Virus record (IMG/VR): IMGVR_UViG_3300030451_001708
Span: 1-56,331 of that record
Length of the DNA: 56,331 nt
Origin: a virus
Reading direction: 5' to 3' (one strand)
This document shows, piece by piece, positions 1 through 56,331 of the stretch. Position 1 is the first letter of the stretch. Each line of letters opens with the position of its first letter. The position numbers were made by a program, and so were the translations under genes. Under the pieces are notes generated by a model, which was not told where the DNA came from, did not search any database, and saw nothing but the letters and a program-made list of their open reading frames with translations.

Positions 1-541
1 GTTTCATTGAAAGGTAATACGCTAATCCTGCCACCATACAAGGGTAAAAACGAAAAGGCATATCGGTAGTATTGACAAGAGCGTCTGCGTCTTGGATTCT
101 ACGGACAAAATAATAAATTAATTGATCGGTAGAGTTTTCTGGGACAGACCAAAGATTTATTACAGGATCTATTTGCCTGTCAAAATAATACTGACTAGGA
201 CGACCTTGTGTCGTTTTATTCGGTATCGTCAAGTATTCACCACGACTTATCCTCTGTATTGTAAAATCCGTGTTATCTCTACGGAGAACAACTTCTAAAA
301 CATCAACGACATCTGAAGTTAAAGTTTGTTGGGCTTGGCCTGCCGTCAAGGTGATTGTGCCTTGATTTACAGTCCAGAGATTTAATCCTCTATTAGCCCA
401 ATCTGCAAACATCAGGTTCAAAGATCTACGTGCTGTCTTAGCATCATAGCCAGTGCGGACCTCTAGTCCGCATCTCTCATATGCTTCTTCAATTACCTCC
501 CCGACATCGAGGTTAAAGTCTCTTGATCCTGATGTTGTCAT
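1..541 (-). CDS. Head-tail adaptor (connector) protein, truncated by window edge
   Basis: Reading leftward from the ATG at 541, 180 codons stay open to base 1, so the C-terminus is missing. The sequence has an N-terminal helical part (DVGEVIEEAYERCG), a stretch LNLMFADWANRGLNLW, and a later SQYYFDRQIDPVINLW and DQLIYYFVRRIQD. This pattern is typical of phage adaptor proteins of about 200 residues that sit under the portal and join head to tail. It follows the small basic proteins of the head region with only a few bases between. The start follows GATGCC closely with no strong Shine-Dalgarno, suggesting coupling to the upstream gene. The role is inferred from family resemblance. Confidence 0.7.
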   Translation of the reverse strand, partial: MTTSGSRDFNLDVGEVIEEAYERCGLEVRTGYDAKTARRSLNLMFADWANRGLNLWTVNQGTITLTAGQAQQTLTSDVVDVLEVVLRRDNTDFTIQRISRGEYLTIPNKTTQGRPSQYYFDRQIDPVINLWSVPENSTDQLIYYFVRRIQDADALVNTTDMPFRFYPCMVAGLAYYLSMK

Positions 542-545
542 GGCA

Positions 546-710
546 TCAACTCATATGTGGTTTCTGGTTTGTCTTAACTACGACTGCGCCACCGTTTTTA
601 AATCCTGTGACTTTGCCGCCTTTTTTCAACTCTACTCCACGACCTTTTAAAATATCTTTTTGGGTGACCTTACCGTCTCCCGTTAAGTCTGGAAAAGATT
701 TTTTAGCCAT
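546..710 (-). CDS. Small EF-hand-like protein
   Basis: 54 residues starting MAKKSFPDLTGDGKV. AGGAGG lies six bases before the ATG at 710, so this start is preferred over the upstream in-frame ATGs. Residues 8-19 (DLTGDGKVTQKD) match an EF-hand or dockerin-type calcium loop: D at 1, T at 3, D at 5, G at 6, V at 8, D at 12. The rest carries KKGGKV and KNGGAV, the same lysine-glycine style as the neighbouring small proteins. Only a single loop is present, so calcium binding is possible but unproven. It lies between an unknown conserved gene and the adaptor. Confidence 0.6.
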   Translation of the reverse strand: MAKKSFPDLTGDGKVTQKDILKGRGVELKKGGKVTGFKNGGAVVVKTNQKPHMS

Positions 711-1389
711 CGTTATCCTCCTGATTATAAAGATTATCAAAAACTCTATTCACATCTAGTGTATAGTCTAAATCACTTTTTGAATAGTGTATATGTTGTG
801 AAGGTCTAAAGTCTGGTGCACCCTCACCTACCGCAAACCAAGCAGGATGTGTCACCCTCACTCGATTGTTTGGTAACGCCACTATGTTTCCTGTCCATTC
901 TCCTGCGTTCAACAATTGCATCACATGGCTTTGTTTATGTTGTGCCGGATCATCTGCAATCTCACTGTTGGTATAGTCTACAGTAAACAGATACTTGGCA
1001 GGAAACATCTCGCCGTTTATTTTGGCTAACCATGGACACGGTGTAGCTCTTTCTAAGACGTAAACGGAATGGTAATGAGAAGCACAATCCCAAGGCTGTG
1101 CATCATGTGTTGCCATAGGTTCAGGCCACTCTTCGAGCGGGATGTCTGCAACCAATGCCGTGATAGGCATTCTTGCCCACATTGCACCACCGTGAACGGT
1201 ATCCTCTTCTTCACCCTCCGCCTCGCAACCAGTAAAGATTACTTGAAAACTAAGGGATCTATTAGGAATAGTTGTTACAGCAACAACCATAGCATGAAGA
1301 AACTCACCGTGATATTGTTCATGATTATGTGTGTATTCACGACGAACCCAAGCCTTAAAATAAGGAATATTACTTTGTAGATATGGCAT
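703..1389 (-). CDS. Conserved hypothetical protein of the head region
   Basis: 228 residues with no motif that I can tie to a function. It begins MPYLQSNIPYFKAWVRREY and is rich in histidine and aromatic residues (for example HNHEQYHGEF). It looks globular and acidic toward the C-terminus. It overlaps the EF-hand-like gene by eight bases and lies 5 bp after the lysine-rich repeat gene, so it is probably co-expressed with virion genes. I recall similar proteins in marine phage genomes but no assigned role. The start is the first ATG; AAGGAA lies rather far upstream. Confidence 0.6.
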   Translation of the reverse strand: MPYLQSNIPYFKAWVRREYTHNHEQYHGEFLHAMVVAVTTIPNRSLSFQVIFTGCEAEGEEEDTVHGGAMWARMPITALVADIPLEEWPEPMATHDAQPWDCASHYHSVYVLERATPCPWLAKINGEMFPAKYLFTVDYTNSEIADDPAQHKQSHVMQLLNAGEWTGNIVALPNNRVRVTHPAWFAVGEGAPDFRPSQHIHYSKSDLDYTLDVNRVFDNLYNQEDNDG

Positions 1390-1394
1390 TCTAG

Positions 1395-1634
1395 TTAGAA
1401 GATTCCTTTAAATCCAGAGCCACCAACTCTACCACCTTTAACCATACCCTTAGGCTTAACCTTGCCACCATTCTTCATACCCTTAGGCTTAACCTTGCCA
1501 CCATTCTTCATCCCTTTGGGCTTAACCTTGCCACCGTTCTTCATTCCCTTGGGCTTGACCTTGCCACCGTTTTTCATCCCTTTGGGTTTTATTTTGCCGC
1601 CATTACGGTAGCCCTTTTTCTTCTTCATAGCCAT
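1395..1634 (-). CDS. Lysine/glycine-rich small repeat protein
   Basis: 79 residues starting MAMKKKKGYRNGGK, with AGGAG seven bases before the ATG at 1634. Most of the protein is an 11-residue unit, NGGKVKPKGMK, repeated about five times and encoded by near-exact 33-bp tandem DNA repeats. The product is extremely basic. Small basic proteins of this kind sit between capsid and adaptor genes in marine podovirus-like phages. DNA condensation or a minor virion role is plausible but not shown. Confidence 0.6.
   Translation of the reverse strand: MAMKKKKGYRNGGKIKPKGMKNGGKVKPKGMKNGGKVKPKGMKNGGKVKPKGMKNGGKVKPKGMVKGGRVGGSGFKGIF
1437..1600. repeat. 33-bp in-frame tandem repeats
   Basis: About five near-identical 33-bp units, differing at silent positions such as ccc/cct and ttc/ttt, encode the NGGKVKPKGMK repeats of the surrounding gene. 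Third-position differences between units suggest selection for the protein repeat rather than a very recent DNA expansion. There is no spacer variation, so this is not a CRISPR array. Confidence 0.75.
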
Positions 1635-1647
1635 GTGAGTTCTCCTT

Positions 1648-2031
1648 TCAAAACTGTCTAACTGCACCTTTGGTTCTCTTACGACGATTAGGCATGATTG
1701 CCCCACAACCTCTAGCCACTGCTGTACCTTTTTGTGACTTACCTCTAAAAGGTCTTTTTGGCTTAGTTGTCTTTATTTCACCTCCATTTTTAAGGTTTTT
1801 GACCTCTGCTGCTTTCGTGTTTTTAACAACAGTTCTACCTTTTTTACCTTCTCGTTTTTTCTTTTGAGCAGTTTTCTTTCGCTCTGCTTTGGAAAGGCTT
1901 TCTGCTTTTGCTCTTGGTAAACATCTGTCAGGATTCTTTTTATTCTTAGACGTACCACACTTGCCTTTTATGCTACCATCTGAGCCAATTCTAACCCAAT
2001 CTTGTTTTAACCATTTTTTTAATTCACCCAT
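1648..2031 (-). CDS. Basic protein with DUF5872-like domain
   Basis: 127 residues from MGELKKWLKQDW. The segment WVRIGSDGSIKGKCG, then CLPRAKAESLSKAERK and a lysine-rich tail, matches what I remember of the DUF5872 family, found in marine phages and large algal viruses. Two cysteines (GKCGT and DRCLP) bracket a short basic loop and could bind metal. The ATG at 2031 overlaps the TGA of the upstream gene, so I prefer it over an in-frame ATG 16 codons upstream. Function unknown; its place among virion genes suggests a head-associated basic protein. Confidence 0.6.
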   Translation of the reverse strand: MGELKKWLKQDWVRIGSDGSIKGKCGTSKNKKNPDRCLPRAKAESLSKAERKKTAQKKKREGKKGRTVVKNTKAAEVKNLKNGGEIKTTKPKRPFRGKSQKGTAVARGCGAIMPNRRKRTKGAVRQF

Positions 2032-2311
2032 TGGAGTTACCGCGCTGTTTTCTAATCGCTTCTTTACCTTTTTTAGCAATTTGAGCTTGTTTTGGTTTTC
2101 CTGCTACCTTTGCTCTTTGTTCTAAAACTGTCAATATTTGTATCTTTCTGGCAAAAGGCTTCTTTATTTTTTTTACTTTTGCAACTGTGTCTCTAGCATC
2201 TTTTTCTGTTGCGTATTTTATAGAGACAGTGTCTTTAGGATTCTCATCCGTGTAAAGCCTACGACCGCTTTTTTTAGGCTTTTTACCAGTTCCTTTTTTA
2301 GGATCAGCCAT
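2024..2311 (-). CDS. Small basic conserved protein, unknown function
   Basis: 95 residues: a lysine-rich N-terminus (MADPKKGTGKKPKKSGRR), then a compact conserved-looking core (LYTDENPKDTVSIKYAT, ARKIQILTVLEQRAK) and a basic tail. Its start overlaps the stop of the upstream gene at 2311 and its stop overlaps the next gene, so translation is probably coupled through this cluster. No catalytic motif is visible. I recall homologues in marine phages without known role. Confidence 0.55.
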   Translation of the reverse strand: MADPKKGTGKKPKKSGRRLYTDENPKDTVSIKYATEKDARDTVAKVKKIKKPFARKIQILTVLEQRAKVAGKPKQAQIAKKGKEAIRKQRGNSNG

Positions 2312-2580
2312 TACCTACCTTTACGTTTGCCGCCCTTCGCTTTTTTAGCATAGTTCGGATCTTTACAGTATTTAGATGCAGCAAGATTTGCATACGCTGA
2401 AGGATATGTATCAAAGGTTCTTTTCGCCCAAGCTTTACCCTCTGGACATATCTTACTACCTTTAGATTTAGCAGAAACTTTTCCGCCTTTTTTATAGTAA
2501 GTTAAACCTTTCGGAGTGCCTTTACTCTTTTGAGGCGGCTTTGAAATTTGCTGTCGCATCTGTGCCCTGGACATTGCCAT
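2311..2580 (-). CDS. Small basic conserved protein with paired cysteines
   Basis: 89 residues. GGAG lies seven bases before the ATG. After a KKGGKVSAKSKG linker comes SKICPEGKAWAKRTFDTYPS and AASKYCKDPNYAKK; the two cysteines about 27 residues apart may form a small domain. The tail is KGGKRKGR. It belongs to the run of small lysine-rich proteins between capsid and adaptor and shares the KKGGKV style with them. Function unknown. Confidence 0.55.
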   Translation of the reverse strand: MAMSRAQMRQQISKPPQKSKGTPKGLTYYKKGGKVSAKSKGSKICPEGKAWAKRTFDTYPSAYANLAASKYCKDPNYAKKAKGGKRKGR

Positions 2581-2758
2581 AACGTATCTCCATTTGCGTT
2601 TTCATAAAATCAATTTGTGAGGCCATAACCTCTGTTCGTTTATCTACAGCGATTAGAGTCTTTGTGACCCAATCAGCCCAACTATAACCAACACCCCCAA
2701 CACCAAGGATAAAAGCTGTTACAAGAGTTACCGTCACTTGTCTATTCAACATCTCCAC
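2522..2758 (-). CDS. Small single-TM membrane protein
   Basis: 78 residues. The N-terminal VTLVTAFILGVGGVGYSW is one hydrophobic segment long enough to span a membrane, followed by a soluble stretch with DKRTEVMASQIDFMKTQM that could form a short coiled coil. The start is either the GTG at 2758 or the ATG at 2752; neither has well-spaced Shine-Dalgarno. It overlaps both neighbours, by 59 bp downstream and 13 bp upstream. A minor virion or lysis-associated role is possible; unproven. Confidence 0.5.
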   Translation of the reverse strand: MEMLNRQVTVTLVTAFILGVGGVGYSWADWVTKTLIAVDKRTEVMASQIDFMKTQMEIRYGNVQGTDATANFKAASKE

Positions 2759-3033
2759 CTTTTTCTTGCTTGTCTTAAACGAGAATTTGGATCTTTAGCT
2801 GCCTTTGGAAACTTTTTCATTTGACCCGCAGATCGAGCACAAAAAGATTTACGACGTGCTTTTTCTGACTTAGTCAGACCCTTTTTCTTAGTCACCGCAG
2901 TTTTTAGTTTAGAGCCGGGGTTTTTACGACGGTATGCTTTCACACCCGCCTCAGTCATTCCCGCCCCTTTTTTTGTGGGGCGGAAATTTTTCTTGTTTCT
3001 CTTTGGCATCTTATCGCGTTTACGCTCTGCCAT
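2746..3033 (-). CDS. Basic protein with DUF6321-like domain
   Basis: 95 residues from MAERKRDKMPKRNKK. The run GMTEAGVKAYRRKNPGSKLK, then SFCARSAGQMKKFP and PNSRLRQARKRW, fits the DUF6321 family as I recall it, seen in marine phages and large eukaryotic algal viruses. It is very rich in lysine and arginine, with cysteines near FCARS and at the C-terminal RWRC. The ATG at 3033 lies just after the stop of the preceding gene. Nucleic acid binding is an inference from charge only. Confidence 0.6.
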   Translation of the reverse strand: MAERKRDKMPKRNKKNFRPTKKGAGMTEAGVKAYRRKNPGSKLKTAVTKKKGLTKSEKARRKSFCARSAGQMKKFPKAAKDPNSRLRQARKRWRC

Positions 3034-3037
3034 TGTA

Positions 3038-3310
3038 TTACCCAAAGAATCCAGTGATTGAATCAATATTAGTGAGTGTCACATGACACTCATCATCAAA
3101 AATCATACCATGATCTGGAATAGTAATCTGGTTATCATCACTCGTGTGAAACACCATAGACAATAACGTTGCTCCACCACTACCGTTTTTGAACACAACA
3201 GCAGGAGAACCGCTACCCGCAGTCTTTACGTAGAATGCTTTTAGTCTAGTTCGACCACCCTGTAATGTACCAGTCGCCGTAGCTGTCTTTGCAGAAATAG
3301 AAGCAGCCAT
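3038..3310 (-). CDS. Small virion-type protein, unknown function
   Basis: 90 residues starting MAASISAKTATATGTL, with GGAGGGC just before the ATG. The sequence is rich in Ala, Thr, Ser and Gly and looks like a beta-sheet protein (FYVKTAGSGSPAVVFKNG). It lies between a presumed decoration protein and the basic cluster. Similar small proteins accompany capsid genes in marine phages. A structural role is likely from context only. Confidence 0.55.
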   Translation of the reverse strand: MAASISAKTATATGTLQGGRTRLKAFYVKTAGSGSPAVVFKNGSGGATLLSMVFHTSDDNQITIPDHGMIFDDECHVTLTNIDSITGFFG

Positions 3311-3322
3311 AGTGCCCTCCTA

Positions 3323-3784
3323 TTAGCCAAGGTTATTATTTTGAGCATACAAAATAGTAATACGAATCTCACCGGCAGAGGTTGCGGCAGAGTTAGTAAC
3401 AGTCAAACGAATGTCTGCTGTTCCTGTGTCTTCCCACGCTAATGCACCACCAGATTCGGTAGTTGGATATTTGCGTCCTGCGGTAGTTCCAATTCCAAAT
3501 GTATTTACAAGAGTTGCTGCACCACCAACGGTGTCTCCAACGCTTATATTTGTAGCTCCACTTGCTGCTGTTATAACGTCAAGCACACAATCGATAATCT
3601 GAGAGTTTGCAGGAATAACAACATCTGTAACTTGTGCAGCTAATGCACCACCAGATAGATCTGCTGCAAATGTCTGAGACATTACTACTTGACCAGTGTT
3701 TTTGATATTTGAACCAAGGGTTGTACCCGTAGTTTCTTTGATGGTTCCTGCTTTAATAGGACCAGAAAAAGTTGTTGTACCCAT
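3323..3784 (-). CDS. Probable head decoration or minor structural protein
   Basis: 153 residues starting MGTTTFSGPIKAGTIKET; the ATG at 3784 has GGAGATC six bases upstream and is preferred over longer in-frame starts. The N-terminal FSGPIKAGTI resembles phage surface proteins with Thr/Gly/Ser-rich beta structure. No enzyme motif is visible. It is the first gene after the capsid terminator, so it may be less expressed than the capsid or read through it. Confidence 0.55.
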   Translation of the reverse strand: MGTTTFSGPIKAGTIKETTGTTLGSNIKNTGQVVMSQTFAADLSGGALAAQVTDVVIPANSQIIDCVLDVITAASGATNISVGDTVGGAATLVNTFGIGTTAGRKYPTTESGGALAWEDTGTADIRLTVTNSAATSAGEIRITILYAQNNNLG

Positions 3785-3860
3785 GTCGATCTCCTGTCTT
3801 GGGTTAGTCAGTCGCCCCATGCGACTGTCAGGGATGGTGACAGAATAACTTACTTTTAAA

Positions 3861-3890
3861 CAAAAAGAAAGGGGCAACCGAAGTCGCCCC
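3861..3890 (-). terminator. Intrinsic terminator after the capsid gene
   Basis: On the minus strand GGGGCGAC-TTCG-GTTGCCCC forms an eight-pair stem (one G-T) closed by a C(UUCG)G tetraloop, followed by TTTCTTTTTG. It lies 36 bp downstream of the major capsid stop. Placement right after the most abundant virion gene suggests it shapes the expression gradient. Confidence 0.85.
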
Positions 3891-3925
3891 AATCATACTC
3901 GGAGGAGATCCTCCTATATCACATA

Positions 3926-4837
3926 TTAGGCTCCAGGGGAACCAAATACACAACGTGCATCACTAAAGCCAAAGCTATAACGCTCACGAGCCTTGTAACG
4001 CATGTTACCTGTATCGAAGTCTGCCTCCATGCCAGTTGACATCGGAGTTCTTTCGAAATGGATAAATCCACGAGGAGCGTCTGTAAGGATAAAGAACGCA
4101 TCAGGATCAGTTAGGTAGTCATTAACGGCGTAACCGTTTGGCAACATACCCATTGATCTTAGAGCATTTACATCATTATCCGCTGTACCAACACGAAGGT
4201 TAGATACCATTAGACGTTCTGCAATGAACTGTAGTTGACGCGGAATAATTAATTTTAATCCACGTAGTGCAACTTTAAGTCCGCGCTCATCGACAAATCC
4301 TGCGATGTTAATCAAAGCATCTTCAAGAGATGTTTCGTTCAAATCAGCAGCAGTTGCAGGTTCGTTGGCAAACGTACCACCTGAAGTAAGTGGGTGGTCA
4401 GTCGCACATAAAGCAACGCCATCACCACCTGCAAAAGCGCCTGCGGTAAATGCATTGTTAAGAACTGAAGCAGCCTTAACTTGCTTTGTGTGTGCCATTG
4501 AACGAGCCAACGCACGAGTATAACGTGAACCAAGACGATCATAAAGATTGTCTTCGATAGCTTCCTCAGTAATTGAGAATGCCAACGCTATCGTTTCGTG
4601 GTTGTAACGAGCAGTATATGCTTCGTTAGCGTCGTCAAAATTTACTGCGCCACCTTCTGATTTAGTAGGTGCCGCTCCGAAACCAGACAACATCACTTCT
4701 TCTTCGAATGCTCGATCAGAAGCTTCTGTTGTATAGATCTCTGCATGTTGGTTTTCGTACCTATCGTACTCCATACCGAACAAAGCGTTGAGACCTGGTT
4801 CCAACTCTTTCGCTAGTTGTGCGCGAGATATAGCCAT
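3926..4837 (-). CDS. Major capsid protein
   Basis: 303 residues starting MAISRAQLAKELEPGLNALF, with GGAGAC upstream. The overall pattern (N-terminal helices, a KQVKAASVLNNAF helix, LIIPRQLQFIAERLM, DPDAFFILTDAPRGFIHFER) resembles HK97-fold major head proteins of the Mu gpT-like group used by many marine phages. It lies downstream of scaffold and decoration genes and is followed by a strong terminator, the usual arrangement for a capsid subunit. No separate protease was recognised, so maturation cleavage cannot be assessed. Confidence 0.85.
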   Translation of the reverse strand: MAISRAQLAKELEPGLNALFGMEYDRYENQHAEIYTTEASDRAFEEEVMLSGFGAAPTKSEGGAVNFDDANEAYTARYNHETIALAFSITEEAIEDNLYDRLGSRYTRALARSMAHTKQVKAASVLNNAFTAGAFAGGDGVALCATDHPLTSGGTFANEPATAADLNETSLEDALINIAGFVDERGLKVALRGLKLIIPRQLQFIAERLMVSNLRVGTADNDVNALRSMGMLPNGYAVNDYLTDPDAFFILTDAPRGFIHFERTPMSTGMEADFDTGNMRYKARERYSFGFSDARCVFGSPGA

Positions 4838-4849
4838 AAGTCAGTCTCC

Positions 4850-5485
4850 TTATACGCCAGTCGTTGAAACAGTACCGCCTGCAATAGCACCATTTGGTGA
4901 ATTGAAGGAGTTGTTTAAACGAACGATTAATGGAATACCCGCAGCAGTAAAATCTGAGTTTTCAGGGTCATCTTGAATGCCCATAATACGCAGATTTAAG
5001 TTTGCGGTGACAGCGATTGTGCTGACAGCCAACTTAGCAGATGAGATACCTGTGGTTGTTGAACCAGAAGCAGCAGTTGCAAAGTTAGCATTAGCAAACA
5101 CATGTCCTCGAGCAGTCGCTTCACTTGTTAGTGTAGCATCTGAACAAATCACATATGATTGTAATGGGTTGTCATACACAAAACCTTTGACGGGGAAGTT
5201 AGTATCCGCGCCAGATCCAGGCCAGAAATTAGAAAAAACTTTCTCACCAGTGGTAGACGAAACGTATTCAGCACCTGCGAAAACACCCACAAGACCTACA
5301 GTACCACCCGCAGCCGCGCCAACAATGTCAATGAAGCCAGTTGATAGCGGGATTACAGGAGAACCTTGATAGATCGCGTTTGTGTTTCCGGCTGCTATAC
5401 GATACTCGGTCGCACCAGTGGTGTTGTAGCCCTGACCGACTACACCAATCGGACGGAGTCCGAATGCAACGTTAGTATTTGCCAT
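4850..5485 (-). CDS. Capsid-associated structural protein (decoration-like)
   Basis: 211 residues, starting MANTNVAFGLRPIGVVG. The opening AFGLRP is a motif I recall from proteins encoded directly upstream of capsid genes in many marine phages. The rest is rich in Ala, Gly, Thr and Ser, with beta-strand-like segments (YRIAAGNTNAIYQGSPV, NFPVKGFVYDNPLQSYVIC). It sits 12 bp before the capsid gene. Likely a head decoration protein; the exact role is inferred. Confidence 0.65.
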   Translation of the reverse strand: MANTNVAFGLRPIGVVGQGYNTTGATEYRIAAGNTNAIYQGSPVIPLSTGFIDIVGAAAGGTVGLVGVFAGAEYVSSTTGEKVFSNFWPGSGADTNFPVKGFVYDNPLQSYVICSDATLTSEATARGHVFANANFATAASGSTTTGISSAKLAVSTIAVTANLNLRIMGIQDDPENSDFTAAGIPLIVRLNNSFNSPNGAIAGGTVSTTGV

Positions 5486-5502
5486 AATAGCAATCCTTTA
5501 TG

Positions 5503-5961
5503 TTAATCGGAGTCGCTTTCGCGGCCTCCGAAGGTTACACGACTTTGCCGACTATTAGAAATCGGCATTGAAGGATGTTGCTCCTTCATCAAGTCCTGAT
5601 CCACAGCAGTCATTTGTTCGCGGGTTCGGCCCCCGTAATACTCGTTTCTTTCATGTGCTGTCTCTTCAGGTATGCGACACAGCATCAGTCCACCTTGTCC
5701 AATCACTCCCTGATATTTGCCATCGTCGATGACAGGAGCTTCATAGTTTGGATATTCATCTGCACGAACGGGTTCCCATCCTTCACGTAGTTTGGAGTGG
5801 ACATTCATCTTGTCCTCTTCGCCACGCATAGCAACTCTTATCCAACGATGCACATATCCCTCTGGAGGATTTGGTGCTTCAAGGTGACTGGGCGGTGCCC
5901 ATGGTTTTCTACGAGATTCACTATCTCGGGTAGTTTGAGCGCGTGGTTTTCTATCAGTCAT
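5503..5961 (-). CDS. Conserved head-region protein, unknown function
   Basis: 152 residues, highly charged, with an arginine-rich N-terminus and the stretch VHRWIRVAMRGEEDKMNV followed by KLREGWEPV. Similar sequences recur next to scaffold genes in marine phages, so a role in head assembly is likely. No catalytic motif. It is 4 bp after the scaffold gene. Confidence 0.6.
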   Translation of the reverse strand: MTDRKPRAQTTRDSESRRKPWAPPSHLEAPNPPEGYVHRWIRVAMRGEEDKMNVHSKLREGWEPVRADEYPNYEAPVIDDGKYQGVIGQGGLMLCRIPEETAHERNEYYGGRTREQMTAVDQDLMKEQHPSMPISNSRQSRVTFGGRESDSD

Positions 5962-5964
5962 TGC

Positions 5965-6888
5965 TTAATCCTTTACATACTTGGCATATTCCTCAAGAGG
6001 AACGTTTAGCTTTTTTGCAATAGCGATCTGCGATGGTGATAGTTTCACGCTATTCTTACGCCCCTGTTTTGGATTGCGAGATGCAGATGAACCAGCAGAG
6101 GCGACCTGATTCGATCCCGATTTTTTCGCTGCTTGAAACTTGTTCGGAAACTCTGAACGCAAGCGACGATCAATTTCACTATAGTACTCATCGCTGTTCG
6201 GGTCAAACCCTTCTTCTTCGATAAGCTTTCGGTGAATACCAAACGTGGCGTAAGTCATGACTTCGTCTTGACCAAACCACTCATTCTTTTCAGCCCAGTC
6301 TTTAGCTTTTGGATCAGGCTTTGCTTGTTGTTGTAGAGCCGCTTGTTGTTGCGGCGCAACCTGTTGCTGTTGAGGTTGTTGCTGTACTGCAACACGTTCA
6401 TCAGCTTTTTTCTTAGCAAGCTCGTAGCGATCAGATTCTGCTGTTGCTCTGGCAAGAGCTTCTTGTCCGGCAGTAATTGCATCTGCATCCCCAGACTCAT
6501 AAGCTTCTTTAAACACACGTCGTGCAGCTTCCAGTTGACTTTCTACTCTTGCACCTTGTTCATTCAAATACCCAGAGTCTAAACTTTCAACACGAGTTTT
6601 TAGTTTTTTATTTTCTTCCATCAACTGTTCAGCCATACGCACGGCTTCTTCACGTTGAAGTTGCTCGTTTCTATAACGGTCATTTAATTGTTTAATACGT
6701 TTCTGAACACCTTTGGAGTAACTTTCTAACTCCTCCTCTTGCGTTTGTTCTTTGGGTTTTTCTTCTTCGACTGTTTCCTCTTCAGTTGCAACTTTAGCCT
6801 CTGGTTCAGGATCTGTTTCAATAAAAACTTCCTGTCCTTCTTCCTCTACTTCTGCTTCTGGTTTTTCTTCTTCATACGTGTTTGACAT
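5965..6888 (-). CDS. Capsid scaffolding protein
   Basis: 307 residues from MSNTYEEEKPEAE; the ATG at 6888 has GGAG seven bases upstream, so an in-frame ATG eight codons earlier is not chosen. The first 55 residues are strongly acidic (E-rich), followed by a long predicted coiled coil (residues about 55-180), a glutamine-rich linker, and a basic C-terminal helix-turn-helix-like end (LSPSQIAIAKKLNVPLEEYAKYVKD) typical of scaffolds that touch the capsid subunit. Placed two genes upstream of the major capsid gene. Confidence 0.8.
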   Translation of the reverse strand: MSNTYEEEKPEAEVEEEGQEVFIETDPEPEAKVATEEETVEEEKPKEQTQEEELESYSKGVQKRIKQLNDRYRNEQLQREEAVRMAEQLMEENKKLKTRVESLDSGYLNEQGARVESQLEAARRVFKEAYESGDADAITAGQEALARATAESDRYELAKKKADERVAVQQQPQQQQVAPQQQAALQQQAKPDPKAKDWAEKNEWFGQDEVMTYATFGIHRKLIEEEGFDPNSDEYYSEIDRRLRSEFPNKFQAAKKSGSNQVASAGSSASRNPKQGRKNSVKLSPSQIAIAKKLNVPLEEYAKYVKD

Positions 6889-7369
6889 CTGTTGGCTCCA
6901 AAATTGTAGCAATTACCTCGTCGTCATTTATGATACGAACTTCTCCGCCATCAATCTTAAAACGAGAACCTGAGTAACGACCAATGCATACCCACTGGCC
7001 TTGTTCGCACCAAGGTTGTCCCTCTGGTCCAAACTTGTCTGGGTCTTTGTAAGCTAACGGTCCTAATTTAAGAACATAGGCAACAACAGTTGCTACTGCC
7101 TCACGTTCACGTACTTCGTCTGGTACAAACAAACCACCCGCTGTTTTAGATGAACCCTGATACGGCATAACTAAAAGTCTCCAACCAGTGGGTTGAGGAA
7201 GCCGTTCAAGTAATGATTTATCTAAAAGAGAAGGATCTAGTTCACGTTTGCCAGATTCCACGAATGCATTTTCAACAGAGGGACTGTCCGCCTTGGCGTC
7301 TTGTCTTTCTTTGTTTACTTGTTTTGCAACGTGGTCAGGAAGATATAAAGTCTTCGACATCGTCTGCAT
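6872..7369 (-). CDS. GroES-like co-chaperonin
   Basis: 165 residues. From about residue 58 it reads PTGWRLLVMPYQGSSKTAGG LFVP, followed by EAVATVVAYVLKLGPLAY and GQWVCIGRYSG, then IINDDEVIATI. This is the order of the Cpn10 fold: first strand, mobile loop rich in Ser/Gly/Thr, A-V-x-V-V strand, G-x-W-V strand and final D-D-E-V-I-A strand. The N-terminal 55 residues are extra. Phage co-chaperonins such as T4 gp31 help host GroEL fold the capsid protein; its place beside scaffold and capsid supports that role. GGAG lies four bases before the ATG at 7369; an ATG three codons later is an alternative. Confidence 0.8.
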   Translation of the reverse strand: MQTMSKTLYLPDHVAKQVNKERQDAKADSPSVENAFVESGKRELDPSLLDKSLLERLPQPTGWRLLVMPYQGSSKTAGGLFVPDEVREREAVATVVAYVLKLGPLAYKDPDKFGPEGQPWCEQGQWVCIGRYSGSRFKIDGGEVRIINDDEVIATILEPTDVKHV

Positions 7370-7547
7370 TTTTCTCCAACAGGGTCTTGATTTCTTCTCG
7401 AGCGAAAGAGAGACCCCGTATCTCTCCCACTGTCATTTTGTATTGCTCCCAGTTCTGAACTGAACCATGAGAAAGAGCGGAACTCAAATCTTTTTCACGC
7501 TCTTCTAATTTTTTATACATATATTTACATATGTCAACAATATCCAT
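7335..7547 (-). CDS. Small helical conserved protein
   Basis: 70 residues, MDIVDICKYMYKKLEEREKD, almost entirely helix-forming with heptad-like spacing. It ends within the start of the co-chaperonin gene (35-bp overlap) and begins at the stop of the upstream gene. I recall the same small protein at this place in other marine phages. Function unknown. Confidence 0.6.
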   Translation of the reverse strand: MDIVDICKYMYKKLEEREKDLSSALSHGSVQNWEQYKMTVGEIRGLSFAREEIKTLLEKNADDVEDFISS

Positions 7548-7885
7548 TAATATGTTTTTCCTCGATTAGGATCGTCCCTAACGTCAGCAATACGACCACC
7601 TTCTGAAAACTTAGCGGGGACAACTGATTTAGGATCAATTAGTCCTGTAGGAGGCACTTGTGGCAATTGAATGTCAGGAACAGGTTTTGGTTTTGGTTTT
7701 GGCTTTTTCTTAAGTCTATCCATGTCAAACTGCCTACTTCTATCTGTAGCACGAGGTTTTTCTTCTGGTCTTGGTTTTGGTTTTATTATATTTTTTTTCT
7801 TTGGCACTAACAGTTGATCGTCTGCTTCAGGGGGACTTACGTCAACAAACTTAAAACTTTTCTTTGGTGATGGAGGCATTGCCAT
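7547..7885 (-). CDS. Proline/lysine-rich small protein
   Basis: 112 residues from MAMPPSPKKSFKF; AGGAG lies six bases before the ATG at 7885. The middle is low-complexity, with KPKPRPEEKPRA and KKKPKPKPKPVPD, so it is probably extended. The C-terminus has KFSEGGRI, echoing the KNGG/KKGG motifs of other small head-region proteins here. Located between endolysin and the co-chaperonin group. No function can be assigned. Confidence 0.5.
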   Translation of the reverse strand: MAMPPSPKKSFKFVDVSPPEADDQLLVPKKKNIIKPKPRPEEKPRATDRSRQFDMDRLKKKPKPKPKPVPDIQLPQVPPTGLIDPKSVVPAKFSEGGRIADVRDDPNRGKTY

Positions 7886-7896
7886 GGTATTCTCCT

Positions 7897-8505
7897 TTAG
7901 TTTAACCACTTATAAATTTTATGAGTTTCTTTTTGACGATGTTTCAATCCGTTATACCCACCGTTTACTCTTTTGGTAATAGTCTTAATAACATCATCAT
8001 TAACACCTTCGTCACATATTTCCCACAGTTTGTTTCTGTGAAAGAACCAAATGGCACTTTCCATCGGATACTTAGACGCCATAAGATCTGGATCTTTCAT
8101 AACTTCAGGCATATCCATATCCGCTGCGAACTGAGAATAGTTATTTTTGCCCGTGCACTGAAGGAAACCACGCCCCCGCCACAGATATCCTTGTCCGTCA
8201 TTACCCATTCTACCGCCATACACTTTATCCGCCAGTGCTTGGGGATTACGTGCACAACTCTCAGCCTCACCTTCTGTTGGAAAATATTTACCAAACACTT
8301 TGAGAATGGCTTCTTTAGAATAGTTTAAGTTTTCCTCAACGTATTTAAACGTACCGCTTTCATGTACCAACTGACCAAGAAAATGTGCCCCACGCTCTGG
8401 ATTCAGAGCGTAGTGGTCACAGATCTTCTTTGCAGTGTTGGGGCCAAACGCACCATCTGGTGTGGCTCCTATCTTCTCTTGCAATGTCTTTAGTGCTTCA
8501 CTCAT
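7897..8505 (-). CDS. GH19-type endolysin
   Basis: 202 residues. The C-terminal three quarters look like glycoside hydrolase family 19 (chitinase-like lysozyme): the segment HFLGQLVHESGTFKY carries the likely catalytic Glu49, followed by YGGRMGND, GRGFLQCTGKNNYSQF and the C-terminal WFFHRNKLW and RVNGGYNGL motifs. The first 30 residues (LQEKIGATPDGAFGPNTAKK) resemble a short peptidoglycan-binding repeat. There is no signal peptide, so export would depend on the holin. It is the last gene of a tightly overlapping lysis cassette. Confidence 0.85.
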   Translation of the reverse strand: MSEALKTLQEKIGATPDGAFGPNTAKKICDHYALNPERGAHFLGQLVHESGTFKYVEENLNYSKEAILKVFGKYFPTEGEAESCARNPQALADKVYGGRMGNDGQGYLWRGRGFLQCTGKNNYSQFAADMDMPEVMKDPDLMASKYPMESAIWFFHRNKLWEICDEGVNDDVIKTITKRVNGGYNGLKHRQKETHKIYKWLN

Positions 8506-8627
8506 TACGTCTTACCTTTTAAAACCTTTTTTAGTTTTTTAGCTTGATTGGCATGAGTCTTTGAGGCTTTGCTCAAACCCTTAATAACTTTCTTTACGGT
8601 AGCTTTTTTTCTTTTACTTAATGTCAT
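8505..8627 (-). CDS. Very small basic protein in the lysis cassette
   Basis: A 40-codon ORF, MTLSKRKKATVKKVIKGLSK continuing to VLKGKT. Its ATG overlaps the upstream TGA as ATGA, and its stop overlaps the endolysin start as TAATG, which strongly argues that it is translated. Sixteen of 40 residues are basic. I recall similar tiny K-rich ORFs (KKVIKGLSKASKTHANQA style) in marine phages. Role unknown. Confidence 0.6.
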   Translation of the reverse strand: MTLSKRKKATVKKVIKGLSKASKTHANQAKKLKKVLKGKT

Positions 8628-8893
8628 TCTTGTACAACCTCTTTATTTCCACAGACACGTTCATACACCATATCATCCATATAAGCTTCTGCCCATTTAT
8701 TTTCCGTGAAGGTACAAAAAGCCCATAAATCATTAACATCAGCATTTAAAAGATCTATGATGTCTTGCTGCGCTGATACTTGACCTTGAAGGTGTTCGAT
8801 ATCATGAACGATGTTGCTGATATACCACACCAAACCAACTAATTGCACTGCCATAGCAAAAACCAAAGCTACTGGTATCTTTAAATCACCCAT
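8624..8893 (-). CDS. Single-TM coiled-coil protein (spanin-like or holin partner)
   Basis: 89 residues. Residues 6-27 (PVALVFAMAVQLVGLVWYIS) form one N-terminal membrane segment. The rest (VHDIEHLQGQVSAQQDIIDLL) is a likely coiled coil on the far side. This topology matches inner-membrane spanin subunits or holin accessory proteins, and its place between holin and endolysin fits. No lipoprotein partner was recognised, so the spanin label is tentative. Confidence 0.55.
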   Translation of the reverse strand: MGDLKIPVALVFAMAVQLVGLVWYISNIVHDIEHLQGQVSAQQDIIDLLNADVNDLWAFCTFTENKWAEAYMDDMVYERVCGNKEVVQE

Positions 8894-8895
8894 TG

Positions 8896-9276
8896 TTACC
8901 TCTTAAAAAACTTTTGTATTCCTCTAACACCAAACGATGCAGAGATTGCTATGCCCAAGCTGTAAAAATACCAGTCTGGTGCTTTTGAAAGCTGTTCAAA
9001 ACCACGATCAACCCAACCCTCTGCACCTGGAATCCAACATAAAATTAATGGAATACTTAAAATAATTACAAAATATTCGTCTTTCCAACTCGATTGAGAA
9101 CCCTGTGCCATAATGCGTTCCCAGTCAGCGACTGAAGTTTCTTTACTAAGCATGATCTTAGCTTTAGCTTCCGCCTCTGTAAGTTTTAATTTTGCACTGG
9201 CAGCTTGTGCCTGTGACTTTGCATCAAGCCAACTTCCCGCTAAGTTAGCTATCGGTCCTATTAATGATTGTAGCAT
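8896..9276 (-). CDS. Holin, 3-TM gene-transfer-agent type
   Basis: 126 residues. After an amphipathic N-terminal helix with KLKLTEAEAKAKIM comes SWKDEYFVIILSIPLILCWIP, then GFEQLSKAPDWYFYSLGIAI and SASFGVRGIQKF. This order (W-x-D-E-Y, a TM with C-x-I-P, PDWY, and a final SFG-x-R) matches the GTA_holin_3TM family as I know it. It would permeabilise the inner membrane to release the endolysin. Its start overlaps the upstream stop (TGATG). Confidence 0.75.
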   Translation of the reverse strand: MLQSLIGPIANLAGSWLDAKSQAQAASAKLKLTEAEAKAKIMLSKETSVADWERIMAQGSQSSWKDEYFVIILSIPLILCWIPGAEGWVDRGFEQLSKAPDWYFYSLGIAISASFGVRGIQKFFKR

Positions 9277-9623
9277 CAGTCTCCCTCCATCTGTATGCTA
9301 GATTTTTTATTTTCAGATTTTGCACTGTATGCATTGAACCCCATGAATGCAGCGACTACACCTGACGCAGCGATTACATATACACTTGCTATATCTGTTA
9401 TTAAACTTGCCGCTTTGTCAAATCCAAGTACTGAAGCAAGCAATATAATAAATGGATAGATCAACATTCCGGCTAGTGCAAAACCAGTAAACCGTCTTTC
9501 CGCGTTGCGCTTGAGATCTCGATCAACCATCTCAAGCCTGCGATCTTCTAAAGCAAGTCTGTTCCACTCTGCTTTTTCTATGACGCCATTGTTATTTAGA
9601 TCTGCTTTTTCAAACTCTGTCAT
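9276..9623 (-). CDS. EF-hand-like protein with two TM segments
   Basis: 115 residues. Residues 8-20 (DLNNNGVIEKAEW) fit an EF-hand calcium loop with D1, N3, N5, G6, I8 and E12. After a charged helix come two membrane segments, GFALAGMLIYPFIILLASVL and SVYVIAASGVVAAFMGF. It sits directly upstream of the holin and overlaps it by one base. A calcium-sensing holin modulator is an attractive guess, not established. Confidence 0.6.
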   Translation of the reverse strand: MTEFEKADLNNNGVIEKAEWNRLALEDRRLEMVDRDLKRNAERRFTGFALAGMLIYPFIILLASVLGFDKAASLITDIASVYVIAASGVVAAFMGFNAYSAKSENKKSSIQMEGD

Positions 9624-9736
9624 TTTAACAAAGACCTCGCATGTGCAATTGCCACTTTTTTATCTCGTGTCATTATAACAAGTTTCCCTTTTTTGTCATA
9701 CACAAAGTATTTTCCGCGACGCTCAATTAATATCAC
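9620..9736 (-). CDS. 38-codon small protein, GTG start
   Basis: The ORF reads VILIERRGKYFVYDKKGK to IAHARSLLK. Its GTG overlaps the upstream TGA as GTGA and its own TGA overlaps the next ATG as ATGA, the same linkage used throughout this cassette; an in-frame TAA lies just upstream. It looks like a two-strand hairpin plus helix. Function unknown. Support is from the overlap pattern and not from recognised homology. Confidence 0.5.
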   Translation of the reverse strand: MILIERRGKYFVYDKKGKLVIMTRDKKVAIAHARSLLK

Positions 9737-9894
9737 CGTTCTATTTTAATACATACCACTTTAGAGTTTTGATTAGTTACCAATACTTTAGCTTCTTTTT
9801 GTGCGACCTTACAGGCTTCTTCACTAGAGTAACTACCCACATGATAGTGATCAAAACTACCGCTGATTACTTGTAACCAAAGCAATATCCACAT
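9733..9894 (-). CDS. Small exported-looking protein
   Basis: 53 residues, MWILLWLQVISGSFDHYHVG, then YSSEEACKVAQKEA and SKVVCIKIER. The hydrophobic start (WILLWLQVISGS) resembles a short signal sequence, and two cysteines could form a disulfide outside the cytoplasm. The ATG overlaps the upstream stop (TAATG). The place in the lysis cassette suggests an envelope role; I recall very similar tiny proteins in marine phages. Confidence 0.6.
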   Translation of the reverse strand: MWILLWLQVISGSFDHYHVGSYSSEEACKVAQKEAKVLVTNQNSKVVCIKIER

Positions 9895-10370
9895 TACCAA
9901 CGCCCCTGCCATTTACCCCAAACGTAAAATGCAATGAATAATATGCCCCCACTTAGAGCAAATATTACCGCACCAATGGCAAAATTAATAAGACTATCTA
10001 TTTGAGCTTGCTTTCTATATAATTCATCTTTGCGTCTTTTACGCATCTGAGCCTCTATTGCCAGAACTTCATCCCAAGCAGACTTGCCATAGTGCCAAGT
10101 AATATGCTCTTTGATCTCTGCCCTCATATGCTCCATCTTTTTCTTATTAGCAAAGATTTCAAGAGCAGTTTCCTCGTCAGATCCTTTGAATGTTTGTTTC
10201 CACCACGGAGGATTCTTCTCTCGTTCTTCTAAATTACTAAAATCAGAAAAAGCTTTCCCCCATTGAGAAAGCTGTCCCGTCATTTCTTGTAAATCTTTTC
10301 CCGCCCCAATAGCACCTTTGAGTGCCTTAAAGGCTCCCGTCGCAAGGGCTACGCAGCTGACGGGGTCCAT
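9894..10370 (-). CDS. C-terminal-anchored membrane protein, unknown function
   Basis: 158 residues: an Ala/Gly-rich start (ALATGAFKALKGAIGAG), a charged helical middle with PPWWKQTF, and one C-terminal TM (LINFAIGAVIFALSGGILFI AFYVW). It directly follows the portal gene (no gap) and overlaps the next small gene. Similar proteins recur after portal genes in marine phages; role in lysis or virion unknown. Confidence 0.6.
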   Translation of the reverse strand: MDPVSCVALATGAFKALKGAIGAGKDLQEMTGQLSQWGKAFSDFSNLEEREKNPPWWKQTFKGSDEETALEIFANKKKMEHMRAEIKEHITWHYGKSAWDEVLAIEAQMRKRRKDELYRKQAQIDSLINFAIGAVIFALSGGILFIAFYVWGKWQGRW

Positions 10371-12845
10371 CTAAGCACCTCGTTGCATCTTCTGTCGTTG
10401 TACATCGATGCGCTCACGATTCACTGCGTTACGTTCGTCCGCAATTTCTTCTTGAGTTTCTAACCGAGCAGCGTCTGCTGCGGCTTGCTGTTGTAGTTTA
10501 GCCGCCTCTAATGAAAGCTTGTTCTGATCGTTCTGTACATCTGCCTGAAGCTCTGCTTGTTTCAAGCCAAGCTCTTGCATACGAAGTTGAACTAATGGAT
10601 CTGCCGCCGGATTTGGTGGTGGAGGTGTAATCATCTGAGCAACTTGTTGAACAATAGTTTGCTGTATTTGAGCTACAACTCGAGCCATGCCATTTGGATC
10701 TTGCATCTGCATTTCCAATTGTTGCATTTGCATCTGAGCTTCTTCAGGAAGTATACCTCCAGTTTGCACGAGAAGGTCCAGTTGTTGCATCTGTTGTTGT
10801 ATTTGCTGCATGGCTTGTTCTTGTGCCAACAGAGATATGTGTTCTTGCAAGTGACCGTATAGTGCACCCTGTGCTGGAGCGGATGCCATGATCAATGGTG
10901 TTTTTAAGAACGCCACATGCGCCATAATATGCGCGTTGTGATCCTGACCATCAAACGCTTGAATGGTTGTGCCTTTTATAACTAGAGCATTTTCCAAAGC
11001 CGGATCTGTTGGTTGCGGTTGTGGTTTCGGAGGCAACACCTCATCTATGTTTTGAATCTCCAAAGCTTGGTACATACGACGATACGCTGCGTGTAAGTTG
11101 TGCATCTGTGGATTAGATTGGGCAAGCTGTAGTTGACTTTGTGCTAAAGACACACGTTGTGCCATAGAAAAGATGTTTGGATCACTGACGGGCAGGATAT
11201 CGACCCGTCCGTCAAAGTCTGTAACCTTTATGGCAGAGTCTGCATTTGCCACTGGGTATGGGTATGCCTCTGGTAAATTTTCTGCAATGATCCGTGCCAG
11301 AATACGAAACTCGTTTTTCTGTGCGTAGTGTAGCCTTTTGTGAATCGCTGACATAACTTTCATGCCGCGCTCTAACATAGCCACTGTAGTCCCTACAGGC
11401 ATCTCCTGATTCATGTTACTTACAGCATTGTCCGCAACTGAAACAAATCTTCTTCCGCCCTCTACGAGTGCTCCCAAAAGCTGTGCGAGTGTGCCCGATG
11501 GTTCTTTGTACGGTAACGGAATAATTGAATCCCGTATGTTTCCTCCCGGTGCATCAATATCCCGCCACTCACCCGGCTGCAAAGGTTCATCATCGTTGCG
11601 AACCCTTACGCCTCTAGCCTTGAATCCTGCTGGGAGGTTTGCAAGAGTTCCTGCATCGATCAATTGTCGGAGGAGACTCGTTGCTGCACGACCAAGGCCA
11701 CCAATCATGTGGGTCAAACCAAAGCCATAGAAACCTAGACCTGGCATGAATTTGTAGTGAACAAAGTATTGAATCTTTTGTTTGAAAGGATCGCCCTCCA
11801 TATAGTTCCTACGAATAGCAAGAATCTTAGAACTATCCCGATCCAGTGTTACAATGTATGGTAGTTTAATCCCTGTTGGCTCTCCGCTTTCGTCAACGTC
11901 CTCAAAACCCTCAAGATCCAAATCAATGTGCATCTCTAGAATTGTTCTAACGTCATCTGTGTAAGACTTCGATGTGCCCTGTATTTCGTCAACTTTCTGA
12001 CGCACAGGGTTTTCCTCTTGATCTCCTGCGTTAGAAAGCTCCACATCCCTGTACATTCCCATGACTTGCTGCTTACGCAAATCGTTGTCTGACATCTTCA
12101 GAACATGCGTAATCCGTGGTGCGGTAGCCAAATCACTGGCAGAATACGGTACAACTACGTCTTGCGCTGGAACGAACTTAGCAACAGGTCTGTTGCGAAC
12201 GGAGTCATAGTATACTTTCTTAAAGGTAGAACCAGACAACGGTAGGTAAAACAGTAACTGATCCATGTCTGGATCAAACTCCTCCATCTCCTCCATGATT
12301 AAATAGTTCATATAATCCTTGACACGTTTGGCTTGTGCCTCGGTCTCTTGGTTCTGTATTCCTGCGATCCTCGTTTTTACAGGTCCACCCGCAGGTAATA
12401 GTTCCTTATATGCTTGCGCTTGGAACTGTGTGACACTCTCCGAAATCAACGGATGTGTTACACCACTAGCACCCTGAAAAGGTTCCGAACGCTCAATCGT
12501 CTTGACGCCCAATAGATCAAGACCCTTGGTGTAAGTTTCTTCCCACTCGTCTCTCGATTCATTGTCGTCTTCAAACGAGGCCAATAGATCACTGGCAATC
12601 TCACCCATGTCACTTTCGTTGAGAAACTCAGCAAGGTTGGCATCAAACGGAATCATCTGCTCTGCTACCTCGCCAACCAATGCTTCTGCTAAAGCTTGCA
12701 CAATCGCCCCGCCGTCACCGTCTGGTATGACTTCCGCTCCGTTCTCAAACATCTCTACTTGGGCTACGGGGACTTCAACCGACACTTCGTCAGCTACCAT
12801 GTCCTCGGCTCTGATTCCTGAATCTACTAGAGGTGGGATTGCCAT
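10371..12845 (-). CDS. Portal protein (P22-like family)
   Basis: 824 residues, long for a portal but usual for the P22-like family. The body includes TKGLDLLGVK, FQGASGVTHPLISESV, KEGLLPAGGPVK-like KELLPAGGPVKTRI, LPLSGSTFKKVYYD, and GFYGFGLTHMIGGLGRAAT. The last 200 residues are glutamine-rich long helices (EQAMQQIQQQMQQLDLL), expected for the barrel and crown. The ATG overlaps the terminase stop, so the two packaging proteins are coupled. Confidence 0.85.
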   Translation of the reverse strand: MAIPPLVDSGIRAEDMVADEVSVEVPVAQVEMFENGAEVIPDGDGGAIVQALAEALVGEVAEQMIPFDANLAEFLNESDMGEIASDLLASFEDDNESRDEWEETYTKGLDLLGVKTIERSEPFQGASGVTHPLISESVTQFQAQAYKELLPAGGPVKTRIAGIQNQETEAQAKRVKDYMNYLIMEEMEEFDPDMDQLLFYLPLSGSTFKKVYYDSVRNRPVAKFVPAQDVVVPYSASDLATAPRITHVLKMSDNDLRKQQVMGMYRDVELSNAGDQEENPVRQKVDEIQGTSKSYTDDVRTILEMHIDLDLEGFEDVDESGEPTGIKLPYIVTLDRDSSKILAIRRNYMEGDPFKQKIQYFVHYKFMPGLGFYGFGLTHMIGGLGRAATSLLRQLIDAGTLANLPAGFKARGVRVRNDDEPLQPGEWRDIDAPGGNIRDSIIPLPYKEPSGTLAQLLGALVEGGRRFVSVADNAVSNMNQEMPVGTTVAMLERGMKVMSAIHKRLHYAQKNEFRILARIIAENLPEAYPYPVANADSAIKVTDFDGRVDILPVSDPNIFSMAQRVSLAQSQLQLAQSNPQMHNLHAAYRRMYQALEIQNIDEVLPPKPQPQPTDPALENALVIKGTTIQAFDGQDHNAHIMAHVAFLKTPLIMASAPAQGALYGHLQEHISLLAQEQAMQQIQQQMQQLDLLVQTGGILPEEAQMQMQQLEMQMQDPNGMARVVAQIQQTIVQQVAQMITPPPPNPAADPLVQLRMQELGLKQAELQADVQNDQNKLSLEAAKLQQQAAADAARLETQEEIADERNAVNRERIDVQRQKMQRGA

Positions 12846-14308
12846 CAGTAATACTCCTTAATACGAGGAATCTCCATCTGTTCCTCGCGTTCATTTTGCA
12901 GAGATATAAAACCACCCTGCCTAAATCGCATCAATGCTAATGTCATACTATCACAAAAGTCATCATGATCGCCATTAGGAAATGAAACAACTTCTTCAAT
13001 AACTTCATCCGCAAACTTTTTGTCTACTGGTGCCCATACTACACCAGCTTCGAACAATGGCGCAACCATGTGCATACGAGTAATTTTATCTTTTCCTTTG
13101 CCTGGTGAAAACCCTAACGCCGGAATCCCACGTAACCGCAGCTCGTCAATCAGTGGCATACCCGTCGCTTTTGCCTCCACAAGCACCATGTCTGGCTCCC
13201 AATACTCGTGTTCGTCGTAGGCAACCTCCTTGAGTTCAGGAAAGTTCCACCTTCCGCGCCGTGCGTCCATTAATATAATCTGTTCAGGGCCACCTTCCTC
13301 TGGATAAAAGATGCCCCACGTTGTAATCGCGCTGTAATCCGCTGTTTCTTTCTTGGAAAACGCCGTGTCATACGCCTGAATGATGTAATTTACAGGCGGA
13401 ATCTTTTCTTTTTCCCATGGTTGCCACCATTCTCGCTTAACTATGGCAGATTCGGACGTTGTCGGCGTTTGTTGCCACTGTGCGTTCCATTTTCCTACAG
13501 GTAACGACGCTTTGATGGACAACAATGCGTCTTTTTCCCAAAATTCAGGCCACAATGGCTTGTCTGACGGCAGAATCGCAGGAAACTCTATCACTTCCCA
13601 CTGATCTGCCATGACATCGCTGCCCTGATTGTTGATCAAACGCCCTGTCAAGTCTTTTTTACCCCATCGAGTCATAACAATTATGATCGCACCACCTGGT
13701 TGAAGCCTCTGACGAGGTCCAGAAGTGTACCATTCGTATGCATGATCGAATGCAGTCTCGCTTAACGCATCTTGTTCCGAATGAGGGTCGTCAATAACGA
13801 ATAAATCCGCGCCACGACCCGTAACGGCTGCGCCCACACCCGCCGCGAAGTACTCGCCGCCTCTGCTTGTACCCCATTTACCTGCACCTTTGTTGTCTTC
13901 TTTGAGAACCGTGTCTGGAAATATCTCTTTATACGCCGGATCATCGATCAAATCCCTCACTTTCCTACCAAAACGCACCGCAAGTTCCGTGTTGTGCGTC
14001 GCTTGAATAATTTTTAACTTCGGATTGCGACCCAAAAACCACGCAGGCATCAAATAACTGGCAAATTCTGACTTAGAATGACGCGGTGGCATATTAATTA
14101 TAAGCCTCTTGAGTGTACCTTGTGCAACCTGCTCAAGTTTTTCCGCTATGATCCTATGATGATGCCCCTCAATGAAGTTTTCATAGACGTGATGCGCGAA
14201 CGGCATAAAATGTTCCTGCGCTTCCTCGCGCAGCTCAAGTTTTTTCTTGGCCTCCGTTAGTGCCAAGATTTCTTTTAACGCTTCCTCTGGTAGTGCTTGT
14301 AGATTCAT
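12845..14308 (-). CDS. terL: Terminase large subunit
   Basis: 487 residues. ATPase domain: a Walker A-like MPPRHSKSEF near residue 93, the coupling-type QATHNTELAVRFGRKV, and Walker B with catalytic acid in DLFVIDDPHSEQ. Nuclease domain: AYDTAFSKKETADYS, MVLVEAKATG and DDFCDSMTLALMRF supply the three acidic positions of the RNase H-like fold. It packages DNA through the portal encoded next door. The small subunit is not adjacent; a candidate is at 21383-21931. Confidence 0.9.
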   Translation of the reverse strand: MNLQALPEEALKEILALTEAKKKLELREEAQEHFMPFAHHVYENFIEGHHHRIIAEKLEQVAQGTLKRLIINMPPRHSKSEFASYLMPAWFLGRNPKLKIIQATHNTELAVRFGRKVRDLIDDPAYKEIFPDTVLKEDNKGAGKWGTSRGGEYFAAGVGAAVTGRGADLFVIDDPHSEQDALSETAFDHAYEWYTSGPRQRLQPGGAIIIVMTRWGKKDLTGRLINNQGSDVMADQWEVIEFPAILPSDKPLWPEFWEKDALLSIKASLPVGKWNAQWQQTPTTSESAIVKREWWQPWEKEKIPPVNYIIQAYDTAFSKKETADYSAITTWGIFYPEEGGPEQIILMDARRGRWNFPELKEVAYDEHEYWEPDMVLVEAKATGMPLIDELRLRGIPALGFSPGKGKDKITRMHMVAPLFEAGVVWAPVDKKFADEVIEEVVSFPNGDHDDFCDSMTLALMRFRQGGFISLQNEREEQMEIPRIKEYY

Positions 14309-14763
14309 ATGTCCTTCCGATAAAATCCACCCTGATACTCAAAGTCCATCCGCTCCATAAGCTTGCCAACTCTGTCAGATCTGTAATTAGAACCCAACGT
14401 CGTGAACACAATGCTCCCACCGTGCATCTTGACCCATGCCTCAAACTGTTTCAAGAGCCGAGGCCCAACCATCGTGTTCCGGCAGCTAGGGTCTACATAC
14501 CAAACGCAATCGTATCCCGCAACTTCCTCCGTGAAAAACGGCTGCTCCAAATACCCAAACAATATCCCAACAACCCTGCCGCCCTTCAACGCTATGTTCG
14601 CAAAGTAATTAGAATCTAACATACATCGCATCGCCTCAGATGCCGTCCGCTCTACACTAAACGGAATGTTTGAGAATGCCGTCTCCTCGTGCATCTTCTC
14701 TCCAAGCTCCACTATTCCCTTTAGATCTTGGGGCGCGGCCCTGCGATACTCGGTCTTAGACAA
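14305..14763 (-). CDS. GNAT-family N-acetyltransferase-like protein
   Basis: 152 residues. It opens with YRRAAPQDLKGIVELGEKMH, has the central strand IALKGGRVVGILFGYLE, then CVWYVDPSCRNTMVGPRLLK QFEAW, and ends near MDFEYQGGFYRKD. This follows the GNAT order, with the R/Q-x-x-G-x-G/A acetyl-CoA loop replaced here by CRNTMVGPRL. The substrate is unknown. GNAT genes beside terminase are common in marine phages. The ATGA overlap ties it to terL. Confidence 0.7.
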   Translation of the reverse strand: MSKTEYRRAAPQDLKGIVELGEKMHEETAFSNIPFSVERTASEAMRCMLDSNYFANIALKGGRVVGILFGYLEQPFFTEEVAGYDCVWYVDPSCRNTMVGPRLLKQFEAWVKMHGGSIVFTTLGSNYRSDRVGKLMERMDFEYQGGFYRKDI

Positions 14764-15247
14764 GAGGATATAACTGCCCTGGATTGCCCGTTTGCATCTG
14801 CATGTTCTGTCTTTGGATGTTCAACAGTTGATCCTGCGCTGTCGGTAAAGACATAATCCCTTGAGGTCTAGGCTGTCCACCACCATACATCCCCGCAGTT
14901 GGAGGCATCCCAGTCACCGCACCCGTCGCCATATCATAATTATCCAACGCACCAGGTACAGACAATACACCCTGCCCCTGCATCTGCTGACGATATTGCT
15001 CCGCCGCCTGCGGTCCCCGAGTCCGACGAATCGTGTCCATCGTCGCACGGTAATAATCATCCGTCCGATCCCGTAAACCCAAACCCATCAACAAACTGTT
15101 CATAAAACCTACGTCAGCATCACCGTCGTTAGCCTCGTTGTTGCTAGAACCACCCATGTTGGCACTCGAACCTTGACCCCCGGACCCTGAAAACAAGTTT
15201 CTAAAAAAATCAGCTATTGGGTTGGACTGTTGTTCTTCGTTTTCCAT
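14756..15247 (-). CDS. Low-complexity virion-region protein
   Basis: 163 residues rich in Gly, Ser, Asn, Gln and Met. The middle has a helical block (DDYYRATMDTIRRTRGPQAA EQYRQQM). AAGGA lies seven bases before the ATG. It overlaps the GNAT gene by eight bases. The composition resembles small internal virion proteins, but no motif is recognisable. Confidence 0.5.
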   Translation of the reverse strand: MENEEQQSNPIADFFRNLFSGSGGQGSSANMGGSSNNEANDGDADVGFMNSLLMGLGLRDRTDDYYRATMDTIRRTRGPQAAEQYRQQMQGQGVLSVPGALDNYDMATGAVTGMPPTAGMYGGGQPRPQGIMSLPTAQDQLLNIQRQNMQMQTGNPGQLYPLV

Positions 15248-15259
15248 TCTGTATCCTTT

Positions 15260-17647
15260 CTACCTTACCATTCCATTGCCAGGTGCCGACATCACACCGC
15301 TTCTTAGTTTTACTTGTCCACCCGTCTTAAATGCGTAAACGCCCTTATCGGGATTGCGAAATATTTCTTTTAACTCATCCGTAAGCTCAATACCTCGAAC
15401 AACATGCGGCTCTCCGTCAGTGCCCTGAATTGTTTGTGTCTTGAGTCTCGGAAGTTTGACCTTGTTTTCTTTTTCTAATCTAGCAAGCAAGTTATTAAAG
15501 GTCTTCGGAACGATCTCGTCGTAGTATTCTTGTTGACCCTCCAAAGTACCGCCCGTCATGCTATATGCCATGTCGCCAGTGCCAATCGTTAAAAAGTCCG
15601 CGTCTTCTAACGTAATCGCCTGATCCAATGCATGTTTTAACGCAATCGTCGTCGTTTTATCCGTTGTATATAAAGAACCAATCCCTATGTCGTCTACCGT
15701 GTTAGGACCGTAAGTTTGAGAAAGTAATTCGTTTATTTGACTTATAGTCTGGTCTCGAGCAAAAATGCCTTGGTCTTCTCTCAAGAGGTTTTCAACTTTG
15801 CGCTGATACTCCAGTGCGTCTTCAAAAGTTTTAAAACCATAGTCTTTAGACTCTAATGCCTTTTCAATTTTAACTTTAGTGTTTGCTAAAAACCTTTCAT
15901 GATCCTCTAAGCTAACTCCCGTTCGATCCCGAGCTTTTCTCGGATCATAATTTGGATCGTTCTTTAAGTTATTAACAACAAGTTCTATGTCCTTATACTC
16001 TGTAACCGCGTCAAGTAGTGTCTTGCTTTTACCAGAACCATCTTCAAACAAAGGCACATATGCAAAGTCCGATAACTTTTGCGGACCGCCAAAATCTTCC
16101 TCTATTCTATTACGACTCTTGCGAAGTAATCTCGCATCTTGTGTCGCCTGACTCTGGATCTCGCCTACATGAAAAGCTTTGCCGAGTCCGTCGGGGTTTG
16201 GTTCACCAATAGTACCAAAGCGTCGGTCAACAACGTCAAACAGTGCACTGCGTAAATGAACAACAGACGGCCCACCCGCATCCGATTGAGTTGTGGAAAA
16301 GTGCATCATGTCCGATGCGACAGATGTCCGACCTATCTTTGGATTGTCTAACGTAATAACCGTTTCCGAGTATTTTCTTCCCCCAGGAGTGAAGTGTTGA
16401 GCATACGCAGTGTTAGGTCCAGTATGCACGGTGACCTTTAAAGGTTGTCCTCCGCCAATCCCTTGCTTACCTATTAAACTTTCCGCATCAAACTTGCCCG
16501 AAGGTAAACTTTCTTCTGTTAAATCTCTAGCTTGTAACTCCGCCTCAGTTACCCCTTTGTTCCTAAGAAAGTTCAAAAAGTCCGCTGCGCTTCCAAACTT
16601 GGTCTGCTTTAAACCCTGCACTACCTCTGCATATTTAGACTTAAACGGCGTAACAGCATCCATAAGCGGATATTGATAACTCTTAGCAGGATCAACTATC
16701 ATCTCGGCGTCTACCGCTTGAACAGCCGCTTGAACATCTGCCATATTCATAAAACGATCTACGTGATCTAAATCATTTGCAGGCATCCCTATATCTGAAA
16801 GAATGCCCAACCGAACCCTGTTTGCATCCTCAACTGACATGTACGTGTCTAAAAGATCAAGACTTCCTTCCATAAGCTCCATTATCATCTCACCACGTAT
16901 GTCGTCATTCGTGTTTCTAAACCGTTGAACAAAATCATCGTAGTTAGCTCGTTCAAAAATACTTTGCGGTCCGTCCGCTGCACTGAAAATTAAACCACGC
17001 TCAATGTCTATCCCAACATCTTCCGTTGGAAAATCGCCATCTTCCAGTGCCTCTAAATTTATGCCGTATTCCCTGTAGTTTGGGTTGTTTGCAGTGGTGG
17101 GAGCGTTCAAGTCTATAAGACCATCACCCTCACCACCTAATTCCTCACGAAGATCATCGTAGTCTCTTGGTGCCGGACCTATATCCTGTACCTCGTTGAG
17201 TAAATTATCATCAATCACCGTGGGCGGAGCAAAAGGAACCTCGCCCTCCGCAAGTTGCATGGGTCGTGGTACAAGATCCTCAGTGGGAACAAGAGTCTCT
17301 ATGCCCACGGGTGAAGGCACATCAGCCTGTGGTACATCTGGATCAACGCCCGTAAACGTAGAAGTCAAAATCTGTTTCGTAGGCTGCGTCAAATACCTTC
17401 CAATCCCAACCCCTAAAAGAGCTTCTAACGGTCCCATCCCCGCCTCAACAAGATCCATAGTCTCACGCTGCCCAGTCGGAGAATACTTCTCAGGCTCCGC
17501 GTACCTCGCAGCGGCGTCCCTAGGACGAGCAAACAAACTTACAAAAGGATTCAAATTAGAAAGATCATTGAGTCCCAGACCTCGGGCCAAGGGCCTTAAA
17601 CCTAGGGGAATGCCTTTTTCTATGTCAATGGTGTATCTGTCAGCCAT
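15260..17647 (-). CDS. Large virion-associated protein with polyvalent-protein-type domain
   Basis: 795 residues. A middle region reads LNFLRNKGVTEAELQARDL, then AQHFTPGGRKYSETVITLDN, then VHLRSALFDVV and FHVGEIQSQATQDAR. This is the layout of a module seen in phage large polyvalent proteins, where G-V-x-x-E-E-L, PGG-x-x-Y-x-E and h-x-E-I-Q-S-D follow in order. Such proteins are often ejected with the DNA. The N-terminus (LARGLGLNDL) and C-terminus (FKTGGQVKLRSGVM) look like virion protein ends. It is the first gene of the left late block. Confidence 0.6.
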   Translation of the reverse strand: MADRYTIDIEKGIPLGLRPLARGLGLNDLSNLNPFVSLFARPRDAAARYAEPEKYSPTGQRETMDLVEAGMGPLEALLGVGIGRYLTQPTKQILTSTFTGVDPDVPQADVPSPVGIETLVPTEDLVPRPMQLAEGEVPFAPPTVIDDNLLNEVQDIGPAPRDYDDLREELGGEGDGLIDLNAPTTANNPNYREYGINLEALEDGDFPTEDVGIDIERGLIFSAADGPQSIFERANYDDFVQRFRNTNDDIRGEMIMELMEGSLDLLDTYMSVEDANRVRLGILSDIGMPANDLDHVDRFMNMADVQAAVQAVDAEMIVDPAKSYQYPLMDAVTPFKSKYAEVVQGLKQTKFGSAADFLNFLRNKGVTEAELQARDLTEESLPSGKFDAESLIGKQGIGGGQPLKVTVHTGPNTAYAQHFTPGGRKYSETVITLDNPKIGRTSVASDMMHFSTTQSDAGGPSVVHLRSALFDVVDRRFGTIGEPNPDGLGKAFHVGEIQSQATQDARLLRKSRNRIEEDFGGPQKLSDFAYVPLFEDGSGKSKTLLDAVTEYKDIELVVNNLKNDPNYDPRKARDRTGVSLEDHERFLANTKVKIEKALESKDYGFKTFEDALEYQRKVENLLREDQGIFARDQTISQINELLSQTYGPNTVDDIGIGSLYTTDKTTTIALKHALDQAITLEDADFLTIGTGDMAYSMTGGTLEGQQEYYDEIVPKTFNNLLARLEKENKVKLPRLKTQTIQGTDGEPHVVRGIELTDELKEIFRNPDKGVYAFKTGGQVKLRSGVMSAPGNGMVR

Positions 17648-17713
17648 GTCGGCACTTTACAATAAACCCAAATGAAAATATAGGGGCAATTTTTTTCGGG
17701 GCATAGAGAACCT

Positions 17714-17734
17714 ACTTGTGTTCTACTTACAAGT
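17714..17734. promoter_or_regulatory. Inverted repeat upstream of the late block, candidate operator
   Basis: ACTTGT and ACAAGT are separated by nine bases, about 70 bp upstream of the first late gene. Spacing and dyad symmetry are typical of a repressor or activator site. ACTTGT also occurs just upstream of the genes at 22277, 27971 and 29947. No protein is assigned; a site this short could be chance. Confidence 0.3.
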
Positions 17735-18203
17735 GCAATGGAATTACCCCCGAATGAATTTATCAAACTAACATTATAAGGCAGAGGAGAGCGCACGACC
17801 CCACGTTTAGGGGGGTTAGGGGTCAGTTTGTGCTCGAACAGTCGTAAAGCAAACGTCGCAGTAACCCCTAGCTTGCTAAAGAACCGTTGCACCCAGATCC
17901 TTGCGCTGTCCACGGCAGACAAGCTTTCTCCAATGTGACGGGACATAACATTACACTACCGACTTTGGAACAAAGCTCGTTCGTTCCATGTGATGTCAGC
18001 GTACATCGGAGCCTCTTTGGAGCTTGTCCAGTCCGTGTACGTGCGCCCGTTGCTCACACACACAGGAACCCCCGTGCGGACTGTGCTCAAGGCGCGTGCC
18101 ATAAAAAAATGATGTGTCGTCAACCCCTTCCAAGTATTCAGGGGTCGGAAGGTCCCGGTTATTCGTAACATCATGCGAACCTGTACGTGACGTCATCAAG
18201 CCT

Positions 18204-18234
18204 AAAAACAGAGCCATCGGGTCTCTGTTTTTTT
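18204..18234 (+). terminator. Strong intrinsic terminator, possibly bidirectional
   Basis: AAAAACAGAG pairs with CTCTGTTTTT around a short inner CC/GG stem, followed by seven T residues on the plus strand. The opposite strand also ends in five T residues, so it could stop both directions. No annotated gene ends immediately upstream on the plus strand. Confidence 0.75.
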
Positions 18235-18405
18235 AACGGTTGTGACGTGCACATCCAGAACCGATGACGTAACGAAAACCGTCGCTTCACTGACTACCCG
18301 ATCGGGGACGATCGGCTTCCTTGACCACACGATCATTTTTATGAAAACCCATTGGCACATGCACGACGATTCTGTGGTGTGTGTAATAGCCGAAAGGAGA
18401 TACAA

Positions 18406-18678
18406 ATGGCTAAATTATCTTATTCAAATTACAGAGACTCAGAGGTCAACCTTTCCATGTCACTAAAGGAGATGGAGGCACTCGATGCTTTCATCATAGA
18501 TCACGGTCACAATTTGGAAAGTTACTCACCTGTACGAGACACACACAAAGGTCTTCGTCAAGCGTTGGTTCGAGTACATCGGGACAATGCTCAGTCGGCA
18601 GAGTGGGGTGTCGATAAGTACGAGCAAGTAATTGAGTACAAGGTCAAGAAGAAAGGAGAAGTTGATGCTAAAGCGTAA
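18406..18678 (+). CDS. Early small protein, unknown function
   Basis: 90 residues from MAKLSYSNYRDSEVNLSMS; AAAGGAGAT lies just before the ATG at 18406, so the in-frame ATG 18 codons upstream is not used. It looks helical and charged (SLKEMEALDAFIIDHGHN). First gene of the rightward early region and overlapping the next gene by 14 bp. No known family recognised. First early genes in phages often encode host-takeover factors; this is inference only. Confidence 0.6.
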   Translation: MAKLSYSNYRDSEVNLSMSLKEMEALDAFIIDHGHNLESYSPVRDTHKGLRQALVRVHRDNAQSAEWGVDKYEQVIEYKVKKKGEVDAKA

Positions 18679-18952
18679 TTTCAATTTTTACGCTGATGCA
18701 GGTCATGGTTGGTTGGAGGTAACTCCAGCCGATCTTGAGCGGGTCGGTATGAAAGTATCGGAGTTCAGCAACTACAGTTACAAGGATGAGATGCAGAAGT
18801 CATGTATCTATTATCTTGAAGAAGACAAAGATTGTTGGCAATTTTTGAACCGTTGGCATCAGTCAGTCGGTGATGAGAATACCTATACCGTAACTCAATA
18901 CGATATGGGTCAGAAGTGTTGGGTACGGGATCTAGCACATATTAATTGGTAA
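18665..18952 (+). CDS. Early small protein, unknown function
   Basis: 95 residues from MLKRNFNFYADAGHGWLEV; AGGAG lies six bases before the ATG. The motif FYADAGHGWLEV and DLERVG followed by SCIYYLEEDKDCWQF resembles a small family I recall in phages and plasmids, with no known biochemical role. It has two cysteines and many aromatics. It overlaps the upstream gene, so both are likely expressed together. Confidence 0.6.
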   Translation: MLKRNFNFYADAGHGWLEVTPADLERVGMKVSEFSNYSYKDEMQKSCIYYLEEDKDCWQFLNRWHQSVGDENTYTVTQYDMGQKCWVRDLAHINW

Positions 18953-18962
18953 GGAGATACAA

Positions 18963-19301
18963 ATGCCAAAAACAAAAAATCCATTTGGAAAATCACGAAC
19001 ACAAGAAAAGCCATACGCTATCTACAAGAACAATAGTGGTTGGGAATGGCGCATCTTGAAGACATACAAGCTTGCCAAAAACGAGGACGACTACTCTCGT
19101 TGGTTTGTAGCAGCTACGTCGCCACACATGTTTGACGGTCAGTTCGAACTGGGTGATGACTACGCAGTCAACATTCGGCGGCACGGCTACCTTGTACAGG
19201 CAGATGATGGATGGCTTGATGCTTATCCAGACGATGCAACGCCTAAAGCTTTGTCACATCAGGCAGGGCATACTGAAGATCCAACAGTAATTTGGTTCTA
19301 A
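18963..19301 (+). CDS. Early conserved protein, unknown function
   Basis: 112 residues, starting MPKTKNPFGKSRTQEKPYAI, with AAGGAGATACAA before the ATG. The central part YKNNSGWEWRILKTYKLA and DDYSRWFVAATSPHMFDG looks like a compact alpha/beta domain, and similar sequences accompany early genes in marine phages. No catalytic residues are evident. It is followed by a UUCG hairpin. Confidence 0.6.
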   Translation: MPKTKNPFGKSRTQEKPYAIYKNNSGWEWRILKTYKLAKNEDDYSRWFVAATSPHMFDGQFELGDDYAVNIRRHGYLVQADDGWLDAYPDDATPKALSHQAGHTEDPTVIWF

Positions 19302-19308
19302 TCCAACC

Positions 19309-19328
19309 GTGGGGGCTTCGGTCCCCAC
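19309..19328 (+). terminator. UUCG hairpin, attenuator or processing site
   Basis: GTGGGGGC-TTCG-GTCCCCAC forms an eight-pair stem with one G-T pair and a C(UUCG)G loop, eight bases after the upstream stop. It lacks a T-tract, so it may stabilise a 3' end or act as a weak attenuator before the gene at 19347. Confidence 0.5.
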
Positions 19329-19346
19329 AAACCCACGGAGGATATA

Positions 19347-19601
19347 ATGGGTATTGAAATATCAAAAAGTGTAAAAGAGCAATTGGTTAAGGCATATAAC
19401 AAGCTCGATGATGTCAGAGCCATGTTGGAAAACGCTAACGACGACAGTAGGTTGATAGCAGAAGAAGCGGAAGACGATTCCGTTTGGTCTACGCATGATA
19501 CCATGTCAGACGATATGGATTTATGGTTGGCTCAAATAGGAGATCTTGAAAGTAACATGCTGCACTACTTGGATCTGGATGAGGATATACTCAATGTGTA
19601 G
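19347..19601 (+). CDS. Acidic helical early protein
   Basis: 84 residues, MGIEISKSVKEQLVKAYNKL, with GGAGGATATA before the ATG. It is strongly acidic in the middle and end (EEAEDDSVWSTHD, DLDEDIL) and mainly helical. Small acidic phage proteins sometimes mimic DNA, but nothing here proves that. It overlaps the next gene by eight bases. Confidence 0.55.
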   Translation: MGIEISKSVKEQLVKAYNKLDDVRAMLENANDDSRLIAEEAEDDSVWSTHDTMSDDMDLWLAQIGDLESNMLHYLDLDEDILNV

Positions 19602-19806
19602 TTTTTATTTTGAAAAAGATTCGTTACGGTACGTTATAAAGTGGAACGGTAGTGCAACCTTTAACGTCTACTTGTTACCGTTAAGAGTTCCGAAAGATGA
19701 GATCGATGTCTTTACAGTGTATAACATTGATAACATTGAGATGGCTTATGAAGAAGCTGAACGATGGATACGGTATCACAATGAGCCAGATGAAAAGCAT
19801 ACATAG
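19594..19806 (+). CDS. Small early protein, unknown function
   Basis: 70 residues from MCSFYFEKDSLRYVIKWNG; the ATG overlaps the stop of the preceding gene. Beta-rich start (YVIKWNGSATFNVYLLPLRV) then a C-terminal helix (MAYEEAERWIRYH). No family recognised. Terminated by a hairpin two bases downstream. Confidence 0.5.
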   Translation: MCSFYFEKDSLRYVIKWNGSATFNVYLLPLRVPKDEIDVFTVYNIDNIEMAYEEAERWIRYHNEPDEKHT

Positions 19807-19807
19807 G

Positions 19808-19829
19808 AAGGGGAGCTTCGGCTCCTTTT
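19808..19829 (+). terminator. Intrinsic terminator with UUCG loop
   Basis: GGAGC-TTCG-GCTCC followed by TTTTCC, directly after the stop of the small gene ending at 19806. It closes the first early unit. Same loop type as the capsid terminator. Confidence 0.75.
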
Positions 19830-20044
19830 CCACCCGGTTATAAAAGGTGCGTTGGCTCGATGCGCCAATCGCTTGCGCGTTGAAGACGCGCTTAAAATGA
19901 GTGACTTCGTCACGCTTTTAAGTTGCCGCGCCGAAGCCGCAAGATAGGCGCAAGGCCGATCAATTCGCAAGATTTAACTTGTGTTTTATTTGAAATTTAT
20001 TTATTGTGATTGTGTTAACTAACTAAGGAAATAAGGTGTATGTA
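19830..20044. other. Gene-free structured, GC-rich segment
   Basis: No ORF is supported. The plus strand can form three consecutive hairpins: TTGGC/GCCAA near 19853-19873, GCGCGT/ACGCGC around 19875-19892, and CTTAAAA-GTGAC/GTCAC-TTTTAAG at about 19890-19921. Then comes a stretch with GCCGCAAG, GCGCAAG and TCGCAAG. It is GC-rich next to AT-rich sequence that leads to the gene at 20045. It may be a noncoding RNA or a recombination scar at the edge of an inserted module. Confidence 0.5.
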
Positions 20045-20230
20045 ATGGATTTCGATAGATTATATAAAGAATTTGATAAGCAATGTAATTGCATTTATCC
20101 CAGCCCAGACGACGGGGATCATTATTACTATGATCCGCGTTTTGTCGAATTTTGCGATGATAACGAAATTGACGCGGATGAATTTGCCGAGCTTGTTAAA
20201 CAGAGACAAGGCTGGGGAAATAGCGCGTAA
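20045..20230 (+). CDS. Small acidic protein of GC-rich island
   Basis: 61 residues from MDFDRLYKEFDKQCNCIYP; AAGG lies eight bases before the ATG. Very acidic and aromatic (DDGDHYYYDPRFVEF CDDNE). It overlaps the next gene as TAATG, so the two form a unit. An upstream GTG at 20036 is an alternative start. No function known. Confidence 0.55.
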   Translation: MDFDRLYKEFDKQCNCIYPSPDDGDHYYYDPRFVEFCDDNEIDADEFAELVKQRQGWGNSA

Positions 20231-20913
20231 TGCTTAAATCAGCTATCATTTACAACGGGCAAAGCTTATTGGATGGTAAACCAATCGTAGTTATTGCCAC
20301 CTATTCCAATCGGAATACGAAGACTGGAAAGGTCGTGCAAACTTATATATTGCGCGAAGATATAAACCCATTGGAAGCTTCGAAGACTGGCGAAGACTAT
20401 TCTATTTGCGGCAATTGCCCAATGCGCGGCGAAGTAACAACTGATCCTAATCGCAAGATTGCCAAGGGTCGAAAGTGTTACGTTAACTTAGGGCAAGGTG
20501 TTTTGATTGTATGGAAAGCTTACAAACGCGGGGTTTATCAAGTTGGCGATGCCGCGGAAATGGGTCGCGGGCGTTTTGTCCGCGTCGGTACATATGGCGA
20601 TCCCGCCGCTGTTCCGTCGCACGTTTGGGATGACCTTTTATCCGAGTGTGATACATGGACAGCTTACACTCACCAGAAACCATGGCGACCAGATATAGCA
20701 ATGCAATCCGCCGATAGTTACGCGGAAGCAGTTATGCATTGGAAAGCAGGTCGAAGAACTTTCCGAGTTGTCGCGGATCTAGGGCAAGTCGATAAAGCAA
20801 ACGAAGCCTTGTGTCCAGCATCCAAGGAAGCAGGGCGGCGCGTCCAGTGTACCGCGTGTAAATTATGCAAGGGATCTAGTCTGGCAAAATCAATTGCCAT
20901 AGTTGAACATTAA
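20230..20913 (+). CDS. Conserved cysteine-rich plasmid/phage protein, unknown function
   Basis: 227 residues. I recognise the family from plasmids and phages by SAIIYNGQSLLDGKPIVVIA, TKTGKVVQTYILR, DYSICGNCPMRG, CYVNLGQGVLIVWK, VGTYGDPAAVPS, TAYTHQ and the end LCPASKEAGRRVQCTACKLC. Two C-x-x-C clusters (CGNC; CTACKLC) could bind a metal. No biochemical role is known to me. Codon use is visibly more GC-rich than the flanking genes, and hairpins and GCGCAAG repeats flank the unit, suggesting acquisition as a module. Confidence 0.75.
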   Translation: MLKSAIIYNGQSLLDGKPIVVIATYSNRNTKTGKVVQTYILREDINPLEASKTGEDYSICGNCPMRGEVTTDPNRKIAKGRKCYVNLGQGVLIVWKAYKRGVYQVGDAAEMGRGRFVRVGTYGDPAAVPSHVWDDLLSECDTWTAYTHQKPWRPDIAMQSADSYAEAVMHWKAGRRTFRVVADLGQVDKANEALCPASKEAGRRVQCTACKLCKGSSLAKSIAIVEH

Positions 20914-20923
20914 TCCCTGGGAA

Positions 20924-20999
20924 TTGTGAGCCAGCTGCAGACAACACTGGCTCACAACATCGAGGCAATCGGGAAATTTGTATCTCGCCCGATTGCCTC
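20924..20999. terminator. Two perfect hairpins between convergent genes
   Basis: First: TTGTGAGCCAG (20924-20934) pairs with CTGGCTCACAA (20947-20957). Second: GAGGCAATCGGG (20962-20973) pairs with CCCGATTGCCTC (20988-20999), followed by an AT-rich run. Both stems are perfect and work on either strand. They separate the gene ending at 20913 from the leftward gene ending at 21040 and probably insulate both. Confidence 0.65.
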
Positions 21000-21020
21000 T
21001 ACAAAATTTTAAAAAATTCC

Positions 21021-21073
21021 GGCGCAAGAGGCGCAAGATCTATTGAGGCGCAAGAGGCGCAAGAGGCGCAAGA
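21021..21073. repeat. Five copies of GGCGCAAGA
   Basis: Copies begin at 21021, 21030, 21047, 21056 and 21065, with an eight-base interruption after the second. The last three lie in the end of the leftward nuclease gene, where they encode Leu-Ala-Pro repeats. Related GCGCAAG sequences occur at 19930-19975 on the other side of the GC-rich island. Confidence 0.7.
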
Positions 21074-21441
21074 AACTCCCATAAAGCCGCAAGGTTCTTG
21101 AACCGCGAACCTTCGGTTTTCAAGAGTCCTTTCTCCAGTAAATCGACCCCTTTTTCACCGTCAAATAAAAATATGTCGCTCGTAGAGAGGTGCTTGACTA
21201 AGTAAAAACTCTTACCGCCTCGTGCCCAATATGCAGTATGCCACGCGATTTGATGAGGCGAGATCTTTACTTTATTGCTTTTTGCTGTCTTCAATTCCAT
21301 CCAGAACGGAAACCCATCCCAGACAATATGAACATCGGGAACACCGCCCCCATGTTTATTTTCTATTCGGGTTGCGAATGCTTTACTCGGGAGACTTTTC
21401 CGAATTGTGCTCCAAAAGTTCGCCTCTGGACCTCTGCTCAT
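21040..21441 (-). CDS. VRR-NUC-type nuclease
   Basis: 133 residues. The core reads TRIENKHGGGVPDVHIVWDG followed by FPFWMELKT and ISPHQIAWH, giving Asp36, Glu49, Lys51 and Gln64: the G-x-P-D...E-x-K...Q layout of VRR-NUC/PD-(D/E)xK nucleases. Such phage enzymes act on branched or structured DNA. The C-terminus LAPLAPLAPQ comes from a DNA tandem repeat and may be dispensable. Its ATG lies inside the small-terminase gene (59-bp overlap), suggesting a joint role in processing packaged DNA. Confidence 0.75.
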   Translation of the reverse strand: MSRGPEANFWSTIRKSLPSKAFATRIENKHGGGVPDVHIVWDGFPFWMELKTAKSNKVKISPHQIAWHTAYWARGGKSFYLVKHLSTSDIFLFDGEKGVDLLEKGLLKTEGSRFKNLAALWEFLAPLAPLAPQ

Positions 21442-21931
21442 TTGTTACATCCTCCGCTGTTCCATCTATGACAAACGCTTGAGGATATTGCTCTTGAAGT
21501 TTTGCTAGTCGTGCGACTATTTCATCTCTGGATAATTGATCCATGGTATTGATGTTTTCTCTTCTATCGATAGTCAAACCGCCCAATGCTGATCGTATTT
21601 TTTCAGCGTTGATTGCGGCAGAAAAATGACCTGCCTCCTCCGCTCCCAAAGAAAGTTTGTGTAATCTTTCAAGTTGACCCAACGTGGTCACACCATATCG
21701 TCGTTCTCTTTCTTCTCTGAGTTCTTGGATATACTCCACAACGTGTGGATAATCCCGACCATTTAAAAGTCTTGATGCATGATCTTTCGCTTGATTAGGG
21801 AGATAACCTGCCTTTCGTGCACATTCAGTGTTCGAATATATTCCCTCAACAATGTGTCTTGCAAAAGTTCTCTGTCGATTTGTCAGTTGTCGATTATGTT
21901 TGTCTTCGACCTTCTTTTTTATCGATGTCAT
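21383..21931 (-). CDS. terS: Probable terminase small subunit
   Basis: 182 residues from MTSIKKKVEDKHNRQLTNRQ; AGAGG lies six bases before the ATG at 21931. The start LTNRQRTFARHIVEGIYSNT, ECARKAGYLPNQAKDHASRL LN and VVEYIQELREERERRYG follows the Terminase_2 pattern: helix-turn-helix DNA binding then a long helix. The C-terminus holds helices and an acidic tail. It would choose packaging sites for the terL at 12845-14308. It is far from terL and transcribed leftward inside the early region. Confidence 0.7.
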   Translation of the reverse strand: MTSIKKKVEDKHNRQLTNRQRTFARHIVEGIYSNTECARKAGYLPNQAKDHASRLLNGRDYPHVVEYIQELREERERRYGVTTLGQLERLHKLSLGAEEAGHFSAAINAEKIRSALGGLTIDRRENINTMDQLSRDEIVARLAKLQEQYPQAFVIDGTAEDVTNEQRSRGELLEHNSEKSPE

Positions 21932-22030
21932 ATTTGCCTCTCGTTGCCCTGATTTGCAAAGTATTCCTATATAGCGGAATTTTCCAGAGAAATCAGAAAA
22001 ACTTTCAAACAAAATGTTAGCTCTGGGCTG

Positions 22031-22196
22031 TGTTTACACTTTAACTGTAAACAGCAGACAGTAAGTGTAAACAGAAATATCTTCTGAAACATCTTATTTA
22101 TATGGGTGTGTTTACAGTATTTACAGTATTTACACCTGATTTAAATGAAAAAAAAAAAAAAACAAAATTTTTCTGGAAAACCCCCTATAGTGTAAA
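22031..22196. repeat. Cluster of TTTACA/TGTAAA motifs (iteron-like)
   Basis: TGTTTACA at 22031-22038 faces TGTAAACA at 22046-22053 as a dyad; TGTAAACA recurs at 22066-22073; TTTACA recurs at 22111, 22120 and 22129 with an exact 9-bp period; TGTAAA is at 22191-22196. Seven copies in 166 bp is far more than expected by chance. Confidence 0.75.
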
Positions 22197-22204
22197 TTTT
22201 GTAT

Positions 22205-22232
22205 TTGACACCAGTTGCCAGTCGTGTATTAC
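22205..22232 (+). promoter_or_regulatory. Sigma-70-like promoter
   Basis: A consensus TTGACA at 22205-22210, 16 bases, then TATTAC at 22227-22232. It lies 45 bp before the ATG at 22277 and just downstream of the TTTACA cluster, so it may be controlled by a protein binding there. Confidence 0.6.
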
Positions 22233-22276
22233 TTGTAATTATTAACAATTTAATCAAAGAGAGAAGGAACTAAACA

Positions 22277-22801
22277 ATGAACTTAGAAATGAAATCAATC
22301 AAGCACTTTGCATCTGGCAGTGAAGAAACATATTGCTACACCGCAGTCGTATATCTGGACGGCAAACCATTTGCTGATGTCAGCAACGATGGGCACGGTG
22401 GATCAGACTATGTACACCCTCATGACAAGTCACCATTGATCAAGGTCAAAGGTGCATGGCGCAAGAAGTATGATGAGATAGAAAAGTACTTCGCATCACT
22501 ACCTAAGCAAGATGTTGGCAAGTACGAGTGGTCACCCGAGGGTTTTGATCAGAAGTTTGAATACTGGTGCTCTGATCAAGTGTCTAATTTCTTGACCAAG
22601 AAAGACATGAAGAGACTTATGAACAGATGTGTCGTTGCTCAGATCAAAGAGGATGGGGAACTTAGGGTTTGTCAGTGGAACAAACCGAAGGGTAAACCTG
22701 ATTGGCTTTTGAAAGAGATGATCAAGAAAGAATATTCAGACGCTACTATTCTGAATGATCTATCCGAGGCGGACGCATTGGACATTTGGAGGACAGTGTA
22801 A
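22277..22801 (+). CDS. Conserved phage early protein, unknown function
   Basis: 174 residues. It has TAVVYLDGKPFADVSNDGHG GSDYVHPH in the first third and helical DVGKYEWSP, FLTKKDMKRLMNRCVVAQIK later. I recall this as a widespread phage protein with a G-H-G-G motif but no known activity. AAGGAA lies nine bases before the ATG, and a promoter lies upstream. First gene of a unit that runs to 28141, with nearly all junctions overlapping. Confidence 0.65.
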   Translation: MNLEMKSIKHFASGSEETYCYTAVVYLDGKPFADVSNDGHGGSDYVHPHDKSPLIKVKGAWRKKYDEIEKYFASLPKQDVGKYEWSPEGFDQKFEYWCSDQVSNFLTKKDMKRLMNRCVVAQIKEDGELRVCQWNKPKGKPDWLLKEMIKKEYSDATILNDLSEADALDIWRTV

Positions 22802-23325
22802 TGCCTAACTGGTGTGATCAAGAAGTTTACATTCACGGTGAGACGAGCATGGTTACTCATCTTTACTGGGAACTAAAAGATCGTCAGCGTTTTTGTGATG
22901 TGGTTCTCCCGATACCTTTAGAGGTTATCGGGCAACCCTTCGATGGCAAGGGCACATCTCCTCAGTACAACTGGCGTTGTGACAATTGGAACACGAAGTG
23001 GGAAGTCACGAACATTCAGATCATGGAAGAGATTGTGCATGGTGACGATCACTATCCGATACCGACATCATACTTCAGGTTCAAATGTTGGACGGCATGG
23101 GATGCACCTATTCCTGTGTGGGAGAAGTTGCATGAGTTGGGCATCGAAGTGCAAGCAGAATACGAGGTCGAAGGCATGGATGTCGTTGGTGAGTTCACGT
23201 TGGGTGAGCACCATTGTCGGACGCTCACGGATGAAGAGATCAAGGAACGAGAAGCAAGATGGGAGGAAGAACAAGAAATGGGTTTGGACTATTGGATTTC
23301 AAAAGTGGAGGAAGAAGATGCATAA
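22801..23325 (+). CDS. DUF1281-like (ferredoxin-fold) protein
   Basis: 174 residues starting MPNWCDQEVYIHGETSMV. M-P-N-W-C-x-N/Q-x-V-x-I-x-G at the very start, followed by VVLPIPLEVIG and a central WNTKWEVTN and later SYFRFKCWTAWDAPIPVWEK, fits the DUF1281/YubB-like family of plasmids and phages. Its activity is not known to me. The start overlaps the preceding stop as TAATG. Confidence 0.7.
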   Translation: MPNWCDQEVYIHGETSMVTHLYWELKDRQRFCDVVLPIPLEVIGQPFDGKGTSPQYNWRCDNWNTKWEVTNIQIMEEIVHGDDHYPIPTSYFRFKCWTAWDAPIPVWEKLHELGIEVQAEYEVEGMDVVGEFTLGEHHCRTLTDEEIKEREARWEEEQEMGLDYWISKVEEEDA

Positions 23326-23548
23326 GGTAGATCCGATGGAGCTTATGTTGAGCGATATCTTTGACAAGGTATTCTATAATAAGGAACGAAAACCAGATTA
23401 TTGTTGGGACTGTGACGGTGAAGGTATTGTCGATGTTGAGGTCTATCGACCCCACAATGTTGATCGCGACATTGGTGTCATTGATGTCAAACCAATGGAA
23501 TGTGAAACGTGCAGTGGCACGGGTAGAGTGGAGGTCGAAGATGAGTAA
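23318..23548 (+). CDS. Half DnaJ-type zinc-finger protein
   Basis: 76 residues. CWDCDGEG and CETCSGTG, 37 residues apart, are two of the four C-x-x-C-x-G-x-G motifs of the DnaJ cysteine-rich domain and together can bind one zinc. There is no J domain. The N-terminus MELMLSDIFDKVFYN may be a helix for partner binding. I recall DnaJ central-domain sequences in replication proteins of HMO-2011-type marine phages; here the module stands alone beside the methyltransferase. Confidence 0.7.
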   Translation: MHKVDPMELMLSDIFDKVFYNKERKPDYCWDCDGEGIVDVEVYRPHNVDRDIGVIDVKPMECETCSGTGRVEVEDE

Positions 23549-23786
23549 GCGAGTTTTAGATTTACCGATGGGGCACACATATCTTGTGCTCCCGAATGGA
23601 GCGGCTGCTCAACTCAACTACATGGACGTGAACACGTTGCAAGTTGCGTTGGATCATTTGCAAGAGCATCTACGTGATCTGGATGTGTCACGAGATCCAA
23701 GAGAAAAGGAGATGCGCAAGATGGAATTAGATAGCGTAGAGTTTCTCAGAGAGTTGTTGTCAGGAAGTTGGGGGGCAATGAAGTGA
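23541..23786 (+). CDS. Small helical protein, unknown function
   Basis: 81 residues, MSKRVLDLPMGHTYLVLPNG. A short beta-like start and a long helical C-terminus (TLQVALDHLQEHLRDLDVSR). It overlaps the zinc-finger gene at its start and the methyltransferase GTG at its end (GTGA), so it is co-translated with both. No family recognised. Confidence 0.5.
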   Translation: MSKRVLDLPMGHTYLVLPNGAAAQLNYMDVNTLQVALDHLQEHLRDLDVSRDPREKEMRKMELDSVEFLRELLSGSWGAMK

Positions 23787-24961
23787 GCGCATACTACAAC
23801 GAGATAGACCCATATGCTGCGGCATGGTTAAGAAACTTAATTAGAGATGGTCACATTGCCGATGGTGTGGTCGATGAGAGGAGCATATCGGATGTCAAAC
23901 CAGAAGAACTTTTTCAATTTACTCAGTGTCACTTCTTCGCAGGAATCGGGGTCTGGAGCCATGCGCTCAGAGCCGCAGGGTGGGAAGACGACAGACCAGT
24001 CTGGACGGGATCGTGTCCTTGCCAACCTTTCAGCGGTGCAGGCACAAGAAAAGGGATGGCTGACGAGCGGCACCTCTGGCCTCACTGGTTTCACCTCATC
24101 GAAGAGTGCCGACCTCCAACGGTCTTTGGAGAGCAGGTTGCAAGCAAAGACGGCCTCGGTTGGATCGACCTTGTACAAGCTGACATGGAAGGATCGGACT
24201 ACGCCATCGGGGCTTTCGATCTCTGCTCTGCGGGCTTCGGTGCACCGCACATCAGGCAACGTCTCTGGTTCGTGGCCGACACCGACAACCCGAGATCACA
24301 AGGGTGGATATCAGGGAGGTCGGATACGCAACGGCAAGATCAGCACGGACACGTTGGATGTGGCGGCACAACTGACAGGGTGGGCGACACCGACCACGGC
24401 GGATCACAAGGGAGCGGCGAAACCAGAGTCGGTGAAGGAGTGGAACAGTCGGGGTCACAACTTGCCGGAGCAGTCGCAGATGTCGGGGTGGACAACGCCA
24501 TCGGCAACGGACGGCACGAGGGGAGGAACTGGGATCACGGACGGAATGTCGGGGAGCAGCCTGACCCAGATGGCAAAGATGTCGGGATGGGCAACGCCCA
24601 ACACGATGGACAGTCTGCCTCTTCGGAGCCGAGAAGCAATGATCAAGATGCACCAGACGACGAGAAAGAACAGATCGTTTCCGTGCAATCTGAGGGAGCA
24701 AGTATCTCCCGAGATGATCGAAGCGGTGATGGAGGCAAAGGGGGAGATGACACCGAAACCCGAGCCTATGAGACTAACGGCTTCTGGTCAGCTGCGGACT
24801 GGCTCCTCTGCCGAGATGGAAAGTGGAGGCCAGTTGAACCCGACACATTCCCGTTGGCTCATGGGGCTACCGCCCGAGTGGGACGCCTCCGCGCCTACGG
24901 CAACGCCATCACATCGCAAGTCGCGCAAGGGTTAATCGAAAGTTACATGGAGGTTCGATGA
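23783..24961 (+). CDS. C5-cytosine DNA methyltransferase
   Basis: 392 residues from the GTG at 23783, which overlaps the previous TGA. Motif I FFAGIGVWS (51-59), motif IV GSCPCQPFSG with catalytic Cys80, motif VI VFGEQV (114-119), motif VIII QRLWFVADT, and motifs IX-X near VGRLRAYGNAITSQVAQG are all present. Residues about 166-335 are low-complexity Gly/Asp/Arg/Gln in place of a normal target-recognition domain, and here a second protein is encoded in another frame. It probably protects phage DNA from restriction. An N-terminal SAYYNEIDPYAAAWLRNLI block is shared by phage enzymes of this group. Confidence 0.85.
   Translation: MSAYYNEIDPYAAAWLRNLIRDGHIADGVVDERSISDVKPEELFQFTQCHFFAGIGVWSHALRAAGWEDDRPVWTGSCPCQPFSGAGTRKGMADERHLWPHWFHLIEECRPPTVFGEQVASKDGLGWIDLVQADMEGSDYAIGAFDLCSAGFGAPHIRQRLWFVADTDNPRSQGWISGRSDTQRQDQHGHVGCGGTTDRVGDTDHGGSQGSGETRVGEGVEQSGSQLAGAVADVGVDNAIGNGRHEGRNWDHGRNVGEQPDPDGKDVGMGNAQHDGQSASSEPRSNDQDAPDDEKEQIVSVQSEGASISRDDRSGDGGKGGDDTETRAYETNGFWSAADWLLCRDGKWRPVEPDTFPLAHGATARVGRLRAYGNAITSQVAQGLIESYMEVR
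23892..24935 (+). CDS. Out-of-frame ORF nested in the methyltransferase gene
   Basis: 347 residues entirely inside the methyltransferase gene in another plus-strand frame, open from ATG 23892, with AGGAG eight bases upstream. It is Ser/Thr/Arg-rich and contains GWLTSGTSG, ASVGSTLYKLTWK, four G/S-W-x-T-P units (SWPTPTTRDHKGG, GWATPTTADHKG, GWTTPSATDG, GWATPNTMD, spaced about 36 residues) and NPTHSRWLMGLPPEWD near the end. I recall very similar proteins overlapping phage methyltransferases elsewhere, which argues for a conserved second product. HSRWLMGLPPEW resembles the C-terminal part of other cytosine methylases. Function unknown; translation is unproven. Confidence 0.65.
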   Translation: MSNQKNFFNLLSVTSSQESGSGAMRSEPQGGKTTDQSGRDRVLANLSAVQAQEKGWLTSGTSGLTGFTSSKSADLQRSLESRLQAKTASVGSTLYKLTWKDRTTPSGLSISALRASVHRTSGNVSGSWPTPTTRDHKGGYQGGRIRNGKISTDTLDVAAQLTGWATPTTADHKGAAKPESVKEWNSRGHNLPEQSQMSGWTTPSATDGTRGGTGITDGMSGSSLTQMAKMSGWATPNTMDSLPLRSREAMIKMHQTTRKNRSFPCNLREQVSPEMIEAVMEAKGEMTPKPEPMRLTASGQLRTGSSAEMESGGQLNPTHSRWLMGLPPEWDASAPTATPSHRKSRKG

Positions 24962-25398
24962 TGTCAGAAACATTAAAATTGTTACGGCAAAAGAAACAAA
25001 TGAAACAAGAAGAGGTGGCTGAGAAGGTTGGTATAACGCAAGCAGCCTATAGTCAGTTTGAGCTTGGTCAAACAAAACCAAGAACCATTGTCCGTAAAAA
25101 GTTGGAAGCTCTTTTCGGACAACCAATTCAAGACCTTGCTTCTACACAAAAGAAGAAAAAAGTAGAACCAAACGAATATATATTTTTCAATGTGCAAGAT
25201 GCCCGACTGATCCAACGTGCGCTCTATTGGTATGCGACTGAGATCTCTGACAGAGTTAAAGAAAGAGAGAAAGACGAACTAAGATTTGGAAAAAGAGATC
25301 CAAGTATTTTTATGACGGTTTTTAAATCGGAGCAAGCCGAAGCAGAAAGAGTACATAAACTATTGAAAGAGAAACTTGATAAATTTGAGGAATTATAA
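24958..25398 (+). CDS. XRE-family HTH regulator
   Basis: 146 residues. Residues 4-55 (LKLLRQKKQMKQEEVAEKVG ITQAAYSQFELGQTKPR) form a clear Cro/CI-type helix-turn-helix. The C-terminal half, with YIFFNVQDARLIQRALYWYA, is helical and may dimerise. GGAGG precedes the ATG, which overlaps the methyltransferase stop. It could control the methyltransferase or the TTTACA region. No peptidase domain, so it is not a LexA-type repressor. Confidence 0.75.
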   Translation: MMSETLKLLRQKKQMKQEEVAEKVGITQAAYSQFELGQTKPRTIVRKKLEALFGQPIQDLASTQKKKKVEPNEYIFFNVQDARLIQRALYWYATEISDRVKEREKDELRFGKRDPSIFMTVFKSEQAEAERVHKLLKEKLDKFEEL

Positions 25399-25745
25399 TG
25401 GCTGATGATTATGAACGTCTTGAAGCCTTGTTACGGAAGGCAAAAGATCCTGCGTGTTCTTTTGAGGAAGCATCGATGTGTCGGAAGAAAGCAGACGAAC
25501 TTATCAAAAAACTCGGTGAGCACAGAGCATCGAAAGAAAAGATATTTTTGAAAGGATTTTATACGAAAGAACCGAAGGGCAAACCTGCGTGGGTATTGTT
25601 TGATCTGAGTATACACAGAGAAGATTTCATTCGATGGCTACAAGAACAGGAGGGCGAGTGGATCAATGCACAAGTCTGTCGAAGTAGGAGCACAGACAAG
25701 TGGTACGCTGAAGTAAATCAATGGGAGAAGAAGGATGGAATATAA
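25398..25745 (+). CDS. Small protein with DUF2786-like start
   Basis: 115 residues. The opening ERLEALLRKAKDPACSFEEA SMCRKKADELIKKLG resembles the N-terminal helical repeat of DUF2786 proteins, then KGKPAWVLFDLSIHREDFIR WLQEQEGEWI. It starts at the stop of the XRE gene and overlaps the next gene. Role unknown; the family label is weak. Confidence 0.5.
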   Translation: MADDYERLEALLRKAKDPACSFEEASMCRKKADELIKKLGEHRASKEKIFLKGFYTKEPKGKPAWVLFDLSIHREDFIRWLQEQEGEWINAQVCRSRSTDKWYAEVNQWEKKDGI

Positions 25746-25947
25746 AATAGAGAAGAATATACCCATGCCAGAGAAAAATAAAATGCGTGAGGTTGCATCT
25801 AAAATGGATGTTAAGGACAGTGTGTTTTTTGAAGGATCAAAAGGAAGATCAAAAGGATGTGACCTTGCCGCCAAACTAAAAAAGCTTGGACGGAAAGGTA
25901 GCTGTAGAAAGGTTGAAAATGGATATCGTGTTTGGAGGATAGCATGA
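25735..25947 (+). CDS. Small basic protein, possible DNA-binding
   Basis: 70 residues, MEYKIEKNIPMPEKNKMREV with KMDVKDSVFFEGSKG and a basic C-terminus (KKLGRKGSCRKVENGYRVWR). The layout K-x-I-P-x-P ... M-x-V-x-D-S-x-F is one I recall from small phage proteins without known role. It overlaps both neighbours. Confidence 0.55.
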   Translation: MEYKIEKNIPMPEKNKMREVASKMDVKDSVFFEGSKGRSKGCDLAAKLKKLGRKGSCRKVENGYRVWRIA

Positions 25948-26381
25948 TTGACGGAAAAAAATTGAAAAGATTAAGAAAATTAAAGTTTTATAACCAATGC
26001 GAACTGGCAGAAAAAGCGGGGGTGAGCCAATCTTTACTAAGCAGGCTTGAACGCAATGAGGTTAAGTTTCCTAGATTTATTCCTCTAGAAAAACTTGCAA
26101 TTGCGTTGGAGGATACAAGTTTTTTGTACGCAACAAATGAAGAGGAGCATCAAAAACAAACGTCCGCAGAAAAAGCAAGTTTCATGTCCGATCATTTATC
26201 TAAATTAACCGCAAATGATGTAGATGACAGAGTATGTATGCACTACGTCGTGGATCGATTGGATGAACTGATTGAGACGGTAGACCCTGCAAAGGTTCAG
26301 AAAAGATTATGTGATTTTAAACAAGAACTGGTTTACAACTTAGGTGTGAACACAAGGATCAAGAGAAAAGGAGAAGACTAA
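25944..26381 (+). CDS. Second XRE-family HTH regulator
   Basis: 145 residues from the ATG at 25944, which overlaps the previous TGA. Residues 5-55 (KLKRLRKLKFYNQCELAEKA GVSQSLLSRLERNEV) are a Cro/CI-type helix-turn-helix. The C-terminal region (DDRVCMHYVVDRLDELIETV) is helical. Two XRE proteins about 1 kb apart in one operon could form opposing controls as in lambda-type switches, although no integrase is seen. Confidence 0.75.
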   Translation: MIDGKKLKRLRKLKFYNQCELAEKAGVSQSLLSRLERNEVKFPRFIPLEKLAIALEDTSFLYATNEEEHQKQTSAEKASFMSDHLSKLTANDVDDRVCMHYVVDRLDELIETVDPAKVQKRLCDFKQELVYNLGVNTRIKRKGED

Positions 26382-26629
26382 TGATCAAGGAGTTTTGGAA
26401 ACGATTAACTAACAAGCGTCGAAGTAACAAGGCACTTACTCGGAAGGAGCAAGTCTTGGCTGAACTCGATCGAGGTCCAGGGACAGCGCGACAATTGTCA
26501 GACCGGATGGGTTTGAAGTTATCAATTGTGCGAAACAATCTTTCGCAGCTACACAAAAAAGGTTTGGTTCGGGACACTAATATAGACGCAGGCGCAGAGG
26601 GCGTGTGGGAGGTGGTCAAGGATGTTTAA
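26381..26629 (+). CDS. Winged-helix DNA-binding protein
   Basis: 82 residues. LTRKEQVLAELDRGPGTARQ LSDRMGLKLSIVRNNLSQLHKKGLVRDT is a standard winged helix with the recognition helix at SIVRNNLSQLHKK and a wing at LVRDT. No effector domain. It starts at the preceding stop and overlaps the next gene. Target unknown. Confidence 0.7.
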   Translation: MIKEFWKRLTNKRRSNKALTRKEQVLAELDRGPGTARQLSDRMGLKLSIVRNNLSQLHKKGLVRDTNIDAGAEGVWEVVKDV

Positions 26630-26870
26630 ACTTTTCTACACGTTACTCGTTATTGAGTACGTGGTTGAAGACCAAGACGTAGCAACGTCTGTTATTTTCC
26701 CGAGTGAAAAGGCTTGTTACGATGCCATGGGCGACGGAGTGATGGATAATCTGTACGACATCCTTGCTGATACATACGGCAAGGAGATCATGATGTACTG
26801 TAGACGCACACCGTTCATGTCAGGCATAAAAGAAATTGACGTAAAGCCAAAGGTCAGACCAGATGGGTGA
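26622..26870 (+). CDS. Small protein, unknown function
   Basis: 82 residues, MFKLFYTLLVIEYVVEDQDV, with SEKACYDAMGDGVMDNLYD and YCRRTPF. The N-terminus is hydrophobic but short and acidic afterwards, so probably a beta strand rather than a membrane anchor. The arrangement of two cysteines and YCRR occurs in small marine phage proteins of unknown role. Overlaps both neighbours by eight bases. Confidence 0.55.
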   Translation: MFKLFYTLLVIEYVVEDQDVATSVIFPSEKACYDAMGDGVMDNLYDILADTYGKEIMMYCRRTPFMSGIKEIDVKPKVRPDG

Positions 26871-26997
26871 AAGGGAAAACTTAGAAAAAATGCTTAAATC
26901 TCGTGATCTAAAACAAACAGAAATAGATAAGATTAAAAAACAATGGGAGGAGATTTTTGAAGACAGAGAACTATGGAGAAAGTTATCTGATGGGTGA
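26863..26997 (+). CDS. 44-codon helical protein
   Basis: MGERENLEKMLKSRDLKQTE continuing through IKKQWEEIFEDRELWRKL. It is all-helix and highly charged. The ATG overlaps the previous gene and its stop overlaps the next one, both through the same GATGGGTGA sequence. Translation is supported by that linkage only. Confidence 0.5.
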   Translation: MGERENLEKMLKSRDLKQTEIDKIKKQWEEIFEDRELWRKLSDG

Positions 26998-27178
26998 TAA
27001 AGATTTAAGTCCTGCGCTCAAGTTTGAATACCGTTTTCTAAGACAACAAGTTGATAGGTTGCAAGATGAACTCGGGCGCAGGGATCGACCCAGAAATACA
27101 GAACAGGACTTGTTTCGTGCGCGGGAAGAGTTGAAATCGTTTGTTTCAAAGTTAAGATTGAGCGGAATTAAGATATGA
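26990..27178 (+). CDS. Small coiled-coil protein
   Basis: 62 residues from MGDKDLSPALKFEYRFLRQQ, then VDRLQDELGRRDRPRN and a C-terminal helix. Helical throughout. It starts inside the preceding stop and its TGA overlaps the next ATG (ATGA). No known family. Confidence 0.5.
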   Translation: MGDKDLSPALKFEYRFLRQQVDRLQDELGRRDRPRNTEQDLFRAREELKSFVSKLRLSGIKI

Positions 27179-27366
27179 CGAAATGTATTAAGACGGATAA
27201 GGAATGGATGAGTCACATACGCAGAGAAGGACACAGAAAAAAGAGCAAAGTAAGCTTGGCTGAACCACCATGGAAAGATCGTGAGGCCAACGCGGGGAAC
27301 AATCCTTCACCTTTACCCAAGGTGAGCGTCAGCCTCAGTAAGGAGAATAAATGGACGAAAGATTAG
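27175..27366 (+). CDS. Small basic protein
   Basis: 63 residues, MTKCIKTDKEWMSHIRREGH, then a low-complexity Pro/Ser-rich half. The N-terminal third is basic and may touch nucleic acid. ATGA link to the upstream gene and a 16-bp overlap with the following small gene. Function unknown. Confidence 0.45.
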   Translation: MTKCIKTDKEWMSHIRREGHRKKSKVSLAEPPWKDREANAGNNPSPLPKVSVSLSKENKWTKD

Positions 27367-27521
27367 ATTCAATAGTAGAATTGCTACGAAATAGACAAAA
27401 AGAACTTGACGATATAGAATGGGATGATCCCCAAGATCCAAGGATTGAGGGGCTTGTTCGAGAGATAAGAGATTACAAAGAAAAACTTAACAAAGGAGAG
27501 ATATATGACCCAAGGTTTTAA
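27351..27521 (+). CDS. Small acidic helical protein
   Basis: 56 residues: MDERLDSIVELLRNRQKELD, then DIEWDDPQDPRIEGLVREIR DYKEKL. AAGGAGAATAA precedes the ATG at 27351, a good ribosome site. Two helices around an acidic D-P-x-D-P-R turn. It overlaps the next gene by 17 bp. Function unknown. Confidence 0.6.
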   Translation: MDERLDSIVELLRNRQKELDDIEWDDPQDPRIEGLVREIRDYKEKLNKGEIYDPRF

Positions 27522-27930
27522 TACTACTGCCATGCCTGTCATTGTTGATGGGATAACAAATTCAAACAGTGCGTTCGGTGCAACCGAAGAAGGGGAAGCG
27601 GTGTTCTTCAACACACGAATTGTACAGCGCATGAACCTGGAGGAAGGGCAAATGGTTTACGCACATTGCATTCCAAACTATGAGGACAAGAGGGATCAAA
27701 TACCGTGGCGTTGCATTCGGATTGAGGAAGATTTAGAAAAAAGAAACATACCTGGGAATGGAAGACACGAGACCGCTGTAATAAAAAAGTTTTTCGAAGA
27801 AAACGACGAAGTTTGGACATTGGAAGAGATCGTAAACGAAACAAAACTAAGTGAAGATGTGGTGGAACATGTGCTTGAGCTGCGCCCAGATCTTTTTAAA
27901 GAAGTAACGGCATATGTACTTGTTAGTTAG
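27505..27930 (+). CDS. Conserved protein with beta-barrel-like core and helical end
   Basis: 141 residues; AAAGGAGAGATAT lies before the ATG. The first half, GEAVFFNTRIVQRMNLEEGQ MVYAHCIPNYED, looks like a small OB-like barrel in which a conserved R-x-x-R basic surface could bind nucleic acid. The second half (ETAVIKKFFEENDEVWTLEE IVNETKLSEDVVEHVLE) resembles a winged helix. A single-strand-binding or regulatory role is plausible; family not recognised. Confidence 0.55.
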   Translation: MTQGFNTTAMPVIVDGITNSNSAFGATEEGEAVFFNTRIVQRMNLEEGQMVYAHCIPNYEDKRDQIPWRCIRIEEDLEKRNIPGNGRHETAVIKKFFEENDEVWTLEEIVNETKLSEDVVEHVLELRPDLFKEVTAYVLVS

Positions 27931-27970
27931 TGTCATGTAGTGTACAAGTAATAACAAAAAGGAGACAAGT

Positions 27971-28141
27971 ATGCCGAGAAAAAAGATGAAGGATTCAGAT
28001 AAACAACAGTTTCAGAATGTTGGATTATTGAAAGAGGATCATGATGCGCTTCGTAAACTGTCAGAGCACGAGCAAAGATCCATGGCTCGTCAATTGTCGG
28101 TTATGATACGGAAAGCTGTTGATGAAATGCAAGCTGCATGA
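27971..28141 (+). CDS. Ribbon-helix-helix-like regulator
   Basis: 56 residues: MPRKKMKDSDKQQFQNVGLL, KEDHDALRKLSEHEQRSMAR QLSVMIRKAVDEM. The pattern of a short basic strand, then L-K-E-D-H-D-A-L-R-K-L and S-M-A-R-Q-L-x-x-M-I-R-K-A-V matches Arc/CopG-type ribbon-helix-helix proteins, which act as dimers on DNA. AAGGAGACAAGT precedes the ATG. Last gene of this rightward unit. Confidence 0.65.
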   Translation: MPRKKMKDSDKQQFQNVGLLKEDHDALRKLSEHEQRSMARQLSVMIRKAVDEMQAA

Positions 28142-28163
28142 TAGTATAGTTTAACTGCTCGAT

Positions 28164-28223
28164 GAGAAAGGTTCATGCCTGTGGTCTTTCTCCCAAACTA
28201 GCCCCCTTTTGGGGGCTTCTTTT
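28164..28223 (+). terminator. Double hairpin terminator at a convergent junction
   Basis: GAGAAAG (28164-28170) pairs with CTTTCTC (28186-28192). Just after, GCCCCC-TTTT-GGGGGC (28201-28216) is followed by TTCTTTT. The second stem lies inside the last codons of the opposing gene (Lys-Pro-Pro-Lys-Gly-Gly-stop), so terminator and coding share the same bases. It ends the unit that runs from 22277. Confidence 0.8.
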
Positions 28224-28428
28224 CGGGCCACTCACCTTTTTTGTAGCCTCTGACTTCGGCAAGTCCGGCAGAGCCACGGGGTTTGAGATTGGAGCAGAAT
28301 GCTTTGGCTACATCGAAATCAAGACCAGTCATTTCTGCTAGTTCTTTTGCTGCTGTTTCGCGGGATGCGTACCCAGTTGCACGTTCTACCATAAGCTGTG
28401 TTACTTTTTCGGGGTCAAACTTAGCCAT
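28198..28428 (-). CDS. Small protein next to the SNF2 helicase
   Basis: 76 residues, MAKFDPEKVTQLMVERATGY, then ETAAKELAEMTGLDFDVAKA FCSNLKPRG. Mainly helical and basic at the end (KKGEWPEKKPPKGG). It overlaps the end of the upstream helicase gene by 28 bp and is likely made with it. Function unknown. Confidence 0.55.
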   Translation of the reverse strand: MAKFDPEKVTQLMVERATGYASRETAAKELAEMTGLDFDVAKAFCSNLKPRGSAGLAEVRGYKKGEWPEKKPPKGG

Positions 28429-29870
28429 TGCTTTGCCTCTTCACCTAACACCTTTGCACCTATGTCTATTTTTGCACGGAGTGCTTTGACGATATGCTCA
28501 TCTATTGTGCGCTCAGTTATCAAATCAACATACGTCACGTTGTTCTTCTGTCCAATCCGATGCGCCCGATCCTCTGACTGGATACGAGTTTCAAGATTAA
28601 AGTCATTAGCATAGTAGACCACCAGGTTAGCTTCGGTCAATGTCAGACCGTATCCGGCGGTGGCAGGATTACCAACAAAACATTTCAATGGGTGATCTGG
28701 GTTTTGAAAGTCTTGGACAATATTGTTTCGATCCTCGTCTGAAGTATCCCCGTAGTAGGCAGCTGCGTAACCTTCGCCGTGTTTCTTGTTGAGCGTGGAC
28801 ACAATCTGTTGGATGTCATATCGGAACCGAGACCAGACAATAACTTTACCATCGTGTTCTTCAAGTATTTCTTCCAGTGCCTCCATACGTTTGGATTGGA
28901 AGTAAACCATGTCACCATCGTCGGTCTTGAGATGTCCCGACAGGATCTGTTGCAAGCGGAGCATTTGTGTAATGACAGCCGGAGCCGTACTCATCTCCCC
29001 ATTTTCCAACAGAACCATGGCATGTTTACGGATCTGGTTGTACATGTTCACTTGTTCTGCGGTCATGCCTACATATCGGACAGTATATATTTTATCTGGC
29101 AGATCGAGGCAGTCCTTTTTTAGAACGCGATAACTGAATTGGTCTATCTTTGCAGTGAGTTCATCCAAATTGCGGTATCCGACAAGCTGTTGGAATGCAT
29201 GTGAACCCATGGTCTTGCGTACCATGATGGCATACCGTCCTTGGAATGCGTAGTATGAATCATAACCTAAGAGACCTGGTCGGAGAAACTCAGTCTGAGA
29301 AAAAATATCCATTGGTGATTTGGTAATCGGAGAACCAGTCAAAAGTCTGCGGTATTTGAAGTCAGCTGCAATCTTCATCAATGCTTTGGTTCGTTTAGCT
29401 TTGTGGTTCTTGATAGTTGTGCTTTCGTCTATAGCAATCATGCCATGGGTGCCAAGTTTTCTTGCCATCCACTCGCCACCGTTCCTACCTTTGGGCGTAG
29501 AGAATGATTCGACATTCATTACAAAAATAGTCAAACCTTCGAAATGATCCTTGACTGAACGCATTTCTTCTTGTTGACTTTTATTGGGGGAGGCCACCCA
29601 TCGAATCACTCTGTACGGTATGTCATCAGACATATGTTCTGGGATTTCTTTTGATACCCAGTTACGGTAAACGCCTTTCGGTGCGATGACCAAAGCAAAG
29701 TTTATTGCTCCCCGTAAGTACAACATACCCATGTTGTCGATCAAAACCTTGGACTTACCTGTTCCCATCTCCATGAACAGGCCAAACTCCCGGCGATCCC
29801 AACCGAGTTTCAATGCCTCGAGTTGGTGGTTAAATGGTTTTAATTTAAATTTGTAGTTGACATCCATCAT
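28401..29870 (-). CDS. SNF2-type helicase/ATPase
   Basis: 489 residues. Walker A MGTGKS at 35-40, motif Ia near VIAPKGVYRNW, the DEAH-box counterpart IDEST at 147-151, motif III LLTGSP at 176-181, and in the second RecA-like domain VIVWSRFR, TAGYGLTLTEAN and motif VI QSEDRAHRIGQ. This order and the final RAHRIGQ identify the SNF2 branch of SF2. Phage versions probably move proteins on DNA or assist replication or recombination. It is transcribed leftward, alone with a small partner, inside the rightward replication region. Confidence 0.88.
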   Translation of the reverse strand: MMDVNYKFKLKPFNHQLEALKLGWDRREFGLFMEMGTGKSKVLIDNMGMLYLRGAINFALVIAPKGVYRNWVSKEIPEHMSDDIPYRVIRWVASPNKSQQEEMRSVKDHFEGLTIFVMNVESFSTPKGRNGGEWMARKLGTHGMIAIDESTTIKNHKAKRTKALMKIAADFKYRRLLTGSPITKSPMDIFSQTEFLRPGLLGYDSYYAFQGRYAIMVRKTMGSHAFQQLVGYRNLDELTAKIDQFSYRVLKKDCLDLPDKIYTVRYVGMTAEQVNMYNQIRKHAMVLLENGEMSTAPAVITQMLRLQQILSGHLKTDDGDMVYFQSKRMEALEEILEEHDGKVIVWSRFRYDIQQIVSTLNKKHGEGYAAAYYGDTSDEDRNNIVQDFQNPDHPLKCFVGNPATAGYGLTLTEANLVVYYANDFNLETRIQSEDRAHRIGQKNNVTYVDLITERTIDEHIVKALRAKIDIGAKVLGEEAKQWLSLTPKK

Positions 29871-29946
29871 ATACCTCCACTAATGTCTATACAGTGGATA
29901 GCACGAGGCGTCCACATAAATCAACCCTGAAGAGGAAATACTTGTA
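29871..29946. promoter_or_regulatory. Short divergent promoter region
   Basis: 76 bp separate the helicase start from the start of the next rightward gene. Both units must start here or be read through. TACTTGTA lies directly before the ATG at 29947 and GAGGAA serves as its ribosome site. No clear sigma-70 promoter can be called. Confidence 0.35.
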
Positions 29947-30510
29947 ATGGCGAATGATGAAATATTCGAAGACATCTTTGACGAGGCTAGTGCGTTAAAG
30001 AATGTAGACACAGACACTGGCAAGACTCTGAGTTCTCTGGTTCGAGATATGAAAAACCTTGAGGACAAGATTGATGAGGCTGAAAACCATTTGAAAAGTT
30101 TGAAGTCTCAAAAACATTCGTTAGCTTCGGAACAAATCCCAATGCTGATGGATGAGATGGGTGTAGATCGGATCGATGTAGATGGTCTCACTGTTTCAAC
30201 TAAGCTACAAGTTCACGCATCCATACCAGTTGCGAGGAGAGAAGAAGCTTACACCTGGTTACGAGAAAACAATTTAGATAGCATCATCAAGAATGATGTG
30301 ACTGTTTCCTTCGGGAAAGGTGAAGATAATATTGCAGGGGACGTTGTTGGTTTGCTGCAAGAGAAGGGTTTTGATCCGAAGACCAAGACCCACGTTCATG
30401 CACAGACGCTCAAGGCTTTTGTAAAGGAACGTATCACAGAAGGTAAACCAATAGACCTTGACTTGTTCGGGGCATACTCAATGAACACTGCGGAAATAAG
30501 GAGGAAATAA
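29947..30510 (+). CDS. Conserved coiled-coil phage replication-region protein
   Basis: 187 residues. An acidic start, then a coiled coil (SSLVRDMKNLEDKIDEAENH LKSLKSQKH), then a globular part with QIPMLMDEMGVDRIDVDGL, REEAYTWLRENNLDSIIKND VTVSFGKGED and a tail with LKAFVKERI and DLFGAY. This is a family I recall upstream of the SSB-like gene in many phages, without a proven role. It probably works with replication or recombination proteins. No catalytic motif. Confidence 0.65.
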   Translation: MANDEIFEDIFDEASALKNVDTDTGKTLSSLVRDMKNLEDKIDEAENHLKSLKSQKHSLASEQIPMLMDEMGVDRIDVDGLTVSTKLQVHASIPVARREEAYTWLRENNLDSIIKNDVTVSFGKGEDNIAGDVVGLLQEKGFDPKTKTHVHAQTLKAFVKERITEGKPIDLDLFGAYSMNTAEIRRK

Positions 30511-30511
30511 T

Positions 30512-31330
30512 ATGAACACAGCAGTAGCAAAAACAAAAGGTGTGGAAGTTAGCACAGAGTTAATGGACGACATCTTTGCAGACGCAGGGGCAGGATCTTC
30601 CTTTGCCGCTGAAGAAATGACCATGCCGTTCATTCGGTTGGCACAACAAATGTCACCACAGGTTAACAAAAACAAACCTGAGTACATCAAAGGTATTGGT
30701 GCAGGGGACATCTTCAACAACCTTACTGGTGAATACTGGGATGGATCAGAGGGTATGCGTGTCGTTGCCTGTGCATCTGTCACTAAGTACACCGAATGGG
30801 TGCCCATGGATGATGGTGGTGGATTTGTAGGTGAGTTAGCACCAGACGATCCAGTCATCAAACAAGCTGTTCGGGAGGGGAACAAAGAACTTCTTCCAAA
30901 CGGTAATGAGATGGTCAAAGCTGACAACTATTATGTGTTGTATGAAACTTCGGATGGGGCGTGGAACCCTGCGGTCTTGGACATGAAGATCACGGCGTTG
31001 AAAGTGAGCCGTCGTTGGAAGTCACAGATCAATCTGCAAACAGCAAAACATCCAAAGACTGGTCAGGTTGTAAAGCTTCCTATCTTTGCAAACATCTGGC
31101 GTGTGTCCTCTGTTGAAGAGACAAACAAAAACGATCAGTCATATGCGAACTACTCTGTACAATTAGAGGGTCGCATTAAAGAAACAGACTTGTACCAACA
31201 AGCAAAGGCTCTCTTCGTTTCAGTGCAGGACGGAGAGGTAAAGGCTGCGGCACCAGAGGAGAGGGCTTCCACTCCTGATACCTCTGATGACAAGAATGCG
31301 GAAGTTAAGGACGACGAAATCCCATTCTAG
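30512..31330 (+). CDS. SSB-like DNA-binding protein with DIPF-type tail
   Basis: 272 residues; AAGGAGGAAATAAT precedes the ATG. The middle (MPFIRLAQQMSPQVNKNKPE, GDIFNNLTGEYWDG, VVACASVTKYTEWVP, LDMKITALKVSRRWKSQI) resembles phage single-strand-binding proteins. The last 30 residues are disordered and acidic and end DDEIPF, as in bacterial SSB C-terminal tips that recruit replication partners. It lies directly upstream of the primase. Assignment rests on tail, context and general pattern. Confidence 0.65.
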   Translation: MNTAVAKTKGVEVSTELMDDIFADAGAGSSFAAEEMTMPFIRLAQQMSPQVNKNKPEYIKGIGAGDIFNNLTGEYWDGSEGMRVVACASVTKYTEWVPMDDGGGFVGELAPDDPVIKQAVREGNKELLPNGNEMVKADNYYVLYETSDGAWNPAVLDMKITALKVSRRWKSQINLQTAKHPKTGQVVKLPIFANIWRVSSVEETNKNDQSYANYSVQLEGRIKETDLYQQAKALFVSVQDGEVKAAAPEERASTPDTSDDKNAEVKDDEIPF

Positions 31331-31383
31331 CAGTCTGAGAGGGGCAGTTCTCCTATGCTGTCCCTCTTTTATTTGGAGCAGTT

Positions 31384-32916
31384 ATGTCACAATCAAAAAG
31401 ACTGCTTGCCGCTTTTGTTGGGGCTAAGAACGCACATGGTACAACTGTCGTTGGTCGCACAAATCGTAACGGTAAAGCAGAATCACAGAGCAGAATAATT
31501 AGGGAACCTCTTACTGAAGAGTTAGTTCAGCAGCACATTGACGGGGTCAATGGTGTTGGTGCTATTCCTATTGATGAAGATAACATGTGCAAGTGGGGTG
31601 CGTTGGACGTAGATATCTATGACCTCGATCACAAGAGTTTACAGAACAAAATACAGAAGTTAAAGCTTCCGCTGCTGCATTGCAGATCTAAATCTGGTGG
31701 AGCGCATTTGTATTTGTTTCTCAAAGAGTTTGAACAAGCCGCAGTGGTGCGAGAGTATCTTACCGAGATGTCTATTGCACTGGGACAAAGCGGTTGCGAG
31801 ATCTTTCCAAAGCAAGACACAATCATCACGGAGCGTGGAGACGTAGGCAACTTTATCAACATGCCATACTTCAATGCGGAGATGCCACAACGGTATTGTT
31901 TCAACAGCAAGGTTGAGGCCATGGAACTGGATGAGTTTCTTGATGCGATAGACAAGAAGCAGACTAGCCTTGCAGACCTTGAAGCACTCCAGATGTCTAA
32001 GCCCAGGGAGATCTTTCCCAAGGGGCCGCCATGCTTGAAACATATATTTGCAGACGGACCGCAATCAGAACCAAGAAACAAGTTGCTGTTTATGATGTGC
32101 AAGTATGCGAAACTAAGCAACCCAGATCACTGGCAACAACAAGCGGAGGAGATGAATAGGGCGATGTTCAACCCACCTTTGAGTTCGCAAGAGGTAACAA
32201 ATACAATCAAGCAACATGAGAAAAAAGAATACGGATATACATGTAAGGACGAACCGTTCAAAAGCCACTGCGATCCTACGGTTTGTGCTCAACAGAAGTT
32301 TGGTATCGGAGGAGATGCGCCAGATGCACCTCGTGTTGATGGCCTGAGTATCATGTTATCAGAACCACGTTTATATTTTATGGATGTAAACGGTCAGCGG
32401 TTACAGTTAAGCACGGAGCAGCTACAGAACCAAACGCTCTGGCAACGTGCCTGTATGGAGCAAAAGAATTTTATGCCTCCGACCATGAAGCCACAGAAGT
32501 GGCAACAAACTATCAATACACTTATGCAAAATGCCACATACCTCGATGTTCCCGAGGAGTTGACTGTGGCAGGGGAGTTCAAGCAACATATGCAAACATA
32601 TTGTACAAGTCATATCAGAGCACTGGCTCCAGAAGAAATGGAGATGGGCAAGCCTTGGACAGACGCCGGAGTTACTAAGTTCACCTTGCCTGGACTCTTG
32701 GAGTTTTTGCATCAACGCAGATTTACTGGTCATACCAGAGCGCAGATCATACAGATGATTCGTGATCTTGGTGGTGACAGTACAGTTCAAGCGATTGTAA
32801 AGAGGACACCAAAGGGTGAAGTAAGAAGCACCATACGTTGTTGGTGGATACCTGCATTTGACGAGGGAGAAATGACACTAGGAAAAGAGGAGTTCGAAAA
32901 TGACATCCCCTTCTAA
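31384..32916 (+). CDS. AEP-type primase
   Basis: 510 residues. KWGALDVDIYDLD gives the D-x-D metal site (Asp75, Asp77), and CRSKSGGAHLYLFL gives the S-x-H motif (His108), the archaeo-eukaryotic primase arrangement. A PriCT-like part follows (NKLLFMMCKYAK, then YTCKDEPFKSHCDPTVCAQQ KFGIG with cysteines that may bind metal). A C-terminal unknown domain ends EFENDIPF, again an SSB-type acidic tip. No helicase motif, so it must work with a separate helicase. Confidence 0.75.
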   Translation: MSQSKRLLAAFVGAKNAHGTTVVGRTNRNGKAESQSRIIREPLTEELVQQHIDGVNGVGAIPIDEDNMCKWGALDVDIYDLDHKSLQNKIQKLKLPLLHCRSKSGGAHLYLFLKEFEQAAVVREYLTEMSIALGQSGCEIFPKQDTIITERGDVGNFINMPYFNAEMPQRYCFNSKVEAMELDEFLDAIDKKQTSLADLEALQMSKPREIFPKGPPCLKHIFADGPQSEPRNKLLFMMCKYAKLSNPDHWQQQAEEMNRAMFNPPLSSQEVTNTIKQHEKKEYGYTCKDEPFKSHCDPTVCAQQKFGIGGDAPDAPRVDGLSIMLSEPRLYFMDVNGQRLQLSTEQLQNQTLWQRACMEQKNFMPPTMKPQKWQQTINTLMQNATYLDVPEELTVAGEFKQHMQTYCTSHIRALAPEEMEMGKPWTDAGVTKFTLPGLLEFLHQRRFTGHTRAQIIQMIRDLGGDSTVQAIVKRTPKGEVRSTIRCWWIPAFDEGEMTLGKEEFENDIPF

Positions 32917-33124
32917 TAGGCTTTTGAGAGTGGGTGAGGTGGCAGATCTATTGGGTGTGTCACGATCTTACGTCTACAAGCTATCACAAAACTCAGACAG
33001 TTTTCCAAAGCCCATAGTTCTGGGGCCAGAAGACAACAAGCGATCATCGAGTCGTTGGGTTTTGTCTGAAATAGAAGACTGGGTAAACACCAGACCAAGA
33101 GGCAAAGAGTATGATACAGAATAG
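32900..33124 (+). CDS. AlpA/MerR-like DNA-binding protein
   Basis: 74 residues: LLRVGEVADLLGVSRSYVYK LSQNSDSFPKPIVLGPEDNKRSSSRWVLSEIEDWVNTR. This is the winged-helix layout of AlpA-type phage regulators and excisionases, with the recognition helix at SRSYVYKLS. Without an integrase in the window, a transcriptional role is more likely than excision. It overlaps the primase end (17 bp) and the next helicase. Confidence 0.75.
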   Translation: MTSPSNRLLRVGEVADLLGVSRSYVYKLSQNSDSFPKPIVLGPEDNKRSSSRWVLSEIEDWVNTRPRGKEYDTE

Positions 33125-34640
33125 TAAGTTAATACTTGGACCTCCAGGTTGCGGTAAAACCTATCGATTGATCCAAGAGATAGAAGAGGCGTTGCAAAGC
33201 GGAGTGCATCCTTCTCGTATAGGTGTGATATCTTTTACAAGAAAAGCCATTGAGGAGATGATTACCCGTGCGTGTTCACAGTTTAATTTAGAGTCCAAAG
33301 ACTTTCCGTTTATGAGAACCAGTCACTCCCTTGGGTTTCATGGTCTGGGTTTGCAACCCGAAGATGTAATGAAACTTGCAGACTACAAAGCCATTGGAGA
33401 ACCTATTGGTCTGTCGTTTGAGAAAGAGGATGAGATAGATCTAGACGATGGGATGCGAACTCCTAATTTAGGAGGCACGGGTCAAGACTACTTACAGATG
33501 GACAGCCGTTCGAGGTATCGCATGGTTAGTCTGGAAGATGAGTTCAGCGCAACAAACAACTTCACTTTGTTCTACGCCAAGGCGGTACAGTTTCAAGGGA
33601 CACTGCAAGAATACAAAAGAACCACTGGCAAAGTAGACTTTATCGACATGATTGAACGGTACATTGAAATGGGTGAGTATCCAAATCTAGACTACTTGTT
33701 TGTGGACGAGGCACAAGATTTCACACCGCTACAGTGGGAGATGGTCAAGGGCATGTCTGAATGTGCAGATAAGATAATTATCGCAGGCGACGACGACCAA
33801 GCTGTGCATCGTTGGACTGGCGTAAACGTAAACCTGTTTATCCAAAGCTCTAGTAATATTGAGTATCTGACACAGTCTTACCGCATTCCGAGACGTGTTC
33901 ATGAACTAGCAGCTAGTATAGCCAACCGTATTGATGGGCGTATTGAAAAGAAGTTTGATCCTCGTGATGAATTAGGCACCGTTGAATATGTATATTACAT
34001 GGATCAGATACCTTTGAACGAAGGGTCTTGGACGATCATGGCAAGAACAAATAGGTATGTCAGGGACGTTGCATCTTTCCTACGAAACTCTGGTTTCAAA
34101 TATTCTATCAAGGGCAGACCTAGCATCTCAGAAAAACTGGTTGAGAACATGATGACTTGGGATGATCTGTGCCAAGGTAAAAAGATCAATACAGAACGGA
34201 TCAAAAAACTTTACGCTGCTGTGCCAAAGCAAGGGGAGGATGCCGTTGTCAAACGAGGTGCCTCAAAACTTTTGGAGGTGTTGACTCCCGAGGACGAAGT
34301 AGACATGGACACACTTCTGGATGAGTTTGGTTTGCTCCGAGATGCAAGTCACGCGGCATATGACATACTAAAAGTAAGTTACAAGGAACGAGATTACATC
34401 GAAGCAATCTATCGTAGAGGTGAGGATCTAACTTCTAAACCCCGTATCAAAGTCTCAACGTTTCACGCGATGAAAGGTGGAGAGGATGACAACTGTGTAG
34501 TGTTAGATAAGTCTACCGCTGCATGTGTGAACAGTGACCACCCAGATGATGAGCATCGAGCCTTTTATGTCGGCGTAACAAGAGCACGACATAATCTATA
34601 TATCGTTTTAACAGGAAACAAATACAGGTATATGTTATGA
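33111..34640 (+). CDS. UvrD/Rep-type SF1 helicase
   Basis: 509 residues. Walker A GPPGCGKT at 10-17, motif Ia GVISFTRKAIEEM, motif II VDEAQDFTPLQW, motif III AGDDDQAVHRW, motif IV SYRIPRRV, motif V TFHAMKGGEDDNCVVL, motif VI YVGVTRARHNLYIVL. All SF1A motifs are in order, in a compact protein without the long insertions of UvrD. It probably unwinds the fork for the family A polymerase. It overlaps the AlpA gene by 14 bp and the next gene by 4. Confidence 0.88.
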   Translation: MIQNSKLILGPPGCGKTYRLIQEIEEALQSGVHPSRIGVISFTRKAIEEMITRACSQFNLESKDFPFMRTSHSLGFHGLGLQPEDVMKLADYKAIGEPIGLSFEKEDEIDLDDGMRTPNLGGTGQDYLQMDSRSRYRMVSLEDEFSATNNFTLFYAKAVQFQGTLQEYKRTTGKVDFIDMIERYIEMGEYPNLDYLFVDEAQDFTPLQWEMVKGMSECADKIIIAGDDDQAVHRWTGVNVNLFIQSSSNIEYLTQSYRIPRRVHELAASIANRIDGRIEKKFDPRDELGTVEYVYYMDQIPLNEGSWTIMARTNRYVRDVASFLRNSGFKYSIKGRPSISEKLVENMMTWDDLCQGKKINTERIKKLYAAVPKQGEDAVVKRGASKLLEVLTPEDEVDMDTLLDEFGLLRDASHAAYDILKVSYKERDYIEAIYRRGEDLTSKPRIKVSTFHAMKGGEDDNCVVLDKSTAACVNSDHPDDEHRAFYVGVTRARHNLYIVLTGNKYRYML

Positions 34641-34972
34641 ATAGAAAAGAACTACTAGAAGCAGCAGAGAAATTAGTTAACGGACCTCGTGCAAAAGATT
34701 ACGGGGACGCTTTTGAAAACCATGACCGCATTGCAGAGGGATGGAACATAATCATAAGTGGGGCGTTAAGATCCCACGGATACCTGACCGCAGCTCACGT
34801 CGCATTGATGATGGACTGGGTCAAAACAAGCAGACTACTTGAGACTATAGACCACGAGGATTCGTGGATTGATAAGGCAGGATATACAGCATTAGGTGCA
34901 GAGTTCGTCACAAGAAACGAGCGAAGCGTTGAGGAGATACTAAGAGATGCAAAAAAATCTATTCGGAAGTGA
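34637..34972 (+). CDS. DUF6378-like protein
   Basis: 111 residues. LVNGPRAKDYGDAFENHDRI AEGWNIIISG, then HVALMMDWVKTSRLLETIDH EDSWIDKAGYTALG. The pattern R-x-x-D-Y-G, N-x-x-x-I-A, V-A-x-M-M-x-x-x-K-x-x-R and D-S-x-x-D-x-A-G-Y is that of DUF6378 phage proteins, with a possible relation to MazG-type nucleotide hydrolases. It lies between helicase and polymerase, so a nucleotide-pool role is plausible. Confidence 0.7.
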   Translation: MNRKELLEAAEKLVNGPRAKDYGDAFENHDRIAEGWNIIISGALRSHGYLTAAHVALMMDWVKTSRLLETIDHEDSWIDKAGYTALGAEFVTRNERSVEEILRDAKKSIRK

Positions 34973-36848
34973 TCAAAATTATCAGATCCGAGGTGAAATG
35001 GATCTAGTAGATGTGGACTGGAACATACCACCGGAGTTTCCAGACCTCACAGGTTACAAAGAAATATCCGTTGATTTAGAAACCTATGATCCAAACATCA
35101 AAACACTAGGTCCTGGGTGGGCACGGAACGATGGACACATCATAGGCATAGCCGTGGCAGCAGGGGAATACCAAGGATACTTTCCTATCCGGCACTCAAA
35201 CGGACACAACCTAGATCCGAAGTTCACGTTGCGTTGGCTCAAGAAACAATTGTCTGTGCCAGATATGAACGTGATTATGCACAATGCCACCTACGATGCA
35301 GGTTGGTTACGTGCCGAAGGCATAGAGATCAAGGGTAAGATAGTCGATACGATGATCACAGGGGCGCTTGTAGACGAGAACAGGTGGTCTTTTGGGTTAG
35401 ACGCCATGGCAAGGGATTACATCTCTCAGCGGAAAGATGAGAAGCTCCTACAGGCAGCTGCGAAAGAGTGGGGTATAGATCCAAAGGCCGAGATGTGGAA
35501 GCTACCACCCAAGTATGTGGGTGCATATGCAGAACAAGACGCCGTTGCTACACTCAAACTATGGGATGCACTCAAACCAATACTACAAAAGGAAGAGTTG
35601 TGGGACATCTGGCATCTTGAGATAGGATTGATACCGTGCATGTTGGACATGCGGACAAGAGGTGTAAGGGTTGATCTAGACAAAGCTGATGTAAATAAGA
35701 AACTAATCAAGAAAAAAACGGATTCATTTCGGGAGTTTCTCAAGAAAGAATCAGGACTAGACGTAGACATATGGGCGTCGGCATCGATTGCAAAGATGTT
35801 TGATAAGCTTGATATACCATACCCAAGAACCGAGAAAGATGCGCCAAGCTTTACGAAAGAGTTTCTAACGAATCACCCATCTGATGTATGTAAGACACTT
35901 GTCAAGCTCAGAGAATTTGACAAAGCCGACTCAACTTTTATTGACAGCATCCTCCGACATGAGCACAATGGACGTATCCATACAGAACTCCACTCTACAC
36001 GTCGCGATGAGGGTGGTACTGTCACGGGTCGGTTCTCAAGCTCCAATCCAAATCTCCAGCAAATACCTGCCAGAGATAAGGATATAAAGAAACTGATCCG
36101 TGGCCTTTTTATTCCAGACGATGGATGCAAGTGGGGGTCATTCGACTATTCAAGCCAAGAGCCACGGCTACTTGTTCACTTTGCAGCTTCGGTTCGAGGG
36201 GTCAATCGGCATGACATGGTCGATCAGATTGTCGAAGAGTTCAACACGGGTGATGTAGATTTGCATCAGATGGTAGCAGACATAGCAGGCATTGATCGTA
36301 AACAAGCTAAGACTGTAAATCTGGGGATTATGTATGGCATGGGTGTTGGTAAGTTAGCCAACCAGTTAGACATATCAAAAGAAGAAGCAAAGGAACTGAT
36401 GGAAAACCATCAAAGTAAAGTTCCGTTTGTTAAATCTCTTGCAGAACTGGCGACACAACAAGCATCTAAGTTTGGTCAGATACGAACTTTGCTTGGACGT
36501 AAGTGCCGTTTTCCATTGTGGGAGCCAAAGAAGTTTGGTGCAGGTAAACCTTTGCCACACGACGAAGCACAAAAAGAATACGGACCTTTGATCAAAAGAG
36601 CGTTTACTTACAAGGCGTTAAACAGATTAATCCAAGGTTCAGCAGCAGATCAAACAAAGAAAGCGATGCTTGACTGCTACAACGAGGGACTTACTCCTAT
36701 GCTTACGGTGCATGATGAGTTATGTTTTAACATAGAGGGGCAAGAGCAAGCGACTCAAATACAGGAAATAATGGAAACTGGTGTGCCGCTCAAAGTCCCC
36801 TCTAAAATTGACGTAGATATCCAAAATGATTGGGGAGATATAACATAA
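34947..36848 (+). CDS. DNA polymerase, family A
   Basis: 633 residues. 3'-5' exonuclease: VDLETYD (Asp43, Glu45), MHNATYDAGWL (ExoII) and YAEQDAVATLKLW (ExoIII). Polymerase: motif A SFDYSSQEPR (Asp400), motif B RKQAKTVNLGIMYG (Lys455, Leu459) and motif C LTVHDELCF (Asp590). Leu459 aligns with E. coli Phe762, a change associated in viromes with slower or temperate replication. No 5'-3' nuclease. The start at 34947 overlaps DUF6378 by 26 bp; an ATG at 34998 preceded by GAGGTGAA is an alternative. Confidence 0.92.
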   Translation: MQKNLFGSDQNYQIRGEMDLVDVDWNIPPEFPDLTGYKEISVDLETYDPNIKTLGPGWARNDGHIIGIAVAAGEYQGYFPIRHSNGHNLDPKFTLRWLKKQLSVPDMNVIMHNATYDAGWLRAEGIEIKGKIVDTMITGALVDENRWSFGLDAMARDYISQRKDEKLLQAAAKEWGIDPKAEMWKLPPKYVGAYAEQDAVATLKLWDALKPILQKEELWDIWHLEIGLIPCMLDMRTRGVRVDLDKADVNKKLIKKKTDSFREFLKKESGLDVDIWASASIAKMFDKLDIPYPRTEKDAPSFTKEFLTNHPSDVCKTLVKLREFDKADSTFIDSILRHEHNGRIHTELHSTRRDEGGTVTGRFSSSNPNLQQIPARDKDIKKLIRGLFIPDDGCKWGSFDYSSQEPRLLVHFAASVRGVNRHDMVDQIVEEFNTGDVDLHQMVADIAGIDRKQAKTVNLGIMYGMGVGKLANQLDISKEEAKELMENHQSKVPFVKSLAELATQQASKFGQIRTLLGRKCRFPLWEPKKFGAGKPLPHDEAQKEYGPLIKRAFTYKALNRLIQGSAADQTKKAMLDCYNEGLTPMLTVHDELCFNIEGQEQATQIQEIMETGVPLKVPSKIDVDIQNDWGDIT

Positions 36849-37057
36849 TGATAGAAAAAAAATTTAAAACTTTAGGGCTAAGACAGATGCATCCAATGCA
36901 AGTTGAGTCCTTGATGGAATTTATAGGAGTTGCTCTTAACCTTGCAACTCATACCGATGATCAAGAAATCATCAATGACACAGAAGCATTGGCTGATGAG
37001 TTAGTAAAAATGTTTGGTGGCAACGGTATCAAGCTGACTATTGAGGAGGCGGATTAG
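36848..37057 (+). CDS. Small protein after the polymerase
   Basis: 69 residues from MIEKKFKTLGLRQMHPMQVE, whose ATG overlaps the polymerase stop (TAATG). Helical, acidic at the end (NDTEALADELVKMFGGNGIK). Its last 20 bp overlap the 3' end of the opposing large virion gene, and no terminator separates them. Function unknown. Confidence 0.55.
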   Translation: MIEKKFKTLGLRQMHPMQVESLMEFIGVALNLATHTDDQEIINDTEALADELVKMFGGNGIKLTIEEAD

Positions 37058-40000
37058 TTCCGCGTAAACGTTGCAATAGTTCTAGATTTCTCAAAGCATC
37101 GAACGGATTGCTACCCAAGAATGGCAACATGGATTGTGGATTATTTCTCGTAACCGTTGGTTGCACATTTACATTAGCTTGAGGAACTTGAACAGAAGTT
37201 TGAACAGGAGGTTGTTGTGGAGAAAGTTCTATTTCTGAAGGTGTTGTTACTTGCTGTTGTGCTGTTTGGGATTCAACTTCTCGCTGCGCCTGCCGACTTT
37301 GAAGTCTTGCCTCTCGTTCCTCTTTGGCAATGACAGGTTCTAGTTTCATGTTCCGGCGATCATTGGACAGTCTGTTAAAGGTTGACCAAGGGATTTGATT
37401 TACCACCCGACTTTTATCTTCCGATCTCATATCTTTCTTGGTGTCTTTGATTAGTTCTTTAGAAGCTAGACCAGGCCAGAACTCGCCTCGAAGGATAGCG
37501 GATATCTCTGCACCACCCATTCCGGCTAGTTTAAGTTCACTTCTTATCTCTTGATCACTAGCACCTATGGCACGAGCAGCCTGTACGTTGAAGAAGAGCT
37601 TGCTCTGTTCACGGTAAAGGTTGTCTAGGTAGGTGTTCCAAGCTTCTACCATTTCGGGCACTGTAGCGTCCGCACGTTTGATCTCACGGTTAGCATTACT
37701 TTTAGCTGCGGATCGTAAAGGTAGATACTCACCGCCTTTGAAACGAAAGTCTGTTCGCACGTTTACAGGGATGGGCGTGAATCCTGTAATGGTACGAGCC
37801 AGTTCTTCATTGGCTGTAAAATCCTGACCCCTTGTTCCCACTTCTCCTGTGAGACCACGGAACAATCTACCCGGTTGTAACTTACCGCCTCTTTCTTCAA
37901 CAAACATTCGACCATAACCAGGGATGTATGTACCCATGATGTGGGTAATACTTTTGGACATCTTATCTCCAAAGCTGTCCGACCCACTGTATACTTTAGC
38001 ACCCGTTTGTGTTTCTCCATCTCGACCAATCCACGCTTGTGGAAGAACATCTCTGACTCTTTCAAAGAAAAGAGACTCAGAAAGAAATGGATCGGCGTAG
38101 CCTTGAACTAAACTCCAAGCTCCTGTTAAGATTTGGTCGGCTTCATCCTTACCAAGCTCACCTCTTTCGTTGTATGTTTGAAGAGCTTTACGAACAGGAT
38201 CTGTAACAAAGGCATGAGGAAATACATAACTCTGATCAAACAGTTCCATCTTTCCACGACCATCGTTACTAATCACACCCAACGCATGTCCGTCATAAAA
38301 GTCTGCGGTCAGTGCTTTGGCAGCTTCAAGTTCCTGTTCCGTGGTTCCAGTTGCAAGCATTGAGGCTTTGGTTATAGCGGCAGGCATAACGGTAGACATT
38401 GTCAGGTAAGACATCAAACGTTGTGACCCGATCCCACGGATCTGACGCTCTAATATCCGTGCGTTGTCTGGCCCCAAGGCTCTAATTAACTGATCATCCG
38501 CTTTGAATGAAAGCTCTCGTACCCCACGGGACAAGGTATTAGCTGCGTTACGAATGTTTTCTGAAGCAAACGATGTAAAGTTACCGAAGACAGGGATCGC
38601 ATCGAGGCGACGTATTGCTTTACCAACACGGCTGTATACGGGCATTGTGTCTTTTACTGTGTCTCCCGCCATGGTGAGTAAGAAGTTTGCAGGAGAAGTA
38701 TCTAGAGACAGTGACGCATCTCTTTTAGCGATTTTTTGTTCTCTCAAAGATTTTTTAAGAACTTCAAACTGCCCTGGATTTTTGACATTATTTATATCTA
38801 TACCCGCTTTAGATAAAGCGTTTGCCATTTTACCTTGCTCCGCAAACACCGCCATTAACTTAAAATATGAATCGGAGTTTGAATACAAGTTCTCAAGTTG
38901 TTGCATAAAAGGGATAAGTTTGTATGAAGCATCGTCCGCGAAAGACTGTAGCTTTCCGGCAACTTTAAAATCCTTTGCCATATCACGGAAATCTCTCAAG
39001 GCACTGGTCACAAGGCTAGTGTCCATGACGCCCAACGCACCAAGTTCACGGCTTAGTTTCTTTAAACCTTCATCATCTAATGTATCAGTATTTGCAGCAA
39101 TCAAACGAAACGTATCAACAAAGTCAGAGTTACGGGCAAGGTTCCCGTTTTGTGCGAGGGCAATACCGTTACCTGTGATGTTTCTGATTTGAGATATTAG
39201 ATTGGGAACAATGGTCATACGTTGAGCTTGACCTTTAAGAAGCGCACCCACTGCTACTGCTTGTCCCAACTCATCAAGTCCTAGTCGAGCAGGAGTGGTT
39301 AAAGCTTGTTTAACTTCTGGTGTAACAAACATACGCGTAAGATCTGCATAAGGTCCAAAGAAAATTGTGGGTTGATCTGCTGCCTCAAGCTGCTCGTATC
39401 CAAGACTCCGTAAATAATCTTCATCTCGTACTATTTGTTCTCCTGAAATAGCTTCTGGTCTATCATAGGCACTTCGAACAATTAATGGGCGTTCACCTTT
39501 GGCAAGATTTTCAAGAGCATTTTCAATGTTTTGTCCAAAGGTATTTGCTGCATTGCGATAAAAATTTAGACCCGCTAATGTTGTGGACATATCTGAAATA
39601 GTTTTAAAGTATGCCTTTGCAGGATCAACAACCTCACCCATGAGTTCTCTAGTTGACGGAAGTTGCTTTAGTTCTTCAACACGTTTGATAAACATATTGT
39701 CTGTTATACTTACAGCCCGACCTGGTAAAACAACTTGAGACCCTTCAGCGGCTAAAGCTTTTTGTTTTTCACGTAAAGCTTGTTGCGGAGTAAGTTTTCC
39801 ATCGGAAACATCAAGATCTAAATACCGTAGTAGTTTTCTTTCTGCAAACTCATCCAAGTCTGCATCAGATACAAAGTCAGGGAGATCCCTGCCACCAAAC
39901 AAATCTGCATATTCTTCGTTACCTGGCTTTTGAAAACGAACATAATTTTTCATTTCTTTCAGAGCAGCGTTGTACTCTGGGGTGCCTATAACCAAGCCTT

Positions 40001-41435
40001 TATAATAGTTTTCTGCGTCATCATACATGGCATAACGGCGACGGATGTAGCCGCCTACAGATTTTTTATGAGCTTCTATATCTTTTATCGCGTCCGCTAT
40101 CATCTTAGGATTACCAGTCCCACTAGCCAAACGTTGTTCTAATTCCAAAAGAATCTTATCTTGATACTCAAGATCAAGTTTCAACATTCTATTTGCTGCT
40201 TTTTTAGCTTGGTCGTTTAACCCATCAAGCGCAGTATCGTCACCTGTGGTCAGAAACTTGTACAGTTTCTGTTTGATTTGCTCACGAGTTTTCTTTCTTT
40301 TCTTTGGAAGTTTTACCACCGACATAAACTGACCAGTGGCTTTCTCAAAGTCTTTGTATAGTTTCAATGCTTCTCTTTGTGCAGTATCACCCACTGCTTT
40401 AACATCGAGAACCTCTTCAATTAGTTCTCCGTTTGCTACACCGCCAGGTTTGAACCATGCGTCAAATGTTTCTTTTGATGTCTTGGCACCAGGGATACGG
40501 CTAATTAGTTCTCCTCCTGCATTGAATACAGTCGCAGATGCACGAGCCAAGGAAGAAGTTACAGGAGAAACACCCGGTAAAGTTCCCGCCGCTCGTGCCG
40601 CTGCACCAACAACAGGTAACCCAACATCAAAGGTAAGACTTGCCAAGCCCCCCTCTACGCCTCTACGCAAACTATTTCTTAAACGAGCAAGACCTAGATC
40701 GGCACCTGATAGATTCTCTGTGCGTTCAGTCTCAAGAGCCGCGTCAAGAGGATCGGGTAGTATATCAAACGAGTCGGAAATCGTAGCTCTTCCGTCAGGA
40801 CTAAACACCGCTTCAAAACCACCAGTTGCAAGAGCCGTGGTTCCTATCAAACGGGTACGGTTTTTCAACATGGATTTGCCAACCTTAGATCCACCAAACT
40901 TCTCTGCGGATCTAAAGAATTTACTCTTTGCAGGAGCAGTTACGATTTTTGAACCTTGTGCTACTTTGTTTGCCCGACCAAGCCACCCTATTATTGGAAT
41001 GAAACCAAGACCAAATCCTACTAGCTCTTCGGTGACATTACCCGCAGTTGTTGTAGGGTTGAGGTTGTATTCTCTTTTAAAGTTTTCAAAAGCTTCAGTA
41101 ACAGGACGAGAGTAGTTTGTACCAAAGGCAGCATCAAATCCGGCGGTTCCAAACTCTGTAATACCTTGTGCCAAAGTCACAGGAGCAGCGGTTATACCTC
41201 GACCTACGTCTGTAAACTGTGATTCTTTGTAGGGTTGTATTTTTTGTTTTGCTTGAGATTTAAGACTTTCTGCAAGCTCTACATCCCCTGCTTCAAACGC
41301 ATCAATAGCTTGAGTTCTTAAAGTTTCAAACTCTTCTTTGTTTTTGTATTCTTCTTTTAGACGCTCTGCACGTTCCACATCCCCTGCTTCATATGCTTCG
41401 ATGGCGCGATTACGAAGTTCGTTAAGCGTGACCAT
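37038..41435 (-). CDS. Giant internal virion (ejection) protein
   Basis: 1465 residues. The N-terminus has two related helical repeats (RAIEAYEAGDVERAERLKEE and QAIDAFEAGDVELAESLKSQ), then hydrophobic Gly/Ala stretches (LVGFGLGFIPIIGWLG, GGLASLTFDVGLPVVGAAAR) and a long helical body, with a Gln/Pro-rich C-terminus. Size, composition and position as the last late gene fit an internal core protein ejected with the DNA, as in T7 gp16. No lytic transglycosylase motif was noticed. It overlaps the small gene at 36848-37057 end to end. Confidence 0.65.
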   Translation of the reverse strand: MVTLNELRNRAIEAYEAGDVERAERLKEEYKNKEEFETLRTQAIDAFEAGDVELAESLKSQAKQKIQPYKESQFTDVGRGITAAPVTLAQGITEFGTAGFDAAFGTNYSRPVTEAFENFKREYNLNPTTTAGNVTEELVGFGLGFIPIIGWLGRANKVAQGSKIVTAPAKSKFFRSAEKFGGSKVGKSMLKNRTRLIGTTALATGGFEAVFSPDGRATISDSFDILPDPLDAALETERTENLSGADLGLARLRNSLRRGVEGGLASLTFDVGLPVVGAAARAAGTLPGVSPVTSSLARASATVFNAGGELISRIPGAKTSKETFDAWFKPGGVANGELIEEVLDVKAVGDTAQREALKLYKDFEKATGQFMSVVKLPKKRKKTREQIKQKLYKFLTTGDDTALDGLNDQAKKAANRMLKLDLEYQDKILLELEQRLASGTGNPKMIADAIKDIEAHKKSVGGYIRRRYAMYDDAENYYKGLVIGTPEYNAALKEMKNYVRFQKPGNEEYADLFGGRDLPDFVSDADLDEFAERKLLRYLDLDVSDGKLTPQQALREKQKALAAEGSQVVLPGRAVSITDNMFIKRVEELKQLPSTRELMGEVVDPAKAYFKTISDMSTTLAGLNFYRNAANTFGQNIENALENLAKGERPLIVRSAYDRPEAISGEQIVRDEDYLRSLGYEQLEAADQPTIFFGPYADLTRMFVTPEVKQALTTPARLGLDELGQAVAVGALLKGQAQRMTIVPNLISQIRNITGNGIALAQNGNLARNSDFVDTFRLIAANTDTLDDEGLKKLSRELGALGVMDTSLVTSALRDFRDMAKDFKVAGKLQSFADDASYKLIPFMQQLENLYSNSDSYFKLMAVFAEQGKMANALSKAGIDINNVKNPGQFEVLKKSLREQKIAKRDASLSLDTSPANFLLTMAGDTVKDTMPVYSRVGKAIRRLDAIPVFGNFTSFASENIRNAANTLSRGVRELSFKADDQLIRALGPDNARILERQIRGIGSQRLMSYLTMSTVMPAAITKASMLATGTTEQELEAAKALTADFYDGHALGVISNDGRGKMELFDQSYVFPHAFVTDPVRKALQTYNERGELGKDEADQILTGAWSLVQGYADPFLSESLFFERVRDVLPQAWIGRDGETQTGAKVYSGSDSFGDKMSKSITHIMGTYIPGYGRMFVEERGGKLQPGRLFRGLTGEVGTRGQDFTANEELARTITGFTPIPVNVRTDFRFKGGEYLPLRSAAKSNANREIKRADATVPEMVEAWNTYLDNLYREQSKLFFNVQAARAIGASDQEIRSELKLAGMGGAEISAILRGEFWPGLASKELIKDTKKDMRSEDKSRVVNQIPWSTFNRLSNDRRNMKLEPVIAKEEREARLQSRQAQREVESQTAQQQVTTPSEIELSPQQPPVQTSVQVPQANVNVQPTVTRNNPQSMLPFLGSNPFDALRNLELLQRLRGTNPPPQ

Positions 41436-41447
41436 GTGTCGTGACCC

Positions 41448-43388
41448 TTATTGGTTGAACCAGTCTGATCCTTTTCCACCACCCTGCTTTACTCCAAGCC
41501 TTGGAATATTTAAAGCTCTGTAAAAAGCTTCTGCGTTTGCTTCTCCTGCTCTTTTTATAAATGCCTCGCCTTTTTCATCCTCGTTTAGGGTATCATCGGT
41601 TAAAACATCAGCGTATATTTCCGAGAAAAATTTGCCAGCATCGGTATCTAAATACCCAGTTGGATCGTCAAACTTTTCTTTTATTTTAAGTTTTGCTTCA
41701 TACTTTTCAAGCTCTCGTTTATCTTGTCGTGTTTCTTTAGCCAACTGTGTTTGTAAAGCATCGTCTCTTGCTTCTTTGTCTGTTGCAGCTTGCAAGGCCA
41801 ACATCTTAATTTTGTCTTTGCGCTCTTGACGAGTTGCTGCATCACCGCGAAGTGTTTCAATCATGTTCATAGCCGCTTGTCCGGCGTCCCCAGTAGCGGC
41901 GTAGGTTGCACCGTACATTGCCAATGCAAACCCTGTATTTCTTTTCTTTTCTTCCTCGTCATCACCTAAGATTTCAGAAAACCTAGACACATACTTGTCA
42001 AAGACATCGTCAAATGCATCATCTGTTTTGGCACCTCCAAAGTCTTTTGTTGCGTCATCTAATGTTTTATCGGCATTGGTTTGAAATTTTTCCCGTTCGT
42101 CTCTGCCGCCCTGAACTTCTATGAATTGATCCAAGCTTGGAAACTTGGGTTTTTCTGGTGCTTTTGGTGTTGATGTTACTAGTTCAGAAAGATCTGGATC
42201 ATCGTCTCTACGTTTATTTGCTTGTGGAGCTAAACGTTCATCAATTGGAAACTCAGATGTTTGTTCTAACTTGGCATTATTATGGGCAGCTTTAGCAACA
42301 ACTAAAGCGTCATTTGCGTTTTCTAATCTGTTTTGAATTACAGGTTTGTTTTCAGGATTTGCTAATTTAAGTGTTTCTTCTAACTGATTTACTGTTTCTT
42401 GAGCAACAACTAGATCACGGGCTGTTGATGAAATTTGAGCCGTGTCTTGATCTTGTTTAATAAGTTTACCAAAATTAGCTTCTGCTTGCTTTAATTGAGC
42501 AGTAACAGGGTTTTGATCTGTAGACCCACCCATACTTTCTAATTGCGCTTTTAAAACTTTCAAACGTTCAAAATCATCTATCGTTATTGCGCTCTCTTCT
42601 AATCTTTTTATTTGGTTCTCAATGCGTAACCTGTCAGTATATAACTCTTGATTGGCCTTTTGTTCTGCTCTTAATTGAAGCGCAGCTTGATCCACATTTG
42701 TAGGATCGTAGTCTATGACTGTAGTGGCAGGATTGTACGAAGGTGTGTTAACATTAACGTTTGGCGTCGTAGTCTTTTTAGTTTTTTCAACAGCATCTTT
42801 TCTGCTGCCACTGGTGGGGTCTAATGATGTAACTATTGGGACGTTGCTTATGTCCACCCGACTGTCTAACGACGCGACATCTATAACAGTTGAATCTGAT
42901 GATTGAGCTGCATCAGGGTACATCTTTTCAAAACGCTCAAAGTCTTGCTCCGTCATTAATACTGGATCAGGTGTAACACCCGGAATGTTTACATATAAAT
43001 ATGAAGGAGGATTAATACGTTGCGATTGTGCAGTCGCTTGCGCTATCGCATCTGTGCGAAAGGGAGGTTGGACACCAAAAGGTTCCCTAAGTTGACGTGC
43101 TCTTAATGCACCTGCGGCAGAGAAGCCGCCAGATCTAGGTCCAACATTAGTCCTACCTTGAACTGGTATTTGAGATACTGCGGGGGGTGGAGCTATTTGA
43201 TCATTAGTAGGAACAAAGCGCACTGCGTTAGGATTGGTAAGACTAATGTTTGGTATTCCAGTTATACCACCACCGTTTTCATATCCAACAGCTTGCATCA
43301 TCGGTTCAGACGATGCCATGATCCCACCTTTTCTACGAAGCTCGTCTCTTGCACCACGGTTAAAGAGTTTTCGATCTAATACGTTCAT
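41448..43388 (-). CDS. Internal virion protein, coiled-coil
   Basis: 646 residues: MNVLDRKLFNRGARDELRRK GGIMASSEPMMQAV, a proline-rich disordered part, a long coiled coil at about 225-370 (RAEQKANQELYTDRLRIENQ IKRLEES) and a charged end. The MNVLDRK...GGIMASS opening is one I recall from marine podovirus internal proteins. ATGA overlap with the upstream gene. Most likely an ejected or core protein. Confidence 0.6.
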   Translation of the reverse strand: MNVLDRKLFNRGARDELRRKGGIMASSEPMMQAVGYENGGGITGIPNISLTNPNAVRFVPTNDQIAPPPAVSQIPVQGRTNVGPRSGGFSAAGALRARQLREPFGVQPPFRTDAIAQATAQSQRINPPSYLYVNIPGVTPDPVLMTEQDFERFEKMYPDAAQSSDSTVIDVASLDSRVDISNVPIVTSLDPTSGSRKDAVEKTKKTTTPNVNVNTPSYNPATTVIDYDPTNVDQAALQLRAEQKANQELYTDRLRIENQIKRLEESAITIDDFERLKVLKAQLESMGGSTDQNPVTAQLKQAEANFGKLIKQDQDTAQISSTARDLVVAQETVNQLEETLKLANPENKPVIQNRLENANDALVVAKAAHNNAKLEQTSEFPIDERLAPQANKRRDDDPDLSELVTSTPKAPEKPKFPSLDQFIEVQGGRDEREKFQTNADKTLDDATKDFGGAKTDDAFDDVFDKYVSRFSEILGDDEEEKKRNTGFALAMYGATYAATGDAGQAAMNMIETLRGDAATRQERKDKIKMLALQAATDKEARDDALQTQLAKETRQDKRELEKYEAKLKIKEKFDDPTGYLDTDAGKFFSEIYADVLTDDTLNEDEKGEAFIKRAGEANAEAFYRALNIPRLGVKQGGGKGSDWFNQ

Positions 43389-44821
43389 CCGAATACTCCC
43401 GCATTTTGCAATCCAGCATACGTTATCGCGTTTCCTGTAAATCGTTGAAAGGGTGATGCCGTCGGTGCAAACGTAGTTTGTGCCGTGCCAAGCGGTGCAC
43501 CTTGTATAACATCAGAAAAGAAACCAACCTGTTGATACGGTAACATTTGATTTGCACGTTGCGCATCTAGTAAAGACTGTTGGTAACCTTGCCCTTGTGC
43601 ACCCATTTGAGACAATAGGTTTATGTCTGCGGCTCCCATCCTTTGTTGCATACCACCTAGATTTGCCATGTTCATACCAAGACCAGCGATGCCTTGTCCC
43701 ATTCCTGCAATTTGCTGTTGTGCTCCTAATCCCGTGTTTATACCTTGCAATCCGAGTTGTGCTGCTTGTGATCCAAGTTGTCCACCTTGAATTGCACTGG
43801 TTTGAGCTAACTGTTCTGCGCCAAGACCTAACTGTCCTGCTCGATCCGCCGCTGTAATTTGTGTCCCTGCACCCGCCTGACCAAGTTGACCAATTGTTTG
43901 AGCACTTTGAAGCTGACGTGCGCGAGCTTGTTCAAAAGACTGTCTGGCACGTTCCGCTGCGGCTTCATATCCAGCTTGTCGCATTCCTGCTGCTGTTCGT
44001 GCTTGTCTTTCCAGTATGTCCTCACGAATCGGGTCTTCTCGTCTAAATTGTTCTAAGAAACGACGGTTTCCACTAAAGGCACCTTGACGTAACGCTTGAT
44101 CTCTAGTCTGACGCCCAACTTCGTCAAGTTGTCGAGCACCTGCTCGTTCAATATCAGCTAATGCAGCATCAACAGCTTGTGTTTCAAATGGATTGTAATA
44201 TGCCGCTGACATGCGTGGATCAAACTGACTTGCTGCACCGCGTAAAGATGCGATGCCTTGACCCGCTGTGCCTCGACCAAACTGCCCCGCGTCCATAAGA
44301 GCTTGCTGTGCCGCCGATGTGGACATACGAGCACGTTCTGCGGCTATATCAGCTTTAGTTATGCCCTCTCCAAGAGCTTGTTGTCCTATTGCAACTTGAC
44401 CAGGGATTTCTCCCGCCAATCGTTGGGTTTCATCCATCGCTTGACCAACACCCTGCATACCCAAAAACTGCGCGTTTGAGGCAGCGTCAAGATACGGCTG
44501 ATAAGATCCAACCCCCGATTGGGTCAGGGTGTAGGCCAAATCTTGTAATGGATCACGGTCAGCAATTCCATACTCTGGCAATTGCCCTGTAAATAGTTTT
44601 TGCGCTGTTGGTAAAAGACCTTCGATATAGTCTGGGTTTCTATATTTAGTACTACCATCTTCCTCAATTACATCAATATTAGCTTGTTCTTCTGGAGATA
44701 GCTCATCATATTCTTCTTGAGTAAGGAACTGATCTCCAAAACCATAAAGAAACGGTTTGGCTTCTTCTGGTAAATCTCTAACTATTGTTTGTTGTGCGCT
44801 GCCGCTACTGCCTCTACCCAT
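43385..44821 (-). CDS. Internal virion protein, Ala/Gln-rich
   Basis: 478 residues. After LPEEAKPFLYGFGDQFLTQE EYDEL comes a long helical region rich in Ala, Gln and Gly, with QFGRGTAGQGIASLRGAASQ, AFSGNRRFLEQFRREDPIRE, and a Gln/Gly-rich end ending in FQRFTGNAITYAGLQNAGVF G. Composition and order resemble injection proteins of the P22 gp7/gp20 kind. No enzyme motif. Confidence 0.6.
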   Translation of the reverse strand: MGRGSSGSAQQTIVRDLPEEAKPFLYGFGDQFLTQEEYDELSPEEQANIDVIEEDGSTKYRNPDYIEGLLPTAQKLFTGQLPEYGIADRDPLQDLAYTLTQSGVGSYQPYLDAASNAQFLGMQGVGQAMDETQRLAGEIPGQVAIGQQALGEGITKADIAAERARMSTSAAQQALMDAGQFGRGTAGQGIASLRGAASQFDPRMSAAYYNPFETQAVDAALADIERAGARQLDEVGRQTRDQALRQGAFSGNRRFLEQFRREDPIREDILERQARTAAGMRQAGYEAAAERARQSFEQARARQLQSAQTIGQLGQAGAGTQITAADRAGQLGLGAEQLAQTSAIQGGQLGSQAAQLGLQGINTGLGAQQQIAGMGQGIAGLGMNMANLGGMQQRMGAADINLLSQMGAQGQGYQQSLLDAQRANQMLPYQQVGFFSDVIQGAPLGTAQTTFAPTASPFQRFTGNAITYAGLQNAGVFG

Positions 44822-44824
44822 GTC

Positions 44825-45547
44825 TTATGCCCTTTGCATTTTTAAATACATTTCAGCCGCTGCTTTAGCGCGATCACCATTCTTAGCGTTGCCGATAATT
44901 TCAGAAGCACGTTCATAGTCTCCGTTTGGGTCCATTGCCGCTAGATCTTTATGTGATAGCACCACTTCTTGTGTTGAAAGTGCAGCCTCTTGTACAGGCA
45001 CCCCGTCTTGATAAATCATTGCAGGAATTGAATCACTTGTCGGAGTCCCTGGACCTTCTATGCGACCCCCCTCAACGGCACCAAAAACTCTACTTGCCGG
45101 AACGTATCTACCACCGGGGCCATAGTATCCTCCACCAAGATAAGGTTTACGCTTTTCCATTTTAGGTGGTGGAAGAAGCGAACTAAATAATAAAAGATTT
45201 CCAGGCGACAGCAACCCATCTTTTTCAGTTAATTGGTTTAAAATAGAAGCTATTCCTTTTTCTTTTATTGTACCTTGTAGTGCGTTATTTGTTGCTGCAT
45301 CTGCTACTGTGCCTGCACCTGTTCCCGATAAACCTAAAGAACCACCTATACCTCCTATCGCTGCGTTTTTTAAAGCATCACCAAAATCGTCTCCCGATAA
45401 CAAAGAACCTATTCCCGATGTTATAGCAGAACTAAGCATTGGATTTTTAACAAGTGAAGCTCCAAGTTTTGCGAGAAAAGGTACGCTGCTTCCAGCCAAA
45501 GCGGAGCTTAATGCAGGGGCAAGGAACGGTGCAAGAAACTGAATCAT
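44825..45547 (-). CDS. Virion protein with SDSIPA motif
   Basis: 240 residues: a hydrophobic Ala/Leu/Ser-rich N-terminus (MIQFLAPFLAPALSSALAGS), Gly-rich helices, then GGRIEGPGTPTSDSIPAMIY and VQEAALSTQEVVLSHKDLA. The G-P-G-T-x-T-S-D-S-I-P-A block recurs in tail and internal proteins of many phages. The first 25 residues could insert into the membrane during ejection (inference). Confidence 0.6.
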   Translation of the reverse strand: MIQFLAPFLAPALSSALAGSSVPFLAKLGASLVKNPMLSSAITSGIGSLLSGDDFGDALKNAAIGGIGGSLGLSGTGAGTVADAATNNALQGTIKEKGIASILNQLTEKDGLLSPGNLLLFSSLLPPPKMEKRKPYLGGGYYGPGGRYVPASRVFGAVEGGRIEGPGTPTSDSIPAMIYQDGVPVQEAALSTQEVVLSHKDLAAMDPNGDYERASEIIGNAKNGDRAKAAAEMYLKMQRA

Positions 45548-45777
45548 AACGTGCTACCTCCGGCAGCTTGTGGCATGGTTACTGTAATCTTTGTATGTCT
45601 TTTTGTGTCATCTGTCCAAGACTTTCCGCAATCTGGACAATTACCATCTGGATACGAGGCAACTTCTTCTGGTGTATCTACTAAGTTATCACAATGATGA
45701 CATTGTAATGTATCAACAGAGCTTGAAGGCTTCCACTTGCCACCATCAGGCATTATTATAATGGTTTCATCACTCAT
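45544..45777 (-). CDS. Small zinc-ribbon protein
   Basis: 77 residues with CHHC and, 20 residues later, CPDCG: a four-cysteine zinc ribbon between LQCHHCDNL and DGNCPDCGKSW. N-terminal MSDETIIIMPDGGKWKPS. ATGA-type overlaps with both neighbours. It lies among tail genes; a folding or assembly role is guesswork. Confidence 0.6.
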   Translation of the reverse strand: MSDETIIIMPDGGKWKPSSSVDTLQCHHCDNLVDTPEEVASYPDGNCPDCGKSWTDDTKRHTKITVTMPQAAGGSTL

Positions 45778-46028
45778 ACTACTATCCTTAATTCACCTGT
45801 TGAAGTTTTATATACATCATTTACCTCTAAACCACCACTAACAGCAGCCGCATTGTTTGCATGTACTGGCAAGTTTAGCAGATTTAAAGTATTAAATACA
45901 GCAGTTCCTGGGTTTTGTGTTTGTTGTATGTATACAGAGAAAGCACGAACTACTTCTGCAAAATACCTTGGATCATACCCTTGTGGGGGTGAAGGAAAGT
46001 ACGGGGCAGGGATTCCTCTAGTAGACAT
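45774..46028 (-). CDS. Small tail-region protein
   Basis: 84 residues from MSTRGIPAPYFPSPPQGYDP; the ATG overlaps the stop of the nozzle gene (TAATG). It contains YFAEVVRAFSVYIQQTQNPG and NLLNLPVH, ending GLEVNDVYKTSTGELRIV, a short end motif common to tail-associated proteins in marine phages. Structural role likely. Confidence 0.6.
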   Translation of the reverse strand: MSTRGIPAPYFPSPPQGYDPRYFAEVVRAFSVYIQQTQNPGTAVFNTLNLLNLPVHANNAAAVSGGLEVNDVYKTSTGELRIVV

Positions 46029-48262
46029 TATCTTCTTCCATCTTGCCTTATATCTAGTCTTGGCGATCCAAGCCGCCAAGTCATGCCTGTCTCTGTTGAT
46101 GCCACACGAAGTGCCATTGATCTACCCCTTAATCTTACAAAGGTTTGATTAGTAAACTGCTCTACAGGAACAGATGCGGTTTTTGAAATTGTTTCATCAT
46201 CTGTCTCAAGATAGTTACCCCCAGGAAAGTTTCTGGTTTTCATTGTAAAAGTTACACTTGGTGTAGATGTTGATGAGTTTCTAAAAGTTACATCTGGTAT
46301 TAACCTATTAACAAAAGAAAAGTTATTACCATCGCCGATATCAAACTGACTGGACTCAATGTGTGCAGATATAGCAGAAGCAGGAGCCGTGCTTCCATCG
46401 TCAAAACCATTCTCATGTAAATATAAATATCCATCTAAGCCTGCTGCTATAGGAAACTCTTGGATGCCTCTATCTAGCCAAGCCCCTCTAGCTAAATTAC
46501 CATAATACCAAATGTTTTGAACGTAATTGTAAATAACATAACGGTCTATTGTAGTGCTGTCTGCCGAAGGATAAAACCACCATATCTCAGAGAAAGATGT
46601 GTTTGAAGAAGCAAATATCTTTTCAGATTGATTCTCATTAAAATCACTAAAAACAAAATCTTTAACTGTGCAAGGTAACTTTTGTACTTGACCAGTATAT
46701 GCATAGAACTCATTTTTACCCATCCAATAAACATTATCTTCAACAGCTATTGCTGAATTTGGACTTGCTACAGTTATGTTTTCTGAGATCATGTTTATTC
46801 CGAAAGTGAACGGTGCTCCAAGAAACTGTAACGAATGAACAGAAACATCTGTAAAAACCAGTGTTTGTTGTCTTGTTTCTACAGCAGTTACAATTCTAGA
46901 ACCTGAGCCAACAATTAAATCTCCTGCGGTATTAGTTGTTGTAGGAGTCCAATCTGCTGCATTCTCTTGATCGGAGAAACGTATCAGCAATGGATCTTGC
47001 GTAGAGCTACCCAATGGGTTGCATCCGAAAGCAATCACATGCCTGTCTACATCTGATACTATAATCTTAGCCGCAACAGTGGGGGTATTACTTGCACCCG
47101 TTAAAGAAGATAAGGGAACAGCCCTTAAAGTTATGGCGTTTGTAGCAGAGGCATCCCAATAAAATATACCGCCATTGTGTACATTTATAATTAAATCCTC
47201 ACCAAAATTGTCATGAGACCACAAACGCAATGTGTCAGTTAAAAGATTTACCGTAGCCGCAGACCCCCATGCGCCACGAGACCAAGTTCCTGCACCCCAA
47301 CCATTACCATATACGGCAGACTCAAGGCCGTTGTTTATTTGATAATCTCCTGTAACATTATCTCCTCCATTTCCTGTGTCAGAGGAATTAGCTGCTACAG
47401 TGGTGGGAGTATAAACTCCGTTGACAGTAATTTCAGGAAGTGAAGCTACCTGTCTAGCTAATATTTTATAAGAATTATCATCAACGATCTCATTTATTTC
47501 ATACTCTTGATTTAAAATTGCTGCTGTTATATTGCCCCCAAGAGAAACTGCATTTGTAAATGTTACAAAGTCTTTTGCTACTGCACCATGATTTGCATGT
47601 GTTACAGTAATTTGATTTGAGGCGTTTGTTGCAGAAAAAGTAATTACAGGTAAAAGTGTTTGAATTGCTATTATAGGTATTGATACTTCTCCTGTGGCAG
47701 ACACTCCTTCTGGTGTAACGGTTGTATCTATGTTTCCTGAAATAGTTACCTCACCAACCTCACCTGTTGCAAAAAAAGTTTCGTTTTGTTCAACAAAACT
47801 GTCAGGAACAATTACCATCACATCGTCGTTTGTTTGAATCCCTACTCGACCAACATTTCCTGTAGCTTCTTGACCCGTTACCTCTTCGAGATTTAATAAT
47901 ATTTCTACCTCACCAACCTCACCTGTTGCAAAAATACCGTCAATATTTACACTTACATTTTCGTTTGGAGGTTGGCTCAATCTTATGGGAGTGATGTCAT
48001 AGTATCCCTGCCCACTTTCTATGTAATACTTTTCGCTAGTGCCTAAACCAACGTAGTTGTCTAAAGCAATTGTTCTCCAAGCATGTAAAGCTCTGCAAGA
48101 GCCAAGAAATGAGTTGATTCCAACCTTTGTCCAACCACCGATTTTTTCAGGATATCCTGCTCTAAAACGCACTTTATCCATATCAAACCAACCACCCTCG
48201 TTACTGTATGAGGTTGTTTCCTTGTTTATCCCTGGTTGAAACTGAAGTTTGGTAAGTGGCAT
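46028..48262 (-). CDS. Tail nozzle/stabilisation protein with inserted repeats
   Basis: 744 residues. It begins LTKLQFQPGINKETTSYSNE GGWFDMDKVRFRAGYPEKIG GW and has RGAWGSAATVNLLTDTLRLW SHDNFGEDLI and MKTRNFPGGNYLETDDETIS, the pattern of marine podovirus nozzle proteins that close the tail tube (T7 gp12-like role). Residues about 100-198 are a repeat insertion with four ATGEVGEV-type units, splitting the otherwise conserved GYYDITPIRLS and VITFSATNASNQITVTHANHG A. The same repeat occurs in the genes at 50142 and 55838. Confidence 0.75.
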   Translation of the reverse strand: MPLTKLQFQPGINKETTSYSNEGGWFDMDKVRFRAGYPEKIGGWTKVGINSFLGSCRALHAWRTIALDNYVGLGTSEKYYIESGQGYYDITPIRLSQPPNENVSVNIDGIFATGEVGEVEILLNLEEVTGQEATGNVGRVGIQTNDDVMVIVPDSFVEQNETFFATGEVGEVTISGNIDTTVTPEGVSATGEVSIPIIAIQTLLPVITFSATNASNQITVTHANHGAVAKDFVTFTNAVSLGGNITAAILNQEYEINEIVDDNSYKILARQVASLPEITVNGVYTPTTVAANSSDTGNGGDNVTGDYQINNGLESAVYGNGWGAGTWSRGAWGSAATVNLLTDTLRLWSHDNFGEDLIINVHNGGIFYWDASATNAITLRAVPLSSLTGASNTPTVAAKIIVSDVDRHVIAFGCNPLGSSTQDPLLIRFSDQENAADWTPTTTNTAGDLIVGSGSRIVTAVETRQQTLVFTDVSVHSLQFLGAPFTFGINMISENITVASPNSAIAVEDNVYWMGKNEFYAYTGQVQKLPCTVKDFVFSDFNENQSEKIFASSNTSFSEIWWFYPSADSTTIDRYVIYNYVQNIWYYGNLARGAWLDRGIQEFPIAAGLDGYLYLHENGFDDGSTAPASAISAHIESSQFDIGDGNNFSFVNRLIPDVTFRNSSTSTPSVTFTMKTRNFPGGNYLETDDETISKTASVPVEQFTNQTFVRLRGRSMALRVASTETGMTWRLGSPRLDIRQDGRR
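47690..47960. repeat. Repeat-encoding insertion in the nozzle gene
   Basis: Four units with the core ATGEVG or ATGNVG. Two units, near 47745-47770 and 47911-47935, share a near-identical DNA block (ctcaccaacctcacctgttg). Unit spacing is irregular, unlike the even 22-residue period of the repeat gene at 50142. Confidence 0.65.
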
Positions 48263-48266
48263 ATTT

Positions 48267-48704
48267 TTACGTCCAAGTTAAATCTGGCAATAGTTCTTCT
48301 AATTTACTTATTCCGTCTTGATAATTAATTTCACCAGATCGAACTTTAGCTATATAGTCTATAAAAACACTCCACGAAGAATCTCGTAACTCAATCCCTC
48401 TAAGACCCTCTTGTTTAAAAGAGTCAACGGAACTTGTAGCATAAGAAGAAAGACTTGACATGTTATCGTAACCCCTTTCTTTAGCAAAAGAATCTAATTT
48501 TTCTTGAACAACAATGTTGAATTGTTCACTCATTGAATCAATAATTTGATCTTTTGTTGGACTTTGCGTAACAAAAGCTCCATCAGTATAAGAAGTTCCT
48601 ATATCCACTACGCCATTAACTAAGACCCAATTCTTTTCTAATGCGGAATCTGATTCTACTATGTTTGATACTTTATTATCAATTATAACTGCATATTTTG
48701 CCAT
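48267..48704 (-). CDS. Tail fibre assembly chaperone-like protein
   Basis: 145 residues: MAKYAVIIDNKVSNIVESDS with WVLVNGVVDIGTSYTDGAFV, then a helical part. The start (A-x-I-x-x-x-x-V-x-N-I-V-E, then W-V and G-x-x-Y-x-x-G-x-F) is typical of DUF4376-like fibre-associated chaperones. It lies right after the glycine-rich fibre gene. Some relatives are structural, so chaperone is the likelier of two options. Confidence 0.55.
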   Translation of the reverse strand: MAKYAVIIDNKVSNIVESDSALEKNWVLVNGVVDIGTSYTDGAFVTQSPTKDQIIDSMSEQFNIVVQEKLDSFAKERGYDNMSSLSSYATSSVDSFKQEGLRGIELRDSSWSVFIDYIAKVRSGEINYQDGISKLEELLPDLTWT

Positions 48705-48718
48705 TTAAATGTGTCTCC

Positions 48719-50131
48719 TCACCAACCCCAAACACGAACTCTTCCGGCAGCGCCACTTCCGCCTGCATCGGTGCTTCTGTAACCTCCACCTCCTCCACCT
48801 CCCGGAGCAGTTCCATTTTGTGGAGCCGTTGAGGCATTACCACCTGCACCGCCTGCACCACCATAGACTGAAGTACCCCCTGTCGTAACAGCACCAGATC
48901 CACTACCATCAGCACCCGACCCAACATTCGAGCCGCCTCCGCCCCCACCATAAGTTGTAGAACCTCCGTTAAATTGTTCAAAGGCTCCAGTTCCACCGCC
49001 TCCGTAAGCCGCGTTAGGAAAGGGAAGAAGCGAAGCATCTATATCACCAGGGCTATATCCTCCAGAAATCGCACTGCCATATCCACCACCCCTTGATGTG
49101 ACATATGAACCAAATGTGGTAGATCCTCCGACTGACCCATTATTTCCTCCCGCTGCGCCTCCCGCGCCTCCCGCTCCTATAGTAACGGAGACAGATGAAG
49201 ATACATCAGATGCCCTAAGAAGTTGTTTTGTAAACTCTCCTCCACCACCCCCACCTCTTCGATCTCCAGAAAATGCAGCGCCACCGCCACCCGCGCCACC
49301 ACCAATAGCTTCTACATATATGTAATTAACTCCACTTGGTTTAGTGTAAGTGCCTGAAGAGGTAAACTCTTGATAGTCTACAGGATTTCCTGGTGCTGCA
49401 AAACTTAAAACGCCTGATCCATTGGTTGCAAGTACCTGACTAGCAGATCCATCGGCAGCAGGAAGAGTTAAAGTATAACTCGATGAAACTGTGCTAGGAG
49501 CTTGTAGTGCAACATATTGACCTCCAGAGGTGTCTTGTAGTCTTAAATCACCTTGCGCAGTTACATCTACTTGCGGAGAGGTTATCCCAGTTGTGAATGT
49601 TGGATTAGCAATATTAGCTTTAGAATCAATTTGAGTTTGTATTGCTGATGTTACACCATCAACATAATTTAACTCACCAGAGGTTGCTGTCACTCCAAAA
49701 TCAACAAGAGAAGTTGTGTCAATAATTTGATTTACCGCAGCGCCTGATCCTGCACCGTTACAAAATATAATCCCAGTTTTTCCGTTTCCTATTGTGACGT
49801 TAGCCCCAGATCCTTGAGAAAAAGTACAATCCTGACCAGAATTATTGTCCACAAAATATAATTTTTGAGCGTCATTAGGAGAAACGGTAATTGTACAAGC
49901 CTGAGTAGCGCCACTTAAAACAAGAACTTTATACATACCATCAGACAATGTTCCGTCTGTGGTGGTTAAAGTATGAGCTGCACCAGAGCTAGAAAGATCT
50001 ATCGTACCAACACCACTATGGAGTCTGTCTATGATGTCGAAGTTAAGATTAGTGGTTGTGCCCCATGTTCCTGACTGTTCGCCTGTAGCGATTTTTTCTA
50101 TACCACCATTTGTTGTATATGTACTTGGCAT
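48719..50131 (-). CDS. Tail fibre with glycine-rich tip
   Basis: 470 residues. N-terminal TNGGIEKIATGEQSGTWGTT TNLNFDIID is the usual virion-attachment start of marine phage fibres. A central beta part includes GELNYVDGVTSAIQTQIDSK A. From residue about 275 it is a glycine-rich domain (GGGAGGGGAAFSGDRRGGGG GG) ending SGAAGRVRVWGW, as in polyglycine-type receptor-binding tips. It probably recognises the cell surface. Confidence 0.75.
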   Translation of the reverse strand: MPSTYTTNGGIEKIATGEQSGTWGTTTNLNFDIIDRLHSGVGTIDLSSSGAAHTLTTTDGTLSDGMYKVLVLSGATQACTITVSPNDAQKLYFVDNNSGQDCTFSQGSGANVTIGNGKTGIIFCNGAGSGAAVNQIIDTTSLVDFGVTATSGELNYVDGVTSAIQTQIDSKANIANPTFTTGITSPQVDVTAQGDLRLQDTSGGQYVALQAPSTVSSSYTLTLPAADGSASQVLATNGSGVLSFAAPGNPVDYQEFTSSGTYTKPSGVNYIYVEAIGGGAGGGGAAFSGDRRGGGGGGEFTKQLLRASDVSSSVSVTIGAGGAGGAAGGNNGSVGGSTTFGSYVTSRGGGYGSAISGGYSPGDIDASLLPFPNAAYGGGGTGAFEQFNGGSTTYGGGGGGSNVGSGADGSGSGAVTTGGTSVYGGAGGAGGNASTAPQNGTAPGGGGGGGYRSTDAGGSGAAGRVRVWGW

Positions 50132-50141
50132 TTACTTGTCC

Positions 50142-51233
50142 TTACGCAGCTATATCCGTCCAAGTTGTATTTGGACTTGGTGTTTCCTCAGACCAAGAAG
50201 TTCCTGGGTTTGGTGTTTCCTCAGACCAAGAAGTTCCTGGGTTTGGTGTTACTCCACTCCAAGTGTTGCTTGGGTTTGGTGTTATATTACTCCAAGTATT
50301 GTTTGGATCTGGAACTATTCTACCCCAAATTATTGGAGATGTCACCTCACCTGTTGCAGAAAGTCCTGTAACTGAAACCGTAGCACCAGCAGTTGCAGTT
50401 GCATCACCTAAAGCACCTGTTGCAGAAAGTCCTGTTACACCAACAATTGTTATCGTTGCAATTGTAACTGTCCCCACAGAACCTGTTGCACCTAATCCAG
50501 TAGGAGAGACAAGTGCGTCAGCAGTTACGGTTACATCATCTGTAGCGCCTGTTGCACTTAATCCAGTGGGAGAGACAACCGCATCAGCAGTTACAGTTAC
50601 AGAATTTACCTCACCCGTAGCCTCTAAACCTGTTGGAGGAACGTTTGCATTACCTGTTATTGTTGGGCTTCCTAAACCACCAGTGGCTTCCAAACCTGTC
50701 GGGGTAACAATTATTCGAGGGGTAACAACAACAGAATTTACCTCACCCGTAGCAGAAAGCCCTGTAGGTGAGACAAGCGCATCGGCGGCCACAGTAACCG
50801 TCCCAACTCCACCTGTTGCTTCTAGACCAGTGACAATAACAAATGCTGCGCCACCAGAAGTAAGACTTCCTACAAATCCTTGAGCTGCTAATGATCCTGT
50901 TGATACGACTGCTTGTCCACTTACAGTGACAGAATTTAAATTACCAGTGGATTCTAAGCCTGTAACAGAAAGAGAGGAGTTAGCACTTACGCTAACAGAA
51001 CCAACAGAGGCTGTTGCTGATAAACCTGTAGCAGGAGTATCAGATGCTCCAATAACACTTACTGACCCTAAGCCACTCGTAGACGCTAGACCTGTAACAG
51101 ATACCGATACATCAGTGCTTACACTTACTGACCCTAAAGCACCTGTTGCGGCTAGACCTGTAACGGATACTGATACATCAGTGCTGCCACTACTCGCAAG
51201 TGTTGCGGAGGCTACAGGTGTAAAGCCTAACAT
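50142..51233 (-). CDS. Tandem-repeat virion protein
   Basis: 363 residues consisting almost wholly of repeats. About 13 units of 22 residues share the pattern VSPTGLSATGEVNSVTVTAD, then five 11-residue units (TPNPGTSWSEE and variants) close the protein. The 22-residue units are beta-strand-like with a G-x-x-A-T-G core. It lies between fibre genes; the related repeats in two other virion proteins suggest a shared surface or attachment role. Confidence 0.65.
   Translation of the reverse strand: MLGFTPVASATLASSGSTDVSVSVTGLAATGALGSVSVSTDVSVSVTGLASTSGLGSVSVIGASDTPATGLSATASVGSVSVSANSSLSVTGLESTGNLNSVTVSGQAVVSTGSLAAQGFVGSLTSGGAAFVIVTGLEATGGVGTVTVAADALVSPTGLSATGEVNSVVVTPRIIVTPTGLEATGGLGSPTITGNANVPPTGLEATGEVNSVTVTADAVVSPTGLSATGATDDVTVTADALVSPTGLGATGSVGTVTIATITIVGVTGLSATGALGDATATAGATVSVTGLSATGEVTSPIIWGRIVPDPNNTWSNITPNPSNTWSGVTPNPGTSWSEETPNPGTSWSEETPSPNTTWTDIAA
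50148..50312. repeat. Five 33-bp units encoding a Trp repeat
   Basis: Units read PDPNNTWSNI, TPNPSNTWSGV, TPNPGTSWSEE twice, TPSPNTTWTDI. The two TSWSEE units are identical over 33 bp, pointing to a recent duplication. Each unit places a Trp three to four residues after N-P. Confidence 0.75.
50320..51230. repeat. About thirteen 66-bp units encoding ATG-x-VG repeats
   Basis: The 22-residue period runs through nearly the whole gene. Units diverge at many residues but keep TGL-x-ATG and a following V-x-V strand. Several neighbouring units share blocks such as ctgttgcacttaatccag, consistent with past unequal recombination. Confidence 0.7.
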
Positions 51234-51236
51234 TGA

Positions 51237-51479
51237 TTATGACTTCCAGTAAGTTCGACCTTTTGTGATCGTGGAGTTTATCCTAGTCATGTCTTTACTA
51301 GCATCTGTATATTTGCTGTCTAGCACTTCCATCTCTAAATGCATGACCATGCCGCCAACGCTCTTTTTCTTTTCACTGTCGGTTTCATTCTCCATTTTCA
51401 TACCGCCCATAATGTTTTCTATGCTGTCACATATGTGAAGCAATTTTAAATAGTCACGATCCAATTCGTTTACAGCCAT
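51237..51479 (-). CDS. Small tail-region protein
   Basis: 80 residues: MAVNELDRDYLKLLHICDSI ENIMGGMKMENETDS, helical with many Met. Conserved-looking small gene between fibre genes; I recall it in other marine phages near the fibre. Assembly role possible. Ends four bases before the repeat gene start. Confidence 0.5.
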   Translation of the reverse strand: MAVNELDRDYLKLLHICDSIENIMGGMKMENETDSEKKKSVGGMVMHLEMEVLDSKYTDASKDMTRINSTITKGRTYWKS

Positions 51480-51480
51480 A

Positions 51481-53778
51481 TTAATTTCCTTCTAATTCCT
51501 TTACTCGCGCTGTCAGCGCATCTACCTTCGCCGATAATTCCTGCACGGCCTTCACTAGAATAGGATATGATCGCACATAATCCGCTTCTAACTTTTCTGG
51601 GTTTTCCCAATTTACTAAACGTGTTCTGGATGTAGACGAATGGTCTAGTTCAACGTCATACAAGTCTTGTGCAATAAAACCCATGTCAGGCTTTGCGCCT
51701 AAGCTTCCGTCACGCCTGTTCCAAGTAAACTGCACTGGGCGCATGTCGTTTATAAAGTCTAAGCCATAAGATAAGTCTTCTATCGCAGTTTTATCACGCT
51801 CATCTGATAAGCTGCTAATTGTCTGCACGTTACATCTCAGCGTTGTTATCGAACTATTTCCTAAAACAACTTCATTTGATACTGTTGAACTTGAGCATAC
51901 CGCTTGTGAACCAAGGCAAGTGTTATTACTGCCAGTCGTTGTTGCACTGTTACTATTTGATCCATTATAACGACCTGCGGCAGCTCCTATAAATGTATTG
52001 CGATCGCCAGTATTGATTTCATATCCCGAATAAGGGCCAACGGATACATTCGAATCCCCTGAAGTGATATTATACCCTGCACTGTGTCCTAAAACAGAAT
52101 TGCTCCCCCCACTGTCTATGGAGTATAAGGTATCTCTTCCAACGGCTGTATTTTTACTTCCGCTTCCCCCGCTATAACCTGCCGAATAACCGACATAAGT
52201 TGCATCATCACCACCATCCATGTCGTAACCTGCGTAACCACCTACTATAGTGCAGTAGTCACTTTGTCCGTTTGCTGATTGTTGAACAAAATAGCCGATA
52301 GAAACACCCATTGTATGATTAACTCTTGATCCATAACCAATAGCAACCCCATTAGTGGAGTTAGTGTAGATCATTTCTGCATCATAGCCGATTAGTGTAT
52401 TCCCATCGCCGCTATAAATAGCACCGCCAGAACCCCATCCAATCGAAACATTGTAATATGCACTAAGTGTACTAGAACGGCCTAAAGCATCATAACCAAC
52501 AGCAACAGACCGATAATGATAACCGTCTGACATAGAATACGCCCCAACCGCCACAGATTCGTCTCCAGTGCAATCATTCATTGCAAGATAACCAACAGCC
52601 GTTTGATAATCTTTGCCGCTACCATTATAATTACCAGCTTGAGATCCTAAGTAAGTGCTGCCTGTTAACTGATCACCACCGCCTGATTGATAACCAACGG
52701 CAGTAGAATTACTATCCGTTGTGTTTTGTTGCATTGCATAACCGCCAACGCATGTATTATAATTCCCTGTAGAAATAGCGAGTCCTGCACTGTGGCCTAT
52801 ACCAATGTTCTGATCGCCACCGTCTAAGTTATTTACAGCAGAATAACCAATAGCAATATTGTCGACAGAACTTGCCGCAGTTCCGTTAGACATGGCCTGA
52901 TAACCAATTGCTATATTTCTTACGGGAGTGGTATTGTTAAGCCCTGCTTGATAACCTATAGCAGTGTTTAAATTTGCTGATGTCCCGTTTGTAAGTGCCT
53001 GATGTCCAATTGCAAGATTTTGGGTTCCATCCGTAAGTGCATCTAAAGCCTCCTCACCTATTGCATAGTTGTTAGATCCTGTCCCTGCACTATTAGGTTG
53101 AGCACTGCCCCACAACATGATTGTGCCTGTTTGATCTGGAATCGTGACGGTTCTATCAGCCGTAGGGTCTGCTACTGTGAGTGTTAGTTCATTTGTATCA
53201 TCAGTTGCACCCTCGAAGACTAAGACATGGTCTTCCTCAAGACGTAAATCCCCATTAACGGATGTTGTGTTTTGAAGTCTAATCAATGACCCAGAACTTA
53301 AATATAAATCACAAAAGTCTGTGCCACCAACGTCTGTTGATAGTGCATATATTAGTGCTTTATTGAGGGATGGAGCTAGATAAACGCTACCAACCGCACC
53401 TATTTCTAAATTACTTTCAACTCCTGTTGTTGCGTTTACGCCTGACAGAATAAACTTATTTGTACCTGTGTTCTCAGTTTTTACAATTAAATCTTCATTT
53501 GCAGCCGTGATAAACACAACCGCACTACCACTTAGATTAAGCAGTGAGCCTGTGGAACTTTCAGTAAGGGTTCTGGATAAGGTAGTTCCACTAGCTGTAT
53601 ACGTGCCAGTACCGATCTCAAATGCCGTGCCATCTTCTATGGTATACCTTACCGTCTGACCATTAGTGATGCCGCCGTCTGCGAAGGTTTGAAACCCCGC
53701 CTCCGCAGACCCAAGCGTTATCGTACCAGTACCAGTGGTGCTAGTGGCGACCTTTACTCGATTGGCTAATACAACCAT
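51481..53778 (-). CDS. Tail fibre with YadA-like head repeats and S74 chaperone
   Basis: 765 residues. N-terminal [35 protein letters not shown] is a common marine phage fibre start. Residues about 250-640 hold many N-T-A-V/I-G-Y-x-A units ([27 protein letters not shown]), the trimeric left-handed beta-roll of YadA-like adhesin heads. The end ([32 protein letters not shown], and a coiled coil) is an S74-type intramolecular chaperone that self-cleaves at the Ser-Asp of SDER after trimer folding. Confidence 0.85.
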
Positions 53779-53781
53779 TTT

Positions 53782-54231
53782 TTAGGCAATTCTAATAATA
53801 GCCGTTGAAGCACCTGCCGCAGGGAAAGCGATTTGAAAATCCCCTGATGTAGATGTCTTGTTAGAGCCAAAGTCTAAAACAACAATACTATTAGATGTGC
53901 CTGATCCACCACCCTCTGTGGTATTGTATATCAAAGCGCCACGAGCAGTAATCGTTGCAGATGTAAATGTAATATCTGCAAAGTCGGTAAATGCCGTTGT
54001 ACTAGAGGTAGTTGGGTCAATACGAGTTAGTGTTCCTCCACCTGCACTATAAGAACCAGAGTTACTCACTTCGTTTGAAGTTGTGTAATCTGTAGTGGCT
54101 GCGGTGAACGAAGCGTTGTTGTCATATAGTGCGATTTTGAAAGTATCTCCACCGCTGTTTTTAAAGTCGTGACCACCCTCAAGAAGCTCTTTCTTGAAAG
54201 AAGTACACATAAAGTTTCCAGAAAAGGCCAT
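53782..54231 (-). CDS. Structural protein, probably tail
   Basis: 149 residues: MAFSGNFMCTSFKKELLEGG HDFKNSGGDTFKIALYDNNA, then Gly/Thr/Ser-rich strands (FTDFADITFTSATITARGAL IY) ending FQIAFPAAGASTAIIRIA. The FKIALY-x-x-x-A-x-F pattern is frequent in marine phage structural genes. It directly follows (2 bp) the next gene in transcription order. Confidence 0.65.
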   Translation of the reverse strand: MAFSGNFMCTSFKKELLEGGHDFKNSGGDTFKIALYDNNASFTAATTDYTTSNEVSNSGSYSAGGGTLTRIDPTTSSTTAFTDFADITFTSATITARGALIYNTTEGGGSGTSNSIVVLDFGSNKTSTSGDFQIAFPAAGASTAIIRIA

Positions 54232-54232
54232 G

Positions 54233-54529
54233 TTAAAGTCTCCTTATAAGTTCAGCCAGTTGGGGATGACCCGCATCTTTTATTGCATTGCATACAGTGG
54301 TGCGGTCTGATCGAATCGCTTGCCGCATATAAGCTGCGACAAGCGTTTCAACGTGCTTTGAAAAAGCACGAGCTTGGTCTCTAACACCTGGGTGTGTGCT
54401 ATCAGAGACCGATATGATCTTTTGGACACATTGTTCCGCAAGTTCATCTGGGGTAAAACCACGATTAGCAGTGGTATTAATACCTACTAAGCTTTCATGT
54501 TGTGGTACACTTATATCTATTTTAAACAT
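54233..54529 (-). CDS. Small helical virion-region protein
   Basis: 98 residues: VGINTTANRGFTPDELAEQC VQKIISVSDSTHPGVRDQAR AFSKHVETLVAAYMRQAIR. All helix. I recall this small gene beside adaptor genes in other marine phages. Its start overlaps the upstream stop by one base (TAATG). Function unknown. Confidence 0.6.
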   Translation of the reverse strand: MFKIDISVPQHESLVGINTTANRGFTPDELAEQCVQKIISVSDSTHPGVRDQARAFSKHVETLVAAYMRQAIRSDRTTVCNAIKDAGHPQLAELIRRL

Positions 54530-55179
54530 TACTGTTTTGCCCTAATTATTTTCCCTGTGCGATATTCGTCGGTGGTTTCTTTTGCTTCGCCAAGCATTTT
54601 AATACCAATCAGAGATTCTTGGAATCGTTTATTATAAATTGCCATAACATCCTGTTCACCCTTCATATATATGTACGCCTCAATAAGTGCTCCATATAAC
54701 AGTGATAATTCAGCATTAATACTTAACCAAGTAGTACCGCTGTCACTTCCTGCCGTCAAACTTGCAGGCCGATAAAAATAGTGAAGCTCCGCAGTATATG
54801 TAGTATCGGGGGTAGGAGCTAAGAAAAAATTATCTACATCAAATACAGCGTAGTATTTAGGAGCGCCTGTTGTGGTAGCGTCAGGAGTATATGTCTGCAA
54901 GAAACTTGGGTCTTTAAAATCAATAAAAAACTTATCTCCATTTGTTCCGGCTAAACTTAACGAAAAAGGAGACAAGAAGTCTGAAGGACAAGCAAGATAC
55001 TTATTAGAAGCTGTTGTACTTGCACTTACATTTTTACGAAACAAACTTAATTGTACATTTTTTAAAATACGTTCTTCTGCTGTTCTAATAAATATAGGCA
55101 AGTTAGTCACAAAAGAAGTTTCTGTGTTTTCTGTATAATCTTGCAGAGCTTGTTTTAATTGTGCATATGTAAAACTCAT
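54529..55179 (-). CDS. Head-tail adaptor-like protein
   Basis: 216 residues: MSFTYAQLKQALQDYTENTE TSFVTNLPIFIRTAEERILK NVQ, later CPSDFLSPFSL and YTAELHYFYRPASLTAGSDS G, then a helix with LLYGALIEAYIYMKGEQDV. This is the pattern of adaptor proteins of the same class as the one cut at the left edge, so the phage has two adaptor-like genes. It may be the second connector ring. Confidence 0.65.
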   Translation of the reverse strand: MSFTYAQLKQALQDYTENTETSFVTNLPIFIRTAEERILKNVQLSLFRKNVSASTTASNKYLACPSDFLSPFSLSLAGTNGDKFFIDFKDPSFLQTYTPDATTTGAPKYYAVFDVDNFFLAPTPDTTYTAELHYFYRPASLTAGSDSGTTWLSINAELSLLYGALIEAYIYMKGEQDVMAIYNKRFQESLIGIKMLGEAKETTDEYRTGKIIRAKQ

Positions 55180-55183
55180 GGCA

Positions 55184-55834
55184 TCACACTATTGTTATAT
55201 TTCCAACCATAGCAGAATGATTGGTGCATTGATAGACTAAGGATGTATCACTAGGTTCATGAGGAACGATAAACTGTGTCAACCCTGTTGTTGAGTTATA
55301 GTTTTCTGTAACACCTGTCGTAAAAGCAGATCCACCATCAGATGTTCTTATCTGCAAGGGATGACTACTTACATTTGCAGTGTTATCTATGAGGTATGTA
55401 TGACCTTTGTAAAAAGTAAAGTTTGGATTGTTACCCGCAGTAGCCCCAGGGCCAGTAAAAGTGTAGGCAGAAGAACCACTTGTCCCTGCTACATAGGTTG
55501 TTACAGGCCCAGATACTTCGTCATTTAATCGAATCCAGTTTCCGCCGTGAGCAAAATATAGTCCACCAGTTGCATGGACATGCGCCACAGCGCCATGATA
55601 TGTAGAAGCACTTGGTAAATCACTTAAAGCTGCGTAATAAAAAACAATTTTATTCGCACCAGAGCTTACATCAAATAAGCCGTTTGAATCTATTATATCA
55701 GTAAGTGTTGTCCCATTTCCAAGGGCAGCATATACTTCGTTAAAGTTATCGTTGATCTTATCTGCACCCGCTCGAAGAGTATCACCTGTTCCGTCATTTG
55801 CAGATGATCCTATACCTACTGTTTGTTTTGCCAT
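55184..55834 (-). CDS. Virion protein with cupredoxin-like C-terminal domain
   Basis: 216 residues. N-terminal GIGSSANDGTGDTLRAGADK INDNFNEVYAALG is a typical virion attachment domain. From about residue 120 the sequence (NPNFTFYKGHTYLIDN, SSHPLQIRTS, IVPHEPSDTSLVYQCTNHSA MVG) has the layout of a cupredoxin, with His in SHPLQ and Cys-x-x-His-x-x-Met near the end, the type-1 copper ligand set. The fold is likely; copper binding is not proven. Confidence 0.65.
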   Translation of the reverse strand: MAKQTVGIGSSANDGTGDTLRAGADKINDNFNEVYAALGNGTTLTDIIDSNGLFDVSSGANKIVFYYAALSDLPSASTYHGAVAHVHATGGLYFAHGGNWIRLNDEVSGPVTTYVAGTSGSSAYTFTGPGATAGNNPNFTFYKGHTYLIDNTANVSSHPLQIRTSDGGSAFTTGVTENYNSTTGLTQFIVPHEPSDTSLVYQCTNHSAMVGNITIV

Positions 55835-55837
55835 GTC

Positions 55838-56296
55838 CTATCCTTCATCAAAAGTTTGTGCAGTAGAGTCTAATGTTTCATTAGTGCTATCAAAAGTTCC
55901 CGCATCATCTATGACTGTAACGCTACCAACAGCAGCTGAACCTGCCACTCCTGTTAGAGAGACTTGATTATCAATTTCATTTACCACAACTGTGCCAACA
56001 GCACCTACTGCCACCAAATTATTTGGAGGAGTAACTCCTTCTATTTCTTTAAACCCAACAGGATTATATCCAGTTTGAATTGCTCTTTCAGAATCTAAGT
56101 TCTGCTCTGGTCTAGGATTTCTTAAAGCTTGAGGATCTGGAAAAGCTTTTGGCGGAAATAACTGTGGATGTTTTGGTTCAAACTCATCTGGACCAACTAA
56201 CGAACCAGTCCATTCAAGACGCATTTCTCGTAAACGATAACGTCGTCCTGATCTATCTGATATACCATAAGCTTTTTTTCCAGAAGCAAACGCCAT
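55838..56296 (-). CDS. Virion protein with short ATG-x-VG-type repeat tail
   Basis: 152 residues. The N-terminal half (SGKKAYGISDRSGRRYRLRE MRLEWTGSLVGPDEFEPKHPQL) is a module I recall in marine phage virion genes. The C-terminal half has two degenerate units of the repeat (VAVGAVGTVVV and VAGSAAVGSVTV) found in the genes at 46028 and 50142. ATG overlaps the stop of a gene cut by the right edge. Confidence 0.6.
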   Translation of the reverse strand: MAFASGKKAYGISDRSGRRYRLREMRLEWTGSLVGPDEFEPKHPQLFPPKAFPDPQALRNPRPEQNLDSERAIQTGYNPVGFKEIEGVTPPNNLVAVGAVGTVVVNEIDNQVSLTGVAGSAAVGSVTVIDDAGTFDSTNETLDSTAQTFDEG

Positions 56297-56331
56297 TAAA
56301 CTCTCAAGTATTGAATATTAGGTTGTAACTT
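56296..56331 (-). CDS. C-terminal end of a gene cut by the right edge
   Basis: The last 11 codons read KLQPNIQYLRV and then TAA, which overlaps the next ATG as TAATG, the junction style used across this genome. If the molecule is circular this may be the end of the adaptor gene starting at 541. However, the reading frames of the two ends differ by one base when they are joined directly, so exact closure is not shown. Confidence 0.45.
   Translation of the reverse strand, partial: KLQPNIQYLRV

Follow-up and report, generated by a model that had tools for sequence, protein, structure and literature searches.

A candidate iteron-type replication origin beside terS of a tailed phage and its covariation with the predicted wing of an AEP primase

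Introduction

What does a dense cluster of TTTACA/TGTAAA repeats do in the non-coding DNA between the terminase small subunit gene and the divergent early operon of a tailed phage? The window considered here, meaning the whole stretch of DNA that was analysed, is a virus record of 56,331 bases. It encodes TerL, TerS, a portal, a major head protein, a primase, a helicase, a family-A polymerase and an SNF2-type helicase, which identifies the virus as a tailed phage, probably a marine one; its TerS is kin to the TerS of the Pelagibacter phages HTVC027P and HTVC023P, of phage 023Pt_psg01 and of phage DSL-LC04. How phages without a known initiator choose their origin is, to our knowledge, mostly unknown. 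The initial annotation of the region had offered two answers, a replication origin or a master switch. We propose that the region is probably an iteron-type replication origin whose sites are recognised by the phage's own archaeo-eukaryotic-type (AEP) primase. This proposal is drawn from sequence comparison: the cluster exceeds chance, its layout is kept in relatives with other letters, many neighbouring gene products are excluded as readers of the sites, and primase residues covary with site bases. The conserved layout and the covariation with the primase uphold the origin half of the annotation; the switch operated by XRE or RHH proteins finds no support.

Organisation of the repeat cluster

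The cluster separates a leftward from a rightward unit, and the primase gene lies about 9 kb away from it. The genes concerned are:

21383..21931, minus strand: terS, terminase small subunit (phrog_51, E 2.4e-14; PF03592, E 5.1e-08), leftward from the candidate origin
22277..22801, plus strand: first gene of the rightward early operon (phrog_17767)
31384..32916, plus strand: AEP primase, 510 aa (PF22548 AEP-TOTE, E 2.6e-15; phrog_21866 primase, E 1.4e-91)
33111..34640, plus strand: UvrD-like SF1 helicase, adjoining the primase (PF00580, E 5.9e-26)

The start of terS is likely the inner ATG at 21931, where by eye the conserved part of the relatives' proteins begins; with this start the intergenic region is about 345 bp long and includes a second, inverted CTATA(T)AG element. 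The parts of the region are as follows:

21967..21989, minus strand: CTCTGG...CTATATAG element, leftward copy, inverted relative to 22172-22190
22031..22073, plus strand: left site set, with TGTTTAC at 22031-22037 (GTAAACA on the minus strand) and GTAAACA at 22047-22053 and 22067-22073
22074..22108, no strand: AT-rich centre TTATTTATATG, the presumed melting region, between the two opposed site sets
22109..22133, minus strand: right site set in opposite orientation with a 9-bp period, GTAAACA at 22109-22115 and GTAAATA at 22118-22124 and 22127-22133
22148..22162, plus strand: A-tract of 15 A, beside the right site set
22172..22190, plus strand: TCTGG...CTATAG element, rightward copy, a candidate promoter or origin part
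22191..22198, plus strand: outlying site TGTAAATT, after the CTATAG element, where several relatives have another class's letters
22205..22232, plus strand: promoter-like TTGACA-16-TATTAC of the rightward operon, TTGACA at 22205-22210 and TATTAC at 22227-22232 (by eye)

TTTACA/TGTAAA starts at 22033, 22046, 22066, 22111, 22120, 22129 and 22191, that is, seven times in 164 bp; in 20,000 dinucleotide shuffles of positions 22013-22276 (264 bp), the count never rose above five. When any hexamer with at least three different letters was admitted, none of 3,000 shuffles reached seven (maximum 6), and the cluster is the densest of this kind in the window, the next independent one having six copies. 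The seven elements, the three-copy array with a 9-bp period and the 15-A run of the initial annotation are all present, and its 23-bp dyad is found as a partial dyad at 22031-22053; two of the three right sites read GTAAATA, not GTAAACA. Two marks of an iteron origin are found here: short sites repeated within a small stretch of non-coding DNA (the seven hexamers) and an AT-rich presumed melting region, consisting of the TTATTTATATG centre and the A-tract, with similar centres in many relatives by eye. Elsewhere in the window, the second densest hexamer cluster is at 50353-50398 (GTTGCA, six times within about 160 bases), and GGCGCAAGA-like short repeats occur at 21021-21075 in the 3' end of the nuclease gene.

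The TTGACA-16-TATTAC promoter that had been annotated is there by eye, and its TTGACA is found again in many relatives (by eye); a consensus promoter scan, in which position 6 of the second hexamer must be T, omits it. That scan returned four promoter-like matches against 1.6 +/- 1.3 in shuffles. The divergent CTATAG elements may serve as promoters of the leftward and rightward units, or they may belong to the origin; by eye, the TCTGG block precedes no other CTATAG or CTATATAG in the window. A similar inverted TCTGG...CTATA(T)AG pair is seen around other DNA in DSL-LC04 (L330, 7762-8420). Cumulative GC skew, which had been put forward as a check on the origin, has its minimum at 18,364 and does not single out the place of the cluster; it follows gene direction and for that reason cannot decide on the origin.

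Relatives with the same layout and other letters

With the first gene, TerS, SNF2 and methyltransferase as queries, 269 loci were obtained, and terS is present in 182 of the 270 sequences, window included. Beside terS, a set of sites in one orientation is usually followed by an AT-rich centre and a set of opposite sites, after which come an A-tract, a CTATAG element and an outlying site or two. With one mismatch allowed, 33 of 35 distinct genomes (all but L299 and L195) have two or more forward sites and after them two or more reverse sites, and 22 of the 35 have three or more of each; 32 of the 35 have a run of at least seven A or T within the 650-base region. The sites are often 9-11 bp apart and clustered in opposed sets, and a TATAAATA-type centre is seen by eye in many relatives too.

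The seven-letter core varies between relatives, and nearly all copies within one genome share the same core. Those seen include GTAAACA, GTAATCA, GTACTCA, GTCCTCA, GTCATCA, GTTCTCA and GTATCCA. Classes were assigned automatically as the commonest GT-7-mer, except that GTTTACA was set by hand to core AAA, GTACGTT to ACT and GTTGAGT (L299, with core TGACTCA, and its duplicates) to ACT; 174 of the 182 sequences fell into one of 16 classes, the commonest being GTAAACA (78) and GTAATCA (36), all counts including duplicates of the same contigs. A comparison of the motif in relatives had been suggested in the initial annotation: the literal TTTACA is not kept among them, a result that the annotation itself would have taken as speaking against its reading; what is kept is the array, with letters that covary with the primase.

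The change of letters is concerted. In L166, L160 and L140 the flanking DNA is much alike and the sites are GTAAACA, GTTCTCA and GTACTCA, respectively; L155 resembles these three in that the sites are mainly what changes and the DNA between them is much alike. This pattern implicates a protein that recognises the sites and is altered in step with them. Slippage or palindrome correction was rejected as its cause, since by eye the spacers keep their own letters while the cores switch.

The outlying sites to the right of the CTATAG element often carry another class's core (L225, L227, L140, L155, L160, L067, L068 and L072); in L227, for example, the main sites are GTCATCA and the right outlying sites GTACTCA and GTAATCA. 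The outlying site at 22191..22198 seems to be the least constrained one. As their letters are often those of another class, the outlying right sites resemble a record of earlier specificities; they are either relics or sites served by another reader.

Candidate readers of the sites

The rule applied to local alignments was that copies of the reader without a difference should not go with different site letters. Copies with 0 differences go with other site letters for the products of terS, the nuclease gene, 20230 and the first gene 22277, for the RHH and AlpA-like proteins, and likewise for SNF2, 29947, 30512, 34637 and 28198, all of which are therefore excluded. The first gene product, for instance, is identical in L225 and L226, whose sites differ. 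A packaging (pac) site bound by TerS, which the position of the array directly upstream of terS might suggest, is strongly disfavoured and extremely improbable, because TerS copies with 0 differences over 174-188 aligned residues accompany different sites in six class pairs. The RHH-bound switch of the initial annotation fails in the same manner, as RHH has 0 differences over 48-52 residues and yet different site letters in four class pairs.

An XRE-bound switch, also part of that annotation, likewise finds no support, a judgement based mainly on the patchiness of the gene: XRE gene 24958 had a relative in one of 112 loci, though many of these loci end before the gene, and 22 of them reach the winged-helix gene that follows. 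Across site classes, no difference is seen in two small proteins that match XRE gene 25932 best among the window's genes. Gene content between the methyltransferase gene and the winged-helix gene (24958-26381, with both XRE genes inside) is highly variable among relatives.

If the array were an operator, the primase or another protein would use it to regulate terS and the early operon, which are transcribed in opposite directions, with no start of replication; we regard this as unlikely. The array does have divergent units on its two sides and an oppositely directed CTATAG pair around it that is seen nowhere else in the window (by eye), a promoter-like TTGACA...TATTAC lies inside the region, and the outlying site touches the right CTATAG element; but the protein that covaries with the sites (see below) is the primase and no regulator, RHH and the AlpA-like protein are excluded, XRE gene 24958 is patchy, and two site sets round an AT-rich centre are an origin layout, as in the PICI origins described in an excerpt of PMC6092414.

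Several proteins are left by the rule, with the following differences between their closest copies: UvrD 5/508, polA 4/636, terL 3/488, methyltransferase 1/304, winged helix 26381 2/81, 26622 1/72, 27505 4/131, MPN 22786 5/142 and portal 11/813, the structural genes being sampled in few genomes. The primase and its neighbour UvrD were compared in six near-identical pairs of relatives whose sites differ, with the primase differences that fall in residues 460-492 (33 of 510) counted separately:

L123/L126: UvrD 7, primase 11, of which 7 in residues 460-492
L131/L134: UvrD 5, primase 14, of which 12 in residues 460-492
L155/L140: UvrD 13, primase 16, of which 10 in residues 460-492
L140/L162: UvrD 7, primase 19, of which 6 in residues 460-492
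L155/L162: UvrD 12, primase 21, of which 6 in residues 460-492
L199/L236: UvrD 57 (of 507), primase 31, of which 10 in residues 460-492

Primase changes exceed UvrD changes in five of the six pairs and the order is reversed in L199/L236; in the same-site pair L166/L162 the primase has 0 differences. The AlpA-like protein and 30512 show 0-1 differences where compared. Together with the covariation described below, these alignments make the AEP primase encoded at 31384-32916 the most likely reader.

Covariation between the predicted primase wing and the sites

For this comparison the sites are written as the 7-bp GTN1N2N3N4N5, the window having GTAAACA. Fifty-nine loci with both array and primase, together with 7 linked by exact overlaps, gave 35 distinct genomes; rows with an incomplete primase C-terminus or without an array in the available DNA were left out. 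The codons concerned are:

32767..32841, plus strand: codons of the predicted primase wing, residues 462-486, of which residues 468, 470, 481 and 483 covary with site letters

Among the 35 genomes, all 11 with A at N3 have Ala or Ser at residue 470, all 19 with T have Asn and all 4 with C have His; the sole G-core genome has Asn, the residue of the T cores. On a tree built without the C-terminal part of the primase, the core changed at least 18 times, and nine of nine independent pairs agree with the rule for residue 470 and N3 (p 0.0039 by a sign test). An earlier genome table had suggested this rule, with no formal pre-registration, and 11 later rows and L525 all fit it.

When all 510 columns were scanned, residue 470 came first for N3 (0.758, next 0.287), 468 for N2 (0.468, next 0.277), 483 for N1 (0.403, next 0.165) and 481 for N4 (0.633, next 0.297), the N1 and N4 results resting on few non-majority genomes. 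In 14 other families (15 to 35 genomes each) that served as a control, the best N3 column scored 0.33. Other families match or beat the primase at N1 (nuclease 0.57; f27505 1.00, n=15) and at N4 (polA 1.00, n=22; f34637 0.63), and f27505 exceeds it at N2 (0.55, n=15). For these reasons, the 470-N3 link is regarded as firm on the sequences compared, the 468-N2 link as fair, and the 483-N1 and 481-N4 links as suggestive; L227 breaks the rules for 483 and 481.

Substitutions are concentrated in the same segment. Between close relatives whose cores differ (six pairs), 45/132 positions are substituted in residues 462-486 and 61/2,730 in residues 1-455; for four same-core pairs the counts are 0/88 and 37/1,820. 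The pairs share members (L383, L390 and L412 give three of the six). The same wing residues recur in separate clades.

That the reader is a host protein or an unsampled phage protein, with the primase hitchhiking or having a linked role, is very unlikely in our judgement. It draws on the proteins left by the identity rule (UvrD, polA, terL, portal, methyltransferase, 27505 and others), on the thin sampling of the structural genes, and on L199/L236, where UvrD has the more changes; against it, the primase outpaces UvrD in the other five pairs and also the AlpA-like protein and 30512, its changes are concentrated in the wing and involve the same residues in separate clades.

Asn suits adenine, His suits guanine, and Ala or Ser suits the methyl group of thymine. 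The chemistry at residue 470 would therefore be sensible if this residue touches the partner strand.

Primase structure and a model of origin recognition

Pfam assigns residues 31-171 of the primase to PF22548 AEP-TOTE (57.1 bits against a cut-off of 27), and this is the only domain that it finds, with no helicase domain detected. The primase profile also matches chain 7nqd_A (E 1.9e-05), which we take to be a CRISPR-associated primase. D75, D77 and H108, presumably the catalytic residues, are invariant in 39 primase sequences (DxD and histidine motifs). For the C-terminal part, AlphaFold2 (38 and 39 sequences) predicts a winged-helix-like domain with helices at 435-444 and 452-461 and a long two-stranded wing (465-475 and 478-490), at moderate confidence (pLDDT 74, pTM 0.60). 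Residues 468, 470, 481 and 483 are all located on this predicted wing, 470 being opposite 483 across the hairpin by residue count. Structural comparison of the model by VIA gave weak matches, the best listed being TcpK with oriT DNA (5vfx, Z 7.6), with SCCmec Cch (5dgk, Z 6.8) and yeast ORC (Z 5.9) among the others listed; Z values of this size can reflect a common arrangement. Foldseek gave no match with E <= 0.001 for the C-terminal model in the PDB, and the P4 alpha structure is not among the VIA matches listed, which says nothing about kinship.

We propose the following model. Two opposed sets of 7-bp sites flank the AT-rich centre, with the A-tract on one side, and the C-terminal winged-helix-like domain of the AEP primase would bind the sites, its beta-hairpin wing reading the bases: residue 470 would read N3, 468 would read N2, and perhaps 483 reads N1 and 481 reads N4. 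The bound primase would mark the origin; the AT-rich centre would then melt, probably helped by the SF1 helicase encoded beside the primase, and the primase would lay the first primers for the phage family-A polymerase. Related phages switch site letters and wing residues together.

Alternatively, the primase might read the sites as single-stranded priming signals, that is, as template recognition in place of duplex origin sites. The sequence-specific primase activity of the pRN1 AEP replication protein (PMC4234260, excerpt) would be a precedent, but the covarying residues are on the predicted C-terminal wing, apart from the AEP part at 31-171, and the sites form closely spaced, opposed sets; we consider this quite unlikely.

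Comparison with known systems and implications

Satellite phage P4 alpha has its helicase activity within one protein. Its winged helix binds origin repeats, and it has a primase of the bacterial TOPRIM type (both from an excerpt of PMC4234260), whereas only an AEP domain is found by Pfam here. ORF904 of pRN1 is, according to the same excerpt, an AEP primase with a C-terminal winged helix, a combination predicted here as well; proteins of the ORF904 type, however, possess an SF3 helicase as well, and a stem-loop that lacks iterons has been proposed as the origin of pRN1 (PMC4234260, excerpt).

The pri-rep-ori of PICI / SaPI elements has short iterons in two sets, and the AT-rich DNA that separates them is regarded as the place of melting; there are several Pri-Rep variants (PMC6092414, excerpt). 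The two iteron sets around an AT-rich region are shared with the present region, but the initiator there is a Pri-Rep/Rep protein with the origin just 3' of its gene, whereas here an AEP-type primase is encoded 9 kb away in a tailed phage. For SCCmec Cch2, the C-terminal domain on its own is able to bind the putative origin, provided that the direct repeats are present; the reader in that system is a helicase, and its primase is separate and non-AEP (PMC7581432, excerpt). For RepA of PLE, which are Vibrio phage satellites, the origin and the initiator's DNA-binding domain covary, and swapping of specificity is thought to have happened several times (PMC8263062, excerpt). PLE differ in having a RepA_N domain with two allele groups, whereas here a few wing residues change in a nearly unchanged protein.

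Geminivirus Rep is the rolling-circle Rep of ssDNA plant viruses; it is unrelated to the primase here and serves another mode of replication. Geminivirus iterons are reported to differ between close relatives (PMC12548392).

Two iteron sets round an AT-rich region, origin binding by a winged helix and covariation of initiator and origin are thus known already in other systems. Neither this origin nor this code was found among the matches listed from the open-access literature, and the same holds for the combination proposed here: a tailed phage whose AEP primase, in which no helicase domain was detected, would recognise switching iterons by means of a few wing residues.

Joint switching of sites and wing would split the population into groups expected not to recognise each other's origins. 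GTAAATA (L217), GTCATCA (L227) and GTAATAG (L228) occur together in one sample, IMG/VR 3300028548, which suggests that the classes are incompatible in replication or that they evade something directed at the origin. We tentatively suggest, as a reading with somewhat less than even chances, that the primase is a sequence-programmable origin reader in a widespread phage family, in which residues 483, 468, 470 and 481 each read one base (N1 to N4) and point changes yield many specificities and incompatibility groups within one sample, perhaps under pressure from satellites, competitors or defences able to recognise the common origin. Here sequence by itself allows an origin and its initiator to be proposed for a large, uncultured group of phages. 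Natural variation supplies what is in effect a mutational study of how a protein recognises DNA, with one residue set against one base in nine independent pairs, and it makes testable why a phage would keep changing its replication specificity.

Repeats in more distant relatives

Scans of genome and viral contigs extended the search for the array. Six distant primases came from the genome contigs, and the strict scan saw no array in the five whose upstream DNA exceeds 4.5 kb. When the new loci of both scans are pooled, 22 have more than 4.5 kb before the primase and 3 of these have an array by the strict scan, which missed the weak array of L524 (a contig of L122); the three are L525 and, as contigs already counted as L126 and L207, L529 and L557. 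With an array in only 3 of 22, more distant kin may be without it or have it elsewhere.

By eye, in the stretches inspected near terS, a GT-7-mer array was not seen in HTVC027P, HTVC023P, DSL-LC04 or 023Pt_psg01. A primase query gave no match in the L241 record; in this and other more distant relatives (L241, L201, L202, L209 and L240), GTTGACG-type repeats lie beside terS. In HTVC027P (L329, 9817-10031), TGTAACA/TGAAACA-like repeats lie between gp28 and the exonuclease gene. In HTVC023P (L331, 8430-9000), CTAGGAAA repeats are located upstream of terS beside CTATAG, and these may represent an origin of this type written in very different letters.
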